Of a stretch of 64,000 nt of DNA, positions 1 through 64,000 are shown in pieces. The stretch covers positions 124,001 through 188,000 of the forward strand of contig NZ_NESJ01000003.1 in the NCBI RefSeq assembly GCF_003063645.1, in the 5' to 3' direction. Each line of letters opens with the position of its first letter. Within the stretch, counting starts at the first letter, position 1. Below the pieces are notes generated by a model. The model had not been told where the DNA came from and searched no databases. It was given only the letters and a program-made list of their open reading frames with translations. This DNA comes from Limnohabitans sp. 2KL-51. Its GTDB lineage: Bacteria > Pseudomonadota > Gammaproteobacteria > Burkholderiales > Burkholderiaceae_C. Both the position numbers and the translations under genes were made by a program.

Positions 1-720
1 TGGGTGCTCAACGGCACAAAGCACTTCATCAGCGATGGCGAGTGGAGCGACTTCTTTTTGGTCTCAGCCAAAACCGGTGAAAAAGAAATTTCGATGTTCA
101 TGGTGGACAAGGGCTTGGCCGGTTTCACCTTGGGCAAAGACCAAAAGATGATGGGCCTGCGCGGCACGCCGCATCTGGAACTGTTTTTTGACAATGTGCA
201 ACTCGAAGACGCTGCCTTGCTGGGCGAAGCGGGCCAAGGCTTCAAGCTGGCCATGGGCGCGCTCAATGTGGTGCGTCTGGCGCAAGTGGGCGCCCGCGCC
301 GTGGGCAAGGCCACGCATGTGTGCGAGTTGATGCTGAACTGGGCAAACGAACGCAAGCAGTTCGGCAGCAAGATCGGTGATTTTCAGATGGTGCAGCAGA
401 TGATCGCCGACAGCGTGATCGAGATCAATGCCGCCCGTTGGATGGTTTACCACGCCGCCTGGATGTTGGACCAAGGCATGGACGCACGCGAGCAAATCGC
501 CATGGTCAAAGTGCACGCGGCTGAGACCCTGGGTCGCGTGGTGGACCGTGCGGTGCAGGTGTTTGGCGGCATGGGCTTTTGCAAGGAGCTGTCCATCGAG
601 CGCTATTACCGCGATGCCCGTATTTACCGCATCTACGACGGCACCAGCGAGATCCATCGCGGCGTGATTGCCAAAAGTACGATGAAAAAAGGCGCCGTGC
701 TGTTTGATGTGCACCGCTGA
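1..720 (+). CDS. Acyl-CoA dehydrogenase, C-terminal part (5' end outside window)
   Basis: The open frame runs in from the window edge, so the N-terminal FAD/acyl-CoA dehydrogenase part is missing. The visible 239 residues begin in the middle beta domain (LNGTKHFIS) and continue into the four-helix C-terminal domain, with QVFGGMGF and the terminal YDGTSEIHR motif that contacts FAD and the substrate in this family. The enzyme should oxidise an acyl-CoA to the enoyl-CoA and pass electrons to ETF. The next gene is a CoA-transferase on the same strand, which fits acid activation followed by beta-oxidation, but two hairpins in a 363-base gap separate them. The substrate cannot be told. Confidence 0.93.
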   Translation, partial: WVLNGTKHFISDGEWSDFFLVSAKTGEKEISMFMVDKGLAGFTLGKDQKMMGLRGTPHLELFFDNVQLEDAALLGEAGQGFKLAMGALNVVRLAQVGARAVGKATHVCELMLNWANERKQFGSKIGDFQMVQQMIADSVIEINAARWMVYHAAWMLDQGMDAREQIAMVKVHAAETLGRVVDRAVQVFGGMGFCKELSIERYYRDARIYRIYDGTSEIHRGVIAKSTMKKGAVLFDVHR

Positions 721-754
721 GCTTTTGTTTGCTTGTGTTGTGCTCCTTTCGTGG

Positions 755-830
755 GCCGGATGAAGGGGATGGGCGGCCTCCTCATACTGGGGTACCAGAA
801 ATCGTCGTCCGCCCATCCCCTTCATCCGGC
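755..830. repeat. Long hairpin A (22-bp perfect arms)
   Basis: Perfect 22-bp inverted repeat: arm 755-776, arm 809-830, loop 777-808. It lies 34 bases past the acyl-CoA dehydrogenase stop and could act as an RNA stem at the 3' end of that transcript, although no T-run follows. Within the loop, the 24 bases at 780-803 are the exact reverse complement of 986-1009, the loop (with the innermost stem pairs) of the second hairpin downstream. Confidence 0.8.
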
Positions 831-843
831 TGTGGGTGCATCC

Positions 844-869
844 GTAGGTCGGAACTTCAGCTCCGACAT
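844..869. repeat. Short palindrome, GTAGGTCGG family
   Basis: A 26-base imperfect palindrome starting GTAGGTCGG and ending CCGACAT. Two related copies, inverted to one another, lie at 16031-16056 and 16073-16100 next to the lig operon. It looks like a dispersed intergenic repeat, distinct from the REP-like family elsewhere in the window. Confidence 0.55.
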
Positions 870-965
870 GGAATATTGAACGAACCACAACTCAGCAGTT
901 TTGCATGAACATGAGCCCTAACGCCAACGGATTTGATCTCTGTGCAAACCACCAGCCCATCGGGG

Positions 966-1027
966 GTGGCGTGGGGGCCGTGGCCGATTTCTGGTACCCC
1001 AGTATGAGGCCGCGGCCCCCACGCCAC
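966..1027. repeat. Long hairpin B, shares its loop with hairpin A
   Basis: Arms 966-985 and 1008-1027 pair over 20 positions with one G-T wobble at 981/1012. The stem is unrelated to that of hairpin A. The 24 bases at 986-1009, core CTGGTACCCCAGTATGA, are identical to the reverse complement of 780-803 in hairpin A. The 3' arm ends 56 bases before the CoA-transferase start, so it would sit in that gene's 5' leader. Confidence 0.75.
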
Positions 1028-1083
1028 ACCCGATGCAGCGCACCAACAATCTGCAAGCCAACAAGCCAAAAGAGACTCAAAAA

Positions 1084-2658
1084 ATGCAAACCAAATTCAT
1101 GACCGCAGCACAAGCGGCACAACTCATCCAAGACGGTGACACCGTGGGCCTCATGGGCGGTGGTGGTGGCCTGATGGAAGCCACCCATTTGTTTGAAGCG
1201 GTGCAAGAGCGCTTCCTGAGAACTCAAGCTCCGAAGAACCTCACCCTCATCCACGCACTGGGTATTGGCGACAAGAAAACCAAAGGCATGAGCTGCTTCG
1301 CGCACGAAGGCCTGGTCAAGCGCGTCATCGGCGGCCACTGGGTCTGGTCACCGGCCATGCAGCAACTGGCCCTGGCCAACAAGATTGAGGCCTACATCCT
1401 GCCCGCCGGCGTCTCAAGTCAGCTCATGCGCGAAATCGGCGCAGGCCGTCCCGGCCTCATCAGCCATGTGGGGCTGGGCACGGTGTGCGACCCGCGCCAT
1501 GGTGGGGGCCGCATGAACGATGCCGCCCAAGACGACTTGGCAGAAGTCATCACCATCGATGACCACGAATACCTGCGCTACAAGCCCTTCCCCATTCATG
1601 TGGCCATCGTGCGCGCCAGCAGCGCCGACGAAGACGGCAACATCAGCTTCGAACATGAAGCGGCCAACCTGGACGCCCAATCGCTGGCCTTGGCAGCGCG
1701 CAACAGCGGCGGCAAAGTCATCGTGCAGGTCAAGGAGCGCATGCCCAAGGGCACCCTCAAAGCCCGCGAAGTGCGCATCCCCTCGGCCTGGGTGGACGCC
1801 ATCGTGGTCGATCCGCAGCAGTCCACCAGCTACGACATCCCGTTTGATCCGGCTTTCAGTGGCGAGCTGACTGGCGCCGAACGCGCGGCCAGCGAGGCGC
1901 AAGACCACGCCCGTGAAGTGGCCGCCTCTCAAGAGGCCTTCAGCGAGCGCCAGGCCGTGGCGCGCCGTGCGTACCAGGAACTCTTCAACACCGACAAAAC
2001 CCGCCCGGTCATCAATTACGGTGTGGGCGTACCCGATGCGGTGGCCAAGTTGATCGCGGCGCGCAACGAACAACACCGCATCTATCAAACCATCGAGCAC
2101 GGCACCTATGGTGGCACGCTCATGGACGGCGTGCTGTTTGGTTACGCGCGTAACGCCACCGCCATGCTGGACGCCGCCACACAGTTCGACTTTTACGGCG
2201 GTGGCGGTCTGGACATCGCCTTTTTGGGCTTTGGCGAGTTCGACGAAGAAGGCTCGGTCAACGTGTCACGCTTGGGCGGCGTCACTGTCGGCCCCGGAGG
2301 CTTCATCGACATTGCACAGAACGCGAAGAAAGTGGTGTTCTGCGGCACGCTCGCTGCCAAGGGCGTGAAGCTTGAGACCGGCGATGGCCAGATGCACGTG
2401 GCCACACAAGGGGCTGTAAAAAAGCTGGTCAAACAAGTTGACCAGATCACCTTCTCCGGTCCGCAAGGTTTGGTGCGTAAACAAGAAGTGCTCTACCTCA
2501 CCGAGCGCGCCAGCTTCAAGCTCACACCCCAAGGCATCGAACTTTTCGAGATCGCCCCGGGCATCGACCTGCAGCGCGATGTGCTGGACCAGATGGACTT
2601 TACGCCTAGGTTAGCCCCAGACCTGAAGGTGATGGACAGCGCACACTTCAAAGCATGA
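1084..2658 (+). CDS. Acetate/propionate-type CoA-transferase (YdiF family)
   Basis: 524 residues, a single chain carrying both halves of a family I CoA-transferase. The N-terminal half has the glycine-rich GLMGGGGG loop (about residue 22). The C-terminal half has TIEHG, where Glu of about residue 338 is the expected nucleophile that forms the glutamyl-CoA thioester, and then FYGGGGLDIAFLGFGE. It should move CoA between short-chain acyl-CoAs and free acids. I chose ATG 1084 rather than the longer frame at 1033 because it follows a purine-rich AAAGAGACTC stretch and begins where family homology starts; the upstream extension is low-complexity. A terminator hairpin follows 20 bases after the stop. 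Confidence 0.92.
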   Translation: MQTKFMTAAQAAQLIQDGDTVGLMGGGGGLMEATHLFEAVQERFLRTQAPKNLTLIHALGIGDKKTKGMSCFAHEGLVKRVIGGHWVWSPAMQQLALANKIEAYILPAGVSSQLMREIGAGRPGLISHVGLGTVCDPRHGGGRMNDAAQDDLAEVITIDDHEYLRYKPFPIHVAIVRASSADEDGNISFEHEAANLDAQSLALAARNSGGKVIVQVKERMPKGTLKAREVRIPSAWVDAIVVDPQQSTSYDIPFDPAFSGELTGAERAASEAQDHAREVAASQEAFSERQAVARRAYQELFNTDKTRPVINYGVGVPDAVAKLIAARNEQHRIYQTIEHGTYGGTLMDGVLFGYARNATAMLDAATQFDFYGGGGLDIAFLGFGEFDEEGSVNVSRLGGVTVGPGGFIDIAQNAKKVVFCGTLAAKGVKLETGDGQMHVATQGAVKKLVKQVDQITFSGPQGLVRKQEVLYLTERASFKLTPQGIELFEIAPGIDLQRDVLDQMDFTPRLAPDLKVMDSAHFKA

Positions 2659-2676
2659 AGTTCAAATCTTCCCGGA

Positions 2677-2898
2677 TCAAGCCTGACGTCCGTCAGGCTT
2701 TTCCGTTTTCACCATCGTGATCACCCCAAACGGGCATCGCCGTTCGCATTGGCTGCACCCGGTGCAGCCCTGCTCATCGTGCAGCACCGCATGCTTGCGC
2801 CAAGCCACCACCTGCAAACTCAGCACCCCCGGCGGACAGGCCGCCACACACCAGCCGCAACCGGTGCAGCGGGACGTATGGATGTGGGGCAGCTTCAC
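2677..2898 (-). CDS. Small 2[4Fe-4S] dicluster ferredoxin
   Basis: 73 residues with two CxxCxxCxxxCP motifs: CTGCGWCVAACP (about residues 12-23) and CTGCSQCERRCP (about residues 46-57). Each is expected to bind a [4Fe-4S] cluster, so the protein is a small electron carrier. The GTG start overlaps the aroE stop codon in the form GTGA, giving a four-base overlap and likely translational coupling; a longer frame from 2958 would overlap aroE by 64 bases and is less likely. The last codons overlap the terminator hairpin of the convergent CoA-transferase gene. Its redox partner is not evident from the neighbours. Confidence 0.85.
   Translation of the reverse strand: MKLPHIHTSRCTGCGWCVAACPPGVLSLQVVAWRKHAVLHDEQGCTGCSQCERRCPFGVITMVKTEKPDGRQA
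2679..2709 (+). terminator. Rho-independent terminator after the CoA-transferase
   Basis: Inverted repeat AAGCCTGACG / CGTCAGGCTT (2679-2688 and 2691-2700) followed by TTCCGTTTT. It lies 20 bases after the CoA-transferase stop and overlaps the 3' end of the convergent ferredoxin gene. Confidence 0.8.
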
Positions 2899-3725
2899 AC
2901 CAACGGCACCGTCAACTGGGCAATCACCGCCGCTGTATCGGGCCGCACTCCACGCCACCAGGCAAAGGCCTCGGCCGCTTGTTCGGCCAGCATGCCCACG
3001 CCGTCAGCCAGGCGCGTCACGCCCGCTTGGTGGGCCAGCTTCAAAAACGGTGTGAGACCTTTGCCATAGGTCAGGTCATAGGCCAAGCACCCGGGCGCAA
3101 ACACGCTGGCTGGGAGCGGAGGCAGCTCGGCCGTGAGGCTGGAGGAGCTGGCGTTCAGCACCACATCAAAAGCGCCCTGCACGGCGTCGTAACCCAGACC
3201 CTGCACTGGCACCTGACCGGTTTGGTGCTGCTGCGCCAAGGCCGCCAGCTCCTGCGCCTTGGCCAAAGTACGGTTGACGATCACCAGCTCGGCCGGCTGC
3301 TCAGCCAACAGCGGCAGCAAGGCCCCGCGTGTGGCGCCACCCGCCCCCAAAATCAGCACGCGTCGCCCTTGCAGCGGACAGCTCAAGTTTTGTACCACAT
3401 CGCGCAGCAGGCCCACCCCGTCAAAGTTTTCGGCATACACCTTGTCGCCCTCAAACTTCATCGCATTCACGGCACCGGCCATTTGCGCGCTGGGGGCCAG
3501 GTCGGTGGCGTAGGCAAAAGCGTCGAGCTTGAAAGGCGCGGTCACGTTCATGCCCCGCCCACCCGAGGCCCGAAACGCGTCCACCGTGGCCGTAAATTCG
3601 CCCAAGGGGCCGAGCAACTTGCCGTAGTCAATGTCTTGCCCCGTGACCTGCGCAAAAGCGCTGTGGATCATGGGTGATTTGCTTTGCACAATGGGGTTGC
3701 CGATCACGGCGTAACGGTCTGTCAT
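2895..3725 (-). CDS. aroE: Shikimate dehydrogenase
   Basis: 276 residues, the usual AroE length. It reduces 3-dehydroshikimate to shikimate with NADPH in chorismate synthesis. Visible motifs are NPIVQSKSP (substrate-binding serines, about residues 10-18), NVTAPFK with the catalytic Lys of about residue 66, GAVNA, ENFDG with the catalytic Asp of about residue 102, and the Rossmann loop GAGGATRGAL. The stop codon overlaps the GTG start of a dicluster ferredoxin gene, so the two are probably co-translated, an uncommon partnership. The next gene upstream, at 3824, is divergent. Confidence 0.97.
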   Translation of the reverse strand: MTDRYAVIGNPIVQSKSPMIHSAFAQVTGQDIDYGKLLGPLGEFTATVDAFRASGGRGMNVTAPFKLDAFAYATDLAPSAQMAGAVNAMKFEGDKVYAENFDGVGLLRDVVQNLSCPLQGRRVLILGAGGATRGALLPLLAEQPAELVIVNRTLAKAQELAALAQQHQTGQVPVQGLGYDAVQGAFDVVLNASSSSLTAELPPLPASVFAPGCLAYDLTYGKGLTPFLKLAHQAGVTRLADGVGMLAEQAAEAFAWWRGVRPDTAAVIAQLTVPLV

Positions 3726-3823
3726 TCGGGAGGGTCCTGGTCAATCAGGTCATGATCTTATCTTCACAACCCCCTGTCGCCTCGCGGACCCGGCCCCAAA
3801 GGCCGATGGCTATACTTTTGCCA

Positions 3824-4972
3824 ATGAAAACAAACAAATCTCTGCGTTTTGAAACTTTGGCTGTGCATGCAGGGCACGGCATTGACCCTTCCACCGGGGC
3901 GGTGGTCGATCCCATCAACCTGTCCACTACCTTTGAGCGCGACGTGGACGGCAGTTACCCGCACGGCTATTTGTATTCGCGCAACCACAACCCCAACCGC
4001 AATGGCCTGGAAGCCGCTCTCTCGGCGCTCGAAGGCGGCGCAGGCGCGGCCGCTTTTGGCTCGGGCCTGGCCAGTGTCACGGCCATCTTTCAGGGTCTAC
4101 AGCCTGGCGACCATGTGCTGGCCCCGTCCGACATTTACCACGGCACGGCCAATGTGCTCAAACACCTGTTTGCCAAATGGCAGGTCAGCGCCAGTTTTGT
4201 GGACATGACCCGTCTGGACACGGTGCGTGCGGCCATGCAGCCCAACACCCGCATCGTCTGGATCGAAACCCCCTCCAACCCCCTGATGCAGTGCGTGGAC
4301 ATTGCCGCCGTGGTCGAGATTGCCCACGCGGGCGGCGCGCGTGCCATTGCCGACAACACCTTTGCCTCGCCCGTGTTGCAGCGCCCGCTCGACTTGGGCT
4401 GCGACATGGTCATGCACGCCACCACCAAGTACCTGGGTGGCCGCAGCGATGTGCTGGGCGGCATCGTCATCACCCGCCAGGACGACGCGCACTTTGCCGC
4501 CTTGCGCACTGCGCAGTTGTTTGGCGGCGGCGTGCCTTCACCGTTTGACTGCTGGTTGGTCATGCGCAGCTTGCCCACCCTGCCCTACCGCATGCAGGCG
4601 CATTGCGCCAACGCCGACAAGGTGGCCCGCTTTTTGAACGAGCACCCGCAGGTCAGCGCTGTGCATTACCCTGGCCTGGAGGGCAACGCCTTTCACGCAA
4701 TTGCCAAAAAGCAGATGTCGGGCTTTGGCGGCATGCTGTCTTTCGAAGTCAAAGGCGGCAAAGATGCAGCCATGGCGCTGGCCGCGCATGTGGAGATCTT
4801 CACCCGCGCCACCAGCCTGGGCGGCGTGGAAAGCCTGATCGAGCACCGCGCCTCGATCGAGGGGCCAGAGAGCAAGACCCCGCAGGGCTTGCTGCGTGTC
4901 TCGGTGGGCCTGGAGCATGCCGATGACCTGATCGACGACCTGGCGCAAGCCCTTGAACGCGCCAGCAACTGA
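3824..4972 (+). CDS. Cys/Met-metabolism PLP enzyme (cystathionine beta-lyase-like)
   Basis: 382 residues of the gamma-family of PLP enzymes. Lys of about residue 202 in HATTKYLGGRSD is the expected Schiff-base lysine, and YSRNHNPN, SGLASV and ETPSNP are typical substrate- and cofactor-binding stretches. Members cleave or exchange C-S bonds (cystathionine beta-lyase, gamma-synthase, gamma-lyase); lyase is the likelier role, but the exact activity cannot be set by sequence reading alone. ATG 3824 matches the family start, whereas the frame open from 3674 runs back into aroE. A TATACT hexamer lies only about 9 bases before the start, so transcription may begin very close to the ATG. The MFS gene downstream overlaps its 3' end by 20 bases. 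Confidence 0.9.
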   Translation: MKTNKSLRFETLAVHAGHGIDPSTGAVVDPINLSTTFERDVDGSYPHGYLYSRNHNPNRNGLEAALSALEGGAGAAAFGSGLASVTAIFQGLQPGDHVLAPSDIYHGTANVLKHLFAKWQVSASFVDMTRLDTVRAAMQPNTRIVWIETPSNPLMQCVDIAAVVEIAHAGGARAIADNTFASPVLQRPLDLGCDMVMHATTKYLGGRSDVLGGIVITRQDDAHFAALRTAQLFGGGVPSPFDCWLVMRSLPTLPYRMQAHCANADKVARFLNEHPQVSAVHYPGLEGNAFHAIAKKQMSGFGGMLSFEVKGGKDAAMALAAHVEIFTRATSLGGVESLIEHRASIEGPESKTPQGLLRVSVGLEHADDLIDDLAQALERASN

Positions 4973-6218
4973 GCGTCTGCCCTCTGGGCCACGCCCCTCG
5001 CTGGCGGTGGCCTTCATTGTGTTGGCCCAGTGCCTGAGCACCTCGCTGTGGTTCAGCCCCAGCGGGGTGGCCGACAGCCTGATGCGCGACTGGCAGCTGA
5101 GTGCGGCCGCCTTCAGCTGGCTGTTGGCCGCCACCCAACTGGGTTTCATTGCGGGCACGCTGGCCTTTGCCTTCAGCGGCGCGGCCGACCGGTTTAAGCC
5201 CACGCGCATTTTTGTGGTGTGCAGCTTGCTGGGGGCACTGGCCAACGCCGCCGTCACTTGGGGTGTGACCGATTACGGCCTGTTTTGGAGCCTGCGCTTT
5301 GTGGTGGGCATGTGCCTGGCTGGCATCTACCCGCTGGGCATGAAGATGCTGGTGCAGCGCGTGGGCAGCAAACCCGCAGCGGCGCTGGGTTGGCTGGTGG
5401 GCATGCTGACCTTGGGCACGGCCATGCCGCACGGCTTGCGCGCCTTGGGCCAAAGCTGGCCCTGGCCTGAAGTGCTGCTGGGCTCGTCGGTGCTGGCCCT
5501 GGTGGGCGCGGTGCTGGTGGGCTGGATGGGACAAGCGCCCAAGCAACAAACTTCTTTGACTGAACCCACGGCACCTCCTGCTGCTCCCGTTCGCCTGAAC
5601 ACCCAAGCCTTGCGCGAGGTCATCGCGGTGCGCGGCTTTCGCGCGTCAGCGCTGGGCTACTTTGGTCACATGTGGGAGCTTTACGCATTTTGGAGCGTGC
5701 TGCCCTGGCTGAGCCTGCCCATTGCCCGCACCTTGACCGAGCCGGGCGAGAGTTTGGCCTCTTCTGTGGCTTGGATCAGCTTTGCCGTCATCGGCATCGG
5801 CTTTTTCGGCTGCGTCCTGGGCGGCCTGTGGAGCCGCCGCGTGGGCAGCGCCAAGGTGGCAGCCAGTGCGCTTGCCGCTTCGGGACTGATGTGCGTGGTT
5901 TACCCTTTCATTCCAGACAACTGGCCGCTGCTGCAACTGGGGGCCTTGCTGTTTTGGGGCGTTTGTGTGGTGGCCGATTCACCACAGTTTTCGGCCATGT
6001 CGTCGCAATACGCACCGCCCCAGTGGCTGGGCAGCGCGCTGGTGCTGCAAAACGGCGTGGGCTTTTTGATCACCGTGCTCAGCATCTTGCTGCTGGGCTG
6101 GGCCGTGCAACACTGGGGCAGCATGGCGCTGTGGTTGTTGGCCCCTGGCCCGGCGCTGGGCCTTTGGGCCTTGCGGCCGCTCTTGAAACCCTCTTCTTTG
6201 AAGGAGTCCTTGTCATGA
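4953..6218 (+). CDS. MFS transporter
   Basis: 421 residues with about twelve hydrophobic segments, beginning LAVAFIVLAQCLSTSLWF, and the cytoplasmic-loop motif GAADRFKPTR between helices 2 and 3. It should be an inner-membrane secondary transporter, but its substrate is unknown. No ATG or GTG precedes the first helix, so TTG 4953, overlapping the upstream PLP gene by 20 bases, is the probable start. The stop overlaps the next gene's ATG (ATGA). Lying between a sulfur amino acid enzyme and an M20 hydrolase, it may import or export an N-acyl amino acid or peptide; that is inference only. Confidence 0.88.
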   Translation: MNAPATERLPSGPRPSLAVAFIVLAQCLSTSLWFSPSGVADSLMRDWQLSAAAFSWLLAATQLGFIAGTLAFAFSGAADRFKPTRIFVVCSLLGALANAAVTWGVTDYGLFWSLRFVVGMCLAGIYPLGMKMLVQRVGSKPAAALGWLVGMLTLGTAMPHGLRALGQSWPWPEVLLGSSVLALVGAVLVGWMGQAPKQQTSLTEPTAPPAAPVRLNTQALREVIAVRGFRASALGYFGHMWELYAFWSVLPWLSLPIARTLTEPGESLASSVAWISFAVIGIGFFGCVLGGLWSRRVGSAKVAASALAASGLMCVVYPFIPDNWPLLQLGALLFWGVCVVADSPQFSAMSSQYAPPQWLGSALVLQNGVGFLITVLSILLLGWAVQHWGSMALWLLAPGPALGLWALRPLLKPSSLKESLS

Positions 6219-7399
6219 AGCCCTCACACACTGTTCTTGACGCCGCGCTGTCTTGCCACGACTGGTTGGTCGGTTTGCGCCAGCAGCTGCACCGCCTACC
6301 CGAGCTGTCTTACCGCGAGCAGGTCACGGCCGAGCGCATCAAGACCGAGCTCAGCGCCATGGGCGTGCCTTGGGAAGCGGTGGGCGAACACGGCGTGGTG
6401 GCCACGGTCACAGGCCAGCACAGCCGCGCCATGGTGGCGCTGCGGGCCGACATGGACGCCCTGCCCATTCAGGAGCAAAACGAGCATTTGCCCTACCGCT
6501 CGCAAGTGCCCGGCGTGATGCACGCCTGTGGACACGACGGCCATGTGGCCATGCTGCTGGGCGCAGCGCGGGTGTTGCAGCAGTTCTCGGGATCGCTGCA
6601 AGGCAGCGTGAAACTGTGCTTTCAGCAAGCCGAAGAGCAAGGCGGCGGCACGGCCGAATTGCTGGAGCACCTGGCGGCGTTTCCAGTGCAACGGGCCTTT
6701 GCCATTCATTTGTGGTCCGAGATCGAAGCCGGACAAATCAGCGTGCAAACCGGGCCACGCATGGCCGCCTGTGATTTGGTGGAGATTGAACTGAGTGGCG
6801 TGGGCTGCCACGGCGCTTCACCGCACAAGGGTGTGGACCCGATTGCCGCAGGCGCGGCTTTGGTGAACAACATGGCCATGATGATGACCCGCGAAATCAA
6901 CCCGGCGCACGCGGCCAGCCTGACTTTTGGCAAATTCCAAAGCGGTTTTGCAGGCAATGTGATTCCCGATCAGGCCTTGCTCGCAGGCACACTGCGCACC
7001 ACCCACTTGGCCGACCAGCAGCACCTGCACCAAGCCATCCGGCGCGTGGTGGACAGCACCGCCGCCAGCTTCAGGGCGCAGGCCCAACTCAACATCCGCA
7101 AGGGCGGCTCGATGCTGATCAACGAAGCACGCAGCAGCGCCTTGGCCGCGCACTGCGCCAGCGACCTGTTTGGGGCCGAGGCGGTGATCGACTTTCCGTC
7201 GCTCATGGTGTCCGAAAACTTTGGCGACTTTCTGGAAAAGTACCCCGGCCTGATGGCCCTGGTCGGCGTGCGCAACGAAGCCCTGGGCGCGTGCCATGCA
7301 CACCACCACCCCCAGTTCAACATCGATGAAAGCGCCCTGCACCGGGGCGTGGCCATGCACGTCGAGTTTTCGCTGCGCAGTCTGGCGCAGAGGGCCTGA
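6215..7399 (+). CDS. M20 family amidohydrolase (hippurate hydrolase-like)
   Basis: 394 residues of the M20D metallo-amidohydrolase family, which remove acyl groups from N-acyl amino acids. HACGHDGH (about residues 103-110) supplies metal ligands, QQAEEQGGG carries the catalytic Glu, and GCHGASPHKG belongs to the lid domain. A good Shine-Dalgarno AAGGAG lies at 6201-6206, and the ATG overlaps the stop of the MFS gene (ATGA), so this is the third gene of a tightly coupled operon. The REP-like pair at 7407 follows directly. Confidence 0.92.
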   Translation: MKPSHTVLDAALSCHDWLVGLRQQLHRLPELSYREQVTAERIKTELSAMGVPWEAVGEHGVVATVTGQHSRAMVALRADMDALPIQEQNEHLPYRSQVPGVMHACGHDGHVAMLLGAARVLQQFSGSLQGSVKLCFQQAEEQGGGTAELLEHLAAFPVQRAFAIHLWSEIEAGQISVQTGPRMAACDLVEIELSGVGCHGASPHKGVDPIAAGAALVNNMAMMMTREINPAHAASLTFGKFQSGFAGNVIPDQALLAGTLRTTHLADQQHLHQAIRRVVDSTAASFRAQAQLNIRKGGSMLINEARSSALAAHCASDLFGAEAVIDFPSLMVSENFGDFLEKYPGLMALVGVRNEALGACHAHHHPQFNIDESALHRGVAMHVEFSLRSLAQRA

Positions 7400-7406
7400 G
7401 CAGATG

Positions 7407-7481
7407 GTAGGAGACCACCCCGTGGGCGATGAACTTGGCACACGTCATTCAAACCATCTCACACAAGGGTGATCTCCCACA
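7407..7481. repeat. REP-like inverted pair, degenerate second copy
   Basis: Forward copy at 7407-7430 (GTAGGAG...GTGGGCGAT) and a degenerate inverted copy at about 7455-7481, in the 91-base gap between two convergent genes. It belongs to the family seen at 9715, 13993, 14798, 31272 and 46755. Confidence 0.7.
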
Positions 7482-7490
7482 GGAAGATGC

Positions 7491-8669
7491 TCAGTGCCGC
7501 CCCACCAGCCGGTAAATCACCGCCCCCAGCATCACCACTCCCACCGCAACACCCGTGAAGGCATAAGCCAGCCAGCCCAGATCAACACTTTGGGCCACGA
7601 GCAACACCCCCGTGGACTGGCCAAAAAACAATGAACAGGCAAACAAGGTCACAGCAGTGCCGCGTGCGGCAGGGGCCATTTGGGTGGCTTGTACCTGCAA
7701 GGTGTTGTGCAGCATGTAAAAGCCCAGACCCGTCATGAGGCAAGCCAGCATGCCCAACCAGACACCACTGCCCCATGCCAGCACCAGCAAACCGACCGCG
7801 ACCAATAAAGCCCCTGTGCGCACCAAACCACGCTCGCCCAGCCAGGCCAACCAACGCCGCGCCATCTGGCTGTAAAGCAAACCGCCCAAGCCGTAGAGCA
7901 TCATGACCGAACCTGCGGCCACCACACTCAAACCATACTGCTGGTGCAAATGGGTCGGCATGAAGGCCATCGCACCGAATACCAGAGCCCCCTCGGTCGC
8001 CGTGACACTCATCACCAAACGCACCCGGGTTGTGCTCAGCAGCTGCCCGGTGAGGCGAAACGCCGCCCACAAGCCTGGTGCGGCCAAAGACACCGTCTTC
8101 GACTGACGTCGCAGACGGCGCAGCAGCAATACGGCCGCCAAACCAAACATGACCGACAGCAAGACAAACGCCCCACGCCAGCCCACCGTATCGGCGGCGA
8201 AGCCACCGAACCACAGGCCACTCATCATGCCCAGCACCGTGGCGCTCATCAGCTTGGCCAGAGTTTCCTGCCGGCGTTCATAAGGCACCTGATCGCCCAC
8301 CCAGGCCATGGACAGGGGGATGATTCCCGCCGCGGCAGCCCCCATGAAACCGCGCATGATGACGAGCATGGGCAGGCTCATCGACATGGCCGTGATGGCA
8401 CTGATGATCGCGCAGGCCGACACCGCCAGCGACACCACCCGCAGTTTGCCAAAGCGCTCGCCCAAAGGACCATAAAACAGCTGCAAGATGCCGTAGACCA
8501 CGGCAAACACCGAAACCACGGCCGAGGCGTCGCCCGTGCTGACGTGGAACTCCTGTCCCAGCACCACCAGCATCGTGTCGCAAATGCGCATCGAGGCCAT
8601 GCTGGCAAAGCCTGCCAGGCCCAAGAGTTGCAGGTGTTGGCGCTCGTCAGCAGGTGTCATAGCACCCAT
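7491..8669 (-). CDS. MFS transporter, last gene of the lig operon
   Basis: 392 residues with about twelve membrane spans, starting at FASMASMRICDTML and including GPLGERFGKLR, the loop 2-3 signature of drug/organic-ion type MFS carriers. ATG 8669 lies two bases after the ligC stop; a TTG at 8675 would overlap that stop. Its place at the end of a protocatechuate catabolic operon suggests uptake or export of an aromatic acid, but the sequence reads as a general MFS protein and lacks any feature I could tie to the aromatic acid:H+ symporter subfamily. Confidence 0.85.
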   Translation of the reverse strand: MGAMTPADERQHLQLLGLAGFASMASMRICDTMLVVLGQEFHVSTGDASAVVSVFAVVYGILQLFYGPLGERFGKLRVVSLAVSACAIISAITAMSMSLPMLVIMRGFMGAAAAGIIPLSMAWVGDQVPYERRQETLAKLMSATVLGMMSGLWFGGFAADTVGWRGAFVLLSVMFGLAAVLLLRRLRRQSKTVSLAAPGLWAAFRLTGQLLSTTRVRLVMSVTATEGALVFGAMAFMPTHLHQQYGLSVVAAGSVMMLYGLGGLLYSQMARRWLAWLGERGLVRTGALLVAVGLLVLAWGSGVWLGMLACLMTGLGFYMLHNTLQVQATQMAPAARGTAVTLFACSLFFGQSTGVLLVAQSVDLGWLAYAFTGVAVGVVMLGAVIYRLVGRH

Positions 8670-8671
8670 GC

Positions 8672-9625
8672 TCAAGCCAATTGCAGTTCGAGGTCGTGCA
8701 GGACCTGGTAACAGGGCAATACTTGGGCGATCGAGCTGTTGGGCTCACGGCCTTCACGGATCGCCGCGAAAAACTCACGGTCCTGCAACTCGATGCCGTT
8801 CATCGACACCGCCACTTGCGACACATCGATCTTTTCTTCCTTGCCTGTGAACAGGTCGTCGTAACGCGCCAGGTAGGTGCCGGTGTCGCCGATGTAGCGG
8901 AAGTAAGTGCCCAGCGGGCCGTCGTTGTTGAATGACAAGCTCAAAGTGCAAATGGCACCATTGGCGGCCTGGAGCTGGATGCTCATGTCCATGGCGATAC
9001 CCAAAGTGGGGTGGATCGGCCCCTGTACGGCATTGGCTTTAACGATGGGGCTGCCGCATTGGTAAGCGAACAGATCCACCGTGTGCGCGGCGTGGTGCCA
9101 GAGCAGGTGGTCGGTCCAGCTGCGGGCCTGGCCCAGCGCGTTCATGTTGGTGCGGCGGAAAAAATAGGTTTGTACATCCATCTGCTGGATGTTGAACTCA
9201 CCGGCCTTGATCTTGTGGTTCACCCACTGGTGGCTGGGGTTGAAACGGCGGGTGTGACCCACCATGGCCACCAGACCGGTTTCCTTTTGTACACGCAGAA
9301 CTTCCTGGCCTTCTTTGTAGACATCGCACAGCGGAATCTCGACCTGTACGTGCTTGCCCGCCTGCAGGCAGGCCAGGGTCTGGCTGGCGTGCATTTGCGT
9401 GGGCGTGCACAAGATGACGGCATCGACTTCTTTCAAAGCCAGCGACTCGTTCAGGTCTGTAGTGACGTGACCGATGCTGTATTTGTCAGCCACCTCTTTG
9501 GTTTTGGCGAACTCGCGGCCAACCAGCGAGACGACTTCCACACCGTCGATGTTTTTGATGCCGTCCAGGTGTTTGATGCCGAAGGCACCTGCGCCCGCCA
9601 AGGCAACTTTGATGGTTTTTCTCAT
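8672..9625 (-). CDS. ligC: 4-carboxy-2-hydroxymuconate-6-semialdehyde dehydrogenase
   Basis: 317 residues of the Gfo/Idh/MocA fold, with the nucleotide-binding loop GAGAFGIKH at the N terminus and the EIPLCD equivalent of the family's EKP motif. In the protocatechuate 4,5-cleavage pathway LigC/PmdC oxidises the ring-fission semialdehyde, as its cyclic hemiacetal, to 2-pyrone-4,6-dicarboxylate with NAD(P)+. The assignment rests on family fold, length and position directly downstream of ligA-ligB. A clear GGAGAAA Shine-Dalgarno precedes ATG 9625. A 311-base gap holding a REP-like tandem array separates it from ligB. Confidence 0.93.
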   Translation of the reverse strand: MRKTIKVALAGAGAFGIKHLDGIKNIDGVEVVSLVGREFAKTKEVADKYSIGHVTTDLNESLALKEVDAVILCTPTQMHASQTLACLQAGKHVQVEIPLCDVYKEGQEVLRVQKETGLVAMVGHTRRFNPSHQWVNHKIKAGEFNIQQMDVQTYFFRRTNMNALGQARSWTDHLLWHHAAHTVDLFAYQCGSPIVKANAVQGPIHPTLGIAMDMSIQLQAANGAICTLSLSFNNDGPLGTYFRYIGDTGTYLARYDDLFTGKEEKIDVSQVAVSMNGIELQDREFFAAIREGREPNSSIAQVLPCYQVLHDLELQLA

Positions 9626-9714
9626 GTGTGTTTCTCCAAAAGATTGAATGGGTTGTGATGTCGAATTTCGGCGTTGGGCGTTAGGCGTTGGGCAAGTGTC
9701 AACAGTTCATAAGC

Positions 9715-9889
9715 CATCGCCCACAGGGTGGGCTCCTACAGGGAGCGGCTCTGTCTTTGTAGGAGCCCACCCCTGTGGGCGATCCATCCCAGAGCGGTTC
9801 TGTCTTTGCAGGAGCCCCCCCCTGTGAGCGATCCATCCCAGAGCGGCTCTGTCTTTGTAGGAGCCCACCCCTGTGGGCGATGCACTGCA
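9715..9889. repeat. REP-like array with 49-bp tandem repeats inside the lig operon
   Basis: One inverted copy at 9715-9740 is followed by three forward copies at 9758-9783, 9807-9832 and 9856-9881. The forward copies lie exactly 49 bases apart because the spacer GAGCGGCTCTGTCTT is repeated with them (units about 9743-9791, 9792-9840, 9841-9889). Each copy has an internal stem such as GCCCACCCCTGTGGGC. The array fills most of the ligB-ligC gap. Confidence 0.9.
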
Positions 9890-9937
9890 CGCCCGGCCCT
9901 TGGCCCAGGGACTGCGGTGCGATGACCACCAAGCGCA

Positions 9938-11291
<1,354 letters not shown>

Positions 11292-11301
11292 GAGTTTTCC
11301 T

Positions 11302-12978
11302 TTACTGCAAACACTTGAAGCTGGCCGCAGCGTTTGCATCGCCACCTTGGTAACGCGGCACGAGAGGCCACTGGCACAAAGGCCGCGTGCGGATCAAATT
11401 GACCGGCAAGCTGACCGACTGATCGAGCAACTCCAAAGTCCCCGGAGCTTGACCGTTTTCAACCCATTGAGTCAAAGCGCTGAGCATGTCGACATTGGCA
11501 GGAGCGCCCGCGCCCACATGGTCGACGCCAGGTGCTGTATACAAACGCATGAACGCCTGTGTGGTGTCTGCGCCCATTTTCTGGCGCACCGACTCGTAGT
11601 AGCCAATACCCGCATACGGGCTTTGCGCATAGTCAGCCATGTTTTCCAGCACGATCAGCTTGCCGCCTCGGGCGTGAAAGGCCGACAAATCAGGGTTGGT
11701 CGAGTCCATCAACGCCGAGACCTCCTTGATCCGTGCAGCATGGTCACGCGCTTGGTAGGTGGTCACATCCAGTGAAGGGTTGCGGGCGTAAAAATACTGG
11801 ATCGCACCACCGCCATAGAACCAGGCAATGCCATTGCTAGGCTGCGGAGGCAGTGAAGGCGCTGTGGCGCCAGTCCACCAGGCCATCCAGCCACCCGTGG
11901 CCGCAAATGCAGGAATGGCCTCACCACTGGGGCCGCGCCCGGGGTACTCACGCAAGCCATTGGCCAACTCCACATCCATGCGCAAAGGGGAACCCAGGGT
12001 TTGCACCGCTTTGACTTGCGCCGCCGTCAAACAGCTGTCGTTGGCTGCGCCCTCGCATTGGAGTTTGCGCACATCAAAACGCTGACGGCAACCCACCGGG
12101 TCGGACACCACGCCGTCGGCCAAGCCGTCTGCGGCGTCACAAGCGGTCAGCACCGCTTGGCCCACCAGTTTGACCTGAGCAGGGGCCATCCAACCGCCAT
12201 TCATCAAGGCCATGCCATCGCGCAGACCCGCATGCTGCAAACCCGTCCAATGAATGACGGGCACGCGGCTGAAAATACCGTCAAAGTCCTGCGGATAGCG
12301 CTGCGCCATGGTCAAGCCTTCACGCCCGCCTTCGGAACTGCCCACGAAATACAACTTCTGTGGGCCTTGGCCATAGCTGCGCTTGATCACCTCAACCGCC
12401 ACGTCGCGCACCTTTTTGTAGGAAGCATGGGCAAAGTTGAGCAAGGCTTCATCGTTCAGGGCAAAGGTTTGCGGCGGCTCGCCGGGCTTGTTTTGGTGCC
12501 CAGAATCGGTACCGTACGTCACATAACCTTGACTCAAAGGCACCGGCTGGTCAAACGGTGCCGCAGGAATCATGGCCAAGGCGTTGATCAAGACACCGTT
12601 GAACCCACCACCACCGTACTGCACCGATCGGCCATTCCAGGTCATCGGCAGATTGATCTGAAAGCGGATCGGCGGCGCCTGAGGGTCCACGGGAGCAATC
12701 GCACCCAACACACGGCAAAACTCCGGCAGGGCAGGACTGAAACGGGCAGCCGGTGTCGGGCCGCGCTCAACCACAGAAGGAGCTCTGGCAGCCTGCAAAG
12801 CAGCCGACTCGATGCGCACAGGACCGCTGGGCAGGGCAATCACTTGCGAGGGCAATTCGATTCCATTGAATGACTCGCAAGCCGCCTTCAGGGGCAAGGC
12901 TTGCGGCGCAGCAAAGGCTGTGCCTGTCATAAATGCTGCCATGAAAGCCATGAGCAGAGGTGAAGGGATGTAGCGCAT
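11302..12978 (-). CDS. Tannase/feruloyl esterase-family secreted hydrolase
   Basis: 558 residues with a signal peptide (about 1-23, ending TAFA), so it is probably periplasmic or exported. The alpha/beta-hydrolase core shows GSSEGG with nucleophile Ser215, Asp449 (NMADY) and His487 (GVDHVG), plus the lid-domain calcium-loop-like DAADGLADGVVSDP (about residues 281-294). Family members release gallate, ferulate or terephthalate from esters. The usual family arrangement has Cys just before the Ser and just after the His, joined as a disulfide; here these are Ser214 and Val488. Lying between ligI and ligA, it likely supplies an aromatic acid to the pathway. The start is ATG 12978 with a TAGGAGAC ribosome site. 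Confidence 0.9.
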   Translation of the reverse strand: MRYIPSPLLMAFMAAFMTGTAFAAPQALPLKAACESFNGIELPSQVIALPSGPVRIESAALQAARAPSVVERGPTPAARFSPALPEFCRVLGAIAPVDPQAPPIRFQINLPMTWNGRSVQYGGGGFNGVLINALAMIPAAPFDQPVPLSQGYVTYGTDSGHQNKPGEPPQTFALNDEALLNFAHASYKKVRDVAVEVIKRSYGQGPQKLYFVGSSEGGREGLTMAQRYPQDFDGIFSRVPVIHWTGLQHAGLRDGMALMNGGWMAPAQVKLVGQAVLTACDAADGLADGVVSDPVGCRQRFDVRKLQCEGAANDSCLTAAQVKAVQTLGSPLRMDVELANGLREYPGRGPSGEAIPAFAATGGWMAWWTGATAPSLPPQPSNGIAWFYGGGAIQYFYARNPSLDVTTYQARDHAARIKEVSALMDSTNPDLSAFHARGGKLIVLENMADYAQSPYAGIGYYESVRQKMGADTTQAFMRLYTAPGVDHVGAGAPANVDMLSALTQWVENGQAPGTLELLDQSVSLPVNLIRTRPLCQWPLVPRYQGGDANAAASFKCLQ

Positions 12979-13029
12979 GCTTTGTCTCCTAAAGGTTGGG
13001 GTAGGTTGTAGATTGGGCGGCAAAAGGGA

Positions 13030-13965
13030 TCAGGATTTCTCTTCGGGCCAATACAAACGCATCGGGTTGTCCACCAGCAGCTTGCGCTGCAACTCGGGTG
13101 AGGTGGCGATGTGCGGGATAAAGTCCACAAGCAAGCCGTCGTCGGGCATGTGGTCTTTCAGGTTGGGGTGTGGCCAGTCGGTGCCCCACAGGACGCGATC
13201 GGGGAACTCCTCCACGATGCGCTTGGCAAACGGGATCACGTCTTGGTATGCGTTCTGTTCACCGTTCAAGGCCTTGGGGCCAGTGACCGACAAACGCTCT
13301 GGGCAAGACACCTTGCTCCACACGTTGGTGTGCTCACGCATGAACTTCTGAAACAGCGCAAACTGCGGACCATCCACCGGCAGCGACACATCGGGGCGGC
13401 CCATGTGGTCCACCACCACGGTGGTGGGCAGCGCGGTGAAGAAATCCCACAGCTCGGGCAGGTCCACGGCTTCAAAGTAAATGACCACGTGCCAACCCCA
13501 TTTCTGGATGCGGCCCGCGATCTCCATCAGCTCGTCTTTGGGCGTGAAGTCCACCAAACGCTTGACGAAGTTAAAACGCACGCCGCGCACACCAGCGTCG
13601 TGCATGGCTTGAATTTCTTGGTCGGTCACGCTGCGCTTGACGGTGGCCACGCCACGCGCCATGCCTCCCGAGTTGACCAAGGCATCGACCATGGCACGGT
13701 TGTCCGCGCCGTGGCAGGTGGCTTGCACCACCACATTGCGGGCAAAGCCCAGGTGGTTACGCAGCGCATACAGCTGGTGCTTGCTGGCGTCGCAAGGGGT
13801 GTATTTGCGCTCGGGCGCGTAAGGAAACTCTGCGCCGGGGCCAAACACATGGCAGTGCGCGTCCACCGCACCTGCGGGCAGTTGGAATCGAGGTTGGGAC
13901 GGGCCGGTGTACCAGTCCATCCAGCCAGCGGTTTTGGTGAAGTCACCTGTGGTCGGTTTATTCAT
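13030..13965 (-). CDS. ligI: 2-pyrone-4,6-dicarboxylate hydrolase
   Basis: 311 residues of the amidohydrolase superfamily. AVDAHCHVFGP carries the N-terminal HxH motif, and WGTDWPHPN holds the Asp near the C terminus expected to activate water. LigI/PmdD opens the lactone of 2-pyrone-4,6-dicarboxylate to 4-oxalomesaconate and, unusually for the superfamily, needs no metal. The stop lies 51 bases upstream of the tannase-family gene. An inverted REP-like pair sits between this gene and ligK. Confidence 0.95.
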   Translation of the reverse strand: MNKPTTGDFTKTAGWMDWYTGPSQPRFQLPAGAVDAHCHVFGPGAEFPYAPERKYTPCDASKHQLYALRNHLGFARNVVVQATCHGADNRAMVDALVNSGGMARGVATVKRSVTDQEIQAMHDAGVRGVRFNFVKRLVDFTPKDELMEIAGRIQKWGWHVVIYFEAVDLPELWDFFTALPTTVVVDHMGRPDVSLPVDGPQFALFQKFMREHTNVWSKVSCPERLSVTGPKALNGEQNAYQDVIPFAKRIVEEFPDRVLWGTDWPHPNLKDHMPDDGLLVDFIPHIATSPELQRKLLVDNPMRLYWPEEKS

Positions 13966-13992
13966 GTCGAACGCCTTTTAATGTGTCTTTTT

Positions 13993-14067
13993 TGTAGGAG
14001 CCCACCCCGGGGGCGATGAAACGCAACAGGGTCCACCAGCCATCGCCCACAGGGGTGGGCTCCTACA
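13993..14067. repeat. REP-like inverted pair between ligK and ligI
   Basis: Forward copy at 13993-14017 and inverted copy at 14041-14067, separated by 23 bases, so the whole element can fold into one long hairpin. It lies inside an operon and would be transcribed between ligK and ligI. Confidence 0.9.
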
Positions 14068-14076
14068 AAGTCAAAA

Positions 14077-14760
14077 TCAATCGATGTAGTTGAGGCCTGC
14101 GGCCGCCAGCGGCTCGCGCATCTTGTACATGTCCAAGCCCAGTACGCCTTGGGCCAATTTTTCGCGCTTGGCACCCTCGTTGGCTTCACGGGCTTGTGCC
14201 GCTTCCAGTGTCTTGACCACCAAGGCTTGGGGCACACAGACCACGCCATCGTCATCGGCCACGATCGCGTCGCCGGGGTGGACGATCATGCCGGCACACA
14301 CCACGGGTATGTTCACCGAGCCGATGGTCGCCTTGATCGTGCCCTTGCTGCTGATGGCTTTGCTCCATGCGGGGAATCCCATCCGTGTCAACTCTTTCAC
14401 ATCACGCACACCGGCATCGATGATGAGAGCCCGTGCGCCACGGGCCATGAAGGACGTGGCCAGCAGGTCACCAAAGTAGCCGTCTGTGCATTCGGCGGTG
14501 ATGGCCGCGACCACGATGTCGCCGGGCTGAATCTGCTCGGCCACCACGTGCATCATCCAGTTGTCGCCGGGGTGCAGCAGCACGGTAACGGCGGTGCCGG
14601 AGATTTGTGCCCCCGCATAGATGGGTCGCATGTAAGGTTTCATGAGGCCGACACGGCCCATGGCTTCGTGCACGGTGGCCGATCCCAGAGCCGCCAGGGC
14701 ATCGGTGGCTGCGCGGTCTGCGCGGGTGATGTTGCGGTAAACAACGCCGAGTTCGTACAT
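14077..14760 (-). CDS. ligK: 4-carboxy-4-hydroxy-2-oxoadipate aldolase
   Basis: 227 residues of the RraA-like/class II pyruvate aldolase family. LigK/PmdF cleaves 4-carboxy-4-hydroxy-2-oxoadipate to pyruvate and oxaloacetate and also decarboxylates oxaloacetate. The conserved stretches [12 protein letters not shown] (with the family's Asp-Arg-Asp metal/phosphate site region) and [17 protein letters not shown] are present. ATG 14760 has CAGGAGAAAA before it. The frame open to 14841 runs into a REP-like repeat (translated HRPQGWAP), so that extension is spurious. It is flanked on both sides by REP-like pairs. Confidence 0.95.
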
Positions 14761-14797
14761 GGTTTTCTCCTGTCTATGCAAACGGGTTGGGGACTTC

Positions 14798-14895
14798 GTA
14801 GGAGCCCACCCCTGTGGGCGATGTGACGTTGAGATTGACACCTTGAATCAGCGGCAAGACCCAACAATCCATCGCCCACGGGGTGGGCTCCTACA
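14798..14895. repeat. REP-like inverted pair between ligJ and ligK
   Basis: Forward copy at 14798-14822 and inverted copy at 14870-14895, with a 47-base spacer, filling most of the 153-base gap between ligJ and ligK. The copies match the family at 13993 and 31272 almost exactly. Confidence 0.9.
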
Positions 14896-14913
14896 AAGCG
14901 TTTTACAAAGTGT

Positions 14914-15960
14914 TTATCGGCCTTGGGCCTTCAGCTGATCGTCCAGCCGCTTGAAGACGCGACGGGCATTGCCTTCATAAACCATGTAACGCTCTTCGTC
15001 GTTGAGGTTGGCCGTGGCTTGCACATAGCGCTTGGTGTCGTCAAAGTAGTGGCCAGTTTCGGGGTCGATACCACGCACCGCACCGATCATCTCCGAAGCA
15101 AACAAAATGTTCTTGACCGGGATCACCTTGGTCAGCAAATCAATGCCAGGCTGGTGGTACACGCAGGTGTCAAAGAAGATGTTGTTGAGCAGGTGCTCGG
15201 AAAGCAAAGGTTTTTTGAGTTCTTGCGCCAAGCCCCGGAAACGACCCCAATGGTAGGGCACCGCGCCGCCGCCGTGCGGGATCAAGAACTTCAGCGTCGG
15301 GAAGTCTTTGAACAGATCACTGGTCAAGCACTGCATGAAGGCGGTGGTGTCGGCGTTCAGGTAATGCGCGCCCGTGGTGTGAAAGCAGCTGTTGCAGCTG
15401 GTGCTCACATGGATCATGGCGGGAATGTCGTACTCAACCATTTTTTCATAAATGGGGTACCAAGCCTTGTCGCTCAAGGGTGGCGATGTCCAGTGGCCAC
15501 CCGATGGATCGGGGTTCAGGTTGATGCCCACGTTGCCGTACTGCTCGACGCACTTGATCAGCTCGGGGATACAAGTGGCCGGGTCCACACCGGGCGACTG
15601 GGGCAGCATGGCCGCAGGCACGAAGTGGTCGGGGAAGAGTTGCGCCACGCGGTAGCACAGCTCGTTGCAGATGGCCGCCCAGGTGGACGAGACATTGAAG
15701 TCACCAATGTGGTGGGCCATGAAGCTGGCGCGGGGGCTGAAGATGGTGATGTCCGAGCCACGCTCTTTCATCTTGGCCAGCTGGTTGGTCTCAATGGTCT
15801 CGCGCAGTTCGTCGTCGCTGATTTTCAGCTCAGACACTTTGGGCATGGACGCCGGGTCTTTGATGCCTGCAATCTGCTTGTTGCGCCAGTCTTCCAGCGC
15901 CTTGGGGGCGGTGGTGTAGTGGCCGTGCACGTCAATGATCAAGGGGTTCGTTTGGCTCAT
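14914..15960 (-). CDS. ligJ: 4-oxalomesaconate hydratase (amidohydrolase type)
   Basis: 348 residues of the amidohydrolase-2 family, with IDVHGHY giving the N-terminal metal-binding HxH and LIPHGGG a later His. LigJ/PmdE adds water to 4-oxalomesaconate to give 4-carboxy-4-hydroxy-2-oxoadipate, the substrate of LigK. The start is ATG 15960 after GAGGAGAAAA; the frame open to 16020 is not supported. It is the first gene of the minus-strand lig operon and is divergent from the LysR gene at 16228, with a 267-base control region between them. Confidence 0.94.
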   Translation of the reverse strand: MSQTNPLIIDVHGHYTTAPKALEDWRNKQIAGIKDPASMPKVSELKISDDELRETIETNQLAKMKERGSDITIFSPRASFMAHHIGDFNVSSTWAAICNELCYRVAQLFPDHFVPAAMLPQSPGVDPATCIPELIKCVEQYGNVGINLNPDPSGGHWTSPPLSDKAWYPIYEKMVEYDIPAMIHVSTSCNSCFHTTGAHYLNADTTAFMQCLTSDLFKDFPTLKFLIPHGGGAVPYHWGRFRGLAQELKKPLLSEHLLNNIFFDTCVYHQPGIDLLTKVIPVKNILFASEMIGAVRGIDPETGHYFDDTKRYVQATANLNDEERYMVYEGNARRVFKRLDDQLKAQGR

Positions 15961-16030
15961 TTTTTTCTCCTCGCGGATGGCATGGGTCACTGGATCGAAT
16001 GGGGACATTGGGTGCCCCAATATGTCTTTG

Positions 16031-16100
16031 GTAGGTCGGAGGCTTTAGCCCCGACATGCATCACCAGAGCACTGCGTCGGGGCTGAAGCAGCCTACCTAC
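16031..16100. repeat. Inverted pair of the GTAGGTCGG palindrome family
   Basis: Copies at 16031-16056 and 16073-16100 are in opposite orientation, each an imperfect palindrome built on GTCGG and CCGAC. They lie in the ligJ leader between the start codon and the LysR-box-like site, so they would fold in the 5' untranslated mRNA if transcription starts near 16150. Confidence 0.7.
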
Positions 16101-16177
16101 GGGGCAAGGGCCTGATTGTGCTCAATCCCCTAGGTATCGCCCAGCCTCCGGCACATCTACCAGTTAGAACAAATATG

Positions 16178-16198
16178 CATAACCAAGCCTTAGTTATG
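16178..16198. promoter_or_regulatory. LysR-box-like dyad in the lysR-ligJ divergent region
   Basis: CATAAC-N9-GTTATG is a perfect dyad with the T-N11-A geometry of LysR-type sites, 29 bases before the LysR start and about 218 before ligJ. It is the best candidate operator for autoregulation and for lig activation. Confidence 0.6.
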
Positions 16199-16227
16199 AC
16201 AAAATCGAACCCGCAGAAAGGCGATTC

Positions 16228-17139
16228 ATGGACCTCAAACAACTCGAATACTTTGTGCGCGTAGCCGAACTGGGCAGCTTTACCCGGGCCGCCCAAGCCC
16301 TGAACATCGCGCAGCCAGCGCTGAGTCGTCAGGTGCGCCTGCTCGAAGTCGAGCTGCGGCAAAACCTGCTGGTGCGCAACGGGCGCGGCGCCACCCCCAC
16401 CCAGGCCGGGCTGCTGCTGTTGGAGCACGGCCGAGGCATCTTGTACCAGGTGGAGCGGGCGCGAGAGGAACTGGGCCGGGTGCGCACGGGCCTGACGGGG
16501 CGCGTGGCTTTGGGCCTGCCGCCCAGCGTGGCGCGGGTGCTGACAGTGCCTTTGACCCGAGCTTTTCGCGTCAAGATGCCCGATGCCCAACTGTCCATCA
16601 GCGAAGGCCTGTCGAGCGCGATGCAGGAAAACCTGCAAAACGGGCGCCTGGACATCGCCGTGCTCTACAACCCCAGCCAAGTGGCTGGCATCGAGCACAC
16701 CCCGCTGGTGCAAGAAGAATTGTTGCTGGTGCAGCCGCGCCCACCGGGCCTGCAAGAAGACCCTCCCCCGCCCGCCATCAGCCTGCAAGAAGTCGCCGCC
16801 CTGCCCTTGGTGATTCCCACACGCCCCAATGCGATTCGCATGCATGTGGAGTCTGAAATGGCCGCCATCGGCTGTCGCCCACTCATTGCGCTGGAGATCG
16901 ACGGCGTGAGCGCCATCCTGGACTTGGTGGCCGACGGCGCGGGCTACGCCATCTTGCCGCGCAACGCCGTCATGCGCTCGGTGCGGCCATCGGCGTTTTT
17001 GGTGCGGCCGCTGAAGCAACCGGCCCTGCACATTCAGCTGACCACTGCCATCAGTGCGCAACGCCCCAGCACCCTCACCCAGCAAGCCGCCCTGGCCCTG
17101 TTGACCGACATGGCGGTGCAGTGGCTTAGCCCGCCTTGA
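16228..17139 (+). CDS. LysR-type regulator, probable activator of the lig operon
   Basis: 303 residues with an N-terminal winged HTH (about residues 1-60: MDLKQLEYFVRVAELGSF, then QPALSRQVRLLE as recognition helix) and a C-terminal periplasmic-binding-like effector domain. It is transcribed divergently from ligJ, the standard layout for a LysR regulator and its target; PmdR-type regulators of protocatechuate 4,5-cleavage respond to pathway intermediates. ATG 16228 follows AGAAAGG. The effector is inferred from context only. Confidence 0.92.
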   Translation: MDLKQLEYFVRVAELGSFTRAAQALNIAQPALSRQVRLLEVELRQNLLVRNGRGATPTQAGLLLLEHGRGILYQVERAREELGRVRTGLTGRVALGLPPSVARVLTVPLTRAFRVKMPDAQLSISEGLSSAMQENLQNGRLDIAVLYNPSQVAGIEHTPLVQEELLLVQPRPPGLQEDPPPPAISLQEVAALPLVIPTRPNAIRMHVESEMAAIGCRPLIALEIDGVSAILDLVADGAGYAILPRNAVMRSVRPSAFLVRPLKQPALHIQLTTAISAQRPSTLTQQAALALLTDMAVQWLSPP

Positions 17140-17366
17140 CGGAAGAACGGGGGCGAGGCACCGGGGCCCGCGGGTTGGGGTTCAAGCGTCCGGTTCTGCA
17201 TACAGCTTGCGTGATGTGGGCACAGTTGCTGGTGGGAATGGACAGGGAAAAATGGCCATTCTCACTTTGCTCAAAAGGAAGCGTGAACGGGCAATGTCTT
17301 GAAAAACCCTACAAAATATGGGCTTAAACGATGCCCCAGTTATCAATCTGGGCGTCTTCATTTCTA

Positions 17367-17518
17367 ATCGAAGTATCGTTGGGGAGTAGCTCAATTTCCT
17401 CGTGCTCAGTACAGCCTCCAGGCGCACGTCGAGATCAACAAATCGTCATTACGGAGTTTTTACTTCCGGTTTGTTGGGCATATAACTGATTCATTACAAG
17501 CAAAGCAAGACCTTCGAT
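17367..17518 (+). promoter_or_regulatory. yybP-ykoY-type (manganese) riboswitch
   Basis: The aptamer signatures are present in order: GGGGAGTAGC at 17381-17390 and AGCAAGACCTT at 17504-17514, enclosed by complementary ends ATCGAAG (17367-17373) and CTTCGAT (17512-17518). In the family the first stem runs straight into GGAGTAGC; here about eight bases (17373-17380) would bulge out. A six-bp hairpin (GGTGCC/GGCACC, 17531-17546) follows and may be part of the expression platform. The aptamer class senses Mn2+ and commonly precedes TerC-family genes, as here. Confidence 0.8.
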
Positions 17519-17578
17519 CTCTCGTGTTGTGGTGCCTTTTGGCACCTCGACTTGCCTGATCGTTATTGAAGGTCTTTC

Positions 17579-17896
17579 ATGGAATTGTTCTCAATGCCAT
17601 GGTGGTCAGCGTTGCTGGCCATCATTCTTATTGATTTGGTTTTAGCTGGCGACAACGCCATCGTCATTGCGCTTGCTGCGCGCAACCTTCCGCCTGAACA
17701 TCAAAACAAAGCCATCATGTGGGGCACAGTTGGCGCCATTGTGGTTCGCTCTGCCATGTTGGTTGGTGGCCTGGGTCTTTTGTGGATTGCCTTCAAGCTA
17801 GTCCGATTGGGCTTTGCCGGGCGGTGTCTTGGCCATGAGTGCTGTGATTGTGTTGGCCACCGAATAGCCCCAAAAAGCACCTCGTCCAACTCTTGA
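17579..17896 (+). pseudogene. TerC-family membrane protein gene, internally deleted and truncated
   Basis: The start matches TerC/YkoY-type metal exporters closely: a hydrophobic helix, DLVLAGDNAIVIALAARNLP with the conserved Asp-Asn pair, then GTVGAIVVRSAM. It then jumps straight to LVGGLGLLWIAFKLV, which in intact proteins lies about one helix further on, so an in-frame deletion of roughly 15 residues is likely. Homology ends after residue 75 and the frame closes after 105 residues against about 230 for the family. The conserved second half is absent. It is best read as a dead gene behind a still-recognisable riboswitch. A terminator-like hairpin follows at 17955. Confidence 0.8.
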
Positions 17897-17954
17897 AGGT
17901 AAAGCACGCAGCGCAACAAATGCCTTGATGCGCAGGCCCAACGCGGTCGCTCAT

Positions 17955-17986
17955 GCCTCCGAACTGGGGGGCTTTTCGGTTTTTTC
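17955..17986 (+). terminator. Probable rho-independent terminator after the TerC remnant
   Basis: GCCTCC (17955-17960) pairs with GGGGGC (17967-17972), followed by TTTTCGGTTTTTTC. The 163 bases from 17897 to 18059 hold no gene I can support. One frame (about 17827-17870) reads a short hydrophobic C-terminus-like stretch, so this may be debris of deleted sequence. Confidence 0.6.
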
Positions 17987-18059
17987 AAGACAATGCTTGA
18001 ATGCAAAACCTGAGCCTAAACTCCTGTTGGGTATGCCAAGTGCGCTGCCCATAACACGG

Positions 18060-19658
18060 TCATTTCTTGAACTTGATCCACTTGAACAGCATGAAGCCGT
18101 CTGCACGCTGGTAAGCGTCGATATTGGATTTGGCACCCCAAGTGACCATCTGCTGGTGCAAGGGGATGTGGCCGATATCGTTTGAATGCAGTGTCAGCGC
18201 CTCCTTGATCAGGCGGTTGCGCTGCGCCTCGTTGGTCTCAACCTGGATGCGGTTGGTCAGGTCATCCAGCTGTAGGTTGCTGTAGGCACCGAAGTTCCAC
18301 TGGCCCTGTGCGCCCGCCGGGGAGGCCAGCACGGTGAACAGCAGGTTGTGCGCGTCAAAGCCGGCCGGCGACCACCCCAGCATAAAGAACGACAGCTCGC
18401 GCTTGAGCGCACGCGGAAAGTAGGTTGCTTTGGGCTCAGCCTGAAGCCGCACCTTCACATTGACGCGTGCCAGGTTCGCAGCAACCGCCTGGCAAATTTC
18501 GCTGTCGTTCGCATAGCGATCGTTGGGGCACTGCATCGTGATTTCGAATCCCGACGGGTAGCCCGCATCGGCCAGCAGCTTGCGCGCCGCATCCAGGTCG
18601 TAGGGCAGGCGCTTTTCCATGTCGGCTGAAAAGCCGCGGATACCGTCATTGATCATGCCGCCCGTGGGCCGGGCCAGGCCGCGCATGACTTTGCTGGCAA
18701 TGGTGTCGATGTCGATGGCTTGGTAGAAAGCCTTGCGCACCCGCACATCCTTGAAGGGGTTTTTACCTTTCACGCTACTGCCCACCAATTCATCGCGCTG
18801 CTGATCAAAGCCGAGAAAAATGATGCGCGCTTCGGCGGACTGCAACACAGTCAAGCCCTGTCGCTCCTTGACGCGCTGGAAGTCTTGCAGGGGCACCGGA
18901 TCAATCAGGTCCACATCTCCAGAAACCAGCGCTGCGACGCGCGTGCCGTCGTTGGCAATCGGCATGAACAACACTTCGTCGATGTTGGTTTCGTGCTGTC
19001 CCCACCAGCTGGCATTGCGAACAATCACGGTGCGCACGCCGGGCTGACGCTCTTTCAAGGTGAAGGGTCCCGTGCCGTTGGCCTTGAACGTGGCGGCGTT
19101 CTCCACACCTTTACGGCGATCAACCGGTCGGGTGGCGTTGTTGGTTTCGGCCCATTTTTTGTTCAGGATCAGGATGTTGGACATGACATCCGGCAGGATC
19201 GGGTTGGGTCGCGACGTCTCAATCTCGATCTGGTAGGGCCCCGTTTTGCGCACTTCCTTGACCGTGGCCAATTGCGAACGCACATCCGAGCCCTCGCCCC
19301 GCGCGCGGTCCAAGGAGAACACCGCATCGTCGGCATCAAACGAAGCACCATCGTGAAAGACCACGCGCTGCCTTAAGTCAAATTGCCACACGGTTGGCGA
19401 CTTGAGCCGCCAGGCCGTAGCCAGCGACGGACCCAAGCGCAGCTGCTTGTCGCGGGTGACCAGAGACTCGAAAACATTGTTCAGAAAAGACAACTGCACC
19501 GCCTCATTGAGCGAGTGCGGATCGAGCGACAGCACGTCGCCTTGGTTGGCCACCTTTAAAACCAGCGGCTGGGATGGGCTTTGGCTGTAGGCCGCTGGGG
19601 CCAAGCTGAGCCCAGCGAAAAGCCCAATGGCGATGGCGCGTGCGATGCGGTTTTGCAT
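18060..19658 (-). CDS. ABC transporter peptide/nickel-type substrate-binding protein
   Basis: 532 residues of the SBP_bac_5 family (DppA/OppA-like), with a signal peptide (about 1-24, MQNRIARAIAIGLFAGLSLAPAAYSQ region) and the family motif around WQFDLRQRVVFHDGASFDADDAVFSLDRA. It should bind a peptide or similar ligand in the periplasm. No permease or ATPase gene lies nearby, so it is an orphan that must work with components encoded elsewhere. ATG 19658 marks the start of a normal signal peptide; the frame open to 19700 adds residues not typical of one. Confidence 0.9.
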   Translation of the reverse strand: MQNRIARAIAIGLFAGLSLAPAAYSQSPSQPLVLKVANQGDVLSLDPHSLNEAVQLSFLNNVFESLVTRDKQLRLGPSLATAWRLKSPTVWQFDLRQRVVFHDGASFDADDAVFSLDRARGEGSDVRSQLATVKEVRKTGPYQIEIETSRPNPILPDVMSNILILNKKWAETNNATRPVDRRKGVENAATFKANGTGPFTLKERQPGVRTVIVRNASWWGQHETNIDEVLFMPIANDGTRVAALVSGDVDLIDPVPLQDFQRVKERQGLTVLQSAEARIIFLGFDQQRDELVGSSVKGKNPFKDVRVRKAFYQAIDIDTIASKVMRGLARPTGGMINDGIRGFSADMEKRLPYDLDAARKLLADAGYPSGFEITMQCPNDRYANDSEICQAVAANLARVNVKVRLQAEPKATYFPRALKRELSFFMLGWSPAGFDAHNLLFTVLASPAGAQGQWNFGAYSNLQLDDLTNRIQVETNEAQRNRLIKEALTLHSNDIGHIPLHQQMVTWGAKSNIDAYQRADGFMLFKWIKFKK

Positions 19659-19891
19659 GTCTGGAATCCCGAAATGTGAACGGTGATGAGCTGATGGCAA
19701 ATGCTAACAGAGGCTCATTTTTCATGCGCCACACTTTGCTTTTTTACCAGTCCATCACCGCAAGGCAGCAGCACTGGGTCTGGCGTGATGGCGCACACAG
19801 GTACAAGGAAAGGCAGTTTGCGTGCGGCAAGAGACCAATACTGCTACGATGAATTTGTTTCAAAATACCCACCCCAACACTGACTTTTTCC

Positions 19892-20491
19892 ATGATGCGC
19901 TGGCTTTTCCCCTTTTTGTCACCCCTCTTTTCAACCGTCTTGTTCTTTTTTTGTGGAGCCGCCATGGCCGTTGAAGAACCGCGCTACACCGTGCTCGTTT
20001 CAGACCCGCCTTTTGAGGTGCGGCGCTACGCCGCCTTCACGGTGGCCCAAACCCAAATCAGTGGCGACTTCGATGCCGCCAGCAGCAGCGGTTTTCGGCG
20101 CATCGCGTCTTATATTTTTGGCGACAACATGCAAGCCGGGCTGGGCGAAAAGCGCAAGATTTCGATGACCGCGCCTGTCACCGTCACACCCGAGTCCGAT
20201 GGCTGGCGCGTGCATTTTGTGATGCCATCCGCCGAAAGTGTGCAGTCCCTGCCCCAGCCACTCAACCCGCAAATCCAGCTGCGCCCCGTGCCCGAGCACG
20301 AGACGGTGGCAGTGCGCTTTGGCGGCTTCACCACGCAAGCGAGCATCCAGGAGCAGACCGAGCGCCTGCGGGCCTGGGCGCAGGCTCGCCAACTCAAGCT
20401 GAGCCCCACAGCCCAAGTCGCCCGCTACGACGACCCGTTCACATTGCCGTGGAACCGCCGCAACGAGATCTTGATTGATCTGATGCCCTGA
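19892..20491 (+). CDS. SOUL family haem-binding-like protein, secreted
   Basis: 199 residues with an N-terminal hydrophobic signal (FPFLSPLFSTVLFFFCGAAMA, cut near residue 26). It then reads as a SOUL/HBP domain: YTVLVSDPPFEVRRYAAF, FRRIASYIFGDN, KISMTAPVTV, VRFGGFTT and a C-terminal YDDPFTLPWNRRNEI, all characteristic. Family members bind haem or porphyrins, and bacterial roles are poorly defined. The upstream gap of 233 bases contains a possible -10 (TACGAT near 19847) but no clear operator. Confidence 0.92.
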   Translation: MMRWLFPFLSPLFSTVLFFFCGAAMAVEEPRYTVLVSDPPFEVRRYAAFTVAQTQISGDFDAASSSGFRRIASYIFGDNMQAGLGEKRKISMTAPVTVTPESDGWRVHFVMPSAESVQSLPQPLNPQIQLRPVPEHETVAVRFGGFTTQASIQEQTERLRAWAQARQLKLSPTAQVARYDDPFTLPWNRRNEILIDLMP

Positions 20492-20521
20492 CCGCTGTCG
20501 GGATCAATCGCCTGGTGCGGC

Positions 20522-20935
20522 ATGTGCCGCTGGCGGTCTGTTGTAGCCTTAGGCGATGGTCAATACAGTCTTGCAGCCGTGACAGGGCGCATTCGTAAAA
20601 AACTCATTCAAGCCCAGCTTGAAAGCCTGCCCGCACCGCGCGGTGTTGACGCCCTATGTCCGCTGTGCGAGCGCGCCATTCCGCCCAGCCAACAAGACGC
20701 ACACCATCTGGTGCCCAAGTCACACGGAGGCGCACAAACCGTGGTGCTGCACCGCATTTGCCACCGCCAAATCCATGCGCTGTTCACCGAGACCGAATTG
20801 GCCCGCACCTATGCCACGGTCGACGCCTTGAAGCAGCCCGAAGAGATGGCCCGCTTTATCCGTTGGGTGCAAACCAAGCCCGATGCGTTTTTTGAAAAAA
20901 GCCGCAAAAGTCAACGGCTCCAAAACCGGCACTGA
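20522..20935 (+). CDS. HNH endonuclease-family protein
   Basis: 137 residues. CPLCER (zinc knuckle), DAHHLVPKSHGG (HH of the HNH motif) and VLHRICHRQIHALF (the terminal N/H part) form an HNH nuclease core at about residues 46-90. The N-terminal stretch before GRIRKKLIQAQ has no recognisable homology, and the true start may be GTG near 20579. Many such small chromosomal HNH proteins have unknown roles. It precedes a FolB-like gene by 15 bases, so the two may be co-transcribed. Confidence 0.85.
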   Translation: MCRWRSVVALGDGQYSLAAVTGRIRKKLIQAQLESLPAPRGVDALCPLCERAIPPSQQDAHHLVPKSHGGAQTVVLHRICHRQIHALFTETELARTYATVDALKQPEEMARFIRWVQTKPDAFFEKSRKSQRLQNRH

Positions 20936-20950
20936 ACCCTGTCCAAATTT

Positions 20951-21355
20951 ATGACCACTGCACCTACAACCAGCCGGATTGAGCTGAAAGACTTTCACCT
21001 GGCGACCCGCATTGGCACGTATGCCCCCGGCGACACTGTGCCCGATTACCACGCGCTGGATTTGACCCTGTGGATCGCTCCCGATCTGGTGTTGATTGTC
21101 CAAGACGGCATGGCGCATGTGTTCGATTACGACCCGCTGGTGATCGAGATCGAACGACTGGCGGCCGATGGGCTTTACGAAACCCAAGAGCGGCTGATCA
21201 CGCGCATCGTGCAAGCATGCTCAGCTTACCCAGCCATCGAGGCGCTCGACATCGGTTTGCGTAAATTCCCGGTGCGAGCGGGCAGTGGTTCTTTGGGTGT
21301 GCGTTTGGCGGTGGACGGAGCGCAACTGAAGCGCATGCGAGACGACACGGGCTGA
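20951..21355 (+). CDS. Dihydroneopterin aldolase-like protein (FolB family)
   Basis: 134 residues with the FolB/FolX tunnelling fold: IELKDFHLATRIGTYAPGD at the start (the family's L..RIGxxxxE stretch), then IEIERLAADG, and IEALDIGLRKFPVRAGSGSLGVRLA. FolB converts dihydroneopterin to 6-hydroxymethyl-dihydropterin in folate synthesis. The usual conserved Glu after IG(V)xxxE is replaced here (TYAPGD), so activity is uncertain; a second folB-type gene may exist elsewhere. Confidence 0.75.
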   Translation: MTTAPTTSRIELKDFHLATRIGTYAPGDTVPDYHALDLTLWIAPDLVLIVQDGMAHVFDYDPLVIEIERLAADGLYETQERLITRIVQACSAYPAIEALDIGLRKFPVRAGSGSLGVRLAVDGAQLKRMRDDTG

Positions 21356-21361
21356 AAGCAA

Positions 21362-21934
21362 TCAGGGCATCAGCCACGCCCAGGTGTTGGCGCTCAGCTT
21401 TGCCCGGCGATGCCCTTCGTGCGACAACTCCAGCCAGTCCATCTGAAGCACCTGCGCACGCAAAATAGCAAAGCTGTGCGCTGTCACGCCGCTGTTGACC
21501 GTTACAGCCTCTGCCGAACCGCCTTGTGGCAACACAGCCCCCGGTGGCTCAGGCGACAAATAATCGCTCGCAGCCGCCGACTGCTTGACCCCTTGCCAAA
21601 TCGCCTCGACCTCCGGGCCTGCGGTGATGACCGAACAGGCCACCCGCACCCGCAATTGCCAACTCAAACGGGCACTCCAGAACACCAACATCGCTGAAGC
21701 TTGCGTCTGCAATTGCGCCACTTTGGGGCTGCGGCTGTCGGTGTAAAAAGTCAACTGTCCGGCCAACGCATCCACCTGTCGCAGCACCACGGTGCGTGCG
21801 TTAGGCAAGCCGTCTGGATCGACAGAGGCGAGAACAGGCGTGCGCCACTCGTGGTGCCGGTCTTGGCTGGCGCGGCCCAGCTACTTCCAGATCTGCGGGC
21901 GGATTTCCTCGGGCGTTTGCAGGTGGATTTTCAT
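21362..21934 (-). pseudogene. Pyridoxamine-phosphate-oxidase-like flavoprotein with an in-frame amber stop
   Basis: From ATG 21934 the frame reads MKIHLQTPEEIRPQIWK, then TAG (21881-21883, codon 18), then LGRASQDRHHEWRTPVLAS and on without interruption to 21362, for 190 residues in all. The downstream part has the PNPOx-type FMN-binding features LPNARTVVLRQVD, YTDSRSPKVAQL and WSARLSWQLRVRV. The residue at the stop would normally be Glu (GAG), so one G-to-T change explains it. Re-initiation at TTG 21808 would lose the first strand. It may be inactive, read through, or a sequencing error. Confidence 0.8.
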
Positions 21935-22078
21935 GGGTGAAAGGGTACGGGAGTCAAGATGAACGAGGATAAGCAAAGTCAATCCCATTGCTCATGGCAT
22001 CGGCCCAATCCCCCCTTTTTGACCCTGATCCGCAACAACTCCCCCCCAAGCCATCCATCACCTTGCGATGCTTTGAAG

Positions 22079-23248
22079 TTACTTCGGGTAGCGACTGGCC
22101 ACATTCCGGTACATGGTCACAATAGGTTGGCTGGCTGAAAAACTGGTGGCATGCACGTACATCACCAGACCTGTTGAAGGGCTCATTTGCAAGCGCTGCC
22201 CGCCGTGGCCCAAAAAGCAAAAGGTATCAACGGCGCCGCAACCCAGCCATATTTGAAAACCGTAAGCGGCAGAGCCATTGGGTAAAACCACCTCGCTTTG
22301 CCGTGTCGTGGCTTCTTTCAGGAATTTGCCAAAGCAGGTGTCTTTGGCGCGCTCCTCCAGGACGTAATGCCCCAACCGGATCCAGTCATAAGGATGGGCC
22401 GTAAAACCCGAAAAGGCCGCAACCTGGCCCAGACTGTTGTGCGACCAGGAACCACCTTGGCTGGCACCTATGGCGTGCCAAATCTCACGTTCAAAAAATT
22501 CAATGAACTTTTGACGGGTGGCGTCTTCCACCAAGAAGGCCAAGGCCTGTGTGTCAAGGTTGTTGTACAAGCCCTGTTGCCCCGAGGCAGAGTACTTTTC
22601 ATCGGCTTTGGCCATGAGGCTGATGAAGTCATGCGTCATGTTGCCTTGGTACGACTTGGCCAGTGTCTCGGCTTGAACCTGAGGTGTGGGCGAACCAGTG
22701 GGCGAATAAACGGGTTTGTTCGAGCCGCTGCTCATCGCCAACAAATGTCGGATCTTGGCGTTACCCCAAGAGGTGCCGCGCAGCCTGCTGGCGTAGACCG
22801 TGGCGTTCTCGTCCAAATTGCCGATGGCGCCACTGCAAATGGCTTTGCCAACCGCCAAAGCCGTCAAGCTTTTGGCCATCGATGCACTGGAGGGGCGAGA
22901 CTTGTCGTTGACCCATTTTTCGTTGTATTTGCGGTGGATGACGCTGCGCTTGTGCGACAGGATAACGATGCGGTGAACATCGGGATCAAAGGCCTGATCG
23001 ACCACAGGGGTCAAGCTGGAATTCAAACTTTCTGGCGCCACCTCCAAATGGGAGGGTGTGGGCGCCGCAGAAATGGACTTGGACGTGGGCAGCCATTCCA
23101 AACCTTTGGAAAAATCAGCCCAAAATTGATCGCTTTCAATTTGGCCCTTGTTGTTTTGTGCAAGCGCCGCCCCACCATAAAAAATAGCGAGGGATGCCAA
23201 ACCCAAAACGAGCAAATTTTTTGTCCGCACGTTCATTGATCGTTCCAT
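22079..23248 (-). CDS. Serine hydrolase of the beta-lactamase/penicillin-binding family (1)
   Basis: 389 residues with a signal peptide (about 1-30, AIFYGGAALAQ). The active-site set of the class C beta-lactamase/DD-peptidase fold is present: SxxK as Ser123-Met-Ala-Lys126, YNN at about 228-230, and HGG near residue 350. The substrate is unknown; such proteins can be esterases, DD-peptidases or amidases. ATG 23248 follows GAGGGG at good spacing, while the GTG at 23257 overlaps that site. It sits 19 bases downstream of a longer paralogue, so the two are a tandem pair in one operon. Confidence 0.88.
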   Translation of the reverse strand: MERSMNVRTKNLLVLGLASLAIFYGGAALAQNNKGQIESDQFWADFSKGLEWLPTSKSISAAPTPSHLEVAPESLNSSLTPVVDQAFDPDVHRIVILSHKRSVIHRKYNEKWVNDKSRPSSASMAKSLTALAVGKAICSGAIGNLDENATVYASRLRGTSWGNAKIRHLLAMSSGSNKPVYSPTGSPTPQVQAETLAKSYQGNMTHDFISLMAKADEKYSASGQQGLYNNLDTQALAFLVEDATRQKFIEFFEREIWHAIGASQGGSWSHNSLGQVAAFSGFTAHPYDWIRLGHYVLEERAKDTCFGKFLKEATTRQSEVVLPNGSAAYGFQIWLGCGAVDTFCFLGHGGQRLQMSPSTGLVMYVHATSFSASQPIVTMYRNVASRYPK

Positions 23249-23267
23249 TTCAATCACCCCTCACAAA

Positions 23268-25079
23268 CTATTTGCCGCCCAGTGCCAGCCACCCTCTGGC
23301 GACAGGGTAAATCTGGTCGGCATGTCTGTCAGCCGAATTGCTGAAGAGCACAAACACCCGCTGGTTGGTCGGGTCGGTGCTCCAGGCAATGCGTTGCCCA
23401 CCATAACCGGCGGCCCAGAAGCTGTTGGGCGCCAAGGCGTTGTCGGTCCAGGTCAAGTAGCCATACCCACCGATGCTGTTCATCACGCCCGGCGCACGAA
23501 TCTGCGTGGTGCCCAGGTCTCGAATGAAGCGGGCAAAGCAAGTGTCGCCCCGACGCTGTTGGTCGACATACATCGCAAACCGTATCCAGTCGATCAGGGC
23601 CATGCGCACCACGCCTGCTGCACCATGAAAATAGCCGCTGCGGTCGGTGCCCAAAATCACGGGATGCTCGGCATTGAACGCGCGCAAAAGTTGCTCATCC
23701 ACCCACCGCGTTGCGGACATGCCCACCGCTCGCTCGATCATCATGGCCACCACATGCGGATCACGCGACTTGTAGCTGAAACGCTCACCCGGTTTGAGCT
23801 TGCTGAACACACCGCGTTGCGCCGTCGATTGGCGCGGGGTTTCGAGCAACTGCTCCAGATTGCCTGAGCCTTCCAGATAATGACGAACCTCTTGCGGCAA
23901 TGTGCCAACGTAGTCACCCTGAGACGGCTCTGTTGTGCCCGAAGCCATCATCAAGACATCCCGCAGCGTGGCAGCCCCCAAGTCCTTGCCCACCATCCCC
24001 GGCAGCAAACTGTCCACACGCTGGTCCATCTTCAAGTGCCCGGCACACACCGCTTTGCCTGCCGCCAGGGCCGCCACAGTTTTGCCCATGCTGGCGCTCA
24101 ACAGCCTGGTGTTGAATTGAATGCCCCCTGTGGTGATGACATCCACGATGGCACCGTCTGCAATCAAGACCATGACCCGGGACTCCACGCGCCCCATCAG
24201 GGCTTGGGCCTGGTCGATGACCTTGGCTTCCTCAACACGGGGCGGGCGCACCGCAACCGGGGCAACACTTGCGCGAGCCGCCGAGCGGTAGTGCCAAGAC
24301 TGCCCATCACCGGTCAACCAGTCTTCCGGCAAATAAATGGCCCCCGCCTTGCCAAGCGGCAAGCCGCCCGGGCCAGCCTGCATATCTTTGAAAGTCAGCG
24401 GCTTGGCGCTGGGCGGCACCTCGCGGATGCGAAACCCCCGGTGATCCGGTCCTGTCGCAGGACGCGCTGGCTCGGCGCTCGCGGGCTCATTGGGCCTGGG
24501 TGGTGCCAGCGTCGCCGCTGACCCGGAAGCCGCCATGTCGCGCAGTACTTCTGCAGTCCGCTGCTCATGCAGCGCAGCCAAATCATCGTCCTTCAGATCG
24601 CTACCGGCTCTGGCCAAGAGTGCAGAACAATTCGCCCGGACCAGCGTAGCCCCATCGCTGCCCAACATGCGGCCTGTGAGCTTGATGGCGTCACCCACGC
24701 TCTCACCTTCCATGCGGGTGAACCAGCGCGGCGCTGCATCCGACATGCGACGCCCCACAGACTGCATCTGCACCCTGTTGGAGGGCATCACTTGCAAATC
24801 AAAGGACTCGGTGGTTTGGGCATCTTTTTTCAGACCCTTGCCTGTTATGCCGACCACATCGATGTGGATGCTGGTGCTATAGGCAGGGTTTTGATTCAAT
24901 AAACTCTGCGAGCAGCTCAGGGTGCCTTGCCAGCGCCCATCCAAAGATGCCCCGACGGCCCAGACGGGCAGCAGCACCAAGCACACGCCGGTCAAGCGGG
25001 CACCGTGTTTCATGAATGGGCGCAAAGCCATGCGCAGCATGGGTTTCACAGGACCGATCCGTTGGCTTTTTGTGGTCAT
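23268..25079 (-). CDS. Serine hydrolase of the beta-lactamase/penicillin-binding family (2), with N-terminal extension
   Basis: 603 residues. A signal-like segment at about 25-44 (GVCLVLLPVWAVGAS) is followed by a roughly 200-residue N-terminal domain beginning SLDGRWQGTLSCSQ, then a Pro-rich linker (about 192-212). The hydrolase domain has SxxK as Ser330-Met-Gly-Lys333, YKS, and GYGGQR in place of HGG/KTG. The catalytic domain resembles the downstream gene (SASMGKT/SASMAKS; the DWIR and RGDTCFARF regions). ATG 25079 follows CGGAGAAT; the open frame to 25280 has no support. It is probably periplasmic. Confidence 0.85.
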   Translation of the reverse strand: MTTKSQRIGPVKPMLRMALRPFMKHGARLTGVCLVLLPVWAVGASLDGRWQGTLSCSQSLLNQNPAYSTSIHIDVVGITGKGLKKDAQTTESFDLQVMPSNRVQMQSVGRRMSDAAPRWFTRMEGESVGDAIKLTGRMLGSDGATLVRANCSALLARAGSDLKDDDLAALHEQRTAEVLRDMAASGSAATLAPPRPNEPASAEPARPATGPDHRGFRIREVPPSAKPLTFKDMQAGPGGLPLGKAGAIYLPEDWLTGDGQSWHYRSAARASVAPVAVRPPRVEEAKVIDQAQALMGRVESRVMVLIADGAIVDVITTGGIQFNTRLLSASMGKTVAALAAGKAVCAGHLKMDQRVDSLLPGMVGKDLGAATLRDVLMMASGTTEPSQGDYVGTLPQEVRHYLEGSGNLEQLLETPRQSTAQRGVFSKLKPGERFSYKSRDPHVVAMMIERAVGMSATRWVDEQLLRAFNAEHPVILGTDRSGYFHGAAGVVRMALIDWIRFAMYVDQQRRGDTCFARFIRDLGTTQIRAPGVMNSIGGYGYLTWTDNALAPNSFWAAGYGGQRIAWSTDPTNQRVFVLFSNSADRHADQIYPVARGWLALGGK

Positions 25080-25209
25080 TTTTTTATTCTCCGAAAAACG
25101 ACCCATGAAGTCTAATTGTTCTCTCGCCGCCAATTCACCGTATCCGTCACCCTCTTGGCCCCCAATGCGTCCAAGTTGACCGCCGCCCACGATGGATTGC
25201 ACAGGCCTT

Positions 25210-26079
25210 TCACAACAACACAATCTCCACACTCCCCGTGAGCACCGGGCGGCACAAAATCTTGTAGCCATCGGCATCAAAGTTCGCGGCCACTTGGCTG
25301 GCCGTTTGGCTCAGTTGGCGGGCCGCGTCGGGGGTGGGGGCGCTGCCCAAATAGCACCAGTGCTTCACGACGTGGATTTGCGTGAGTTCGTCATCGCGTT
25401 CCACCAAACCCACCGCGCCCGGGTAGGGCCAGCATTCCACACGCAGCGCCAGCAAGCTGCGGAACAAGCGCTCGCGGTGCGCTTCGGGGGTTTCATCGCC
25501 CCGGCACACACCCGCACATTGGCGAATGGCGGCCCTGAAGCAGGCTTTGCCGGGGGGCAGTTTTTCCAGGCCCAATGGGCCGTAACACAGCTTGTTTTGG
25601 TCGGCGATGGTGCGCAGCGTATCCAGCGCCGCATGGCGGCTGGCGTACAGGCCATACAGCTCGGGCTGACTGGCAAAGTCGATGTCGCGGGCATAGACCA
25701 CTTGCGGCACTTCACCCGTCAGTTGCAGGCTACACAGCTGTTGGTTGCGGCGCAGTTTTTGGTTGAACAGCGGGTGCTGGGCTTTGATCATTTGCGCCTC
25801 CAGCAGCAGCGCGCCAATCTCGCCGGCCGTGCGGATGTGGCTGATGCGCTGGGTTTGGCGCAGCATGCGGGCCTCGTCAGGCGTGCGCAGGTGTGACAGC
25901 AATCGCGCACGGATGTTGATGCTTTTGCCGATGTAAAGCGGCAAGTCGCCTTCTTGGCCGTGAAAGATATAAACGCCGGCCCCAGTGGGCGCATCTTCGA
26001 TGGCCTCGCGCAGGTGCTGGGGGTATTCGTAGACCCGGCTGTCTTCAAAGTCGTCTCGGCGGCGGCGTGGCAAGGGCAT
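25210..26079 (-). CDS. cho: UvrC-like GIY-YIG nuclease Cho
   Basis: 289 residues, close to E. coli Cho (295). The GIY-YIG domain is clear: GVYIF (about 35-39), LYIGKS (about 48-53) and the catalytic Arg in INIRARLLSHL. The C-terminal half carries Cys-rich stretches (CFRAAIRQCAGVC). Cho makes the 3' incision at bulky lesions in place of UvrC. A perfect CTGT-N8-ACAG SOS box sits 38-57 bases upstream of ATG 26079, so LexA control is expected, as in E. coli. The frame open to 26151 runs through the SOS box and is rejected. Confidence 0.93.
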   Translation of the reverse strand: MPLPRRRRDDFEDSRVYEYPQHLREAIEDAPTGAGVYIFHGQEGDLPLYIGKSINIRARLLSHLRTPDEARMLRQTQRISHIRTAGEIGALLLEAQMIKAQHPLFNQKLRRNQQLCSLQLTGEVPQVVYARDIDFASQPELYGLYASRHAALDTLRTIADQNKLCYGPLGLEKLPPGKACFRAAIRQCAGVCRGDETPEAHRERLFRSLLALRVECWPYPGAVGLVERDDELTQIHVVKHWCYLGSAPTPDAARQLSQTASQVAANFDADGYKILCRPVLTGSVEIVLL

Positions 26080-26116
26080 GGTGGGTAAAGGGTGGATCAA
26101 GATCGAAGCTGCAAAG

Positions 26117-26136
26117 TACTGTATATATTTACAGTA
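26117..26136. promoter_or_regulatory. LexA binding site (SOS box)
   Basis: Perfect CTGTATATATTTACAG core (26119-26134) with the TA flanks of the consensus. It overlaps a TATACT -10-like element on both strands because AGTATACT is palindromic. It should repress cho leftward and could repress any rightward transcript as well. Confidence 0.93.
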
Positions 26137-26185
26137 TACTGATCTCGTCACGCTTCTTGCAGTTGTCTGACATTTTTGTTGATTT

Positions 26186-26219
26186 ACGCCCCAGGCTTTC
26201 CCGCTCGGGGCGTTTTTTT
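26186..26219 (+). terminator. Strong rho-independent terminator facing right, about 50 bases past the SOS box
   Basis: ACGCCCC (26186-26192) pairs with GGGGCGT (26207-26213) over a 14-base loop, followed by seven T residues on the plus strand. Both flanking genes are on the minus strand, so it ends no annotated gene in this orientation; the minus-strand version lacks a T-run. Confidence 0.8.
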
Positions 26220-26255
26220 ATGCCCCCGCCTTGTGGCTCGCCTAGTGCACCGCCA

Positions 26256-27071
26256 TCAGCGTATGCGGGCGCTCAAGCAGCCCAGCGGCGCAGAAAACTC
26301 GGCTCTCCAGTTTTCTCCCACCTGCAGCGGCCAGGCGTCGGTCCAGGTACCGGTGGTGATCACGTCGCCTGCCTGCAGGTCCACCGCGCCAGGGCATTGG
26401 CGCAGTTCTTTCAAAAAGTGGTGCAATGCATTCAGCGGGCTGTCGAGCACGTTGGTGCCGGTGCCCTGCTCCATCGCTTGGTCATTTTTGAACAACGTGA
26501 CTTGGGCCTGCGCCAGCAGGATGTGCAGGGCCTGCGCATCGGCGGCCAGGTGCTGGACAAGCTGGCGCTGGCCCACCAGCAAGCGGGCGTGCAGGCCGCT
26601 GTCGGCCATGGTGTCGGTGGCGGTGAACTTCCAGTCCAGGCAATGCGACTGCACGACCTCAAAACCCGGTGCGATCCAGTCGATGGCTTCGAACAGCTGC
26701 TGCATGCTGGCGTTGGCCGCTGGCGTGGCCTTCATGCCAAAAACAATTTCGGGCTCCAGCCGGGGCTGGCAAGTGTGGGTCAGGTCGATGCTGACCTCGG
26801 CCCTCCCCGATGGGGCGGGCTCGGCAAAGCTGAGGCCTGTGTCCCAGACCGTGCCCCACATGGGGCCAAACACGTCGTAGCGTTGCCACAGCGTGCGGTT
26901 GGTAAAGCCAACCTTGTAGCCCTTGGCCACTTCGCCTCGCTGTTGGCGCAACTGGCGCACGACCAGGGCTTGTTGGTAGGCAGCAGCGGTGTCGGGACCG
27001 CCCACCACACCGGGGGCCTGGCCCCACAAACGGGCTTGGTCGTGGTGTTGCAAGAGTTGTTCGGGGGTCAT
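26256..27071 (-). CDS. 2-keto-4-pentenoate hydratase/FAH-superfamily protein
   Basis: 271 residues of the MhpD-like hydratase family within the fumarylacetoacetase superfamily. The family metal-site stretch LEPEIVFGM (E-x-E) is present, as is a C-terminal GDVITTGTWTDAWPL. Related enzymes hydrate 2-hydroxypenta-2,4-dienoate or decarboxylate 4-oxalocrotonate in meta-cleavage pathways. ATG 27071 has TAGGAG before it. The gene lies 31 bases after the MBL-hydrolase gene on the same strand, a likely two-gene operon. It is not next to the lig genes, so its substrate is open. Confidence 0.88.
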   Translation of the reverse strand: MTPEQLLQHHDQARLWGQAPGVVGGPDTAAAYQQALVVRQLRQQRGEVAKGYKVGFTNRTLWQRYDVFGPMWGTVWDTGLSFAEPAPSGRAEVSIDLTHTCQPRLEPEIVFGMKATPAANASMQQLFEAIDWIAPGFEVVQSHCLDWKFTATDTMADSGLHARLLVGQRQLVQHLAADAQALHILLAQAQVTLFKNDQAMEQGTGTNVLDSPLNALHHFLKELRQCPGAVDLQAGDVITTGTWTDAWPLQVGENWRAEFSAPLGCLSARIR

Positions 27072-27102
27072 AGGAATCTCCTAATGAAATGGTGAAAAGG
27101 CT

Positions 27103-27996
27103 TCACACCGCCACAAAGCGGCCATCTTCCAAGGATTGGATTTGCCCCTGTGCCAGCAGCTCTTCCAGGTGCATGTCGATGGTGTTGCGTTCGGCGCAAG
27201 GCACAAAGGGCACGTCGTAGCCTTGCGGATACAACAGGCGGCGGCTGACCAGCTCATGAAGGCTGTTCGGGGTCTGCAAATAGCCCAGCAGTTGTGCGCT
27301 GCGCTCGTCGATCTTGCTGGCAAAGCGTGCCAGATCGGCCAAAAACTGCGCCCGGTCGGTGATGACCGACTTGTGGTGCGAAGTGGCCCAGATGCGGGCG
27401 TCCAGCTCGGCGACTTTTTTCAGGGTGTGCCGAAAGTCGCTCAAGTTGGAGGTGGCGTCGCCGTAATACGGGCCAAAGCCGCTCAGGTCGATGTCGCCAA
27501 TGAAGGCCAGACCTTCGCTTTCGACCACCAGGGCGCAGTGCCCCGCCGTGTGGCCCGGCAGGTGGTGCGCCCGCACGCGCACGCCACCACCCAGGTCCCA
27601 TAGCGCGCCGTCGCTGTAGCCGGTGGCGTCGGGCCGGGGTTGGTAATGAAAATCCTTTTGCACGATGGCGTGCATGGCTTCCAGCACCTCGGCGGGATAG
27701 CCGTAGTGTTGGCAAAGGCCATCCCACGATTGCGCGGCGGCCAAGTCGGCCTCGTGCACCTGCACAGGGGCGTGGGTCAGGCGGTGCAGCCCCGCCATGT
27801 GGTCCTCGTGCACATGGCCCAGGATGACCAGATCCACCGTGTCCAGCTCAGGGCCGATGCGGTTGGCCACCTCGGGCGTGTCAAAGGCCACGCGCATGTC
27901 GGCCCCCTGCACGATCAGCTGGTTGCCATCGGGGTATTTGCCCGACTTTTCTCCCAGGTGCACACGCACCGCTCCAAAATTCAAAACCGAGGCCAT
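27103..27996 (-). CDS. Metallo-beta-lactamase fold hydrolase
   Basis: 297 residues. The MBL metal motif HVHEDHMAG (HxHxDH), the third-ligand stretch HLPGHTAGHC, and IGDIDLSGFGP with the bridging Asp are all present. A C-terminal helical region (LHELVSRRLLYPQGYD) resembles the winged domain of glyoxalase II-like/LACTB2-like members, so a thioester or ester substrate is plausible. ATG 27996 follows AAGGAGAC; the frame open to 28074 is not supported. It is divergent from the transglutaminase-like gene. Confidence 0.9.
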   Translation of the reverse strand: MASVLNFGAVRVHLGEKSGKYPDGNQLIVQGADMRVAFDTPEVANRIGPELDTVDLVILGHVHEDHMAGLHRLTHAPVQVHEADLAAAQSWDGLCQHYGYPAEVLEAMHAIVQKDFHYQPRPDATGYSDGALWDLGGGVRVRAHHLPGHTAGHCALVVESEGLAFIGDIDLSGFGPYYGDATSNLSDFRHTLKKVAELDARIWATSHHKSVITDRAQFLADLARFASKIDERSAQLLGYLQTPNSLHELVSRRLLYPQGYDVPFVPCAERNTIDMHLEELLAQGQIQSLEDGRFVAV

Positions 27997-28091
27997 GCCC
28001 GTGTCTCCTTGTGTTGCGCTTGCCAAGCACCATGAAGACACTATAGCCAGCGTGACAGCCCGGCGCTGGCGCACGCGCTACAGTGAACCGC

Positions 28092-28769
28092 ATGACCAAC
28101 CTGCCCTCCCCCGCCACGCTGGCCGCCACGGCCTTGATCGACAGCGACCACCCCGACGTGATCGCCTTGGCGCGCCAGCACGCGCAAGGCGACACCGACC
28201 GTGAACGCGCGGTGTCCCTGTACCTGGCAGTGCGCGACCAGTTCCGCTATGACCCTTACCGCATCGAGCTGTCCACCGAAGGCATGCGCGCCAGCTCGGT
28301 CATTGCCCAGGGTTCGGGCTGGTGCGTGCCCAAAGCGGCCCTGATGGCCGCCGCCTGCCGCGCCGCCGGGCTGCATGCCCGGGTGGGTTACGCCGATGTG
28401 CGCAACCACCTGAGCACCGAGCGCTTGCGCCAGACCATGCAGACCGATGTGTTCATTTGGCACGGCTATGCCGACATCTGGCTGGACGGCCAATGGGTCA
28501 AGGCCACGCCCGCCTTCAACATCGAGCTGTGCGACAAGTTCGGCCTTTTGCCTTTGGAATTTGACGGACGCAACGATTCTATTTACCACCCCTTTGACAA
28601 GGCCGGTAACCGGCACATGGAATACGTCAACCAGCGCGGCACCTTTGACGACATGCCGCTGGCGCAGATCGTGGCCGACTTCCAAACCGTCTACAGCGGC
28701 TGGATGGCCGAAAAAGCCCCCTTGAAGGAAGCCAGCTTCGAGCAGGATGTGGCCAGAGAAACGCGATGA
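28092..28769 (+). CDS. Transglutaminase-like cysteine peptidase-fold protein
   Basis: 225 residues. GWCVPKAALMAAACRAAGLHAR (Cys of about residue 78) and FIWHGYADIWLDGQW (His of about residue 124) are the Cys and His of the transglutaminase-like triad. The usual third residue, Asp in a DP(T) motif, is replaced by KATPAFN, so the triad is unusual or completed by another residue. Bacterial relatives may act as proteases or amidases. ATG 28092 is preferred to the GTG at 28083. Its stop overlaps the next gene (ATGA), starting a chain of three overlapping genes. Confidence 0.85.
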   Translation: MTNLPSPATLAATALIDSDHPDVIALARQHAQGDTDRERAVSLYLAVRDQFRYDPYRIELSTEGMRASSVIAQGSGWCVPKAALMAAACRAAGLHARVGYADVRNHLSTERLRQTMQTDVFIWHGYADIWLDGQWVKATPAFNIELCDKFGLLPLEFDGRNDSIYHPFDKAGNRHMEYVNQRGTFDDMPLAQIVADFQTVYSGWMAEKAPLKEASFEQDVARETR

Positions 28770-29152
28770 CCCAACGCGCACTGGTGTTGCTGGACTCGAT
28801 CGCGCTGGTCAACGCCAGCCATGCTGGCACAGTAATCGTGTCGGGCTCGCACGGGGGCTTGTCGGCCTCGCATTTTGTGACGGCGCAGACCCACAAACCC
28901 TTTGCGGTGGCCTTCAACGATGCCGGTGGCGGCAAGGACGATGCAGGCCGTGTGGCGCTGCATGAATTGCAGGCCGTGGGCGTGTTGGCCATTTTGTATG
29001 CGCACACCTCGGCGCGTATTGGCGAGGCGCAAGACGGGCTGGACAATGGCGTGGTCAATGGCCTGAACCCGCTGGCCCTGGCGCACGGCCTGCAGTTGGG
29101 CATGCGTGTGTCAGCTGCAGTACGGCACCTGGGTCAACACGGGATACGGTGA
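28766..29152 (+). CDS. Conserved-looking small protein of unknown function
   Basis: 128 residues with no family I can name. Visible features are an N-terminal hydrophobic strand (RALVLLDSIALVNASH), a glycine-rich turn VSGSHGG, a second FNDAGGGKDDAG turn, and a mostly alpha/beta pattern without a signal peptide or membrane span. It overlaps the genes on both sides by four bases (ATGA at the start, GTGA at the end), which argues strongly that it is a real, co-translated gene working with the transglutaminase-like protein or the hydrolase. Confidence 0.75.
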   Translation: MTQRALVLLDSIALVNASHAGTVIVSGSHGGLSASHFVTAQTHKPFAVAFNDAGGGKDDAGRVALHELQAVGVLAILYAHTSARIGEAQDGLDNGVVNGLNPLALAHGLQLGMRVSAAVRHLGQHGIR

Positions 29153-30036
29153 GGGTTGTGCACTTACTTCAGTACCTGCACCGCTGCGGTCTTTGGCTGT
29201 GCTTTGGCTTGGGGCTGGGGCCATCGGCACATGCTCAACCCGTTTCCGAGCTGGTTCCGGGAATCAACGGTCTGGCGCTGAAAACTTGGGTCTTTCACCC
29301 ACTGCAAAAGACCCATGACACCCCCCGCCCAGTGGTGATCGCTTTGCACGGGTGCGGCGGCATCTATGCCACCGTCGGCTCTCGCAAAGGCCAGCTCAGT
29401 GCACGCCATCAAGGTATGACCGATTTGTTACTGGCACAAGGCTACAGCGTGGTTTGGCCTGACAGCCTCACACCCCGACAGGAAACCAGTTTGTGCGAAC
29501 AAAGCATGGCGTCACGCCAAGTCAGGCAAAGCCATCGGCTCAGCGACGTTCACGCCACATTGGCTTGGCTGGCCCAACAAGCATGGACGGATCGCCAACG
29601 CGTGGCCTTGCTGGGCTGGTCGAATGGCGGCAACACCGTGCTGGCCAGTTCGGACAGCCAGCAAAAAATCCCTCAGCCCAGTGTGACACCCGACGTGGCG
29701 CTGGCCTTTTACCCAGGCTGCAAGGACGCACTGCGCCGGGCTTATCAGCCGAGCTGGCCCGTGCACATGCTGCTGGGGGCGGCAGACAATTGGACGCCTG
29801 CGGCGCCCTGTGTGGCTTTGGGCCAGCAATCTGGCATGAGCTTCAAGCTGTACCCGGACAGCCACCACGGTTTTGACAACCCGGTGGGGCAAGTCCAACA
29901 CTTGCCTCGCGTACCGAATGGCCAACATCCGGGTCTGGGCGTTCACGCTGGACGCAACCCTGTGACGGGCCCGCAGGCCTGGCAGGATGTGCTGGACTTG
30001 CTCAAGCAGCGATGGCCTGACCCTGTCTCCCCTTGA
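29149..30036 (+). CDS. Secreted alpha/beta hydrolase (dienelactone hydrolase-like)
   Basis: 295 residues with a signal peptide (about 1-30, ending PSAHAQ). The oxyanion stretch ALHGCGG, the nucleophile elbow GWSNGG, and the terminal catalytic His in SHHGFDNP define the alpha/beta-hydrolase triad (Asp probably in GAADNW). The start is GTG overlapping the previous stop (GTGA). The 3' end overlaps the convergent C45-type gene by 35 bases. The substrate is unknown; a periplasmic esterase is likely. Confidence 0.87.
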   Translation: MRVVHLLQYLHRCGLWLCFGLGLGPSAHAQPVSELVPGINGLALKTWVFHPLQKTHDTPRPVVIALHGCGGIYATVGSRKGQLSARHQGMTDLLLAQGYSVVWPDSLTPRQETSLCEQSMASRQVRQSHRLSDVHATLAWLAQQAWTDRQRVALLGWSNGGNTVLASSDSQQKIPQPSVTPDVALAFYPGCKDALRRAYQPSWPVHMLLGAADNWTPAAPCVALGQQSGMSFKLYPDSHHGFDNPVGQVQHLPRVPNGQHPGLGVHAGRNPVTGPQAWQDVLDLLKQRWPDPVSP

Positions 30037-31228
30037 GTTGGTTGGCCGCAGCGGCCAAAGGCACCGATTCAAACGCCACGCGGCTGGGCACGTCGCAGGC
30101 CACCCACATGGCCGGAGGCTGGGTTTGCATGACGATGCCCGCCACGCTTTCGACCCGGCTTTCGGGCGGCACGCTGGGATCGGGGCTGCGGCAGATGGAC
30201 AAAAAGCCATCGGACTCGTCACGCAAGAAGCGCTCCAGATCGGCTTGACCGATGGGGGTTTTCAAAGCGTGTTGCCCGGCAGTGCTCAGCCGGTTGTGGC
30301 TCGACAAACCCAGGCCCATGGGGGCTTGCTCAGCCAACAGCGATTCACATACAAAATGGTTGGTGTGCACCACCACGCCATCGGTGGGCGTGACCTCGGC
30401 CCAACCTGCGGGCGAGACTTCAAAGCAGGCGGCCTGGCCCTCGGCATCGGCGCAGGGCACGTTGGAAGCGGCACCAAAACCCAGCCCCTGATCAGACTGC
30501 AAAACCTGCAAACGCTCACGGGCATGCGCCAAGGAATCGCAATCGAGCAAATGCCGCAGCAGCACATGCACTGGCACGCCAAGGCGGCTGCCGTCACGGT
30601 TGGAGCGCAGGATGTTCAGGCCCAGCGCAAAGCCCGATTGGTTGATGCCGATCTTGGCCAGCATGCCCGCTTCGGTGAGGGTGGTGATGCTTTGGCCGCT
30701 GGGGCCCTGGGTGTGCAACAGCACCAGGGCTTCGCGCTGGCGGCCCATCCAGTCCCAGTTTTGCGCCAGCCAGGCTTGGCCCGTTTGGCTGGCGGAGGCG
30801 GTCACGCCCATGGCGGTGCATTCGCCATCTTTCAAAGCGCCGTCCCAGGGCGCATCGGCCAGCCAGTCGGGCAGGCCCGCTGCACGGTTGGCGGCCAAGG
30901 CGGCATGGGCCAGCTGCGGCTCGTCGGTGAAAAACGTGGCCGGCAAAATTTCGGTGCGGCAGTTCAGCGCCATCAGGCTACCCAGGCTTTGGCCACTGCC
31001 TTGGGCCATGCCGCGCAGTTCAGTCATGAGGTCGGCATCGACCTGCTCAATCACCGGCTCAAAGCGCATGGCGCGCTCGCAAGCGCTGGCCCAGTCGATG
31101 CCACAGGCGGCAAACAAACGGGCGTAAGTGACCACGCTGTGCTGGATGCGGCCCTTGGCCTGTTGTCCATAAATTTGGCCGCGCTCATGGGCCGATTCTG
31201 CGCTGAGTGTGTCGATGCAAGGGAACAT
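30002..31228 (-). CDS. C45 acyltransferase/peptidase-like Ntn hydrolase
   Basis: 408 residues of the acyl-CoA:6-aminopenicillanate acyltransferase (IAT, peptidase C45) family. GECTAMGV contains Cys of about residue 137, the expected N-terminal nucleophile after autocatalytic cleavage of the Glu-Cys bond, followed by AQNWDWM, another family hallmark. TLTEAGMLAKIGINQSGFALGLNIL is typical of the core sheet. Natural substrates in bacteria are not known. No signal peptide is seen. It is convergent with, and overlaps by 35 bases, the alpha/beta-hydrolase gene. Confidence 0.88.
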   Translation of the reverse strand: MFPCIDTLSAESAHERGQIYGQQAKGRIQHSVVTYARLFAACGIDWASACERAMRFEPVIEQVDADLMTELRGMAQGSGQSLGSLMALNCRTEILPATFFTDEPQLAHAALAANRAAGLPDWLADAPWDGALKDGECTAMGVTASASQTGQAWLAQNWDWMGRQREALVLLHTQGPSGQSITTLTEAGMLAKIGINQSGFALGLNILRSNRDGSRLGVPVHVLLRHLLDCDSLAHARERLQVLQSDQGLGFGAASNVPCADAEGQAACFEVSPAGWAEVTPTDGVVVHTNHFVCESLLAEQAPMGLGLSSHNRLSTAGQHALKTPIGQADLERFLRDESDGFLSICRSPDPSVPPESRVESVAGIVMQTQPPAMWVACDVPSRVAFESVPLAAAANQLKGRQGQAIAA

Positions 31229-31271
31229 GCTTTGTCTCCAAAATGGCTTGAACTGCGAATGAACCTTGGCT

Positions 31272-31347
31272 TATAGGAGCCCACCCCGTGGGCGATGGAT
31301 TTGTGAGGGCAGGTACACGCCCATCGCCCACGGGGTGGGCTCCTACA
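31272..31347. repeat. REP-like inverted pair between divergent genes
   Basis: Forward copy at 31272-31296 and inverted copy at 31322-31347 with a 25-base spacer. It lies in the 331-base region between the C45 gene and the divergent M81 gene. The rest of that gap (31348-31559) shows no further structure I can support. Confidence 0.9.
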
Positions 31348-31559
31348 AAATCAGACCAGCGACAGGTTTTTGAGGTGTCGTCTAAATCCAAAGCCGACAG
31401 GGGTCAGCTCCTTCAACATCGGTTCAAGGCTGAGTCTCATGCCCACGGCTCAACACGTCAACCCGGACCCACTTACATTCACGTTCGCGCTGGCACCTCG
31501 GTGACTGTGCCCTGCCACCGCACGGGGCCATCATGGGCGTCTGTTGAACTGGAGGCCCT

Positions 31560-33062
31560 ATGCGTTTACTGATCGCAATGATGATGCACGAGACCAACAC
31601 CTTCTCGCCGGTGCCCACCGACTTGCAGCGCTTTGCGCTGGGGCCAGGTGAAGCGCCGCCAAGAGGCGAGGCGGCCATTGCGGCGTTTCGGGGCACGGGC
31701 ACGGCCACGGGGGCGTTCATTGACTTGGCCGAGCAGGCGGGGGCCGAATTCGAGCTGGCCCTGGGGGCGCACGCCGCGCCCAGCGGGCTGGTGTTTGACG
31801 AGGCCTACGAGGCCATGAGCGAGGTGATTTTGCAAGCCGTGGCGCGCGGTGGTTTTGACGGCATCTTGCTGGACTTGCATGGCGCCATGGTGAGCCAGAG
31901 CCATGAAGACGGCGAAGGCGAGTTGCTGCGCCGGATCCGCGCCATCGACCCCAAAACGCCGATTGGCGTGGCCTATGACATGCACGCCAACGTCTACACC
32001 GACATGGTCGAGCTGGCACAAACCGTGGCGGGCTACCAAACTTACCCGCATGTGGACATGTACGGCACCGGCGTGCGGGCGGGCACGGCCCTGCTCAAGC
32101 TGCTTCAGGGCCAGGCCAAGCCCACCACCGCCTGGGGCCGCTTGCCCATGATCCCGCACATCATGCGGCAAAGCTCACTGGACGAGCCCAACCGCTCCAT
32201 CCAGGCGCGTGCCCAGCAAATGGAAAAAGAAGGCGCTTTGTGCGCCAGCGTGTTCACCGGCTTTCCACATGCCGACATCGAAAACGCGGGCATGTCGGTG
32301 GTGGTGGTGACCGACAACGACCCGGCGCTGGCCCAGCGCCTTCGCGACGAGCTGATGCAAATGGCTTGGGACAGCCGTGCCCAATGGGTGTACGAGCTGG
32401 AGCCGCTGGCCGCATCGGTGGCAAACGCCAAAACGCTGAGCGACTTTCCGGTGATGCTGCTGGACCATTACGACAACGCCGCTTCGGGCGGCACCATGGA
32501 CACCACCGCCGTGCTGGCAGAGGTGCTGCGCCAAGGTTTGCGCAATGTGGCCGTGTTTGCGATTTTTGACCCTCAAGCGGTGCAAGAGGCCATTGCAGCG
32601 GGCATCGGCGCGCAGGTGCGCTTGCAAGTGGGCGGCAAGATGGCCATGCCGCTCATGCCGCACCACAGCGAACCGATCGAACTGACAGGCGTGGTCAAGC
32701 TGATCTCGAACGGCAAGTACCGCAACAAAGGCCCCATGAGCCAGGGTGCCCGCCAGAACATGGGCCAAGCGGTGGTGATCGACACGGGCGATGTGGAGGT
32801 GGCACTGATCTCGCGCCATGTCGAGCCCTTTGACGTGAACGCCCTGCTGTGCCTGGGCATCGACCCGACACAAAAGAGTTTTGTGGTGCTCAAAAGCCGG
32901 GTGCACTGGCGCGCTGGCCTGGGGCATCTGGCCGGTGCCACGGTGGAATGCGCCGGAGCCGGTGCCTGCACGTCGGACTACAGCGAGCTGCAGTTCAAAA
33001 ACCTGCGCCGGCCAATTTACCCTTTGGATGCGGGCGTTGACTGGTCAAAGACATCGCAATAA
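31560..33062 (+). CDS. M81 family metallopeptidase (MlrC-like)
   Basis: 500 residues. The N-terminal HETNTFSP motif and DLHGAM (about residues 105-110) mark the M81/MlrC family, named for the zinc enzyme that degrades linearised microcystin; MPHHSEPIELTG and RHVEPFDVNALLCLGIDP are further conserved stretches. Most homologues sit in catabolic clusters and probably hydrolyse small amide compounds rather than toxin. It leads a plus-strand set with a PdxA-like dehydrogenase and a Bug binding protein, though 226 bases of otherwise featureless sequence separate it from the former. Confidence 0.9.
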   Translation: MRLLIAMMMHETNTFSPVPTDLQRFALGPGEAPPRGEAAIAAFRGTGTATGAFIDLAEQAGAEFELALGAHAAPSGLVFDEAYEAMSEVILQAVARGGFDGILLDLHGAMVSQSHEDGEGELLRRIRAIDPKTPIGVAYDMHANVYTDMVELAQTVAGYQTYPHVDMYGTGVRAGTALLKLLQGQAKPTTAWGRLPMIPHIMRQSSLDEPNRSIQARAQQMEKEGALCASVFTGFPHADIENAGMSVVVVTDNDPALAQRLRDELMQMAWDSRAQWVYELEPLAASVANAKTLSDFPVMLLDHYDNAASGGTMDTTAVLAEVLRQGLRNVAVFAIFDPQAVQEAIAAGIGAQVRLQVGGKMAMPLMPHHSEPIELTGVVKLISNGKYRNKGPMSQGARQNMGQAVVIDTGDVEVALISRHVEPFDVNALLCLGIDPTQKSFVVLKSRVHWRAGLGHLAGATVECAGAGACTSDYSELQFKNLRRPIYPLDAGVDWSKTSQ

Positions 33063-33288
33063 GCGCCACGCTATAGGCCCTGGTAGAGGCTTTTTGCGCC
33101 GCAAAGGCGTGATCCGTCTTGCGTGGCTGGTATGGGTGAGCGCCACACTGGCTGGAGGGGTCATGTGAAGGCATGGGCTGGAAGTACGGGGGAAAACCAG
33201 AGCTTGACCGGCTTGGGTCGCCTGCTTAGCATGATCCGTCACGACGAATGACACCTGTTCGCCTGCGCACTTAACCCAAAGCCTACAC

Positions 33289-34257
33289 ATGACACTGCCC
33301 ACACTGGCCCTCTTTACCGGCGACCCTGCAGGCATCGGCCCAGAACTGGTCGAAAAAATGCTGCAAAACCCCTCGTGGCAAACGCATGCCAGGGTCATCC
33401 TGATCGACCAGAAAGGGTCGATTCAGGTCCCTGCTGAAGTGGTCTGGCACGACTGGTCTGGTTCCAACGCCCCTGCTTTTGAACGCGGCGTGGCCAACGC
33501 CCACAACGGCCGCTACATGATCGCGGCATTGGCGGCCGGGGTGGACCTGGTGACGTCAGGCCAGGCCGATGCTTTTTGCTTTGCCCCGCTGAACAAGTCG
33601 GCCCTTCGCCAAGGCGGCATGACACAAGAGGACGAACTGCGCTGGTTTGCCGAACACATGCATTTCAGCGGCGTCTGCGGCGAGCTCAACGTGCTGAAAA
33701 ACCTCTGGACAGCGCGTGTGACCTCGCATGTCCCCCTGAACGAAGTCTCCAGCTTGCTGAGCCCAGGCAAAGTGGCCGACGCCATCCGCATGATTTCTCA
33801 GGCCCTGCAAGCCTCTGGCGTCGCCAGTCCGCGCATCGCGGTGTGTGGACTCAATCCGCACAATGGCGACAACGGCAACTACGGCGACGAGGAAGGCCGC
33901 ATCATCACGCCGGGCGTGCAGCAAGCCGCTGCCATGGGCTTTGCCGCCGACGGCCCCTTTCCAGCCGACACCACCTTTGTGCGCGCCATCCGTTCGCCAG
34001 GCGGTTACGACGGTGTGGTGACCATGTACCACGACCAAGGCCAAATCGCCATGAAGCTGATGGGGTTTGAGCAGGGCGTGACGGTGCACGGCGGCCTGCC
34101 CTGCCCCATCACCACCCCGGCGCACGGCACGGCGTACGACATCGCAGGTCAGGGTGTGGCCAATCCCCAAGCCATGACCAATGCATTCGAATTGGCGGCT
34201 CGCATGGCCACCTCTCGCCTTCAAAACCTCACCACCCCCAAGGAGACCTTGTCATGA
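33289..34257 (+). CDS. PdxA-family dehydrogenase (PdxA2/TphB-like)
   Basis: 322 residues of the metal-dependent PdxA family: TGDPAGIGPE at the start, APLNKSALRQGG, SHVPL (metal His), GLNPHNGDNG and YHDQGQIAMK with metal His/Asp. The GHTE motif that follows the PLNK region in true PdxA is absent (MTQEDELRWFAEHM instead), so a role outside pyridoxal phosphate synthesis is likely. Family members include TphB, which oxidises the terephthalate cis-diol to protocatechuate, as well as sugar-acid kinase-linked PdxA2. The stop overlaps the next gene (ATGA), a TctC-like protein. Confidence 0.88.
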   Translation: MTLPTLALFTGDPAGIGPELVEKMLQNPSWQTHARVILIDQKGSIQVPAEVVWHDWSGSNAPAFERGVANAHNGRYMIAALAAGVDLVTSGQADAFCFAPLNKSALRQGGMTQEDELRWFAEHMHFSGVCGELNVLKNLWTARVTSHVPLNEVSSLLSPGKVADAIRMISQALQASGVASPRIAVCGLNPHNGDNGNYGDEEGRIITPGVQQAAAMGFAADGPFPADTTFVRAIRSPGGYDGVVTMYHDQGQIAMKLMGFEQGVTVHGGLPCPITTPAHGTAYDIAGQGVANPQAMTNAFELAARMATSRLQNLTTPKETLS

Positions 34258-35213
34258 AACTGAAGAAAATCCTGCTCGCGGCCCTGCTGGCCACGCCCTT
34301 GCTGGGTTTGGCGCAAAACTACCCCAACAAGCCAGTGCGCATCATGGTGGGCGCCAACGCAGGCGGCGGCACCGACATCATTGCCCGCATGTTGGCCGAA
34401 AAAATGGGCGAGGCCTTCAAGGGCTCGTTTGTGGTCGACAACAAACCCGGTGCCTCCAACACCATTGCCGCCGACCTGACCGCCAAAGCCCCGGCCGATG
34501 GCCACACCCTGCTGGTGGCCACCAACACCGGGCAAGCCATTGCACCGCACCTGATCAAACTCAGCTTTGACCCGATCAAGGACCTGACGCCAGTGGGTCT
34601 GATCGTCACGGTGCCCAACGTGCTGGTGGTGGGGGCCAACGTGCCTGCCAACAACGTGGCCGAGTTGGTGAGCTTGATGAAAGCCAAGCCCAACGAGTTC
34701 AAGTACGCGTCGTCCGGCGTGGGCAGCACCCAGCACATCGCAGGCGAGGGTTTCAACCTGGCCGCTGGCGTCAAAAGCATCCATGTGCCCTACAGGGGCA
34801 GCAGCCAGGCGCACCTGGACATCATTGGCGGCAACGTGCAGATCATGTTCGACACCACCTCCTCGGCCATGGGCCAGATCAAGGCCGGCAAATTCAAGCC
34901 CCTGGCCCTGACCACCGCCACCCGAAGCAGCGAGTTGCCCCAAGTGCCCACGCTGGCCGAGGCAGGTGTCAGCGGCTTCGAGATGAGCACCTGGTACGGC
35001 ATGTTCGTGACCAGTGGCACCCCACCCGAAGTGACGCAGCGCCTGCAAACCGAGCTGGCCAAAATCCTGAAAATGCCCGACATCCAGACCAAACTCAAAG
35101 GTCTGGGTGGCGAGCCGGGCAACATCTCGCCCGAACAATTTGCGCAACTGAACCGTCAGGAATTCACGCGATTTGGCGATTTGATCAAGAAGGCCAACAT
35201 CAAGCTGGAGTGA
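34254..35213 (+). CDS. Bug/TctC-type periplasmic binding protein (1)
   Basis: 319 residues with a signal peptide (MKLKKILLAALLATPLLGLA), mature start QNYPNKPVRIMVG, then GGGTDIIARMLAEKM and VDNKPGASNTIAADL, the family's ligand-binding loops. Members bind carboxylates for tripartite tricarboxylate transporters. No TctA/TctB genes adjoin, so it may share a membrane part encoded elsewhere, for example at 61547-63531. ATG overlaps the PdxA-like stop (ATGA), with AAGGAGACC upstream. It overlaps the convergent monooxygenase gene by 14 bases. Confidence 0.95.
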   Translation: MKLKKILLAALLATPLLGLAQNYPNKPVRIMVGANAGGGTDIIARMLAEKMGEAFKGSFVVDNKPGASNTIAADLTAKAPADGHTLLVATNTGQAIAPHLIKLSFDPIKDLTPVGLIVTVPNVLVVGANVPANNVAELVSLMKAKPNEFKYASSGVGSTQHIAGEGFNLAAGVKSIHVPYRGSSQAHLDIIGGNVQIMFDTTSSAMGQIKAGKFKPLALTTATRSSELPQVPTLAEAGVSGFEMSTWYGMFVTSGTPPEVTQRLQTELAKILKMPDIQTKLKGLGGEPGNISPEQFAQLNRQEFTRFGDLIKKANIKLE

Positions 35214-36873
35214 GGCAGCCTCGGCCACACAAAGTGGCCACCAGGGCTTGTGCTGACGCGTCATCCAGCCCATGCCCACGCCACACCGTGTGGGCGTCGG
35301 CACGCACCATGAGCAAGGGATGCTGGTATTCGGCCGGCAAGTCTTTCAGGCCCGACACGTCCAGCACCCGCAGCGGCATGCCTTGGTGTTGGGCCGCGGC
35401 TTGCAGGGCCTCCAACGCTTCGTCGTGTCCCGGCTTCAGGCACAGCAAGGTATAGGCGGGGCCCAGAGCGTCGTACAGCGACTGTCCTTCGCCTAGCCAA
35501 AAATGTGGCGCACGGCATCCGGGCACGGTCGACGCGGTGAAGCTGCCCATGCTGTACTCGGGCGCTTTGTCGCCGTCGTACACCATCACAGGCGACTGGT
35601 CGTAGTAGTAACCAAAGTTCAGGCCCGCGCAACAGTACTGCTGCACGTTCAGGTCGTACAAGTTTTGGCCAAAGGCATCGCGTGCAGCTTGCCCCTCGGA
35701 ACTGTCGTCTTCCAGATTCAGCGGAATCTCGCGCCGGCGCTGGCTCATGGCGTGCGCATGGTTCATGGCAAAGCGTGAGACCTGCTCGGTGATCGGGTGA
35801 CGTTCTTTTTCGTAGGCCGACAAGGCCTCGGGTGTGGCCCAGCCTTCGATTTGCGCCGACAGGTGCCAGGCCAGATTGGCCGCATCGGCCAGGCCCGCGT
35901 TCATGCCGTAACCGGCATAGGGCACCCACAGATGGGCGGCGTCTCCGGCCAAAAACACGTTGCCTTCGCGCAGCTTGTCGCTCACCAGGCGGCGACCAAT
36001 CCAGTCTTCGCGGCTCATCTGTTCGTACTCGAAGTCTTCACCCACCCCGAGGATGGTGCGGATGGCCCAGTCGCGGTCCACCGCTTCAAAGTCGGTTTCG
36101 TGGTCGCGCAGGTAGTTGTGGATCAGCCAGACTTCCTGGCCGTCGATGGCGTAGATGTTGCCGCTGCGCCGGGGGTTGACGGTGAACATGGCCCAGGCCG
36201 CCGGGGCCTGCAGGCGAGTCATCAGGCCCGGCGCGCGAATGCAGGTGCTTTGCACGCGCTGCACCACCTCGTCGCCCACCAGTTGGGCGCCTATAGCCTT
36301 GCGCACCGCCGAACGGCCGCCGTCGCAGCCCACCAGATAAGCCGCTTGCATGTGCAGCGGCGGCGCATCGGGCGTGTCCAGGTTTTGAATGCGCACATTC
36401 ACCAGGCCGTCGGTTTGCTCGAAGTCCAGCACTTGGTGCCGGTAAAGGGTGGTGATCAAGGTTTGCTTTTGCACATGCCCCGCCAAAATCGGCTCGATGT
36501 AGCGCTGGTTGATGCGGTGCGGTGGCTCGGGCGTGGGCCAGTTGCCGTCCGGGCCGCTGTGGTCGGTCAGGCGGGTGCTGCGCCCGGGAATGTGGATGCG
36601 GGCGATTTCTTGCCCCACGGTGCTGGTGCGGTACGACACGTCGTGCGGGTAATCGTCGGGCAAGCCTGCGGCACGCAGGTCTTGGGACACGCCCAGAGCG
36701 CGGAACAGCTCCATGCTGCGGGCCGAGATGTGGTTGCATTTGACATCCGGCAGCGCACCTGCAAGCCTCATTTCGACCAGAGTGCAGGCAATGCCGCGGC
36801 GCGCCAAACACAGCGCCAGGGTCATGCCCACAGGCCCCGCGCCCACCACCACAACGGGTGCATTCCAACTCAT
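35200..36873 (-). CDS. FAD-dependent aromatic monooxygenase (MhpA-like)
   Basis: 557 residues of the class A flavoprotein hydroxylase family. GAGPVGMTLALCLARRG binds the ADP part of FAD, LVGCDGGRS is the DG motif, and GDAAHLWVPYAGYGMNAGLADAANL is the GD motif. The C-terminal thioredoxin-like domain, typical of the longer phenol/3-hydroxyphenylpropionate hydroxylases, follows from about residue 420. The substrate is unknown, probably a phenolic acid. ATG overlaps the upstream monooxygenase stop (ATGA). It is the last gene of the minus-strand operon that begins at the aldehyde dehydrogenase. Confidence 0.92.
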   Translation of the reverse strand: MSWNAPVVVVGAGPVGMTLALCLARRGIACTLVEMRLAGALPDVKCNHISARSMELFRALGVSQDLRAAGLPDDYPHDVSYRTSTVGQEIARIHIPGRSTRLTDHSGPDGNWPTPEPPHRINQRYIEPILAGHVQKQTLITTLYRHQVLDFEQTDGLVNVRIQNLDTPDAPPLHMQAAYLVGCDGGRSAVRKAIGAQLVGDEVVQRVQSTCIRAPGLMTRLQAPAAWAMFTVNPRRSGNIYAIDGQEVWLIHNYLRDHETDFEAVDRDWAIRTILGVGEDFEYEQMSREDWIGRRLVSDKLREGNVFLAGDAAHLWVPYAGYGMNAGLADAANLAWHLSAQIEGWATPEALSAYEKERHPITEQVSRFAMNHAHAMSQRRREIPLNLEDDSSEGQAARDAFGQNLYDLNVQQYCCAGLNFGYYYDQSPVMVYDGDKAPEYSMGSFTASTVPGCRAPHFWLGEGQSLYDALGPAYTLLCLKPGHDEALEALQAAAQHQGMPLRVLDVSGLKDLPAEYQHPLLMVRADAHTVWRGHGLDDASAQALVATLCGRGCLTPA

Positions 36874-38066
36874 AACGGCACTTTCAAAGGGTCGTATTCA
36901 AACATCCAGTCGTAGCGGCGGCGGACTTTTTCGGGCTCCCACTCGCTGCTGACATAGTCCACCGCTTTGGCAGGGTCCGACAGCTGGGGGTTGTGAAAGC
37001 GCTGGGCGTTGTCACGCGACCGGTTGACGATGTCGGCGGTGCGCTGCCAGCGCAGTTTTTCAAAGCGGGCTAAGGCCTGTTCGGTCGGTTCATCCAAGGC
37101 CAGGCAGCGCGCCATGACGGCGGCGTCTTCGATGGCCATGTTGGCCCCCTGCGCCAAAAACGGCAAGGTGGGGTGCGCCGCATCGCCCAGCAGGCAGATG
37201 TTGCCCTGTGCCCAGCCGGTTTGTGGGGCACGGCCCAGCAGAGCCCATTTGAAAGGTTGATCGATGGCCGACATCAACTCGCACACATCGGCATGCCAAT
37301 GACCAAAGTCTTGCAGCAACTCGGCGTGGGTGCCGCGCTCGGTCCAGGACTCGCTACGCCAGCCTTCACGCTCGATGATGCCCACCACGTTCATCAAGGC
37401 CCCGCCACGCACCGGGTAGGTGATGACGTGGGCCCCCGGGCCGACCCAATTGGTGCCGACCTGCGCCCGTAAGTGTTCAGACACGCGCTCCACAGGCACC
37501 AGCCCACGCCAGGCCAGCAAGCCGGTAAATTGGGCCTTGTCTTCGCCCAGCAACTGCTCGCGCAGCACCGAATGCACACCGTCGGCCGCCAGCAAAGCGC
37601 CGGCGCAGTGCTCAGATCCATCGTTCAACTCAAACGTCACGCCCGAAGCCGTGCTGAACGCGTTGACCACCCGCGCATTCAGGCGAACGGGAAGGTCTGA
37701 TCTCGCCTCGAAAGCGTCCAGCAAGACCCGGTGCAAATCACCCCGGTGCACCATCCAGTAAGGCGCACCAAAACGCGCCAAACAATCGTCGCCCAGGTCG
37801 AACAGCTTCCATCGCTGGCCGGTGTTCCACATCCGGATTTCCTTGCCCCGCGCCGGGCTGACAACGCTTTGCAAGGCCTCACCCAGACCCAGCGCCAGCA
37901 AGACACGCGAACCGTTGGGCGAGATTTGCAAGCCCGCGCCCAACTCACCCAATTGCGAGGCTTGCTCGAACACTTCGACCTTGAAGCCTTGCTGCAGCAA
38001 GGCCAGGGCAGTGGTCAAACCGGCAATGCCCGCCCCGGCAATGGCGATGCGCTGGGGTGTGCTCAT
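36870..38066 (-). CDS. FAD-dependent monooxygenase (salicylate hydroxylase-like)
   Basis: 398 residues, class A flavoprotein hydroxylase: GAGIAGLTTALALLQQG (FAD), ADGVHS (DG motif) and GDAAHPTLPFLAQGANMAIEDA (GD motif). Length and motifs fit the salicylate/3-hydroxybenzoate 6-hydroxylase group. ATG 38066 overlaps the stop of the Bug protein gene (ATGA), and its own stop overlaps the next monooxygenase (ATGA). Two successive hydroxylases in one operon suggest stepwise hydroxylation of one aromatic substrate, which is inference. Confidence 0.92.
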   Translation of the reverse strand: MSTPQRIAIAGAGIAGLTTALALLQQGFKVEVFEQASQLGELGAGLQISPNGSRVLLALGLGEALQSVVSPARGKEIRMWNTGQRWKLFDLGDDCLARFGAPYWMVHRGDLHRVLLDAFEARSDLPVRLNARVVNAFSTASGVTFELNDGSEHCAGALLAADGVHSVLREQLLGEDKAQFTGLLAWRGLVPVERVSEHLRAQVGTNWVGPGAHVITYPVRGGALMNVVGIIEREGWRSESWTERGTHAELLQDFGHWHADVCELMSAIDQPFKWALLGRAPQTGWAQGNICLLGDAAHPTLPFLAQGANMAIEDAAVMARCLALDEPTEQALARFEKLRWQRTADIVNRSRDNAQRFHNPQLSDPAKAVDYVSSEWEPEKVRRRYDWMFEYDPLKVPL

Positions 38067-39064
38067 TGCGCCTTGATGTTGTTGTCTTTCGCCACCTGGG
38101 TCCACAAAGGAATTTCGGTGGCAATGGTTTTGGCGAAGTCAGCGCTGCTGCTGCCCACGGGACGGATGTCCAGCTTGGCCATGCGCTCAACCACATCAGG
38201 CAAGGCCATGATGCGGGCCATTTCTTCTTGTAAGCGCTTGACGATGGGCGCAGGCGTGCCCGCAGGCGCAAGCAAACCACTCCAGAAATTCACTGCCAAA
38301 TCAATGCCCTGTTCTTTGAGCGTGGGCACTTGCGGGTAGCTGGCCAGGCGCTGCTCAGACGTGACGGCCAAAGCACGCAACTTGCCCGACTTAACCAGGG
38401 CGGCAATGGGGCCCGAGTCGATCAGGGTCATTTGCACCTCTTGGGTCAGCACCGCGTTGATGGAGGGCGCGCTGCCTTGGTAAGGCACATTCAGGGCCTT
38501 CAGTCCCGACTTGGCTTTGACCAGTTCCATCACCAGCTGAAAGGAGGCCGAGGGGTAGGAATAGTTCGTCTTGTCCGCGTTGGCTTTGGACAAGGCGACC
38601 AACTCGTTGAATGTTTTGGCAGGCGAGGCTTCGTTGACGGCCAGGATCATCGGGAAAGATCCCGCCAGGGAAATAGGCACCAAGTCGGTGATCGGGTTGT
38701 AGGCCAGCTTGGCCACCAACGCCGGGTTGAACACGATGGGGCCACTGGCCGCCATGAGCAAGGTGTAGCCATCGGGTGCAGCTTTGACCACAAACTCGGT
38801 GCCGACTGCGGCGCCCGCGCCGGGTTTGTTCTCGACCAACACCGGTTGGCCCAAAACAGGCGCCAATTTTTCTGCGACGACGCGCGCCAGAATGTCGTTG
38901 GCACCACCCGGCGCGTAGGGCACCACAATGCGCACGGCCTTGTTGGGCCAGGCCGCTTGCGCCCAAGACAGGGCTGGGGCCAATGTGGCCAAAGATGCGG
39001 CCAAAGACAAGGCGGCGGTGGCCACCAGCTTGCGGCGTACCGGGGATGTGAGGCGGGTTGTCAT
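38063..39064 (-). CDS. Bug/TctC-type periplasmic binding protein (2)
   Basis: 333 residues. A twin-arginine-free signal peptide (about 1-35, LVATAALSLAASLATLAPALSWAQA) is followed by WPNKAVRIVVPYAPGGANDILARVVAEKL and VENKPGAGAAVGTEFV, the conserved Bug loops. It should deliver a carboxylate, likely the aromatic acid degraded by the flanking enzymes. ACAGGAGACAAACC precedes ATG 39064. It lies 31 bases after the ThDP-enzyme gene and overlaps the next gene by four bases. Confidence 0.95.
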   Translation of the reverse strand: MTTRLTSPVRRKLVATAALSLAASLATLAPALSWAQAAWPNKAVRIVVPYAPGGANDILARVVAEKLAPVLGQPVLVENKPGAGAAVGTEFVVKAAPDGYTLLMAASGPIVFNPALVAKLAYNPITDLVPISLAGSFPMILAVNEASPAKTFNELVALSKANADKTNYSYPSASFQLVMELVKAKSGLKALNVPYQGSAPSINAVLTQEVQMTLIDSGPIAALVKSGKLRALAVTSEQRLASYPQVPTLKEQGIDLAVNFWSGLLAPAGTPAPIVKRLQEEMARIMALPDVVERMAKLDIRPVGSSSADFAKTIATEIPLWTQVAKDNNIKAQ

Positions 39065-39095
39065 GGTTTGTCTCCTGTTTTATGGGGAATGAAAA

Positions 39096-40838
39096 TCAAA
39101 TCTTGGCGACGCAAGCCACCAGCAAAGCAGCACGGCCTTCATCCAGCGCCTGCAGACAGCGGGCGATGGCCGCAGGCACGTCTTCGGCGCGGGTAACCCG
39201 TTCGCCGTGCGCACCAAAGGCTTGGGCCACTTGTTCAAACTGGCGCTTGTCGCCCTTCAGACGGGCCTGAAATTCGCCCGCCTTGGCCGCAGGCCCATCG
39301 GGGTGCACGCGCAGCACGGCTTCCTTGACAGCTTGCCAGCCGCCGTTGTCCAGCACCACGGTGAGGATGGGCAGGCCTTGTGCTTGTGCCACGGCATAAA
39401 CGGAAGTGGGGGTCGAAAAATGGAAACCGCCATCGCCTTCGATGTGCACCACCCGGTCATTGGGCCGGGCCAGCTTGACGCCCAGCGCCATGCCGCCGCT
39501 GTAGCCCAGGCCACCGCCAGCGCCCCCGAGAAAACTCATGGGGCGGGTGCGCAGTATTTGCTGCAGCACCGCAGGCGAATTGCGGATGGCTTCGTTGATG
39601 ACAACGTCATCAGGGTGCAGCTGCAAGCCAATCTGGGCGCACACCCAAGCCGGATTGAGCGCTTCTTCTGTTCCCGGGTTTTGTGCGGCGGCTGCAACTC
39701 GTTCCAGCCGCTGTTGGCGCTGCTCAGGCCAGCGGGCCATACGCTCGGCCACGCGTTGGTGAAAGGCCTCGTCGGCCAGCGACAGCACCGCTTGGTGCAG
39801 ATCGCGCAAGGCCAGCGCACAGTCGGCAGGCCAGCGCACGTCAGTGGCAAAACCCCAGGCCGGAAAATCTTTCTTGATCGGGTCCACGTCGATGTGCACC
39901 CAGCGGGTGCCTTCGCGGGGGCGGGTTTGGTGGGGCAACCAAGGCACGTCGATGTCGAGCAACAAACCCCAATCGGTCTCGGGCAAAAGCGGCGTCGGGT
40001 CAAAGCCAAAAAAGCACGGCGATTCGCGCGAGATGCACAGCCAAGTGGGGCTGAACTCCACCACCCGGATGCCGCACAACTCGGCCAGTGCTTCGAGCGC
40101 CTGCACGGCTTCTGGCTTGCGACCCAAATAGGAAGTGATCGCCAGCGGGTTCTCGGCCGCCATCAACTCGCGGGCGATCTGCAAAGTGGCCTCGGCTGGC
40201 AAGACCCCCATGCGCACCGCGCCGTAGCGGGTAGCGGGGTAAGACTTGACCTGCTCGGGTGCCCAAGTTTCAGCCAGGGTCTCGCGCGGCAGTGTCAAGT
40301 ACACCGGCCCCGCAGGCTCGGTATGCATCACGCTGTGGGCACGGCGCACCACCTCTTTGGCCACCACGCCCGAGGGCAGGTTGTATTCCCACTTGACGTA
40401 GGGGCGCACCAAAGAAGCAATGTCAAACGGGTCTTGCACATAGTGCACATAGTTGTCGCGCGCTCCGGGCACTTCGCCATGCAGGGCATACGGGGCTTTG
40501 CCCGCCATGAGCAGCACCGGCAAACGGGCACGCATCAGGTTGTGCATGCCCATGGCCGCGTTGGCCGTGCCTGCGTCCACATGCACCATGACGCCCTGCC
40601 CTTGCCCAGTGACAGCGGCATAACCACCCGCCATGTGGATGGCCACGTTCTCATGCGGGCACAGCACCACCTCAGGCATGGCCTGGCCCTCAGCTTGCAG
40701 TCGCGCCATCTCGTCAATTAGCGTCACATGGTCGGTACCCAAGTTGGAGAACAGGTAGCGGATGCCGGTCTCTTGCAGACCTTCCAGAAAGTAACGGGCG
40801 GTGGTGTGTGGCGTCTTGGGCTGGGTCGAGTCGGTCAT
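39096..40838 (-). CDS. Thiamine diphosphate-dependent enzyme (acetolactate synthase-like)
   Basis: 580 residues with the three-domain ThDP decarboxylase layout. Glu of about residue 64 in CPHENVAIHMAGGYA is the cofactor-activating Glu, and the C-terminal cofactor motif is EGDGGFHFS...VVLDNGGW (GDG to N). FGFDPTPLLPETDW lies in the central domain. Relatives include acetolactate synthase, benzoylformate decarboxylase and oxalyl-CoA decarboxylase; context with an aldehyde dehydrogenase favours a 2-oxo-acid decarboxylase giving an aldehyde. It starts 9 bases after the aldehyde dehydrogenase stop. Confidence 0.9.
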   Translation of the reverse strand: MTDSTQPKTPHTTARYFLEGLQETGIRYLFSNLGTDHVTLIDEMARLQAEGQAMPEVVLCPHENVAIHMAGGYAAVTGQGQGVMVHVDAGTANAAMGMHNLMRARLPVLLMAGKAPYALHGEVPGARDNYVHYVQDPFDIASLVRPYVKWEYNLPSGVVAKEVVRRAHSVMHTEPAGPVYLTLPRETLAETWAPEQVKSYPATRYGAVRMGVLPAEATLQIARELMAAENPLAITSYLGRKPEAVQALEALAELCGIRVVEFSPTWLCISRESPCFFGFDPTPLLPETDWGLLLDIDVPWLPHQTRPREGTRWVHIDVDPIKKDFPAWGFATDVRWPADCALALRDLHQAVLSLADEAFHQRVAERMARWPEQRQQRLERVAAAAQNPGTEEALNPAWVCAQIGLQLHPDDVVINEAIRNSPAVLQQILRTRPMSFLGGAGGGLGYSGGMALGVKLARPNDRVVHIEGDGGFHFSTPTSVYAVAQAQGLPILTVVLDNGGWQAVKEAVLRVHPDGPAAKAGEFQARLKGDKRQFEQVAQAFGAHGERVTRAEDVPAAIARCLQALDEGRAALLVACVAKI

Positions 40839-40847
40839 CGGCGAGGG

Positions 40848-42293
40848 TCAATCGTTGCATGGCATGAACACATGCTTGGTTTCCATGAAATCGTTCAGGC
40901 CTTCCACGCCATGCAAACGGCCAAAACCGCTTTGCCGGTAACCCCCGGTCTCGATCTCGGCAAACAAGCGGTTGTGCGCATTCACCCACACATTGCCAAA
41001 CTTGACGCGCCGGGTGATTTGGCGAGCCGCCCGGTGGTCGGCGGTCCACACCGAAGCGGCCAGACCGTAACGTGTCGCGTTGGCGCGCAGCACCGCTTCG
41101 TCGTCTGAAGAGAAGGTCTCGAGCGTGATCATCGGACCAAAAATTTCGTCCTGCACAAAATGGCTGCTCAGGTCTTGCGTGGCCACGAGGGATGGCGTGA
41201 TGAACGCGCCGCCGCGAGGCGTGTCCAAAGGCACATGTCCTGCCAAGATCACGCGGCAGTCGGTCGCAGCCGCGCGCACTTCTTCCAGCAAGCGGGCCTG
41301 GTTGCGCTGGTCAATCAAGGGGCCCATGCCCGAACTGGGCTGGTCGCCTGGCCCCACTTTGACTTGAGCCAAAGCTTGGGCCAGTTGCGATGAAAAATCG
41401 TCCGCCACCGATTCGTGCACCAGCACCCGGCTGATGGCGGTGCACATTTGCCCGGCCATGACACAAGCGCCGCCCACAATGCCGCGCACAGCAGCGCTCA
41501 TGTTGGCATCGGCACGCACGATGGCTGGTGCCTTGCCACCCAGCTCCAACGACAAGCGAGTCAGGTTTTTGGCCGTCGACAAGGCAATTTGCTTGCCCAC
41601 ATGGGTCGAACCCGTGAAGCTGATGACATCGACTTCGGGGTGCGCGCACAGGTGCTGCGTGGCCACGATGTCTTGCTCAATGAAAGAATTGATGACGCCT
41701 GCCGGAATGCGCTCATCGGCCACCAGACAGGCCATGACCTGGGTATGCACGAGTGCGGTCTGGTGGGCTGCCTTGATGACCACGGTGCAGCCCGCAGCCA
41801 GCGCCGGGGCCAAAGAGCGCACCAGCAAAGTCACAGGCGCGTTCCAGGGCACGATGATGGCGGCCACACCAATGGCTTCGCGCTCGATGTGCGAATAAAC
41901 ATCGGGCTCCATCTCAATGACCCGGCCAAACAGGTTGCGCGCCAGCCCGGCGTAATAACGCAGCTCTGAAATGCCAGCCATGACTTCGCCTTCGGCCTCG
42001 CGCTGTAACTTGCCATTGAGCTGCACCAGCGTTTGCACCACTTGCGCCTTGTTGTGCTCCAGGCGATCGGCAAACAGGCGCAGCACGTCAGCGCGCAGCT
42101 TGGGTTGTTGCGCCCAAGTGGTGGATTCAAAGGCGCGGCGAGCGCTGGCGATGGCGGCATCCACTTCTTGCACACTGGCGGCCACGAATTGGGCGGCTTT
42201 TTCGCCCGTGGCCGGATTCATGGAATCTCCGATGGTGAGAACGCCGCTGGGCTTAAGCCATTGGCCGCCAATGTAGTTGTGCGCGATGAGCAT
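40848..42293 (-). CDS. NAD(P)+-dependent aldehyde dehydrogenase
   Basis: 481 residues. Asn151 (PWNAP), Lys174 (VIKAAH), Glu250 (LELGGKAP) and the nucleophile Cys284 (AGQMCTA) are the catalytic and cofactor set. ATG 42293 begins at the normal family N terminus (MLIAHNYIGGQW); the frame open to 42467 adds 58 unsupported residues. First gene of the five-gene operon ALDH, ThDP enzyme, Bug protein, two monooxygenases, where it could oxidise the aldehyde made by the ThDP enzyme. Relatives are often called betaine- or benzaldehyde-type dehydrogenases. The 269 bases upstream hold no clear operator. Confidence 0.94.
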   Translation of the reverse strand: MLIAHNYIGGQWLKPSGVLTIGDSMNPATGEKAAQFVAASVQEVDAAIASARRAFESTTWAQQPKLRADVLRLFADRLEHNKAQVVQTLVQLNGKLQREAEGEVMAGISELRYYAGLARNLFGRVIEMEPDVYSHIEREAIGVAAIIVPWNAPVTLLVRSLAPALAAGCTVVIKAAHQTALVHTQVMACLVADERIPAGVINSFIEQDIVATQHLCAHPEVDVISFTGSTHVGKQIALSTAKNLTRLSLELGGKAPAIVRADANMSAAVRGIVGGACVMAGQMCTAISRVLVHESVADDFSSQLAQALAQVKVGPGDQPSSGMGPLIDQRNQARLLEEVRAAATDCRVILAGHVPLDTPRGGAFITPSLVATQDLSSHFVQDEIFGPMITLETFSSDDEAVLRANATRYGLAASVWTADHRAARQITRRVKFGNVWVNAHNRLFAEIETGGYRQSGFGRLHGVEGLNDFMETKHVFMPCND

Positions 42294-42562
42294 GTCAGGG
42301 GGTGCTTTGATGGTGCTGGCGAGTATTGAGCAGGACAATGCAGACCTAAGGCTGAAACGCCAATGCCAGATGCTTAGCAAGTTAAGTAAATCAAGACTTG
42401 ATGCTAGCCGCTGTGACGCCTTCAGCCATTGGGTCAAACCCTGCGTCATCGTCATTGAAAAAAGCACAGATGGCGTGCCCTCGGCACCCCAGCTTACCGC
42501 CTGAACTGCGCGTGTTCAGGAGCGGTTGAAAGCCCTCACTTGGGGCCCCTCGTCACAAAATC

Positions 42563-43174
42563 TCAAGCCACCAACAAATAGCCTTCGGATGCCGATACGT
42601 CCAAAGTGCGGCCCTTAATTAAAACAGGTGCAGCTTGCTTGAATGTTGTCACCACCCGGCCCTCGCCCATGGCGAAGATATCGTCTTGCAGGAGTCTGGA
42701 AAAGAACAAATCGGCCGATATCTGAGGCGCGTGCAAGTGGCAATAGTCGGACACGAGGGTTCGATAAAAACCCACAAATTCGCGCATCAAGGCACAGGTT
42801 TGCTCCACATCGACCAGCTGCGCCTGTTCGGGCACAGACAACAGTTTCAGTGGATTTTCGTTGTAAAAACCAAACCGCGTCCAGCCGAACTTAGGATAAG
42901 CGGTGTGTGTACGCCAAGCAGCGTAGTGCGGCTTGAAATAAGTCTGCATGCATTGGTCCGTGGCCACCAAAGCAAACAAGCACAACACAAACATGGGCCG
43001 CAACTCGACGTCGATATCATTCAGATCGTCTTGGGCGCGCGACCAGTTTTTGCCGCCGAACTGGATCAGGTCCTTGTCGTTCAAAATGTCTTTGAGCACT
43101 TGCGGCACTTCGCTGAATTTCAGCTTGCCGATGTCGCTTTGAAAACCGTGATTGAAATAATTGACGATGCTCAT
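42563..43174 (-). CDS. Unrecognised cytoplasmic protein downstream of an AT-rich region
   Basis: 203 residues with no family I can name. It begins MSIVNYFNHGFQSDIGKLKF, is rich in aromatic residues in its middle (YFKPHYAAWRTHTAYPKFGWTRFGFYNENP), and shows no signal peptide or clear membrane span apart from one short hydrophobic stretch (MFVLCLFALVATDQ). ATG 43174 follows AAAGGCAAAAA; the frame open to 43249 is unlikely. Codon use is less GC-biased than its neighbours (several AAA, TTT, AAT codons). Together with the AT-rich upstream DNA this suggests recent acquisition. Confidence 0.75.
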   Translation of the reverse strand: MSIVNYFNHGFQSDIGKLKFSEVPQVLKDILNDKDLIQFGGKNWSRAQDDLNDIDVELRPMFVLCLFALVATDQCMQTYFKPHYAAWRTHTAYPKFGWTRFGFYNENPLKLLSVPEQAQLVDVEQTCALMREFVGFYRTLVSDYCHLHAPQISADLFFSRLLQDDIFAMGEGRVVTTFKQAAPVLIKGRTLDVSASEGYLLVA

Positions 43175-43475
43175 TTTTTGCCTTTCGATACAAAAAAATG
43201 AATTCAGCAGATGACAACTTGAAAAAGCCAAGGACTGACAAGCATTCAATCAAGCCCCTCAAAAATCCGAATATTTACCTTACATCGGATTTGTCATTTT
43301 CATTTATTTGTCATCTTAATAATTAATTTTCAATTACAAAAGACAATTCCAGAGTTATTACATATTGTTTCAAATTACCAGCCCTGTTGGCGCAGCTTAG
43401 CCAGAGGCTTGGTGCTAAGGCCTTTGCACCGGCCTCCACACAGCGCAAGTGAGAAAAGATCGCCTGAAAAATCGC
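43175..43475. other. AT-rich intergenic region with a 20-bp palindrome
   Basis: The 301 bases contain a strongly AT-rich block (about 43262-43376), quite unlike the rest of the window, which probably holds the promoter of the unknown gene at 42563-43174. At 43411-43430 lies GGTGCTAAGGCCTTTGCACC, a palindrome with one symmetric mismatch. No ORF is supported here. Confidence 0.6.
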
Positions 43476-44753
43476 TCAGGACCCTGGTCGCACCATCTGG
43501 CATGTGCTGGGCAGGCGGGCCTGCTCGGCCTTGATTTGACGCACCACCTTAAATCCATAGCCCGAGCCTTCCACGTCAAAAGGTACACCCGGTGTGCCCT
43601 GGCGGGCCATCATGCCAACCACCAGTGGCTGTTGAAACTGGTGGTCTTGCGCACGCATGCTGCCAGATTGCCCGGCGATGCCAACGCGGGCTTTTTCCAG
43701 CTGCAAGGCCACCGCCACCGGGTCGGTTCCTCCGGCTTTTTCCAACGCCTGTGCCAACGCCTCGATCATGAGCTGCATGCGCACATGGACATAGTCTTCG
43801 GATGGCTTGGGAAAGCGCTGGCGGAACGACTTGTAAAACTGAGCACTGGCTTCGCCCGGGACATTGGGCAACCAGTCAGCCACCGCAATCACACGGCCCA
43901 AACCGGCCTCCCCAATGGCGGCAGGCGCACCTAAGGCGTTGCCATAAAAGGTGTAGAACTTGCCTTCGTAACCGGCCTCGCGGGCGGCCTTGACCAAGAG
44001 CGTCAGGTCATTGCCCCAGTTGCCCGTGATCACGGCCTGCGCACCGCTGGCCTTGATCTTGGCGGCGTAGGGCAAAAAGTCTTTCACCCGGCCCATGGGG
44101 TGCAGCTCGTCGCCCACGATCTGAACATCCGAGCGCTGAACGCCCAATTGCCGCCGGGCCTCGCGCAGGACCGCATGACCAAAGCTGTAGTCTTGTCCGA
44201 TCAAATAGACCGATTTGACGCTTTGGTCTTCGCGCAAGACATGCATGAGCGCCGCCATGCGCATGTCGGCATGGGCATCAAAACGGAAATGCCAGAAACT
44301 GCATTTTTCATTGGTCAAGGCCGGGTCGACCGCCGAGTAATTGAGAAAGAGCACACGCCGGGTGGGCTCACGCTCGTTGTGCTTGTTGATGGCGTCGATC
44401 AGGGCCGCCGCATTGGCCGACGAGTTGCCTTGCAAGACCACCTGCGCGCCGTCGTCGATGGCCGATTTGAGGGCCGATAAAGCCTCTTCGCTTTGGCCTT
44501 TGCTGTCGTGGCGTGTCAACAACATGGGTCGCATGCCTTGTGCGGTTGGGACGCCGCCGCGGGCATTGACCCGCTCGACCGCCCAGACAATGTTGCGCAC
44601 TACTGCCTCACCCGTGTTGGCGAAGGGGCCGCTCAGGCCTTCGATCAGCGCAAGCCGAATGGGCGAAGGGGACTGGGCATGGACAGGCACCCAACACAAG
44701 GCAAAAGCCAAACTCACCCAAGTGCGTCGCGAGAATAGAGGCAGGGAAAACAT
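43476..44753 (-). CDS. Branched-chain amino acid-type ABC substrate-binding protein
   Basis: 425 residues of the Peripla_BP_6 (LivK-like) family. The signal peptide covers about 1-27 (VSLAFALCWVPVHAQ). The mature protein begins IRLALIEGLSGPFANTGEAVVRNIVWAVERVNARGG, the family's opening strand and loop, and includes VYLIGQDYSFGHAVLREARRQL. It should bind an amino acid, amide or aromatic acid. No transporter genes adjoin, so it is an orphan. ATG 44753 is the start of the signal peptide; the frame open to 44795 is rejected. Confidence 0.92.
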   Translation of the reverse strand: MFSLPLFSRRTWVSLAFALCWVPVHAQSPSPIRLALIEGLSGPFANTGEAVVRNIVWAVERVNARGGVPTAQGMRPMLLTRHDSKGQSEEALSALKSAIDDGAQVVLQGNSSANAAALIDAINKHNEREPTRRVLFLNYSAVDPALTNEKCSFWHFRFDAHADMRMAALMHVLREDQSVKSVYLIGQDYSFGHAVLREARRQLGVQRSDVQIVGDELHPMGRVKDFLPYAAKIKASGAQAVITGNWGNDLTLLVKAAREAGYEGKFYTFYGNALGAPAAIGEAGLGRVIAVADWLPNVPGEASAQFYKSFRQRFPKPSEDYVHVRMQLMIEALAQALEKAGGTDPVAVALQLEKARVGIAGQSGSMRAQDHQFQQPLVVGMMARQGTPGVPFDVEGSGYGFKVVRQIKAEQARLPSTCQMVRPGS

Positions 44754-44856
44754 AAACAGAGTGACGCCAGGCCGTGACCCATCGCGCGAAAGCAAAGGGG
44801 CGGAGTTTAACCAGCCAAGGCACGCACCATCGGGTTAACCCGTATTCAAGCGGGGC

Positions 44857-45918
44857 TTACGCAGGAAACTCAAACGGGGGGAGTTCCTGCAAGTGCCAAC
44901 GGGGCTTGACGTCAAAGCTGTAGCGCGCCTCGGCCACCTGCACCCCGGCTTGCAAACGCATGGCGGCGGCCATGGCGATCATGGCGCCGTTGTCGGTGCA
45001 CAGGTGCAACTCCGGGTAATGCACGCGCACCTTCGCTTTGGCGCAGGCAGCGTTGAGCTGAACGCGCAACTCGCGGTTGGCCCCCACGCCTCCGGCCACC
45101 ACGAGGCGCTTCATGCCGCTGGTCTTGAGCGCAGTCATCGATTTTTTGACCAGCACTTCCACAATCGCGGCCTGGGTCGATGCGGCCAGGTCGGCCCGCT
45201 CGGGCGCGCCTTCGGTATGAGCGGCAGGGCCAATTTTCTGGCTTTGCGTGAGCACCGCCGTCTTGAGGCCTGCAAAAGAAAAGTCCAGATCGCCGCTGTG
45301 CAGCAAGGGGCGCGGCAACTTGTAAGCGGCTGGGTTGCCCTGCTCGGCCAAACGCGACAGGCCGGGGCCTCCGGGGTAAGGCAAACCCATGAGTTTGGCC
45401 GATTTGTCAAAGGCTTCTCCCGCAGCGTCGTCGATGGTTTCGCCTAACAATTCATAGTGGCCCACGCTGTCCACCCGCATCAATTGGGTGTGCCCCCCCG
45501 ACACCAACAAGGCGATGAAGGGGAATTCGGGCGGGTCGGCGCTCAAAAACGGCGAGAGCAAATGCCCTTCTAGGTGGTGCACGCCCAGCACCGGCTTGCC
45601 CAGGGCTGCGGCCAAAGCACAAGCCACGCCCGAGCCCACCAGCAAAGCCCCGGCCAGCCCTGGGCCCCGGGTGTAGGCCACCACGTCAATATCGGCCAAA
45701 GTGGCCCCCGCCTCGACCAGCACTTGGCGCGTGAGCGGCAACACCCGACGGATGTGGTCGCGGCTGGCCAACTCGGGCACCACACCGCCGTAGGCCTGGT
45801 GCATCTCGATCTGGCTGAACAGCGCGTGCGACATCAGGCGCGGCATGGCACTGCCCGTGATCTCCACCAAGGCCACGCCCGTTTCGTCGCAAGAAGATTC
45901 GATTCCCAAAATTCTCAT
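44857..45918 (-). CDS. tsaD: tRNA N6-adenosine threonylcarbamoyltransferase TsaD
   Basis: 353 residues. [17 protein letters not shown] is the near-invariant TsaD start, HHLEGH (about 114-119) binds the metal, and [10 protein letters not shown] and the late DNGAMIA are also diagnostic. It transfers the threonylcarbamoyl group to A37 of ANN-decoding tRNAs with TsaB/TsaE. ATG 45918 is certain from homology; the frame open to 46044 is spurious. In many betaproteobacteria tsaD lies near rpsU-yqeY-dnaG; here it is about 8 kb from rpsU. Confidence 0.98.
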
Positions 45919-46006
45919 GACCACGAGTTTAAGCGGCGAATGGGTGCGGGTCCGGCCCTTGGCCATAATCCAGTGGCCAACGAAGCATCCTTTCAAAGCA
46001 ACCACC

Positions 46007-46696
46007 ATGACCACACTGCGACTCATTTCCTCCATGGCCACCAAACCCTTGCTGGCCGATCTGGTTGCGCTTTACAAAGCGCAAGCGCCTGATGTTCAAG
46101 TGCTGGTCGAGTCGGTCGGCGGCGTCGATGCCGCCAAGCGCGTGCAGGCGGGTGAAGCCTTTGACGGCGTGGTGCTGGCCAGCGACGCCATCGACAAACT
46201 GTTGGCCAGCGGCCATGTGCAGGCGGGCAGCCGCACTGATCTGGTGCGCTCGGGTGTGGCGGTGGCCGTGCCTGCGGGCCAACCCGTGCCCGACATTTCG
46301 ACCGAAGGCGCGCTCAAAGCCGCTGTTCTGGCCGCGCCCACGCTGGGCTACTCCACAGGCCCGAGCGGCGTGCAACTGGCCAGACAGTTTGAGCGCTGGG
46401 GCATCACCGAACAAATCAAGGACCGCCTCGTCCAGGCCCAACCCGGCGTGCCGGTGGGCTCGCTGTTGGCGAAGGGCGAAGTCGCTCTGGGCTTTCAGCA
46501 GCTGAGCGAAATGTTGGGCGTGCAGGGCATCACCATCGTGGGCGGCCTGCCCCCGGCGGTGGAAATCATCACTATGTTCTCGGGCTCGGTGGCAGCCACC
46601 AGCAGCCAAGCGGATGCCGTGCACACCATGCTGGCATTCTGGGCATCGGCCGCTTGTGCCGACACCAAGGTGCGCCACGGAATGAAGGCGGCTTGA
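46007..46696 (+). CDS. ModA-like substrate-binding protein without a signal peptide
   Basis: 229 residues resembling molybdate-type binding proteins ([80 protein letters not shown]). Unlike a periplasmic protein it has no signal peptide: ATG 46007 leads directly into the first strand, and the frame upstream crosses tsaD antisense. It may be a cytosolic ligand-binding or sensory protein. It is divergent from tsaD and upstream of ybiB-cobA, with a REP-like pair between. Confidence 0.82.
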
Positions 46697-46754
46697 GCGC
46701 AGCTTATTGATCCGGCCCTGTGAATTCTTGAACAACACTCAAGGAATGGGGTTT

Positions 46755-46831
46755 TTGTCTGAGCCCACCCCAGTGGGCGATGGCTTGCCTTAGCGGTGTG
46801 GATGCAATCGCCCACAGGTTGGGCTCCCACA
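46755..46831. repeat. REP-like inverted pair upstream of ybiB
   Basis: Forward copy at about 46755-46781 and inverted copy at 46805-46831, both slightly diverged (GAGCCCACCCCAGTGGGC and CCCACAGGTTGGG), in the 226-base gap between the ModA-like gene and ybiB. Confidence 0.85.
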
Positions 46832-46922
46832 AAGACAAAATATCAGCATGGCAGACAAAAAATGGGCCATTCAAACATCTAAGGGCCGGATTAATGGACA
46901 TACCCATATAACGAACAGTTAG

Positions 46923-47846
46923 ATGGATTCCTCCACAATCGCCCGCATGGGAATCGGCCACTACATCAAAGACATCGGACGCGGCAAAGACGGTGCGCGT
47001 GCGCTCGGCCGCGAGCAGGCTGCCGACTTGATGGGCCAAATCCTTGACCAGCAAATCAGCGATCTGGAGCTGGGCGCGTTTTGCATCGCCATGCGCATCA
47101 AGGGCGAGACGCCCGAAGAGATGGCCGGTTTTCTGGACGCCACGCACGAACGATTGCACAAAGTTCACACTGGCCAAGCACCCACCGTGGTGCTGCCCAG
47201 CTACAACGGCGCACGCAAACTGCCGGTGCTCACGCCCTTGCTGGCCCTGCTGCTGGCACGCGAAGGTGTGGCGGTGGTCATGCACGGCACAGCGACCGAA
47301 GATACGCGCGTGAGCAGCCTGGCGGTGCTGGCCGAGTTGGGCATGGCTGCTTCTGGCCAATCGCCGCAAGTGAAAGCCGGTGAAGTGGTGTTTGTGCCCA
47401 CGGATGCGCTGAACGCCGGGCTGGAACGCCTGCTTTCTGTACGCCGCGTGGTGGGTCTGCGCAACCCGGGGCACAGTTTGGTGAAACTCATGAACCCCTG
47501 CGAGGGTCCGGTCCTGGTGATCAGCAGCTACACCCACCCCGAATATTTATTGTCTATGTCGACCACCTTGGCCCTGACCGGCCAGCACGCCTTGCTGCTG
47601 CGCGGCACCGAAGGCGAAAGTGTGGCCGATGCCCGGCGCACGCCAGCGATGGATGTTTTCAAAGATGGGCAAACGCGACGTGTGCAGGGCCCACAAGAAG
47701 GCTCGCTGTTTCAAGTGCCCGACTTGCCCGGCCCAGACGCGTTGGCCACGGCTGCTTACATCCAGCGCGTTTTGCGCGGTGAGCTTCCTGTGCCTGGTCC
47801 GGTGGCGCAGCAAATCCAACACATCCTGCAAGAGGTCAAGCCATGA
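46923..47846 (+). CDS. ybiB: YbiB (TrpD2), anthranilate phosphoribosyltransferase-like protein
   Basis: 307 residues with the TrpD fold (helical N-terminal domain, then GVAVVMHGTATEDTRVS in place of the PRPP loop) but without the canonical TrpD catalytic motifs. E. coli YbiB is a nucleic-acid-binding protein of this type and not a biosynthetic enzyme. The stop overlaps the cobA start (ATGA). In related bacteria ybiB is often found with nitrate/nitrite assimilation genes and siroheme synthesis, and cobA here fits that. Confidence 0.92.
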   Translation: MDSSTIARMGIGHYIKDIGRGKDGARALGREQAADLMGQILDQQISDLELGAFCIAMRIKGETPEEMAGFLDATHERLHKVHTGQAPTVVLPSYNGARKLPVLTPLLALLLAREGVAVVMHGTATEDTRVSSLAVLAELGMAASGQSPQVKAGEVVFVPTDALNAGLERLLSVRRVVGLRNPGHSLVKLMNPCEGPVLVISSYTHPEYLLSMSTTLALTGQHALLLRGTEGESVADARRTPAMDVFKDGQTRRVQGPQEGSLFQVPDLPGPDALATAAYIQRVLRGELPVPGPVAQQIQHILQEVKP

Positions 47847-48628
47847 ACACATCCACCACAGGCCGTTGCACCTTGGTCGGCGCGGGCCCCGGCGACCCGG
47901 AGCTGCTGACCCTCAAAGCCGTGAAAGCGATTGCCAGTGCCACGGTCATTTTGGTGGACGATTTGGTCAACGACGCTGTGCTCGAACATGCATCCCCCAA
48001 CGCCCGCATCGTGCATGTGGGCAAGCGTTGCGGTTGCAAGAGCACGCCGCAGGCCTTCATTGACAAACTGATGATCACCGCCGTTCAAGATGGCGAGCAG
48101 GTGGTGCGCCTCAAGGGCGGCGACCCGTTCATCTTTGGCCGGGGCGGCGAAGAAGTCGAGCATCTGCGCGCAGCAGGCATCGACGTCGAGGTGGTCAACG
48201 GCATCACCTCGGGCCTGGCGGGCATGAGCAGCCTGGGTGCGCCGCTCACCCACCGCGAGCATGCACATGGCGTGGTGTTTGTGACGGGCCATGCCAAACC
48301 CGGCGACACCGGCACCGATTGGCCACAGCTGGCCGCCACCGCTCGGCAGGCCAAACTGACGCTGGTCATTTACATGGGCGTGAGCAGCCTAGAGCACATC
48401 AAGGCTGGTTTGTTGCAAGGCCTGCCCGCATACACGCCTGTGGCCATCGTGCAGCACGCCAGCTTGCCCCAGCAGCGTGAAGCCCTGACGACGCTCGGCG
48501 AGGTAGTGAACACCATCGAACGCGAAGGCCTGCAAAGCCCGAGCGTCATCGTGGTGGGTGATGTGGTGCAAGGTGCGCGCGCTTGGCGGCAGGCCCAGCC
48601 AGGGGCCGCATCACTTCGCACAGCTTGA
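47843..48628 (+). CDS. cobA: Uroporphyrinogen-III C-methyltransferase
   Basis: 261 residues. VGAGPGDPELLTLKA and VRLKGGDPFIFGRGGEE are the two signature motifs of SAM-dependent uroporphyrinogen-III methyltransferase, which makes precorrin-2 for siroheme or cobalamin. This is the single-domain form, without the CysG oxidase/ferrochelatase part. ATG overlaps the ybiB stop. With ybiB it probably serves siroheme supply for nitrite or sulfite reductase encoded elsewhere. Confidence 0.96.
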   Translation: MNTSTTGRCTLVGAGPGDPELLTLKAVKAIASATVILVDDLVNDAVLEHASPNARIVHVGKRCGCKSTPQAFIDKLMITAVQDGEQVVRLKGGDPFIFGRGGEEVEHLRAAGIDVEVVNGITSGLAGMSSLGAPLTHREHAHGVVFVTGHAKPGDTGTDWPQLAATARQAKLTLVIYMGVSSLEHIKAGLLQGLPAYTPVAIVQHASLPQQREALTTLGEVVNTIEREGLQSPSVIVVGDVVQGARAWRQAQPGAASLRTA

Positions 48629-48651
48629 GCGCCCCCTTACACTCCTGACCC

Positions 48652-49866
48652 ATGAATACATGGGATGCAGTGATCGTGGGTGCTGGGGCTGCCGGTTTGT
48701 TTTGCGCAGGCGTGGCAGGCCAGCGCGGCTTGAAAGTGCTGGTGCTGGACCACAGCGACAAGATCGCCGAAAAGATCCGCATCTCTGGCGGCGGGCGCTG
48801 CAATTTCACCAATCGGCTGCTCGACGCATCCGCTCCACAGAAACACTTCATCGGCCAAAACCCGCAGTTTTGCCGCTCGGCCCTGTCGCGTTACACGCCG
48901 CAAGACTTCATCGATCTGGTGCAAAAGCACGGCATTGCTTTCCATGAAAAGCACAAAGGCCAGCTGTTTTGCGACCACTCGGCCGAAGACATCATCCGCA
49001 TGCTGCTGGCCGAATGTGAAGCAGGTGGTGTGACCCTGAAAATGGGCTGCGCCGTTCAGGCTGTGCGACTTTTAGAAGGTGACAGCTACGAACTGGACAC
49101 CTCACAAGGACCCATCCAAACAAAGTCTTTGGTGGTGGCCACGGGTGGCTTGTCCATCCCCAAAATAGGAGCCACAGGCTGGGGCTACGAAGTGGCCACG
49201 CAGTTCGGTCTTCGCCTGGTGGAGCGCCGCGCTGGTCTTGTACCTTTGACTTTTGACGGTGCCGCCTGGGCACCTTATGCGCAATTGGCCGGACTGGCTT
49301 TGCCCGTGGGGATCAGCACAGGTGAGAAGAAAACCCGCATGCACTTTGACGAAGACTTGTTGTTCACCCACCGGGGTTTGTCAGGCCCGGGCGTGCTGCA
49401 AATATCAAGTTATTGGCAGGAGGGCACGCCCATTCGCCTGAACCTGGCGCCCGAGGTGAACTTGCCCGTTCGTTTGCAAGAGGCCAAGCTGCGCTCGAAA
49501 AAATTGCTGAGCAACGAGTTGGCCACCTTGGTGCCCAACCGCTTGGCCGAGGCTTGGGTCAGCCAAGACCCCGCTTTGCAACGCACCTCGGCCGAAGTAC
49601 CCGACAAAGCCTTGAACAAACTGGCGCAAGAACTGTCCGACTGGACGCTCACGCCCACTGGCAGCGAAGGCTACAAAAAAGCCGAAGTGACCTTGGGCGG
49701 CGTGGACACGCGCGATTTGTCTTCACAGACGATGGCGTCCAAACAGCCAGGTTTGTACTTCATTGGTGAGGTGGTGGATGTGACGGGCTGGCTGGGAGGC
49801 TACAACTTCCAGTGGGCATGGGCCAGCGCCCACGCATGCGCCACGGCTTTGCCCACCCGCAACTGA
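48652..49866 (+). CDS. FAD/NAD(P)-dependent flavoprotein (YhiN/HI0933 family)
   Basis: 404 residues. WDAVIVGAGAAGLFCAGVAGQRG is the dinucleotide-binding start, and ISGGGRCNFTN is the family hallmark. VVDVTGWLGGYNFQWAWASAHACA closes the FAD site. The biochemical role of the family is unsettled (BaiN and aminoacetone-oxidase-like annotations exist). It lies 23 bases after cobA on the same strand and is convergent with the MscS-like gene. Confidence 0.94.
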   Translation: MNTWDAVIVGAGAAGLFCAGVAGQRGLKVLVLDHSDKIAEKIRISGGGRCNFTNRLLDASAPQKHFIGQNPQFCRSALSRYTPQDFIDLVQKHGIAFHEKHKGQLFCDHSAEDIIRMLLAECEAGGVTLKMGCAVQAVRLLEGDSYELDTSQGPIQTKSLVVATGGLSIPKIGATGWGYEVATQFGLRLVERRAGLVPLTFDGAAWAPYAQLAGLALPVGISTGEKKTRMHFDEDLLFTHRGLSGPGVLQISSYWQEGTPIRLNLAPEVNLPVRLQEAKLRSKKLLSNELATLVPNRLAEAWVSQDPALQRTSAEVPDKALNKLAQELSDWTLTPTGSEGYKKAEVTLGGVDTRDLSSQTMASKQPGLYFIGEVVDVTGWLGGYNFQWAWASAHACATALPTRN

Positions 49867-49871
49867 GGTCA

Positions 49872-51221
49872 TCAGTTCAGCCGAGGTGCACTGTTCATCA
49901 AGGAAGCCGTTGCGGAGACGCCCCCCTCTGCGGCCAAACCCACGCCTTCGGCTCGAAAACGCATGCAAATGTCAAACAGCAGTTCGGACACCAGCCCCTT
50001 GTGGCCATTGTGCAAATCATTGATCCAGAAGCTGGTCTCCAACGTCACCTCGCTGGCAGCCACAGCTGCGATCAACACTTCGCCGGTGGGCTCGACCAAC
50101 ACACGCGGAGATGTTTTGAGCGATTGCAAAATCAATTCACGCGCAAGGGGGTAGTCGGCGATATCCCCGATTTTTAGGAGAAATGACACCCGGAAGTCAT
50201 CGTTGCTCAAGGTGTGGTTTTGCAGAACACCCTTGATCACGCTGCTGTTGGGAATGAGGCTTTCGGTGCCCACCGCATCGCGAATCACCAGGGCACGGCT
50301 GCTCATTTGCACCACCCGCCCGGTGATTTTGTCGATGGTCACGTAATCACCCACCTTGAGTGCGCGCTCCAGCAAGACATACAAGCCGCTGAAAAAATTG
50401 ACCACAAATTCCTGCAAGCCAAACCCCAAACCGATGCCCATGGCCCCGGCAAAAGCAGCCAGGGTGGTCAAGTCGACACCAGAGCTGACCAGCACACCGA
50501 TCAGCGTGAACATGAAAATGCCCATGCTGAACAACCGGGTCAAGATCAAGGCATCGTTGCCTTGAATGGTCTCCTGTCGAGCATAGCGCTGAAGCAAACG
50601 CGCCACCAGATCGGCGATTTGGCCTGCCACCGTGAGCGCCACAACACCCATGATCAAACCTGTTGCGATGTTCACGCCCTTGAAGACTTGCTCACCAATA
50701 GAAAATTCAATGGTTTGGATGAAAGTGGTGATCGGCTGGAACAAACCGAAAAAGGTGAGTACGGCCACCAACACGACAGACCATTCGATCATGTGCAAAA
50801 AAATCCGCAACACCTCGTGCGGGTGCAGAACATGGCGAAAAAACCAGCCCGCCACACGAATGGCCAAAACCCACAGGGTCAGGGACAGCACTTTCCATAG
50901 AACCAGCAAGTCAAGAGCGGCCCACCCCCACAGCAAGCCAGCCCCCAAAAAAGCAGCCATACAACTTGCCGCAAACACCGCAGGCCCCATGGTCTGGAGA
51001 CCTGCCATCCCCAACTGCCTGAACTTCGTGCCCCCCACCGCCATCCGACGCAGCAAGCGCCAGCGCAGCAAGTAAGCGGCCGCAATGCTCAGCACACAGA
51101 GCGCGCACTGCGCCACAAAATTGGGCAACGCCAGATTGAGGTAAGCGTGGTAGGCCATCGATTGGTAGAAGCCATCACCACTCATCACGACCTGGTCAAT
51201 CCGCATGAAACTCAAACTCAT
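49872..51221 (-). CDS. MscS-family mechanosensitive channel
   Basis: 449 residues. Several N-terminal membrane spans (about residues 25-200) precede the pore helix region LAAFAGAMGIGLGFGLQEFVVNFFSGLYVLLERALKVGDYV, the hallmark of the MscS family, followed by the beta domain ITGRVVQMSSRALVIRD and LIPNSSVI. It should open under membrane tension and release solutes on osmotic downshock. Its ATG lies 17 bases after the patatin-like gene, so the two are likely co-transcribed. Confidence 0.94.
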   Translation of the reverse strand: MSLSFMRIDQVVMSGDGFYQSMAYHAYLNLALPNFVAQCALCVLSIAAAYLLRWRLLRRMAVGGTKFRQLGMAGLQTMGPAVFAASCMAAFLGAGLLWGWAALDLLVLWKVLSLTLWVLAIRVAGWFFRHVLHPHEVLRIFLHMIEWSVVLVAVLTFFGLFQPITTFIQTIEFSIGEQVFKGVNIATGLIMGVVALTVAGQIADLVARLLQRYARQETIQGNDALILTRLFSMGIFMFTLIGVLVSSGVDLTTLAAFAGAMGIGLGFGLQEFVVNFFSGLYVLLERALKVGDYVTIDKITGRVVQMSSRALVIRDAVGTESLIPNSSVIKGVLQNHTLSNDDFRVSFLLKIGDIADYPLARELILQSLKTSPRVLVEPTGEVLIAAVAASEVTLETSFWINDLHNGHKGLVSELLFDICMRFRAEGVGLAAEGGVSATASLMNSAPRLN

Positions 51222-51238
51222 GACAGCCCTGCCTTGTC

Positions 51239-53503
51239 TTAAAAACTGAAACGTCTGCCCAATTGCAGAAACACGTTGTAGGCATTGCCAGAACCCTTAG
51301 CCGCCCCGAGATAAATATCGCCGACCTTGCTGTCCACTGCGACAAAGAGGGTCCCGCTGTAACGGGTGCGGATCTGATCTCCCTGATTCCACGCATCGCC
51401 GGCTTCCAATACGGTGCCCACATAGGTTCTTTGATTGAACACACCGCCGTCGGACAAGCGGTACATGTAAGTGCCTTGCACATGGGCCAGATCGCTGCCC
51501 GCCAACTGACCCATGCGATAAGCCCCCATGAGCTGGAACCCGCCCAGGAACAACTGGGTGGGCGATTGGCATTTCTCACACTCCCGGGTGATTTGGTCTC
51601 GGGCAAGGTTCAACCCGGCATTGAAAATGTGGGGCCCCACAGAGCGGGCCAGCTTGACACTCAAACGACCGCCCCTGTAATCCACGCCCGACAAACCCTG
51701 CTCCAGGCTGGCATTGACAAAAAAGCCACGGGTCGGAAAACTGAGCGAATCGAGTTGATCAATTTGCAGCTCGGTTTTGACGCCGTTGTACTTTAAACGG
51801 TTAGTTTGATCTGTGGACGTCTCCAAAAAATCAAAGCGCGTGTCAAACGTCCTGCGAATGGTGCTGGAAGTCAAACCCAATTTGATGTTGGCCTTGCGCC
51901 CATAGTCGTAAACCAGCTGGGCGTCCAGCTTTTGCAATGTCTGGTTGAAATAAGCCAACTTTTTCGCGCTGACATCGTCACGGTCAATCGTTGTCCGGTA
52001 CCACGGTAATTGGTTCCTGTCCCAAGAAAAGCCTGTCTCCACGCTCCATTGCGGACTCAAGGGTTGGTAAAGCCGTGCAGCCAACTCGGCTTGCGTGCCC
52101 AATCGGGCATCGAGTGAAAACTCCAAGCCCGATTCAGTCAACCAAGGCCGACGATAGCCCAGGCCTACAGAAAATTGCGTGACGCCGGCCAACTCGCTGG
52201 AAAATCCTAGCGTTGTTTTCATGAAATGGGGGCTGTAGGGTTTTTCCCGCACTTGCACCACCAGGGTGTATTGATCCCCTTGCTGCTGCACCAGGCTGTA
52301 GCTGACCAAGTCAAAATAGCCGCTGGTGTAAAGCTGATCAATGTAGCGCTCGGCTTCCACCGAAGAAAACTCCGACTCGAGCAAGGGCGACATGACCGAC
52401 TGGATGAACTGCCGAGGCACATCCTGGTTGCCTTTCGCCTGGATGGCCACAATCCGCTTTTCGCGCTGGTCAAACGACAGCTGCCTGGATGCAGGCTGCG
52501 CTACAGAACGGTCCCATCCAACTTGCAGGCGCTCCCACCGGTCGTTGACCGCAGACACTGCGACCTGACCTCGGCGCACAATTTCGGCAGCACGGTTGAA
52601 ATCCGCAAAGCCAACGTCCTGCAGCTGCGGGGCCACCAAAATATCTTGCGGCCTGAGCAAGGCCATGTTCCTCTTCTCGTTTTGCCGAATCAAAATATCG
52701 ACCATCCGATTGGCCACCACCAGCGCATGACTGGCTTGCTCTGCTTTGCCATCATCGGCACCACCCGCCAAATAAGAGGCAATGATCACATCTGCCCCCT
52801 CATGCAATGCCACTTCGACAGGCAAATTGGCCACCAACCCACCGTCAACGTAGGTCTCGCCATCCACTTCCACCGGCGCAAAGACAGCGGGTGCCGCCAT
52901 GCTGGCGCGGATGGCCAAGTGCAGGGCGCCTCTGTCAAACACCTTCATTTCGCCATCCCGATACCGGGTGGCCACCGCTCGGAAAGGAATTTTCAGGTCA
53001 TTGAAATTGACCTGCGGCGGGACATGAGAAGTTAAATCTTGCAAAAGTGCCAGAAACCGTTGCCCGTCGCTCACGCCACGGGCAAAGCTGGCCCCCCCAT
53101 TCTTGATACCAAACTCAAAGTCCACCGGATATTTTTGCTGGTAAGCGCGGGTACGTGATGGCAACTCCAGCCGATTGAGTTGGTCAAGCGCCACTTTGGA
53201 GGGGTCCAAGCCCCCCACCACGCGCTCAATCTCATCCGTGGACAAACCACTGGCGTACAGCCCCCCGATCACGGCCCCCATGCTGGTGCCCACAATGCGG
53301 GCAATGGGAATGCGGTCTTGCTCCAGTCTTCGTAAGACGGCCAGATGGGCGAATCCCTTCGCGCCACCACCGGCCAGCACCACCACCACAGAAGGCAACT
53401 TCACAGGTTGGGCCGTCAGTGGCTGGGCCCAAACACCCCAACTCAACAGCCAAGTGCTGAAGAACAACAACAGCCGCTGGATTTTTGCTTTGTTGCACAA
53501 CAT
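51239..53503 (-). CDS. Patatin-like phospholipase with POTRA and outer-membrane barrel (PlpD-like)
   Basis: 754 residues. A signal peptide (about 1-27, ending WAQP) is followed by a patatin domain with GGGAKG oxyanion hole (about 45-50), GTSMG with Ser74, and DGG with Asp220, the catalytic dyad. A POTRA-like segment (about 350-430) and a C-terminal 16-strand-type barrel ending FLQLGRRFSF follow. This is the type Vd secretion architecture of Pseudomonas PlpD: a lipase carried to the surface by its own barrel. ATG 53503 has GAAAG at proper spacing; a TTG at 53518 is less likely. Confidence 0.92.
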   Translation of the reverse strand: MLCNKAKIQRLLLFFSTWLLSWGVWAQPLTAQPVKLPSVVVVLAGGGAKGFAHLAVLRRLEQDRIPIARIVGTSMGAVIGGLYASGLSTDEIERVVGGLDPSKVALDQLNRLELPSRTRAYQQKYPVDFEFGIKNGGASFARGVSDGQRFLALLQDLTSHVPPQVNFNDLKIPFRAVATRYRDGEMKVFDRGALHLAIRASMAAPAVFAPVEVDGETYVDGGLVANLPVEVALHEGADVIIASYLAGGADDGKAEQASHALVVANRMVDILIRQNEKRNMALLRPQDILVAPQLQDVGFADFNRAAEIVRRGQVAVSAVNDRWERLQVGWDRSVAQPASRQLSFDQREKRIVAIQAKGNQDVPRQFIQSVMSPLLESEFSSVEAERYIDQLYTSGYFDLVSYSLVQQQGDQYTLVVQVREKPYSPHFMKTTLGFSSELAGVTQFSVGLGYRRPWLTESGLEFSLDARLGTQAELAARLYQPLSPQWSVETGFSWDRNQLPWYRTTIDRDDVSAKKLAYFNQTLQKLDAQLVYDYGRKANIKLGLTSSTIRRTFDTRFDFLETSTDQTNRLKYNGVKTELQIDQLDSLSFPTRGFFVNASLEQGLSGVDYRGGRLSVKLARSVGPHIFNAGLNLARDQITRECEKCQSPTQLFLGGFQLMGAYRMGQLAGSDLAHVQGTYMYRLSDGGVFNQRTYVGTVLEAGDAWNQGDQIRTRYSGTLFVAVDSKVGDIYLGAAKGSGNAYNVFLQLGRRFSF

Positions 53504-53543
53504 GCCAGTTACTTTCAAAAATAAAATTTATTGACTTATTATT

Positions 53544-53807
53544 TTATAAAATAAATTCAAAGGAATACTTTAAAACGTCGGTGCAATCTGGGCCTTCGCC
53601 GTTTTCAATGTCCCGGTAGCGCATCGATGCTCGGCTTGCCAAGCGCCAAACGGCCATGCCGAAAAGAGCAGCGTCGTCAACCGCCAACGCAATGGACGGA
53701 AAAGCCAATTCACTGCACATGCCCTGTTTTCGCCCCTGTCTTGGTTTGCACAGACATAGCCACGGCGAGAGACGTGGCAAATACAACAAATTTTTTAAAT
53801 TAGTCAT
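53544..53807 (-). pseudogene. Small frame with a signal-peptide-like start in the shifted frame
   Basis: The frame from ATG 53807 codes for 87 residues that match nothing I know and begin MTNLKNLLYLPRLSP. If one A is added to the run of six A at codons 5-6, the start becomes MTNLKKFVVFATSLAVAMSVQ, a textbook signal peptide, but that frame stops after about 33 residues. This suggests a decayed or homopolymer-switched secreted protein gene. The DNA is AT-rich at its 5' end. It could equally be non-coding. Confidence 0.35.
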
Positions 53808-53947
53808 ATTTATCAATTTAATTTTATTAAATTAGGCATAATTGTAATATTATCCAGTGCTTTGAAATCCGCCTTTGCAAAAACTTTCACGCTCAGCGCC
53901 AATACTTATCTGCAGCACTGAAGATCGATCGGTCACAAACTTAGCGC

Positions 53948-54043
53948 TATAATCTCAGGCTTTGCTGGCAAACCCCCGTCTGCCAAATACTAGTTCGTGA
54001 CGGGGAACCGCCGAAACTGGGTTTCAAGGGCCCGATCTCCCTT
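53948..54043 (+). promoter_or_regulatory. rpsU promoter -10 and structured 5' leader
   Basis: TATAAT at 53948-53953 is a consensus -10, though no good -35 is seen. The leader that follows can form three successive hairpins: CCCCGTC/GACGGGG (53974-53980 and 53999-54005), GAAAC/GTTTC (54013-54017 and 54021-54025) and AAGGG/CCCTT (54026-54030 and 54039-54043). The rpsU ATG is at 54082. The gap back to 53808 is otherwise AT-rich with no gene. Confidence 0.6.
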
Positions 54044-54081
54044 GTTACTGCAGCCGGCACATTTTTGGAAACTTTGATTCA

Positions 54082-54294
54082 ATGACCACCATCCGCGTGA
54101 AAGAAAACGAGCCGTTTGACGTTGCCCTGCGTCGCTTCAAGCGCACCATCGAAAAACTCGGCCTGCTGACCGACCTGCGTGCCCGCGAGTTCTACGAAAA
54201 GCCGACCACTGAGCGCAAGCGCAAAAAGTCGGCTGCAGTCAAGCGTCACTACAAGCGCGTTCGCAGCATGCAGTTGCCCAAGAAGATGTATTGA
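54082..54294 (+). CDS. rpsU: 30S ribosomal protein S21
   Basis: 70 residues: [20 protein letters not shown] and the basic tail [19 protein letters not shown] are diagnostic of bS21, which sits near the anti-Shine-Dalgarno end of 16S rRNA and aids initiation. It is the first gene of an rpsU-yqeY unit with an intervening terminator. In many proteobacteria dnaG and rpoD follow; here yqeY is followed by a convergent LysR gene. Confidence 0.98.
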
Positions 54295-54330
54295 TCTTCC
54301 ACTTTGCTTGACCTGAAAAGGTCTGCAAAC

Positions 54331-54371
54331 AAGCCCGCTGGAGGACGCTCAGGCGGGCTTTGTTGTTTTTG
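54331..54371 (+). terminator. Rho-independent terminator after rpsU
   Basis: AAGCCCGC (54331-54338) pairs with GCGGGCTT (54353-54360), followed by TGTTGTTTTTG. It lies between rpsU and yqeY and probably ends most rpsU transcripts, with some read-through. Confidence 0.85.
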
Positions 54372-54407
54372 ATTTCCTTTTATAAATGCCCATTCTTGGA
54401 GCCTCTC

Positions 54408-54869
54408 ATGAGCCTGAAAGAACAAATCACCGAAGACATGAAAACCGCCATGCGGGCCAAAGACGCCGAGCGTCTGGGCACCATCCGCCTGCTGCTGTCG
54501 GCCCTGAAGCAAAAGGAAGTGGACGAGCGCATCGAACTGGATGACGTGGCCGTGGTGGCCATCGTGGACAAATTGATCAAGCAGCGCAAAGACTCGATCG
54601 CCGCCTTTGAACAAGCTGCCCGCCAAGATCTGGCCGACAAAGAAAAAGCCGAAATGGCTGTTTTGGTGGGCTACCTGCCAGCACGCATGTCGGCCGAAGA
54701 GGTGGCGGCTGCGGTGCAAGCCATCGTGGCCGAACTCGGCGAAGAAATGGGCAAGAAGGTGGGCCCAAGCGACATGGGCAAAGTCATGGGTGCGGTCAAA
54801 GCCCAACTGGCAGGCAAGGCCGATATGGGTCTGGTGTCCGCTGCCGTGAAGGCTGCGCTGGCGGGCTGA
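54408..54869 (+). CDS. yqeY: GatB/YqeY domain protein
   Basis: 153 residues. MSLKEQITEDMKTAMRAKDAERLGTIRLLLSALKQKEVDER is the typical YqeY start; the domain resembles the tail of the GatB amidotransferase subunit, but the free protein's function is unclear. ATG 54408 is given by homology; the frame from 54360 would start inside the rpsU terminator. It is separated from rpsU by that terminator and is convergent with the LysR gene at 54878. Confidence 0.95.
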   Translation: MSLKEQITEDMKTAMRAKDAERLGTIRLLLSALKQKEVDERIELDDVAVVAIVDKLIKQRKDSIAAFEQAARQDLADKEKAEMAVLVGYLPARMSAEEVAAAVQAIVAELGEEMGKKVGPSDMGKVMGAVKAQLAGKADMGLVSAAVKAALAG

Positions 54870-54877
54870 CCTGGGAT

Positions 54878-55816
54878 TCAGGCGGCCAGGCTCTGGGCAC
54901 TGTCTCTCAGGCAGCCCATGAAGATGCTTTGTTGCGTTTTCAGTCGCTCCTCGCGCAACCGAAAACAGCACATCGGCCCACTGAGCAGTTCTGCGGGTGC
55001 ACGCAGTGCTTGCACCTGCGCAGTGACTTGAAACTGCTTGGCCTGCTGATGGGCAATGGCCCACAGCATCGGGGTTTGACCGATCAGACTGAGGGCAAGC
55101 AAGGATGAGTCGGTTTGCACATCCGGTCCCTGCCTCGAGCGATCGCCGTTGCGGTGGACCGACAGCATGCGGTCAATTTTGGGACGCAATGGGGTCTGGG
55201 GCGGCGGCAGCACCCAGGCCTCTTGCGCCAGATCTGTCCACGTGATCTTCTTTTTTTTGTGAAGGCGGTGACCCGCTCCTGCGAGGATGGTGCTGTGCTC
55301 CTCGTATAAGGGCGTGACCTCAACCAGGTTTAAATCGACACGCAGCTCTGCGTGCGCCAGCATGAGGTCAAGGCGGCCATCCAGCAACTGCTCATAGAGC
55401 ACTTCCAGTGACTGCATCTGGGTGATGAGCAGCACCTCTGGCAAGATCTCACGCGAACGAGCCATGGCCCGCGCCAAGACCTCCGGCGAAAACGCAGACA
55501 GCACGCCTACACGCATCTCAGCGCTGACACCACCGGACAAGCCCAGCAAGTCCTCCTCGGCCAGATCGATCTCGGCCAACACGCGGTGGGCGTGCTGAAT
55601 GAGGCTCAAACCCGCCACAGTGGGCACCATGCGTTTGGTGGTGCGCTGAAACAAAATCACCTGCAACTGGTCCTCCAGCTGGGCAAGCGCCCTGGAGGCA
55701 GCCGGTTGGGTGGAGTGCAGGATATCGGCACACCGACTCAGGTTGAGCTCGCGTCCCAGAACGCTCACCAAGCGCAATTGCTTGAGCGTCAGCACCCTTT
55801 GTAAATTCAAAGCCAT
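54878..55816 (-). CDS. LysR-type transcriptional regulator
   Basis: 312 residues. The HTH at about residues 5-65 (LKQLRLVSVLGRELNLSRCADILHSTQPAASRALAQLEDQL) is followed by a substrate-binding domain. ATG 55816 is preferred over TTG 55822. It is divergent from a Bug protein and a GMC oxidoreductase gene, with palindromes in the 131-base gap, so it very likely controls that operon. The LHSTQPAASRAL helix places it with the GbpR/CbbR-like group, but the effector is unknown. Confidence 0.9.
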   Translation of the reverse strand: MALNLQRVLTLKQLRLVSVLGRELNLSRCADILHSTQPAASRALAQLEDQLQVILFQRTTKRMVPTVAGLSLIQHAHRVLAEIDLAEEDLLGLSGGVSAEMRVGVLSAFSPEVLARAMARSREILPEVLLITQMQSLEVLYEQLLDGRLDLMLAHAELRVDLNLVEVTPLYEEHSTILAGAGHRLHKKKKITWTDLAQEAWVLPPPQTPLRPKIDRMLSVHRNGDRSRQGPDVQTDSSLLALSLIGQTPMLWAIAHQQAKQFQVTAQVQALRAPAELLSGPMCCFRLREERLKTQQSIFMGCLRDSAQSLAA

Positions 55817-55822
55817 GATCAA

Positions 55823-55890
55823 TCATACCCATTCAGGTATGAATTCAGCAGCATTATTCATTTGTCATGACACAAGGTACTTTGAATAAT
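55823..55890. promoter_or_regulatory. Two dyads in the LysR-Bug divergent region
   Basis: TCATACC-N6-GGTATGA at 55823-55842 lies directly upstream of the LysR start. A second dyad, ATTATTCA (55853-55860) and TGAATAAT (55883-55890), flanks a smaller palindrome TGTCATGACA (55863-55872). They are candidate operators for the LysR protein and its divergent target. Confidence 0.65.
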
Positions 55891-55947
55891 GGCCAGCAGT
55901 CCAACACTTTTTGACCTCAATCTACACAATCCAGGAGACCATTCACC

Positions 55948-56928
55948 ATGCCAACCCTTACGGTTTCTCGACGCGCGACCCACACTTTTTTGGCCAGCCT
56001 GATGCTGACGATGGCCTCTGCCGCCATGGCACAAAACTACCCGAGCAAAGCCATCCGCATGGTCGTGCCCTGGCCCCCCGGTACGCCTGCCGATGTGTCC
56101 GGCCGCATGGTGGCTGAAAAAATGAGCACCGCTTTGGGCCAACCCATCGTGGTGGACAACAAGCCCGGTGCAGCAGGCACCATTGGCATGGCCGATGCGC
56201 TGCGCCAGCCTGCTGACGGTCATACCCTGTTTCTGCTGTCCTCGGCTTCACTAGTGGCACCGCTGCTGTTTCCAACGCAGTCCATTCAGTTCAGCCAACT
56301 CGAGCCCGTGGGCCACATGGCCTGGAGTTACAACGTGCTGGTCACGCCAGTGACCAGTGCCCTGAAAGGCCCTGCAGACATTGTGCAAACGGCCAAAGCC
56401 AAACCGGGCACCTTGAGTTTCGCATCCGGTGGCAACGGCACACCCGCCCATCTGGCTGGCGAACTGTTCAAGCAACAAACCGGCACTGTGACCACCCATG
56501 TGCCTTACAACCAATTTGGCATGGCCATTGGGGACCTGATCGCCGACCGCACCAACTTCATGTTTTTGACGGCCTCGGCCGCCATCCCGCAAATTCAAGG
56601 CGGCAAACTCAAGGCCATGGCCGTAACAGGGGCCAAACGCTTGCCTGCCCTGAAAGAGGTGCCCACCATGGCCGAGCAAGGCTTTGCTGACTTCGTGTTG
56701 CGCTCCTTCGACGGGATGATGGTCAAGGCAGGCACCCCCAAGGAAGTGGTCGAGCGCCTGAACACCGAACTGAACAAAGTCTTGAATCTGCCCGATGTTC
56801 GCGAACGCCTGGGGGCCTTGGCACTGGAGACCGAGCCCATGAGCGGCGGCCAGTTTGGTGCCGTCATTGCCGCTGAAACCGAAAAGTGGCAACGCATCGG
56901 ACGCGCTGCCCTGATCAAGGCCGATTGA
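55948..56928 (+). CDS. Bug/TctC-type periplasmic binding protein (3)
   Basis: 326 residues with a signal peptide (about 1-28, LASLMLTMASAAMA) and the mature start QNYPSKAIRMVVPWPPGTPADVSGRMVAEKM, then VDNKPGAAGTIGMADAL. It should bind a carboxylate ligand. Its stop is followed at once by the ATG of the GMC oxidoreductase (TGAATG), so the two are one operon. CAGGAGACC precedes its start. No TctA/TctB genes adjoin. Confidence 0.95.
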   Translation: MPTLTVSRRATHTFLASLMLTMASAAMAQNYPSKAIRMVVPWPPGTPADVSGRMVAEKMSTALGQPIVVDNKPGAAGTIGMADALRQPADGHTLFLLSSASLVAPLLFPTQSIQFSQLEPVGHMAWSYNVLVTPVTSALKGPADIVQTAKAKPGTLSFASGGNGTPAHLAGELFKQQTGTVTTHVPYNQFGMAIGDLIADRTNFMFLTASAAIPQIQGGKLKAMAVTGAKRLPALKEVPTMAEQGFADFVLRSFDGMMVKAGTPKEVVERLNTELNKVLNLPDVRERLGALALETEPMSGGQFGAVIAAETEKWQRIGRAALIKAD

Positions 56929-58545
56929 ATGAGCACCACGGTCACCTCGTGCGACATCGTCATTGTTGGGGCAGGCTCGGCTGGCTGCACCCTGGCTGCC
57001 CGGCTGAGCGAAGACCCAAACCTGCAGGTCACTTTGATCGAAGCCGGCACGCCCTCCAAATACCGATGGCTGAACATTCCCATCGGCTACTTCAAAACCG
57101 TTGGCAACCCGGCTCATGATTGGCAATTTGAAACAGAACCCGAGGCGGGCATGGCCGATCGGCGCTTGCCCTGGCCCAGGGGCAAGGGCACGGGAGGCTC
57201 CAGCCTGATCAACGGCATGCTGTATTTGCGCGGTCACCAACAGGACTACGACCGTTGGCAAGCCCTGGGCAACCCAGGCTGGTCCTGGGCCGATGTGTTG
57301 CCCTATTTCCAGCGCGCCATGAACACCGACCGCCCCCATCCCGGTGATGGCCAAGGGGGGCCTTTATGGGTTTCTGAGGTGCCCCATGATCCGCTGTCCG
57401 ATGCGTTTGTTGCAGCCGCTGCGCAATGCGGCATTGCACGGACAGGCGACTTCAATGGTGGTGACAACTCGGGTGCCGGATACTTTCGCATGAACACACG
57501 CCACGGCCAACGCATGAGCACCGAGCGGGCCTATTTACGGCTCGCCATGCAACGCCCCAACTTGCAGGTCATCAGTGGCGCGCAGGTCACCCGCATCCTG
57601 ATGCAGGGCACACGAGCACAAGGCGTGAGCTGGCTGCAAAACGGGTACAGCCACAGCCTGCACGCCCGGCATGAAGTGGTGCTTTGCGCAGGCGCCATCC
57701 AGTCACCGCAACTCTTGCAGCTGTCCGGCATTGGCCCAAGCGCCTTGCTGGGCAAGCACCAAATTGCGCCGGTCGTTGATTTGCCAGGCGTGGGCGAAAA
57801 CCTGCAAGACCACTTGCAAGTGCGCCCGTCCTTTCGCTGCCAAGGGGTGGAGACCCTGAACGATGTGGCCAACAGCCGTTGGCGCAGTGCACGCGACTTT
57901 TTGCGTTACCAACTCACCCGTTCTGGGTCTCTGGCCACCGGGGTTTACCGGGCTGGTGCGTTTTTGTCAGTGGACAATGCCCAGCAGCCCCACTGGCCCA
58001 ATGTGCAGATCCATTTCGGCCTGGTCAGCTTTGACCGCCCCCACCAACCGCCTCACCCTTTTCCGGGCATCACCTTGTCGGCCTGCATTTTGCGGCCCGA
58101 AAGCCGAGGGCGTATTCAGATTCGCAGCGCTGACCCCCTGGCCGCTCCCGAGATCCAGGCCAATTATCTGAGCGCTGAAAACGACCAACGCCTGGCCGTG
58201 CAGATGGTGCGCAAAATGCGCGAAATCGCCAGCCAGTCACCGCTGTCCGACATCATTGTGCAAGAGCACGAACCCGGTGCCGCAACCCAAAGTGATGCCG
58301 ATCTGCTCGATTGGGTGCGCCGCCGCGCGGGCAGCATTTTTCACCCGGTGGGCTCTTGCGCCATGGGCCCGGCGAGCGACCCGATGGCGGTTGTCGATGC
58401 CCGGCTGCGGGTGCATGGTGTGCAAGGTCTGCGTGTGGTGGATGGCGCGGTCATGCCGCGCATCGTGTCAGGCAACACCAACGCGCCCATCATCATGCTG
58501 GCCGAAAAAGCCGCTGACCTGATCCGCGCGGACCTGCGGGCTTAA
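56929..58545 (+). CDS. GMC-family FAD oxidoreductase
   Basis: 538 residues. [28 protein letters not shown] binds [24 protein letters not shown] is the GMC signature 1, and [16 protein letters not shown] signature 2. The active-site pair lies in [10 protein letters not shown] (His) and SGNTNAP (Asn). The family oxidises alcohols (choline, glucose, alkanols) to aldehydes or ketones. It is co-transcribed with a Bug protein, which may bring in the substrate. It overlaps the convergent MarR gene by four bases. Confidence 0.94.
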
Positions 58546-59114
58546 TCGACCAGGGGCGTTGATTTCCAATGGGCGCGGCTGCCACCCAGCCTGCGTCCGG
58601 TGGCACCTTCGGGCTTGTGTCTTTGCGCTACGGCCAATGCGCGCGCGCGCAGGCTGTGCATGGCCCGGGCCAGCGCTGCACGCTCGTCGGTGCTCAGGTC
58701 TTGCATGACCTCGTTGTGCACCTGAACCACGCGGGGAAAGATTTGCCGGTACAACTGCATGCCGGCCTCCGTCAGTTGAACCCTCGCCTTGCGACCGTCC
58801 CCGGGAACGGGCTGGCGGTCCACCAAACCCTTGACCATCAGGCCGCGCAAGGTTTTGGAGGCTTGCGATCGGTCCACCGTGGTGCGGGCTGCCAAGTCCG
58901 AAGGTGACATGCCCCCGAGTTCGGCCAACATCGCCACAAACTGCCACTCCTCGCGGGTGATGCCGTACTCGTTTTCGCAGATGCGGGTCACCAATGAACC
59001 GCTGATGCCCAGGAACTCGTGCAGCTGAAAATTGAGCAGATCGAAGATCGACTGCGGATTTTCAAACTGGGGCAGCGGATCGGGGGCCGCCAGGGATGAC
59101 TTGGGAAAACCCAT
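58542..59114 (-). CDS. MarR-type transcriptional regulator
   Basis: 190 residues with the MarR winged-helix core at about 30-145: WQFVAMLAELGGMSPSDLAARTTVDRSQASKTLRGLMVKGLVDRQPVPGDGRKARVQLT. An N-terminal extension (SLVTRICENEYGIT) and a basic C-terminal tail flank it. It is divergent from the aminotransferase-TctCBA-HDAC operon by 80 bases and is its probable regulator. ATG 59114 is chosen because the longer frame crosses the divergent promoter. Confidence 0.9.
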   Translation of the reverse strand: MGFPKSSLAAPDPLPQFENPQSIFDLLNFQLHEFLGISGSLVTRICENEYGITREEWQFVAMLAELGGMSPSDLAARTTVDRSQASKTLRGLMVKGLVDRQPVPGDGRKARVQLTEAGMQLYRQIFPRVVQVHNEVMQDLSTDERAALARAMHSLRARALAVAQRHKPEGATGRRLGGSRAHWKSTPLVD

Positions 59115-59194
59115 GGTTTCAACAACCTGTCTACGGGAAAGACCTGAGGATAATGGATTTTTTCCATTACCCCCTTCATGCCTATGCTTGAAGC

Positions 59195-60556
59195 ATGAAT
59201 CCAAACAGCATCGACATCCGCAGCGCCAACGCGCAGCACATGTACCACCCCATGATCGACCCCAAGGCGGTGCAGGCATCCCCACCATTGATCATTGACC
59301 GGGGCGAAGGCGTCTATGTTTACGACATTGACGGCAAGCGCTACCTGGATACGGTGGCCTCGTTGTGGAACGTGAACGTGGGGCACAACCGCCCCGAGGT
59401 CATCAACGCCATCAAGGCGCAGCTGGACAAGCTGGCTTACTACTCCACTTTTCAAAACACCTCAAACCCGCCCGCCATCGAACTGTCGGCCCGGCTGATG
59501 CGCATGTTCGCACCAGAAAAAATGAACAAGGTGTTCTTTTCCTCCGGTGGCTCAGACGCGGTGGAAACCGCGCTCAAATTGGCGCGCCAATACTGGAAGC
59601 TGAACGGCCAGCCCGATCGTCACCAGTTCATCTCGCTCAAATGGGGCTACCACGGGGTGCATTTTGGTGGCGCGTCCATCAACGGCAACCCGATGTTCCG
59701 CAGCGCCTACGAACCCCTGCTGCCGGGCTGCCACCTGGCCGAAACGCCCTACACCTACCGCAACCCGTGGAACGAAACCGACCCGGCAAAGCTGGCCCAG
59801 CTGTGCCTGGACCAGTTGGCCCAGCTGATCGAGCAAATTGGGGCGCACCACATCGCCGCCCTGGTGGCCGAGCCCGTGCAAGGCGCAGGCGGCGTGATCG
59901 TGCCGCACGAGAGCTACTGGCCGGGCCTGCGGCAACTGCTCGACCAGCATGGCATTTTGCTCATCAGCGATGAAATCGTGACCGGCTTTGGCCGCATTGG
60001 CGCCATGTGTGGTGCGCGCGCCTGGGGCGTGGCCTCCGACATCATGGCCATGGCCAAGGGCATCAATTCGGGCTATGTGCCCTTGGGGGCCACGCTCATC
60101 AACGAACGCGTGGCCAGCGCCTGGAACCAGCCCGGCGTGCCCGCTGCGCTGATGCACGGCTACACTTATTCGGGCCATGCCCTGGCCTGCGCTGCGGCCA
60201 ACGCCAACCTGGACATCGTGGCCAGCGAAGACCTGCCCGGCAACGCCAGCCGCGTAGGGGCCTACATGCAAGACAAGTTGCAGGAGCTGATGGCCTACGC
60301 CCATGTGGGCGAAGTGCGCGGCAAAGGCATGATGGCCGCCGTTGAACTGGTGACCGACAAAGCCAGCAAGGCCATGCTCATGCCGCCCTCGCCTTACATC
60401 CAGAAGTTGGTGGGCACGGCCCGCCAAGCGGGTGCCATCATCCGCGTGCAAGGCAACCGGCTGATCCTGTCGCCGCCCCTGGTCTTTACGCGCCAGGATG
60501 TTGACGAAAGCCTGCGCATCTTGCACATCGCGTTCTCTGCCGCAGAAAAAGTTTGA
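59195..60556 (+). CDS. Class III (omega) aminotransferase
   Basis: 453 residues. The fold-type I PLP set is clear: FFSSGGSDAVETALKLAR (phosphate loop), LLISDEIVTGFGRIG with Asp of about residue 259, and Lys of about residue 288 in AMAKGINSGY forming the Schiff base. The family transfers amino groups from omega-amino acids, putrescine-like amines or beta-alanine to pyruvate or 2-oxoglutarate. With a downstream HDAC/acetylpolyamine-amidohydrolase-like gene and a carboxylate transporter, use of an acylated amine is a reasonable guess. Confidence 0.94.
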   Translation: MNPNSIDIRSANAQHMYHPMIDPKAVQASPPLIIDRGEGVYVYDIDGKRYLDTVASLWNVNVGHNRPEVINAIKAQLDKLAYYSTFQNTSNPPAIELSARLMRMFAPEKMNKVFFSSGGSDAVETALKLARQYWKLNGQPDRHQFISLKWGYHGVHFGGASINGNPMFRSAYEPLLPGCHLAETPYTYRNPWNETDPAKLAQLCLDQLAQLIEQIGAHHIAALVAEPVQGAGGVIVPHESYWPGLRQLLDQHGILLISDEIVTGFGRIGAMCGARAWGVASDIMAMAKGINSGYVPLGATLINERVASAWNQPGVPAALMHGYTYSGHALACAAANANLDIVASEDLPGNASRVGAYMQDKLQELMAYAHVGEVRGKGMMAAVELVTDKASKAMLMPPSPYIQKLVGTARQAGAIIRVQGNRLILSPPLVFTRQDVDESLRILHIAFSAAEKV

Positions 60557-60587
60557 TTTCACTTCCCCCCACCCTCAGGAGACTCAC

Positions 60588-61544
60588 ATGAACCACCGCA
60601 TCCGTTTGATCGCCCTGGCCGCATTGGCCACCGCCGCTGCCCTGCCCGCCATGGCGCAAGACAAATGGCCCAGCAAGCCCATCGAGATCATCTACCCCTA
60701 CCCACCGGGTAACGACATGGACGTGGTGACCCGCCTGGTCGCAGAAGGCATGAGCAAACGCCTGGGCGTACCGGTGCAGGTGATCAACAAGCCCGGCGGC
60801 GGCGGCGTGGTGGGCTTTGCCGAGATGCTCCGCGCCAAACCCGATGGCTACACCATCGGCACCTGGACGCCTGGCCCTGGCATTTCGCAAATCATCGCCG
60901 GCAATACACCCTACAAAATCAGCGACTACCAGTCGGTGGGAGCCATGCTGATCAACGACTTCGTGCTGGCTGCGCGTGGCGACATTCCGGCCACCAACCT
61001 CAAGGAATTCGCAGCCTGGGCGAAGAAAAGCGGCAAGCCCGTGGTGATTGGCAGCTATGCCCCAGCTGCCGTGCCAGCGCTGATCGCAGCCAGGATTGCC
61101 AAGAAAGACGGCTGGGCCTACAAGGTCGTGTCCTTTCCCAACCCCAGCGCCAAGGAACTGATCGCGGGCGATGCCGACCTGACCACTTCAGGTGCTGATG
61201 GCGCCATCTCTTTCGCCAAGGTTGGGCAAGTCAAGATCCTGTCGACCTGGCGCCCTCAGCGCAACCCCGCGTTCCCGAACACCGCAACACCTGCCGAAGA
61301 AGGCTATGGTGACCTGTACACCTGGGGCGGCATGGCAGCACCCGTGGGTGTGCCCAAGGACATCATCAACAAGCTCTCGAGCGTGATGATGGAAGCCATC
61401 AATGACAAAGCGGTGCAGGATCATTTCAAGAAAGCCGGTAGCCCGACCTTCACCATGACCGCTGACCAAATGAACAAGCGCGTGACTGACGACGCCAAAT
61501 GGATTGGCGATCTGATGACCGAACTGGGCATGGCCAAGAAGTGA
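60588..61544 (+). CDS. TctC-type periplasmic binding protein of a complete TctCBA system
   Basis: 318 residues. Signal peptide to about residue 22 (ALAALATAAALPAMA), then QDKWPSKPIEIIYPYPPGNDMDVVTRLVAEGM and INKPGGGGVVGFAEML. CAGGAGACTCAC precedes ATG 60588. Unlike the three other Bug proteins in the window, this one is directly followed by TctB and TctA genes and is the specific receptor of a full tripartite tricarboxylate transporter. Confidence 0.95.
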   Translation: MNHRIRLIALAALATAAALPAMAQDKWPSKPIEIIYPYPPGNDMDVVTRLVAEGMSKRLGVPVQVINKPGGGGVVGFAEMLRAKPDGYTIGTWTPGPGISQIIAGNTPYKISDYQSVGAMLINDFVLAARGDIPATNLKEFAAWAKKSGKPVVIGSYAPAAVPALIAARIAKKDGWAYKVVSFPNPSAKELIAGDADLTTSGADGAISFAKVGQVKILSTWRPQRNPAFPNTATPAEEGYGDLYTWGGMAAPVGVPKDIINKLSSVMMEAINDKAVQDHFKKAGSPTFTMTADQMNKRVTDDAKWIGDLMTELGMAKK

Positions 61545-61546
61545 CG

Positions 61547-62035
61547 ATGAGACCTGAGTCAAGCCTTCGCGGATGGTCCTGGGACCGGGTGTTCTTGCTG
61601 GTGCTGGCCCTGCTGGCGGGGGGACTGGCGCTGGCCAGCCGAACACTCATCGTGCCTTATCCCCAAGCGGTGGCTTGGTTCGAATCGGCGGCATTTTTTC
61701 CGTTGCTGGCCCTGGGCCTGATGGCCCTGGCGGGTGTGGTGGAGGTCTTCCATCGCCGGCGCGCCCTCGAACTCAAGGACTCTGAAGAGCTCAACTCCAG
61801 CCAGGCCCGCATGGGCCTGGCCTGGGCCATGCTGGGCCTGTTTGGCCTGTACATGCTGGCCGTGCCCTGGCTGGGTTACCTGAGCAGCACTTTGCTCTTT
61901 CTGGTGGCCAGCAGTCGGGTGCTGGGCTTTTCCTGGCGCACCACCTGGGCGTTGAGCCTGCCCTTGTCGCTGGCCATGTGGTGGGTGTTTTTGAAACTTC
62001 TCAAAGTCCACTTCGGACACGGCTGGTTGATCTGA
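61547..62035 (+). CDS. TctB-type small membrane subunit
   Basis: 162 residues with about four hydrophobic spans (FLLVLALLAGGLALAS; AFFPLLALGLMALAGVV; AWAMLGLFGLYMLAV; WALSLPLSLAMWWVFL), the size and pattern of TctB, the poorly conserved small subunit of tripartite tricarboxylate transporters. It starts at ATG 61547, two bases after the TctC stop, and ends two bases before the TctA start. Confidence 0.92.
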   Translation: MRPESSLRGWSWDRVFLLVLALLAGGLALASRTLIVPYPQAVAWFESAAFFPLLALGLMALAGVVEVFHRRRALELKDSEELNSSQARMGLAWAMLGLFGLYMLAVPWLGYLSSTLLFLVASSRVLGFSWRTTWALSLPLSLAMWWVFLKLLKVHFGHGWLI

Positions 62036-62037
62036 GC

Positions 62038-63531
62038 ATGGAATTTTTTGAAAGCTTGTCGCAGGGTTTTGCGGCGCTAGGCACCTGGCCAATCGTGCTG
62101 TCCCTGTTGATGGGCTCGGCCCTGGGCATTGTGGTGGGCGTGCTGCCCGGTGTAGGGCCGGGTGTGACGATTGCCGTGCTGCTGCCCTTCACTTACGGCA
62201 TGACACCGCTGGCGGGCATTTCCTTGCTGTTGGGGGTGTACTGCGGGGCCTTTTACGGCGGCGCGGTCACCTCCATCCTGATTCGTACACCGGGCGAAGC
62301 CTCGTCCATCATGACCATGTTTGATGGTTACCCCATGGCCAAGAACGGTCAAGCGCAAAGGGCTTTGTCATTGGCCTTCATGTCGGCTTTCATTGGCGGG
62401 ATCGTGAGCGCCTTGCTGCTCGGCCTGGCGGCCCGACCGCTGGCGGGTTTTGCGGCCAAATTTGGTGCACCAGAAACCGTGATGGCCATCTTGCTGGCCA
62501 GCCTGTGTGTGGGTAAAGCCTATCACCGCCAGTTTGCCTCGGCCATGATGATGATGTGCCTGGGCTTTTTCCTGGCCACCGTGGGCATCGACCCCAACTC
62601 CAACGAACAGCGCTACACCCTGGGAATCCCCGCCTTGCTCAGCGGCATCCCGCTGGTGCCGGTGGCGGTGGGCATGTTCGGCATGGCGCAGGCTTTGGTC
62701 ATGGTCAGCTCACCCGTGCCCAAGTTTGACTCGTCCCTGATTGGCCGTGCTGGCGTGTCTTGGCGGGCCTTTTTAGAGCCCTTCAAATACCCCAAAACTT
62801 TGGGCAAAGGCTTGTTTCTGGGCTCGGCCATTGGTGTCTTGCCCGCTGTGGGTGCGGCCCTGTCCACCTCGCTGGCTTACTTTTGGGCACAACGCGGTGC
62901 CAAAGACCCGACGCCCTTTGGCGAAGGCAACCCTGAGGGCATTGTGGCCGCCGAGAGTGCCAACAACTCCAACTCGGGCGGCGCCATGATCACGGTGCTG
63001 ACACTGGGCATTCCGGGCGACGCCATCACCGCCATCATCATGGGCGTGTTTGTGGTGCACGGCATCGTGCCCGGCCCATCGCTGTTCATGGACCGCCCCG
63101 AAATCATCAACGGCGTGCTGTCGGCCTTGCTGGTCATCAACGTGGTCATCCTGATTTTGCTCGTGGTGTGCGTCAAACCCCTGGCCCGTCTGGCTTATGT
63201 GAACCCGCGCATCCTGGGCCTGGCCATTTTGGCGCTGTGCTTTGTGGGGGCCTATTCGGCAGCCAACTCCATGTATTTCGTGCTGATTGCCACGGTGTTC
63301 GGCGTCTTCGGACTGGTCTGTGCGCGGGCCAATATCCCGACCATTCCGCTGATTTTGGGCATGGTCATGGGCGACACGCTGGAGTCGACTTTGCGCCAGA
63401 CGCTGGGCCGCAGCGACGGCTCCTTGATGCCCTTCATCGAACGCCCGATCTCGGCGAGCATCCTGGCCGTCATGGTTCTGATGTTGGTCTGGCCCTGGTT
63501 GTCCCGACTCGTCTCTTCCCGCAAAGCCTGA
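62038..63531 (+). CDS. TctA-type large membrane subunit
   Basis: 497 residues, the usual TctA length, with about twelve hydrophobic spans. The family motifs are present: GVLPGVGPGVTIAVLLPFTYG near the start, GGAVTSILIRTPGEASSIMTMFDGYPMA, and LTLGIPGDAITAIIMG. It forms the Na+-coupled channel for the carboxylate delivered by TctC. It is the third of the TctCBA genes and is followed six bases later by the HDAC-like gene. Confidence 0.96.
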   Translation: MEFFESLSQGFAALGTWPIVLSLLMGSALGIVVGVLPGVGPGVTIAVLLPFTYGMTPLAGISLLLGVYCGAFYGGAVTSILIRTPGEASSIMTMFDGYPMAKNGQAQRALSLAFMSAFIGGIVSALLLGLAARPLAGFAAKFGAPETVMAILLASLCVGKAYHRQFASAMMMMCLGFFLATVGIDPNSNEQRYTLGIPALLSGIPLVPVAVGMFGMAQALVMVSSPVPKFDSSLIGRAGVSWRAFLEPFKYPKTLGKGLFLGSAIGVLPAVGAALSTSLAYFWAQRGAKDPTPFGEGNPEGIVAAESANNSNSGGAMITVLTLGIPGDAITAIIMGVFVVHGIVPGPSLFMDRPEIINGVLSALLVINVVILILLVVCVKPLARLAYVNPRILGLAILALCFVGAYSAANSMYFVLIATVFGVFGLVCARANIPTIPLILGMVMGDTLESTLRQTLGRSDGSLMPFIERPISASILAVMVLMLVWPWLSRLVSSRKA

Positions 63532-63537
63532 CCCCTC

Positions 63538-64000
63538 ATGTCCTCACCCACCGCTTACATCACCGATGAAATCTGCTTTTGGCATGACCCGGGCAACTAC
63601 GCCCTGATGCTCAAGCCCGGTGGCTTTGTCGAGCCCTACAACCGCCACATCGAAAACGCCGACCCCAAGCGGCGTCTGCACAACCTGATCCAGCAATCGG
63701 GCCTGGTGCACGATCTGAAGGTCATCCCGGCACGCGACGCGCTGGTGCACGAACTCACCCGCCTGCACAGTGCCAGCTACGTGGCCAAGGTGGAGCAAAT
63801 CGCCCTGGCCGGTGGTGGCGACACCGGCATTGGCGCACCCATCTCGTCCAACGGCTGGGCCGCCGCCCGCCGCTCGGCCGGTTGCGCGCTCACCGCCGTG
63901 GACGCTGTCATGCAGGGCCAGGCCCAGACCGCCTACGCCCTGACCCGACCGCCAGGCCACCATGCCGAACCCGAACAAGGCATGGGCTTTTGCGTGTTTG
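63538..64000 (+). CDS. Histone deacetylase/acetylpolyamine amidohydrolase-like protein (3' end outside window)
   Basis: 154 residues are visible before the window ends. The frame opens SSPTAYITDEICFWHDPGNYALM and includes NADPKRRLHNLIQQSG and the zinc/catalytic His motif TRPPGHHAEPEQGMGFCVF of the arginase/deacetylase fold. Bacterial members deacetylate acetylpolyamines or other N-acetyl compounds. Six bases after tctA, it is the fifth gene of the aminotransferase-tctCBA operon. Confidence 0.92.
   Translation, partial: MSSPTAYITDEICFWHDPGNYALMLKPGGFVEPYNRHIENADPKRRLHNLIQQSGLVHDLKVIPARDALVHELTRLHSASYVAKVEQIALAGGGDTGIGAPISSNGWAAARRSAGCALTAVDAVMQGQAQTAYALTRPPGHHAEPEQGMGFCVF

Follow-up and report, generated by a model that had tools for sequence, protein, structure and literature searches.

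The two hairpins A and B of the window (the whole stretch analyzed, 64,000 nt from Limnohabitans sp. 2KL-51) are members of a dispersed repeat family of the Comamonadaceae. Members of this family occur at scattered sites, have stems of fixed length whose arms covary, differ between their two strands and are arranged in inverted orientation, and a dispersed inverted-pair element is well supported. A literature search found no description of this element. Our leading reading, to which we give slightly less than an even chance, is that A and B form the two ends of a single copy of an interspersed, non-autonomous, REPIN-like element of the Comamonadaceae and that a trans-acting enzyme recognizes such ends as folded single strands. 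Each end is a hairpin of ~76 nt, composed of a stem of ~24 bp that is nearly free in sequence, a 2x2 step (often GA/GA), a CGATTT/(Y)ATGAG internal loop, and a small variable apical hairpin. The putative enzyme, supplied in trans, would read the folded CGATTT...ATGAG strand, which is the 3′-side hairpin of the unit on each strand, by helix length and internal loop and not by sequence; it would copy or move the HP1-spacer-HP2 unit, most probably in the form of single-stranded DNA, a route like that proposed for REPINs and IS200/IS605-type elements, and the intergenic location would reflect that insertion is tolerated there. We infer that the hairpins serve mobility and that they do so via single-stranded DNA rather than RNA.

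Hairpin A spans positions 755 to 830 (arms 755-780 and 805-830, 23 of 26 pairs Watson-Crick) and bears the wobble signature described below on the minus strand, which reads 5′-arm-CGATTT-CTGG-TACC-CCAG-TATGAG-arm-3′; the plus strand of its conserved 24-nt loop (781 to 804, minus) is CTCATA-CTGG-GGTA-CCAG-AAATCG. Hairpin B spans positions 959 to 1034 (arms 959-984 and 1009-1034, 24 of 26 pairs Watson-Crick) and has the signature on the plus strand, where its 24-nt loop (985 to 1008) reads CGATTT-CTGG-TACC-CCAG-TATGAG. The original prediction of 24-nt loops that are exact reverse complements on different stems was confirmed: positions 780-803 match 986-1009, the identity extends to 25 nt (780-804/985-1009), the stem sequences differ, and the predicted arms agree with ours save for 1 to 2 bases of loop overlap in B. 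Both loops contain a 4-bp helix, CTGG/CCAG, that can close a tetraloop, and the GGTACC center is present in the hairpins of the window. The RNA fold of 735-1060 had a z score of -9.3, and none of 100 shuffles was equally stable. No third match to the 17-nt loop core was found in the window at ≤3 mismatches; one of 100 shuffles had two or more such matches, and both real matches are exact. A covariance model built on 60 rows, A and B among them, scored A at 90.8 bits on the minus strand (832-753) versus 37.2 on the plus strand, and B at 86.3 bits on the plus strand (957-1036) versus 36.6 on the minus strand.

The feet of A and B are separated by a spacer of 128 nt (831 to 958, no strand), which contains a short GTAG-tagged palindrome, GTAGGTCGGAACTTCAGCTCCGACAT, identified from its sequence at positions 844 to 869 of the plus strand. 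We take this palindrome to be an ordinary GTAG-type REP, that is, a repeat separate from the hairpin family. Palindromes resembling it were seen by eye in several orthologous junctions. The REP-type assignment also leans on the portion of PMC3733652 that describes such tags. Upstream of the pair lies the C-terminal part of an acyl-CoA dehydrogenase gene (4 to 720, plus strand; Pfam PF00441, 9.9e-47), and downstream a CoA-transferase family gene (1084 to 2658, plus strand; Pfam PF01144, 3.3e-23), whose start codon is inferred and conserved across orthologous junctions.

The loop proved to be widespread and inverted pairs to recur, contrary to the original reservation that the loop might be found nowhere else or the two sites be absent or non-complementary in close relatives. 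A 21-nt loop word matched at least 118 stretches in genome_contigs, and record titles among the 80 matches listed named Limnohabitans, Rhodoferax, Polaromonas, Curvibacter, Comamonadaceae, or, more vaguely, Burkholderiales or beta-proteobacteria. At ≤2 mismatches, the loop was present in 50 of 60 genomes of the window's genus and in 23 of 299 genomes of the family (15 of 141 genera), with no match for a reversed-pattern control in either scan. The covariance model detected 18 hairpins at an E value of ≤0.001 in the window's genome and also matched genomes negative for the loop, namely, seven of nine in the genus (7, 10, 13, 7, 2, 1, and 1 matches, with zero in the other two) and two of 20 in the family (9 matches in one, 1 in another, and none in 18).

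Outside the Comamonadaceae, nothing convincing was found for the hairpin family. An order-wide pattern scan matched 10 of 399 genomes, and the nnGG/CCnn apex occurred in three of them, all within the family (G000, G087, and G114). The seven genomes with other apices, retrieved by the broad pattern, were set aside as chance matches: six are unpairable over four bases, and the remaining one, G128, pairs over four bases yet has no model match. The order-wide scan with the covariance model, run with strict filters and 15 candidates scored per genome so that weak copies can be missed, matched 4 of 300 genomes, all in the family, and the model had no match in four genomes from other families. Searches of viral_contigs with the exact loop pattern, of plasmids with hairpin A and its flanks, and of phages with hairpin B each gave 0 matches. 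The beta-proteobacterial repeat element BRE is mostly intergenic, about 90 bp long, and reported from Polaromonas and Rhodoferax, but it is described as tandem repeats (VNTR) that are well conserved in Bordetella and sometimes lie inside genes (PMC3110155). The hairpin family would differ from BRE in these respects, and the order-wide sample yielded no model match outside the Comamonadaceae.

Across many genomes, the stems vary while the loop is constant, as the original prediction had asked to be checked. Among 349 unique hairpins, a set that includes a few chance words from the broad pattern and was not selected for good pairing, pairing at positions 3-26 from the loop reached 71-95% versus the 32-68% expected from composition, and it dropped to 58% at position 27 and 44% at position 28. 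The 145 hairpins with <80% arm identity, a set with the same provision, gave the same pairing profile. Because pairing falls off after position 26, the unit measures about 26+24+26 nt, and this fixed stem length makes it unlikely that a core was inserted into different palindromes, as had been proposed. In an alignment of 60 chosen hairpins, each of the 24 stem pairs varied in both of its arms; 96.4% of the cells were paired versus 57.9% in shuffles, and the covariation score was 0.947 versus 0.190 in shuffles and 0.144-0.183 when slid, both the percentage and the score being raised to some extent by the choice of well-paired rows. These 60 rows were drawn from 73 hairpins with ≥17 Watson-Crick pairs and <70% arm identity, and all of them originate from a pattern fixing CTCATR and AAATCG. 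At the window's own locus, orthologous stems change in step when compared by eye, e.g., in L249, L256, L257, and L259. A subfamily represented by L017 and L113 has arms lengthened by GGGGTCAGATCAACATTAATTT, which results in stems of about 60 bp.

The kept part of the hairpin is the internal loop and not the apex. In 28 model matches with other apices, from 20 stretches hand-picked from the model-scan results, CGATT...ATGAG was kept in all 28 and CGATTT in 27, while the apices varied (e.g., GTGC...GCAC and GGCG...CGCC); the model favors the CGATT/ATGAG letters, so their retention is partly ascertainment, which the free apex is not. GGTACC, initially taken for the constant core, is thus replaced by other apices elsewhere while CGATT...ATGAG stays. 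A 50-row alignment, made of 27 of the 60 first-set rows and 23 of the 28 further hairpins (the five left out include the sole CGATTC copy, L370), scored 1.036 versus 0.209 for covariation over 26 pairs. The 2x2 step below the internal loop was GA/GA in 47 of 141 non-redundant hairpins and in 17 of the 28 further ones. The CGATTT/(Y)ATGAG loop can plausibly be drawn as C-G, tandem G.A/A.G, U.U, and U-A on the CGATTT strand, and may resemble the cores of k-turns or SECIS elements. On both sides of the loop, positions 27-49 carried <0.3 bit each, and the feet showed no GTAG/CGTC tag. Sixteen of the 141 hairpins were poorly paired and hairpin A of L252 is chimeric with mismatched lower arms, so the structure can be dispensed with after it is in place.

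Mismatches in the stems are distributed unequally between the strands. Read on the CTCAT strand, mismatch cells amounted to 186 A.C versus 30 G.T in 125 of the 141 non-redundant hairpins, with the 16 poorly paired ones excluded. As A.C on the CTCAT strand is G.T on the opposite one, it is the CGATTT...ATGAG strand that tolerates wobble. The 28 further hairpins (28 of 29 model matches, one overlapping reverse-strand match being dropped) yielded 42 wobble versus 8 A.C cells on the CGATTT strand, a count in which redundancy was kept and the RNA model mildly favors G.U. Selection acting on one folded strand is therefore well supported by two hairpin sets. Counts on unique, unclustered hairpins gave, for pairs flanked by same-direction genes, A.C:G.T ratios of 73:7 in the upstream member and 81:7 in the downstream one; other pairs gave 133:8 and singles 131:15. 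The wobble bias thus tracks the hairpin and not the direction of the neighboring gene, and in the common arrangement the CGATTT...ATGAG strand reads outward from the pair whatever that direction is. A cis-acting mRNA element was rejected because both members of same-direction pairs bear the same strand signature, and for the same reason a leader function is not indicated for the window's pair: the proposal that it frames the leader of the CoA-transferase gene holds only for its position between that gene and the acyl-CoA dehydrogenase gene. A terminator was likewise rejected, as the base composition of the flanks gave no sign of a 3′ T-run on either strand.

Inverted arrangement is the rule among close neighbors. 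We recorded 133 neighboring hairpins within 350 nt, 124 inverted (123 in one sense and 1 in the opposite) and 9 tandem, and the 123 spacers measured 19 to 259 nt foot to foot. A simple purpose-written gene caller classed 65 of 83 pairs, 53 between same-direction, 9 between convergent, and 3 between divergent genes, and left 17 unclassed and one inside a called gene; the 327 background intergenic gaps of ≥80 nt in the larger loci were distributed as 195, 52, and 80, respectively. This preference for same-direction neighbors, together with the wobble excess on one strand and the tandem G.A pairs that would be drawable in CGAUUU/YAUGAG on that strand only, favors the main rival of the mobile-element reading, in which the hairpins are structured RNAs acting in outward transcripts or neighboring mRNAs, e.g., as sites of protein binding or of RNase III type processing, and covariation reflects selection at the RNA level. 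Wobble tolerance would equally mark an RNA. However, in every same-direction pair one hairpin lies antisense to the two genes and still has the same signature, and one spacer, of 19 nt, leaves no room for divergent promoters, which would favor DNA over divergently transcribed RNA. RNA function is also opposed by the patchy occurrence of the family, by its dispersal in units, and by the results of Rfam on window positions 1-3000, where only sub-threshold look-alikes and no family at gathering score appeared (the best was a microRNA model at 32.1 bits versus a cutoff of 55.5). We consider a structured RNA unlikely.

The suggestion of a mobile element gained support in genome G064, where the pair recurs as a dispersed unit: 28 pairs align, with a loop spacing of 153-155 nt and a common central inverted repeat, and delimit a unit of about 235 bp that is longer in some copies. 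When one of these pairs was used with its flanks as a BLAST query, most paralogues matched only approximately query positions 483-725, the feet being at 493 and 722. Past the foot, 17 of the 56 outer flanks resemble the flank of another copy for up to about 45 nt, so some G064 copies are longer than foot to foot or were duplicated with their flank. The terminal arms are related to one another within G064 and variable across the whole family. Stretches from three genus genomes likewise contain recurring units of about 220 bp. A flanking 4-mer was shared in at most 3 of the 28 G064 pairs at any offset, and none of 8 to 9 nt was found; a 2-mer at the feet, common to 21 of the 28 at one offset, may either belong to the element or reflect a 2-bp duplication. 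L217:746-806, next to a hairpin pair, holds a second repeat, up to about 60 bp long, that has 24 other sites in G064 (81-91% identical). In two contigs of this genome, C10 and C19, a hairpin loop lies almost at the start (at base 19), as though the assembly had broken at the hairpins.

At 17 junctions orthologous to that of the window, defined by CoA-transferase N termini that are 84-100% identical, we found the pair in 7, one hairpin in 4, and none in 6 (gaps of 14-72 nt), and these junctions yielded no clean empty site for a single insertion. One of them, L255, retains a remnant of B's outer arm; loss thus occurs, and absence is no proof of later insertion. Single hairpins are common in the scanned genus genomes. 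In two copy-rich genomes, the plus and minus orientations are about equally frequent (30/31 and 9/9), and in several genus genomes they are uneven (e.g., 2/6, 2/7, and 4/2). Against a mobile element we counted these uneven orientations, the many singles in genus genomes, the copies longer than foot to foot, the loss seen in L255, the lack of a clean empty site, the poorly paired and chimeric hairpins, and the failure to find an enzyme in a search that covered the Y1_Tnp (PF01797) family. The more specific proposal that the element's end is addressed by shape alone, i.e., by a helix of measured length and free sequence plus the CGATTT/ATGAG loop with its tandem G.A pairs, on one strand, by a putative nuclease or transposase acting on inverted pairs, is possible but doubtful.

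The exact complementarity of the A and B loops had also led to the idea that they kiss as RNA in the CoA-transferase leader. If loops paired with each other, variable bases should agree between partners, and the A/G base of CTCATR does so in 95 of 107 pairs versus 71.1 in shuffles (0 of 1,000 as high), yet the variable tetraloop base agrees in 63 of 107 versus 55.9 (90 of 1,000 as high) and is thus unmatched beyond chance; these shuffles ignore genome relatedness and are weak either way. Within one genome, the tetraloop base agrees in 9 of 18 pairs. Moreover, a 4-bp apical helix is present within each loop, and single hairpins persist at the 4 orthologous junctions mentioned above, which makes kissing extremely unlikely.

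Several known systems resemble the hairpin family in part. MITEs such as NEMIS/Correia or ERIC are intergenic elements of 100-300 bp whose ends are conserved inverted sequences. The hairpin family shares their size, location, and inverted ends, but each of its ends folds into a separate hairpin whose sequence varies, and flanking duplications of ≥4 nt were not common among the 28 G064 pairs. IS200/IS605 ends and integron attC sites are recognized by shape as a folded single strand, one strand only. One folded strand also matters in the hairpin family; unlike in these systems, its ends are inverted, what is conserved is an internal loop near the top of the stem, and no linked Y1 transposase was seen at 18 loci. 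To our knowledge, small bacterial repeats are as a rule recognized by sequence, whereas this family combines a fixed-length helix nearly free in sequence with a small kept internal loop and a one-strand wobble signature. If our reading is confirmed, the REPIN/attC/IS200 group would gain an element addressed by structure, and a concrete bait for capturing its enzyme would be at hand.

The closest likeness is to REPINs and REP doublets (GTAG, CGTC), which are also small, intergenic inverted hairpin pairs with variable spacers. REPIN heterodimers with different stems have been described, and the REP stems tabulated in the cited part of that work measure 5-13 bp with a terminal GTAG/CGTC tag (PMC3733652). 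Unlike REPs, the hairpin family has a stem of ~24 bp that is nearly free in sequence, no tag seen at its feet, a kept internal loop, and no hairpin beside the Y1_Tnp loci examined. A strict REPIN moved by a resident RAYT (Y1_Tnp) would account for the inverted intergenic hairpin pairs and would fit the GTAG-type palindrome in the window's spacer. It also agrees with the presence of Y1_Tnp, mostly as one copy, in 24 of the 26 loop-bearing genomes searched (16 of 18 and 8 of 8), but Y1_Tnp was nearly as frequent in genomes with neither loop nor model match (16 of 19; 15 of 18 in the family and 1 of 1, G347, in the genus). Seven of eight loop-negative genus genomes also checked for Y1_Tnp had model matches. 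No loop copy at ≤7 mismatches, a search that divergent apices would escape, was found within about 1.5 kb of 18 Y1_Tnp loci. These results speak neither for nor against RAYT as the mobilizer, and a RAYT-driven REPIN in the strict sense appears improbable. We filed the hairpin family as a REPIN-like variant and not as a REPIN member because its tag and stem features, when tested, differed from those of REPs and no link to a RAYT emerged.

Rearrangements at the hairpins center on the loop. Six of the 16 truncated CTCATRCTGG words represent half hairpins stacked on complete ones (L302, L108, and L125), and all six breaks fall in the tetraloop, between CTGGNN and CGTTGAG, with differing left arms. 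At L030:5518-7405, genes for a BglII-type restriction endonuclease and a DNA methylase lie inside a hairpin of a pair; the right edge of this insert abuts CCAGAAATCG at the loop apex, and its left side is chimeric. The same junction in L080:2884-3120 has an uninterrupted hairpin and no restriction-modification genes; we read the genes flanking both pairs as parC and parE. L252 and L096 contain chimeric hairpins, with left and right arms apparently from two hairpins joined at the shared loop. SbcCD-like activity cuts hairpins, and the apex breaks are consistent with such an activity, or a dedicated enzyme, having cleaved DNA hairpins at their tip. These break points and the recombination of arms at the loop would also be expected of neutral palindromes in which template switching or gene conversion maintains the complementarity of the arms and which rearrange when cut, with no dedicated reader. 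Arm correction, however, predicts neither the fixed 24-bp stem nor the one-strand wobble bias and does not explain a kept CGATT/ATGAG with a free apex; we disfavor this explanation as highly improbable. An autonomous copy of the proposed mobile element, with a transposase between the hairpins, was discarded as a candidate, since the long intervals examined held the restriction-modification system (L030), a BrnA antitoxin gene (L038), or ordinary-looking chromosomal genes (L013 and L017). The BrnA antitoxin gene, at L038:3344-3706, is located between two hairpins about 1.1 kb apart.
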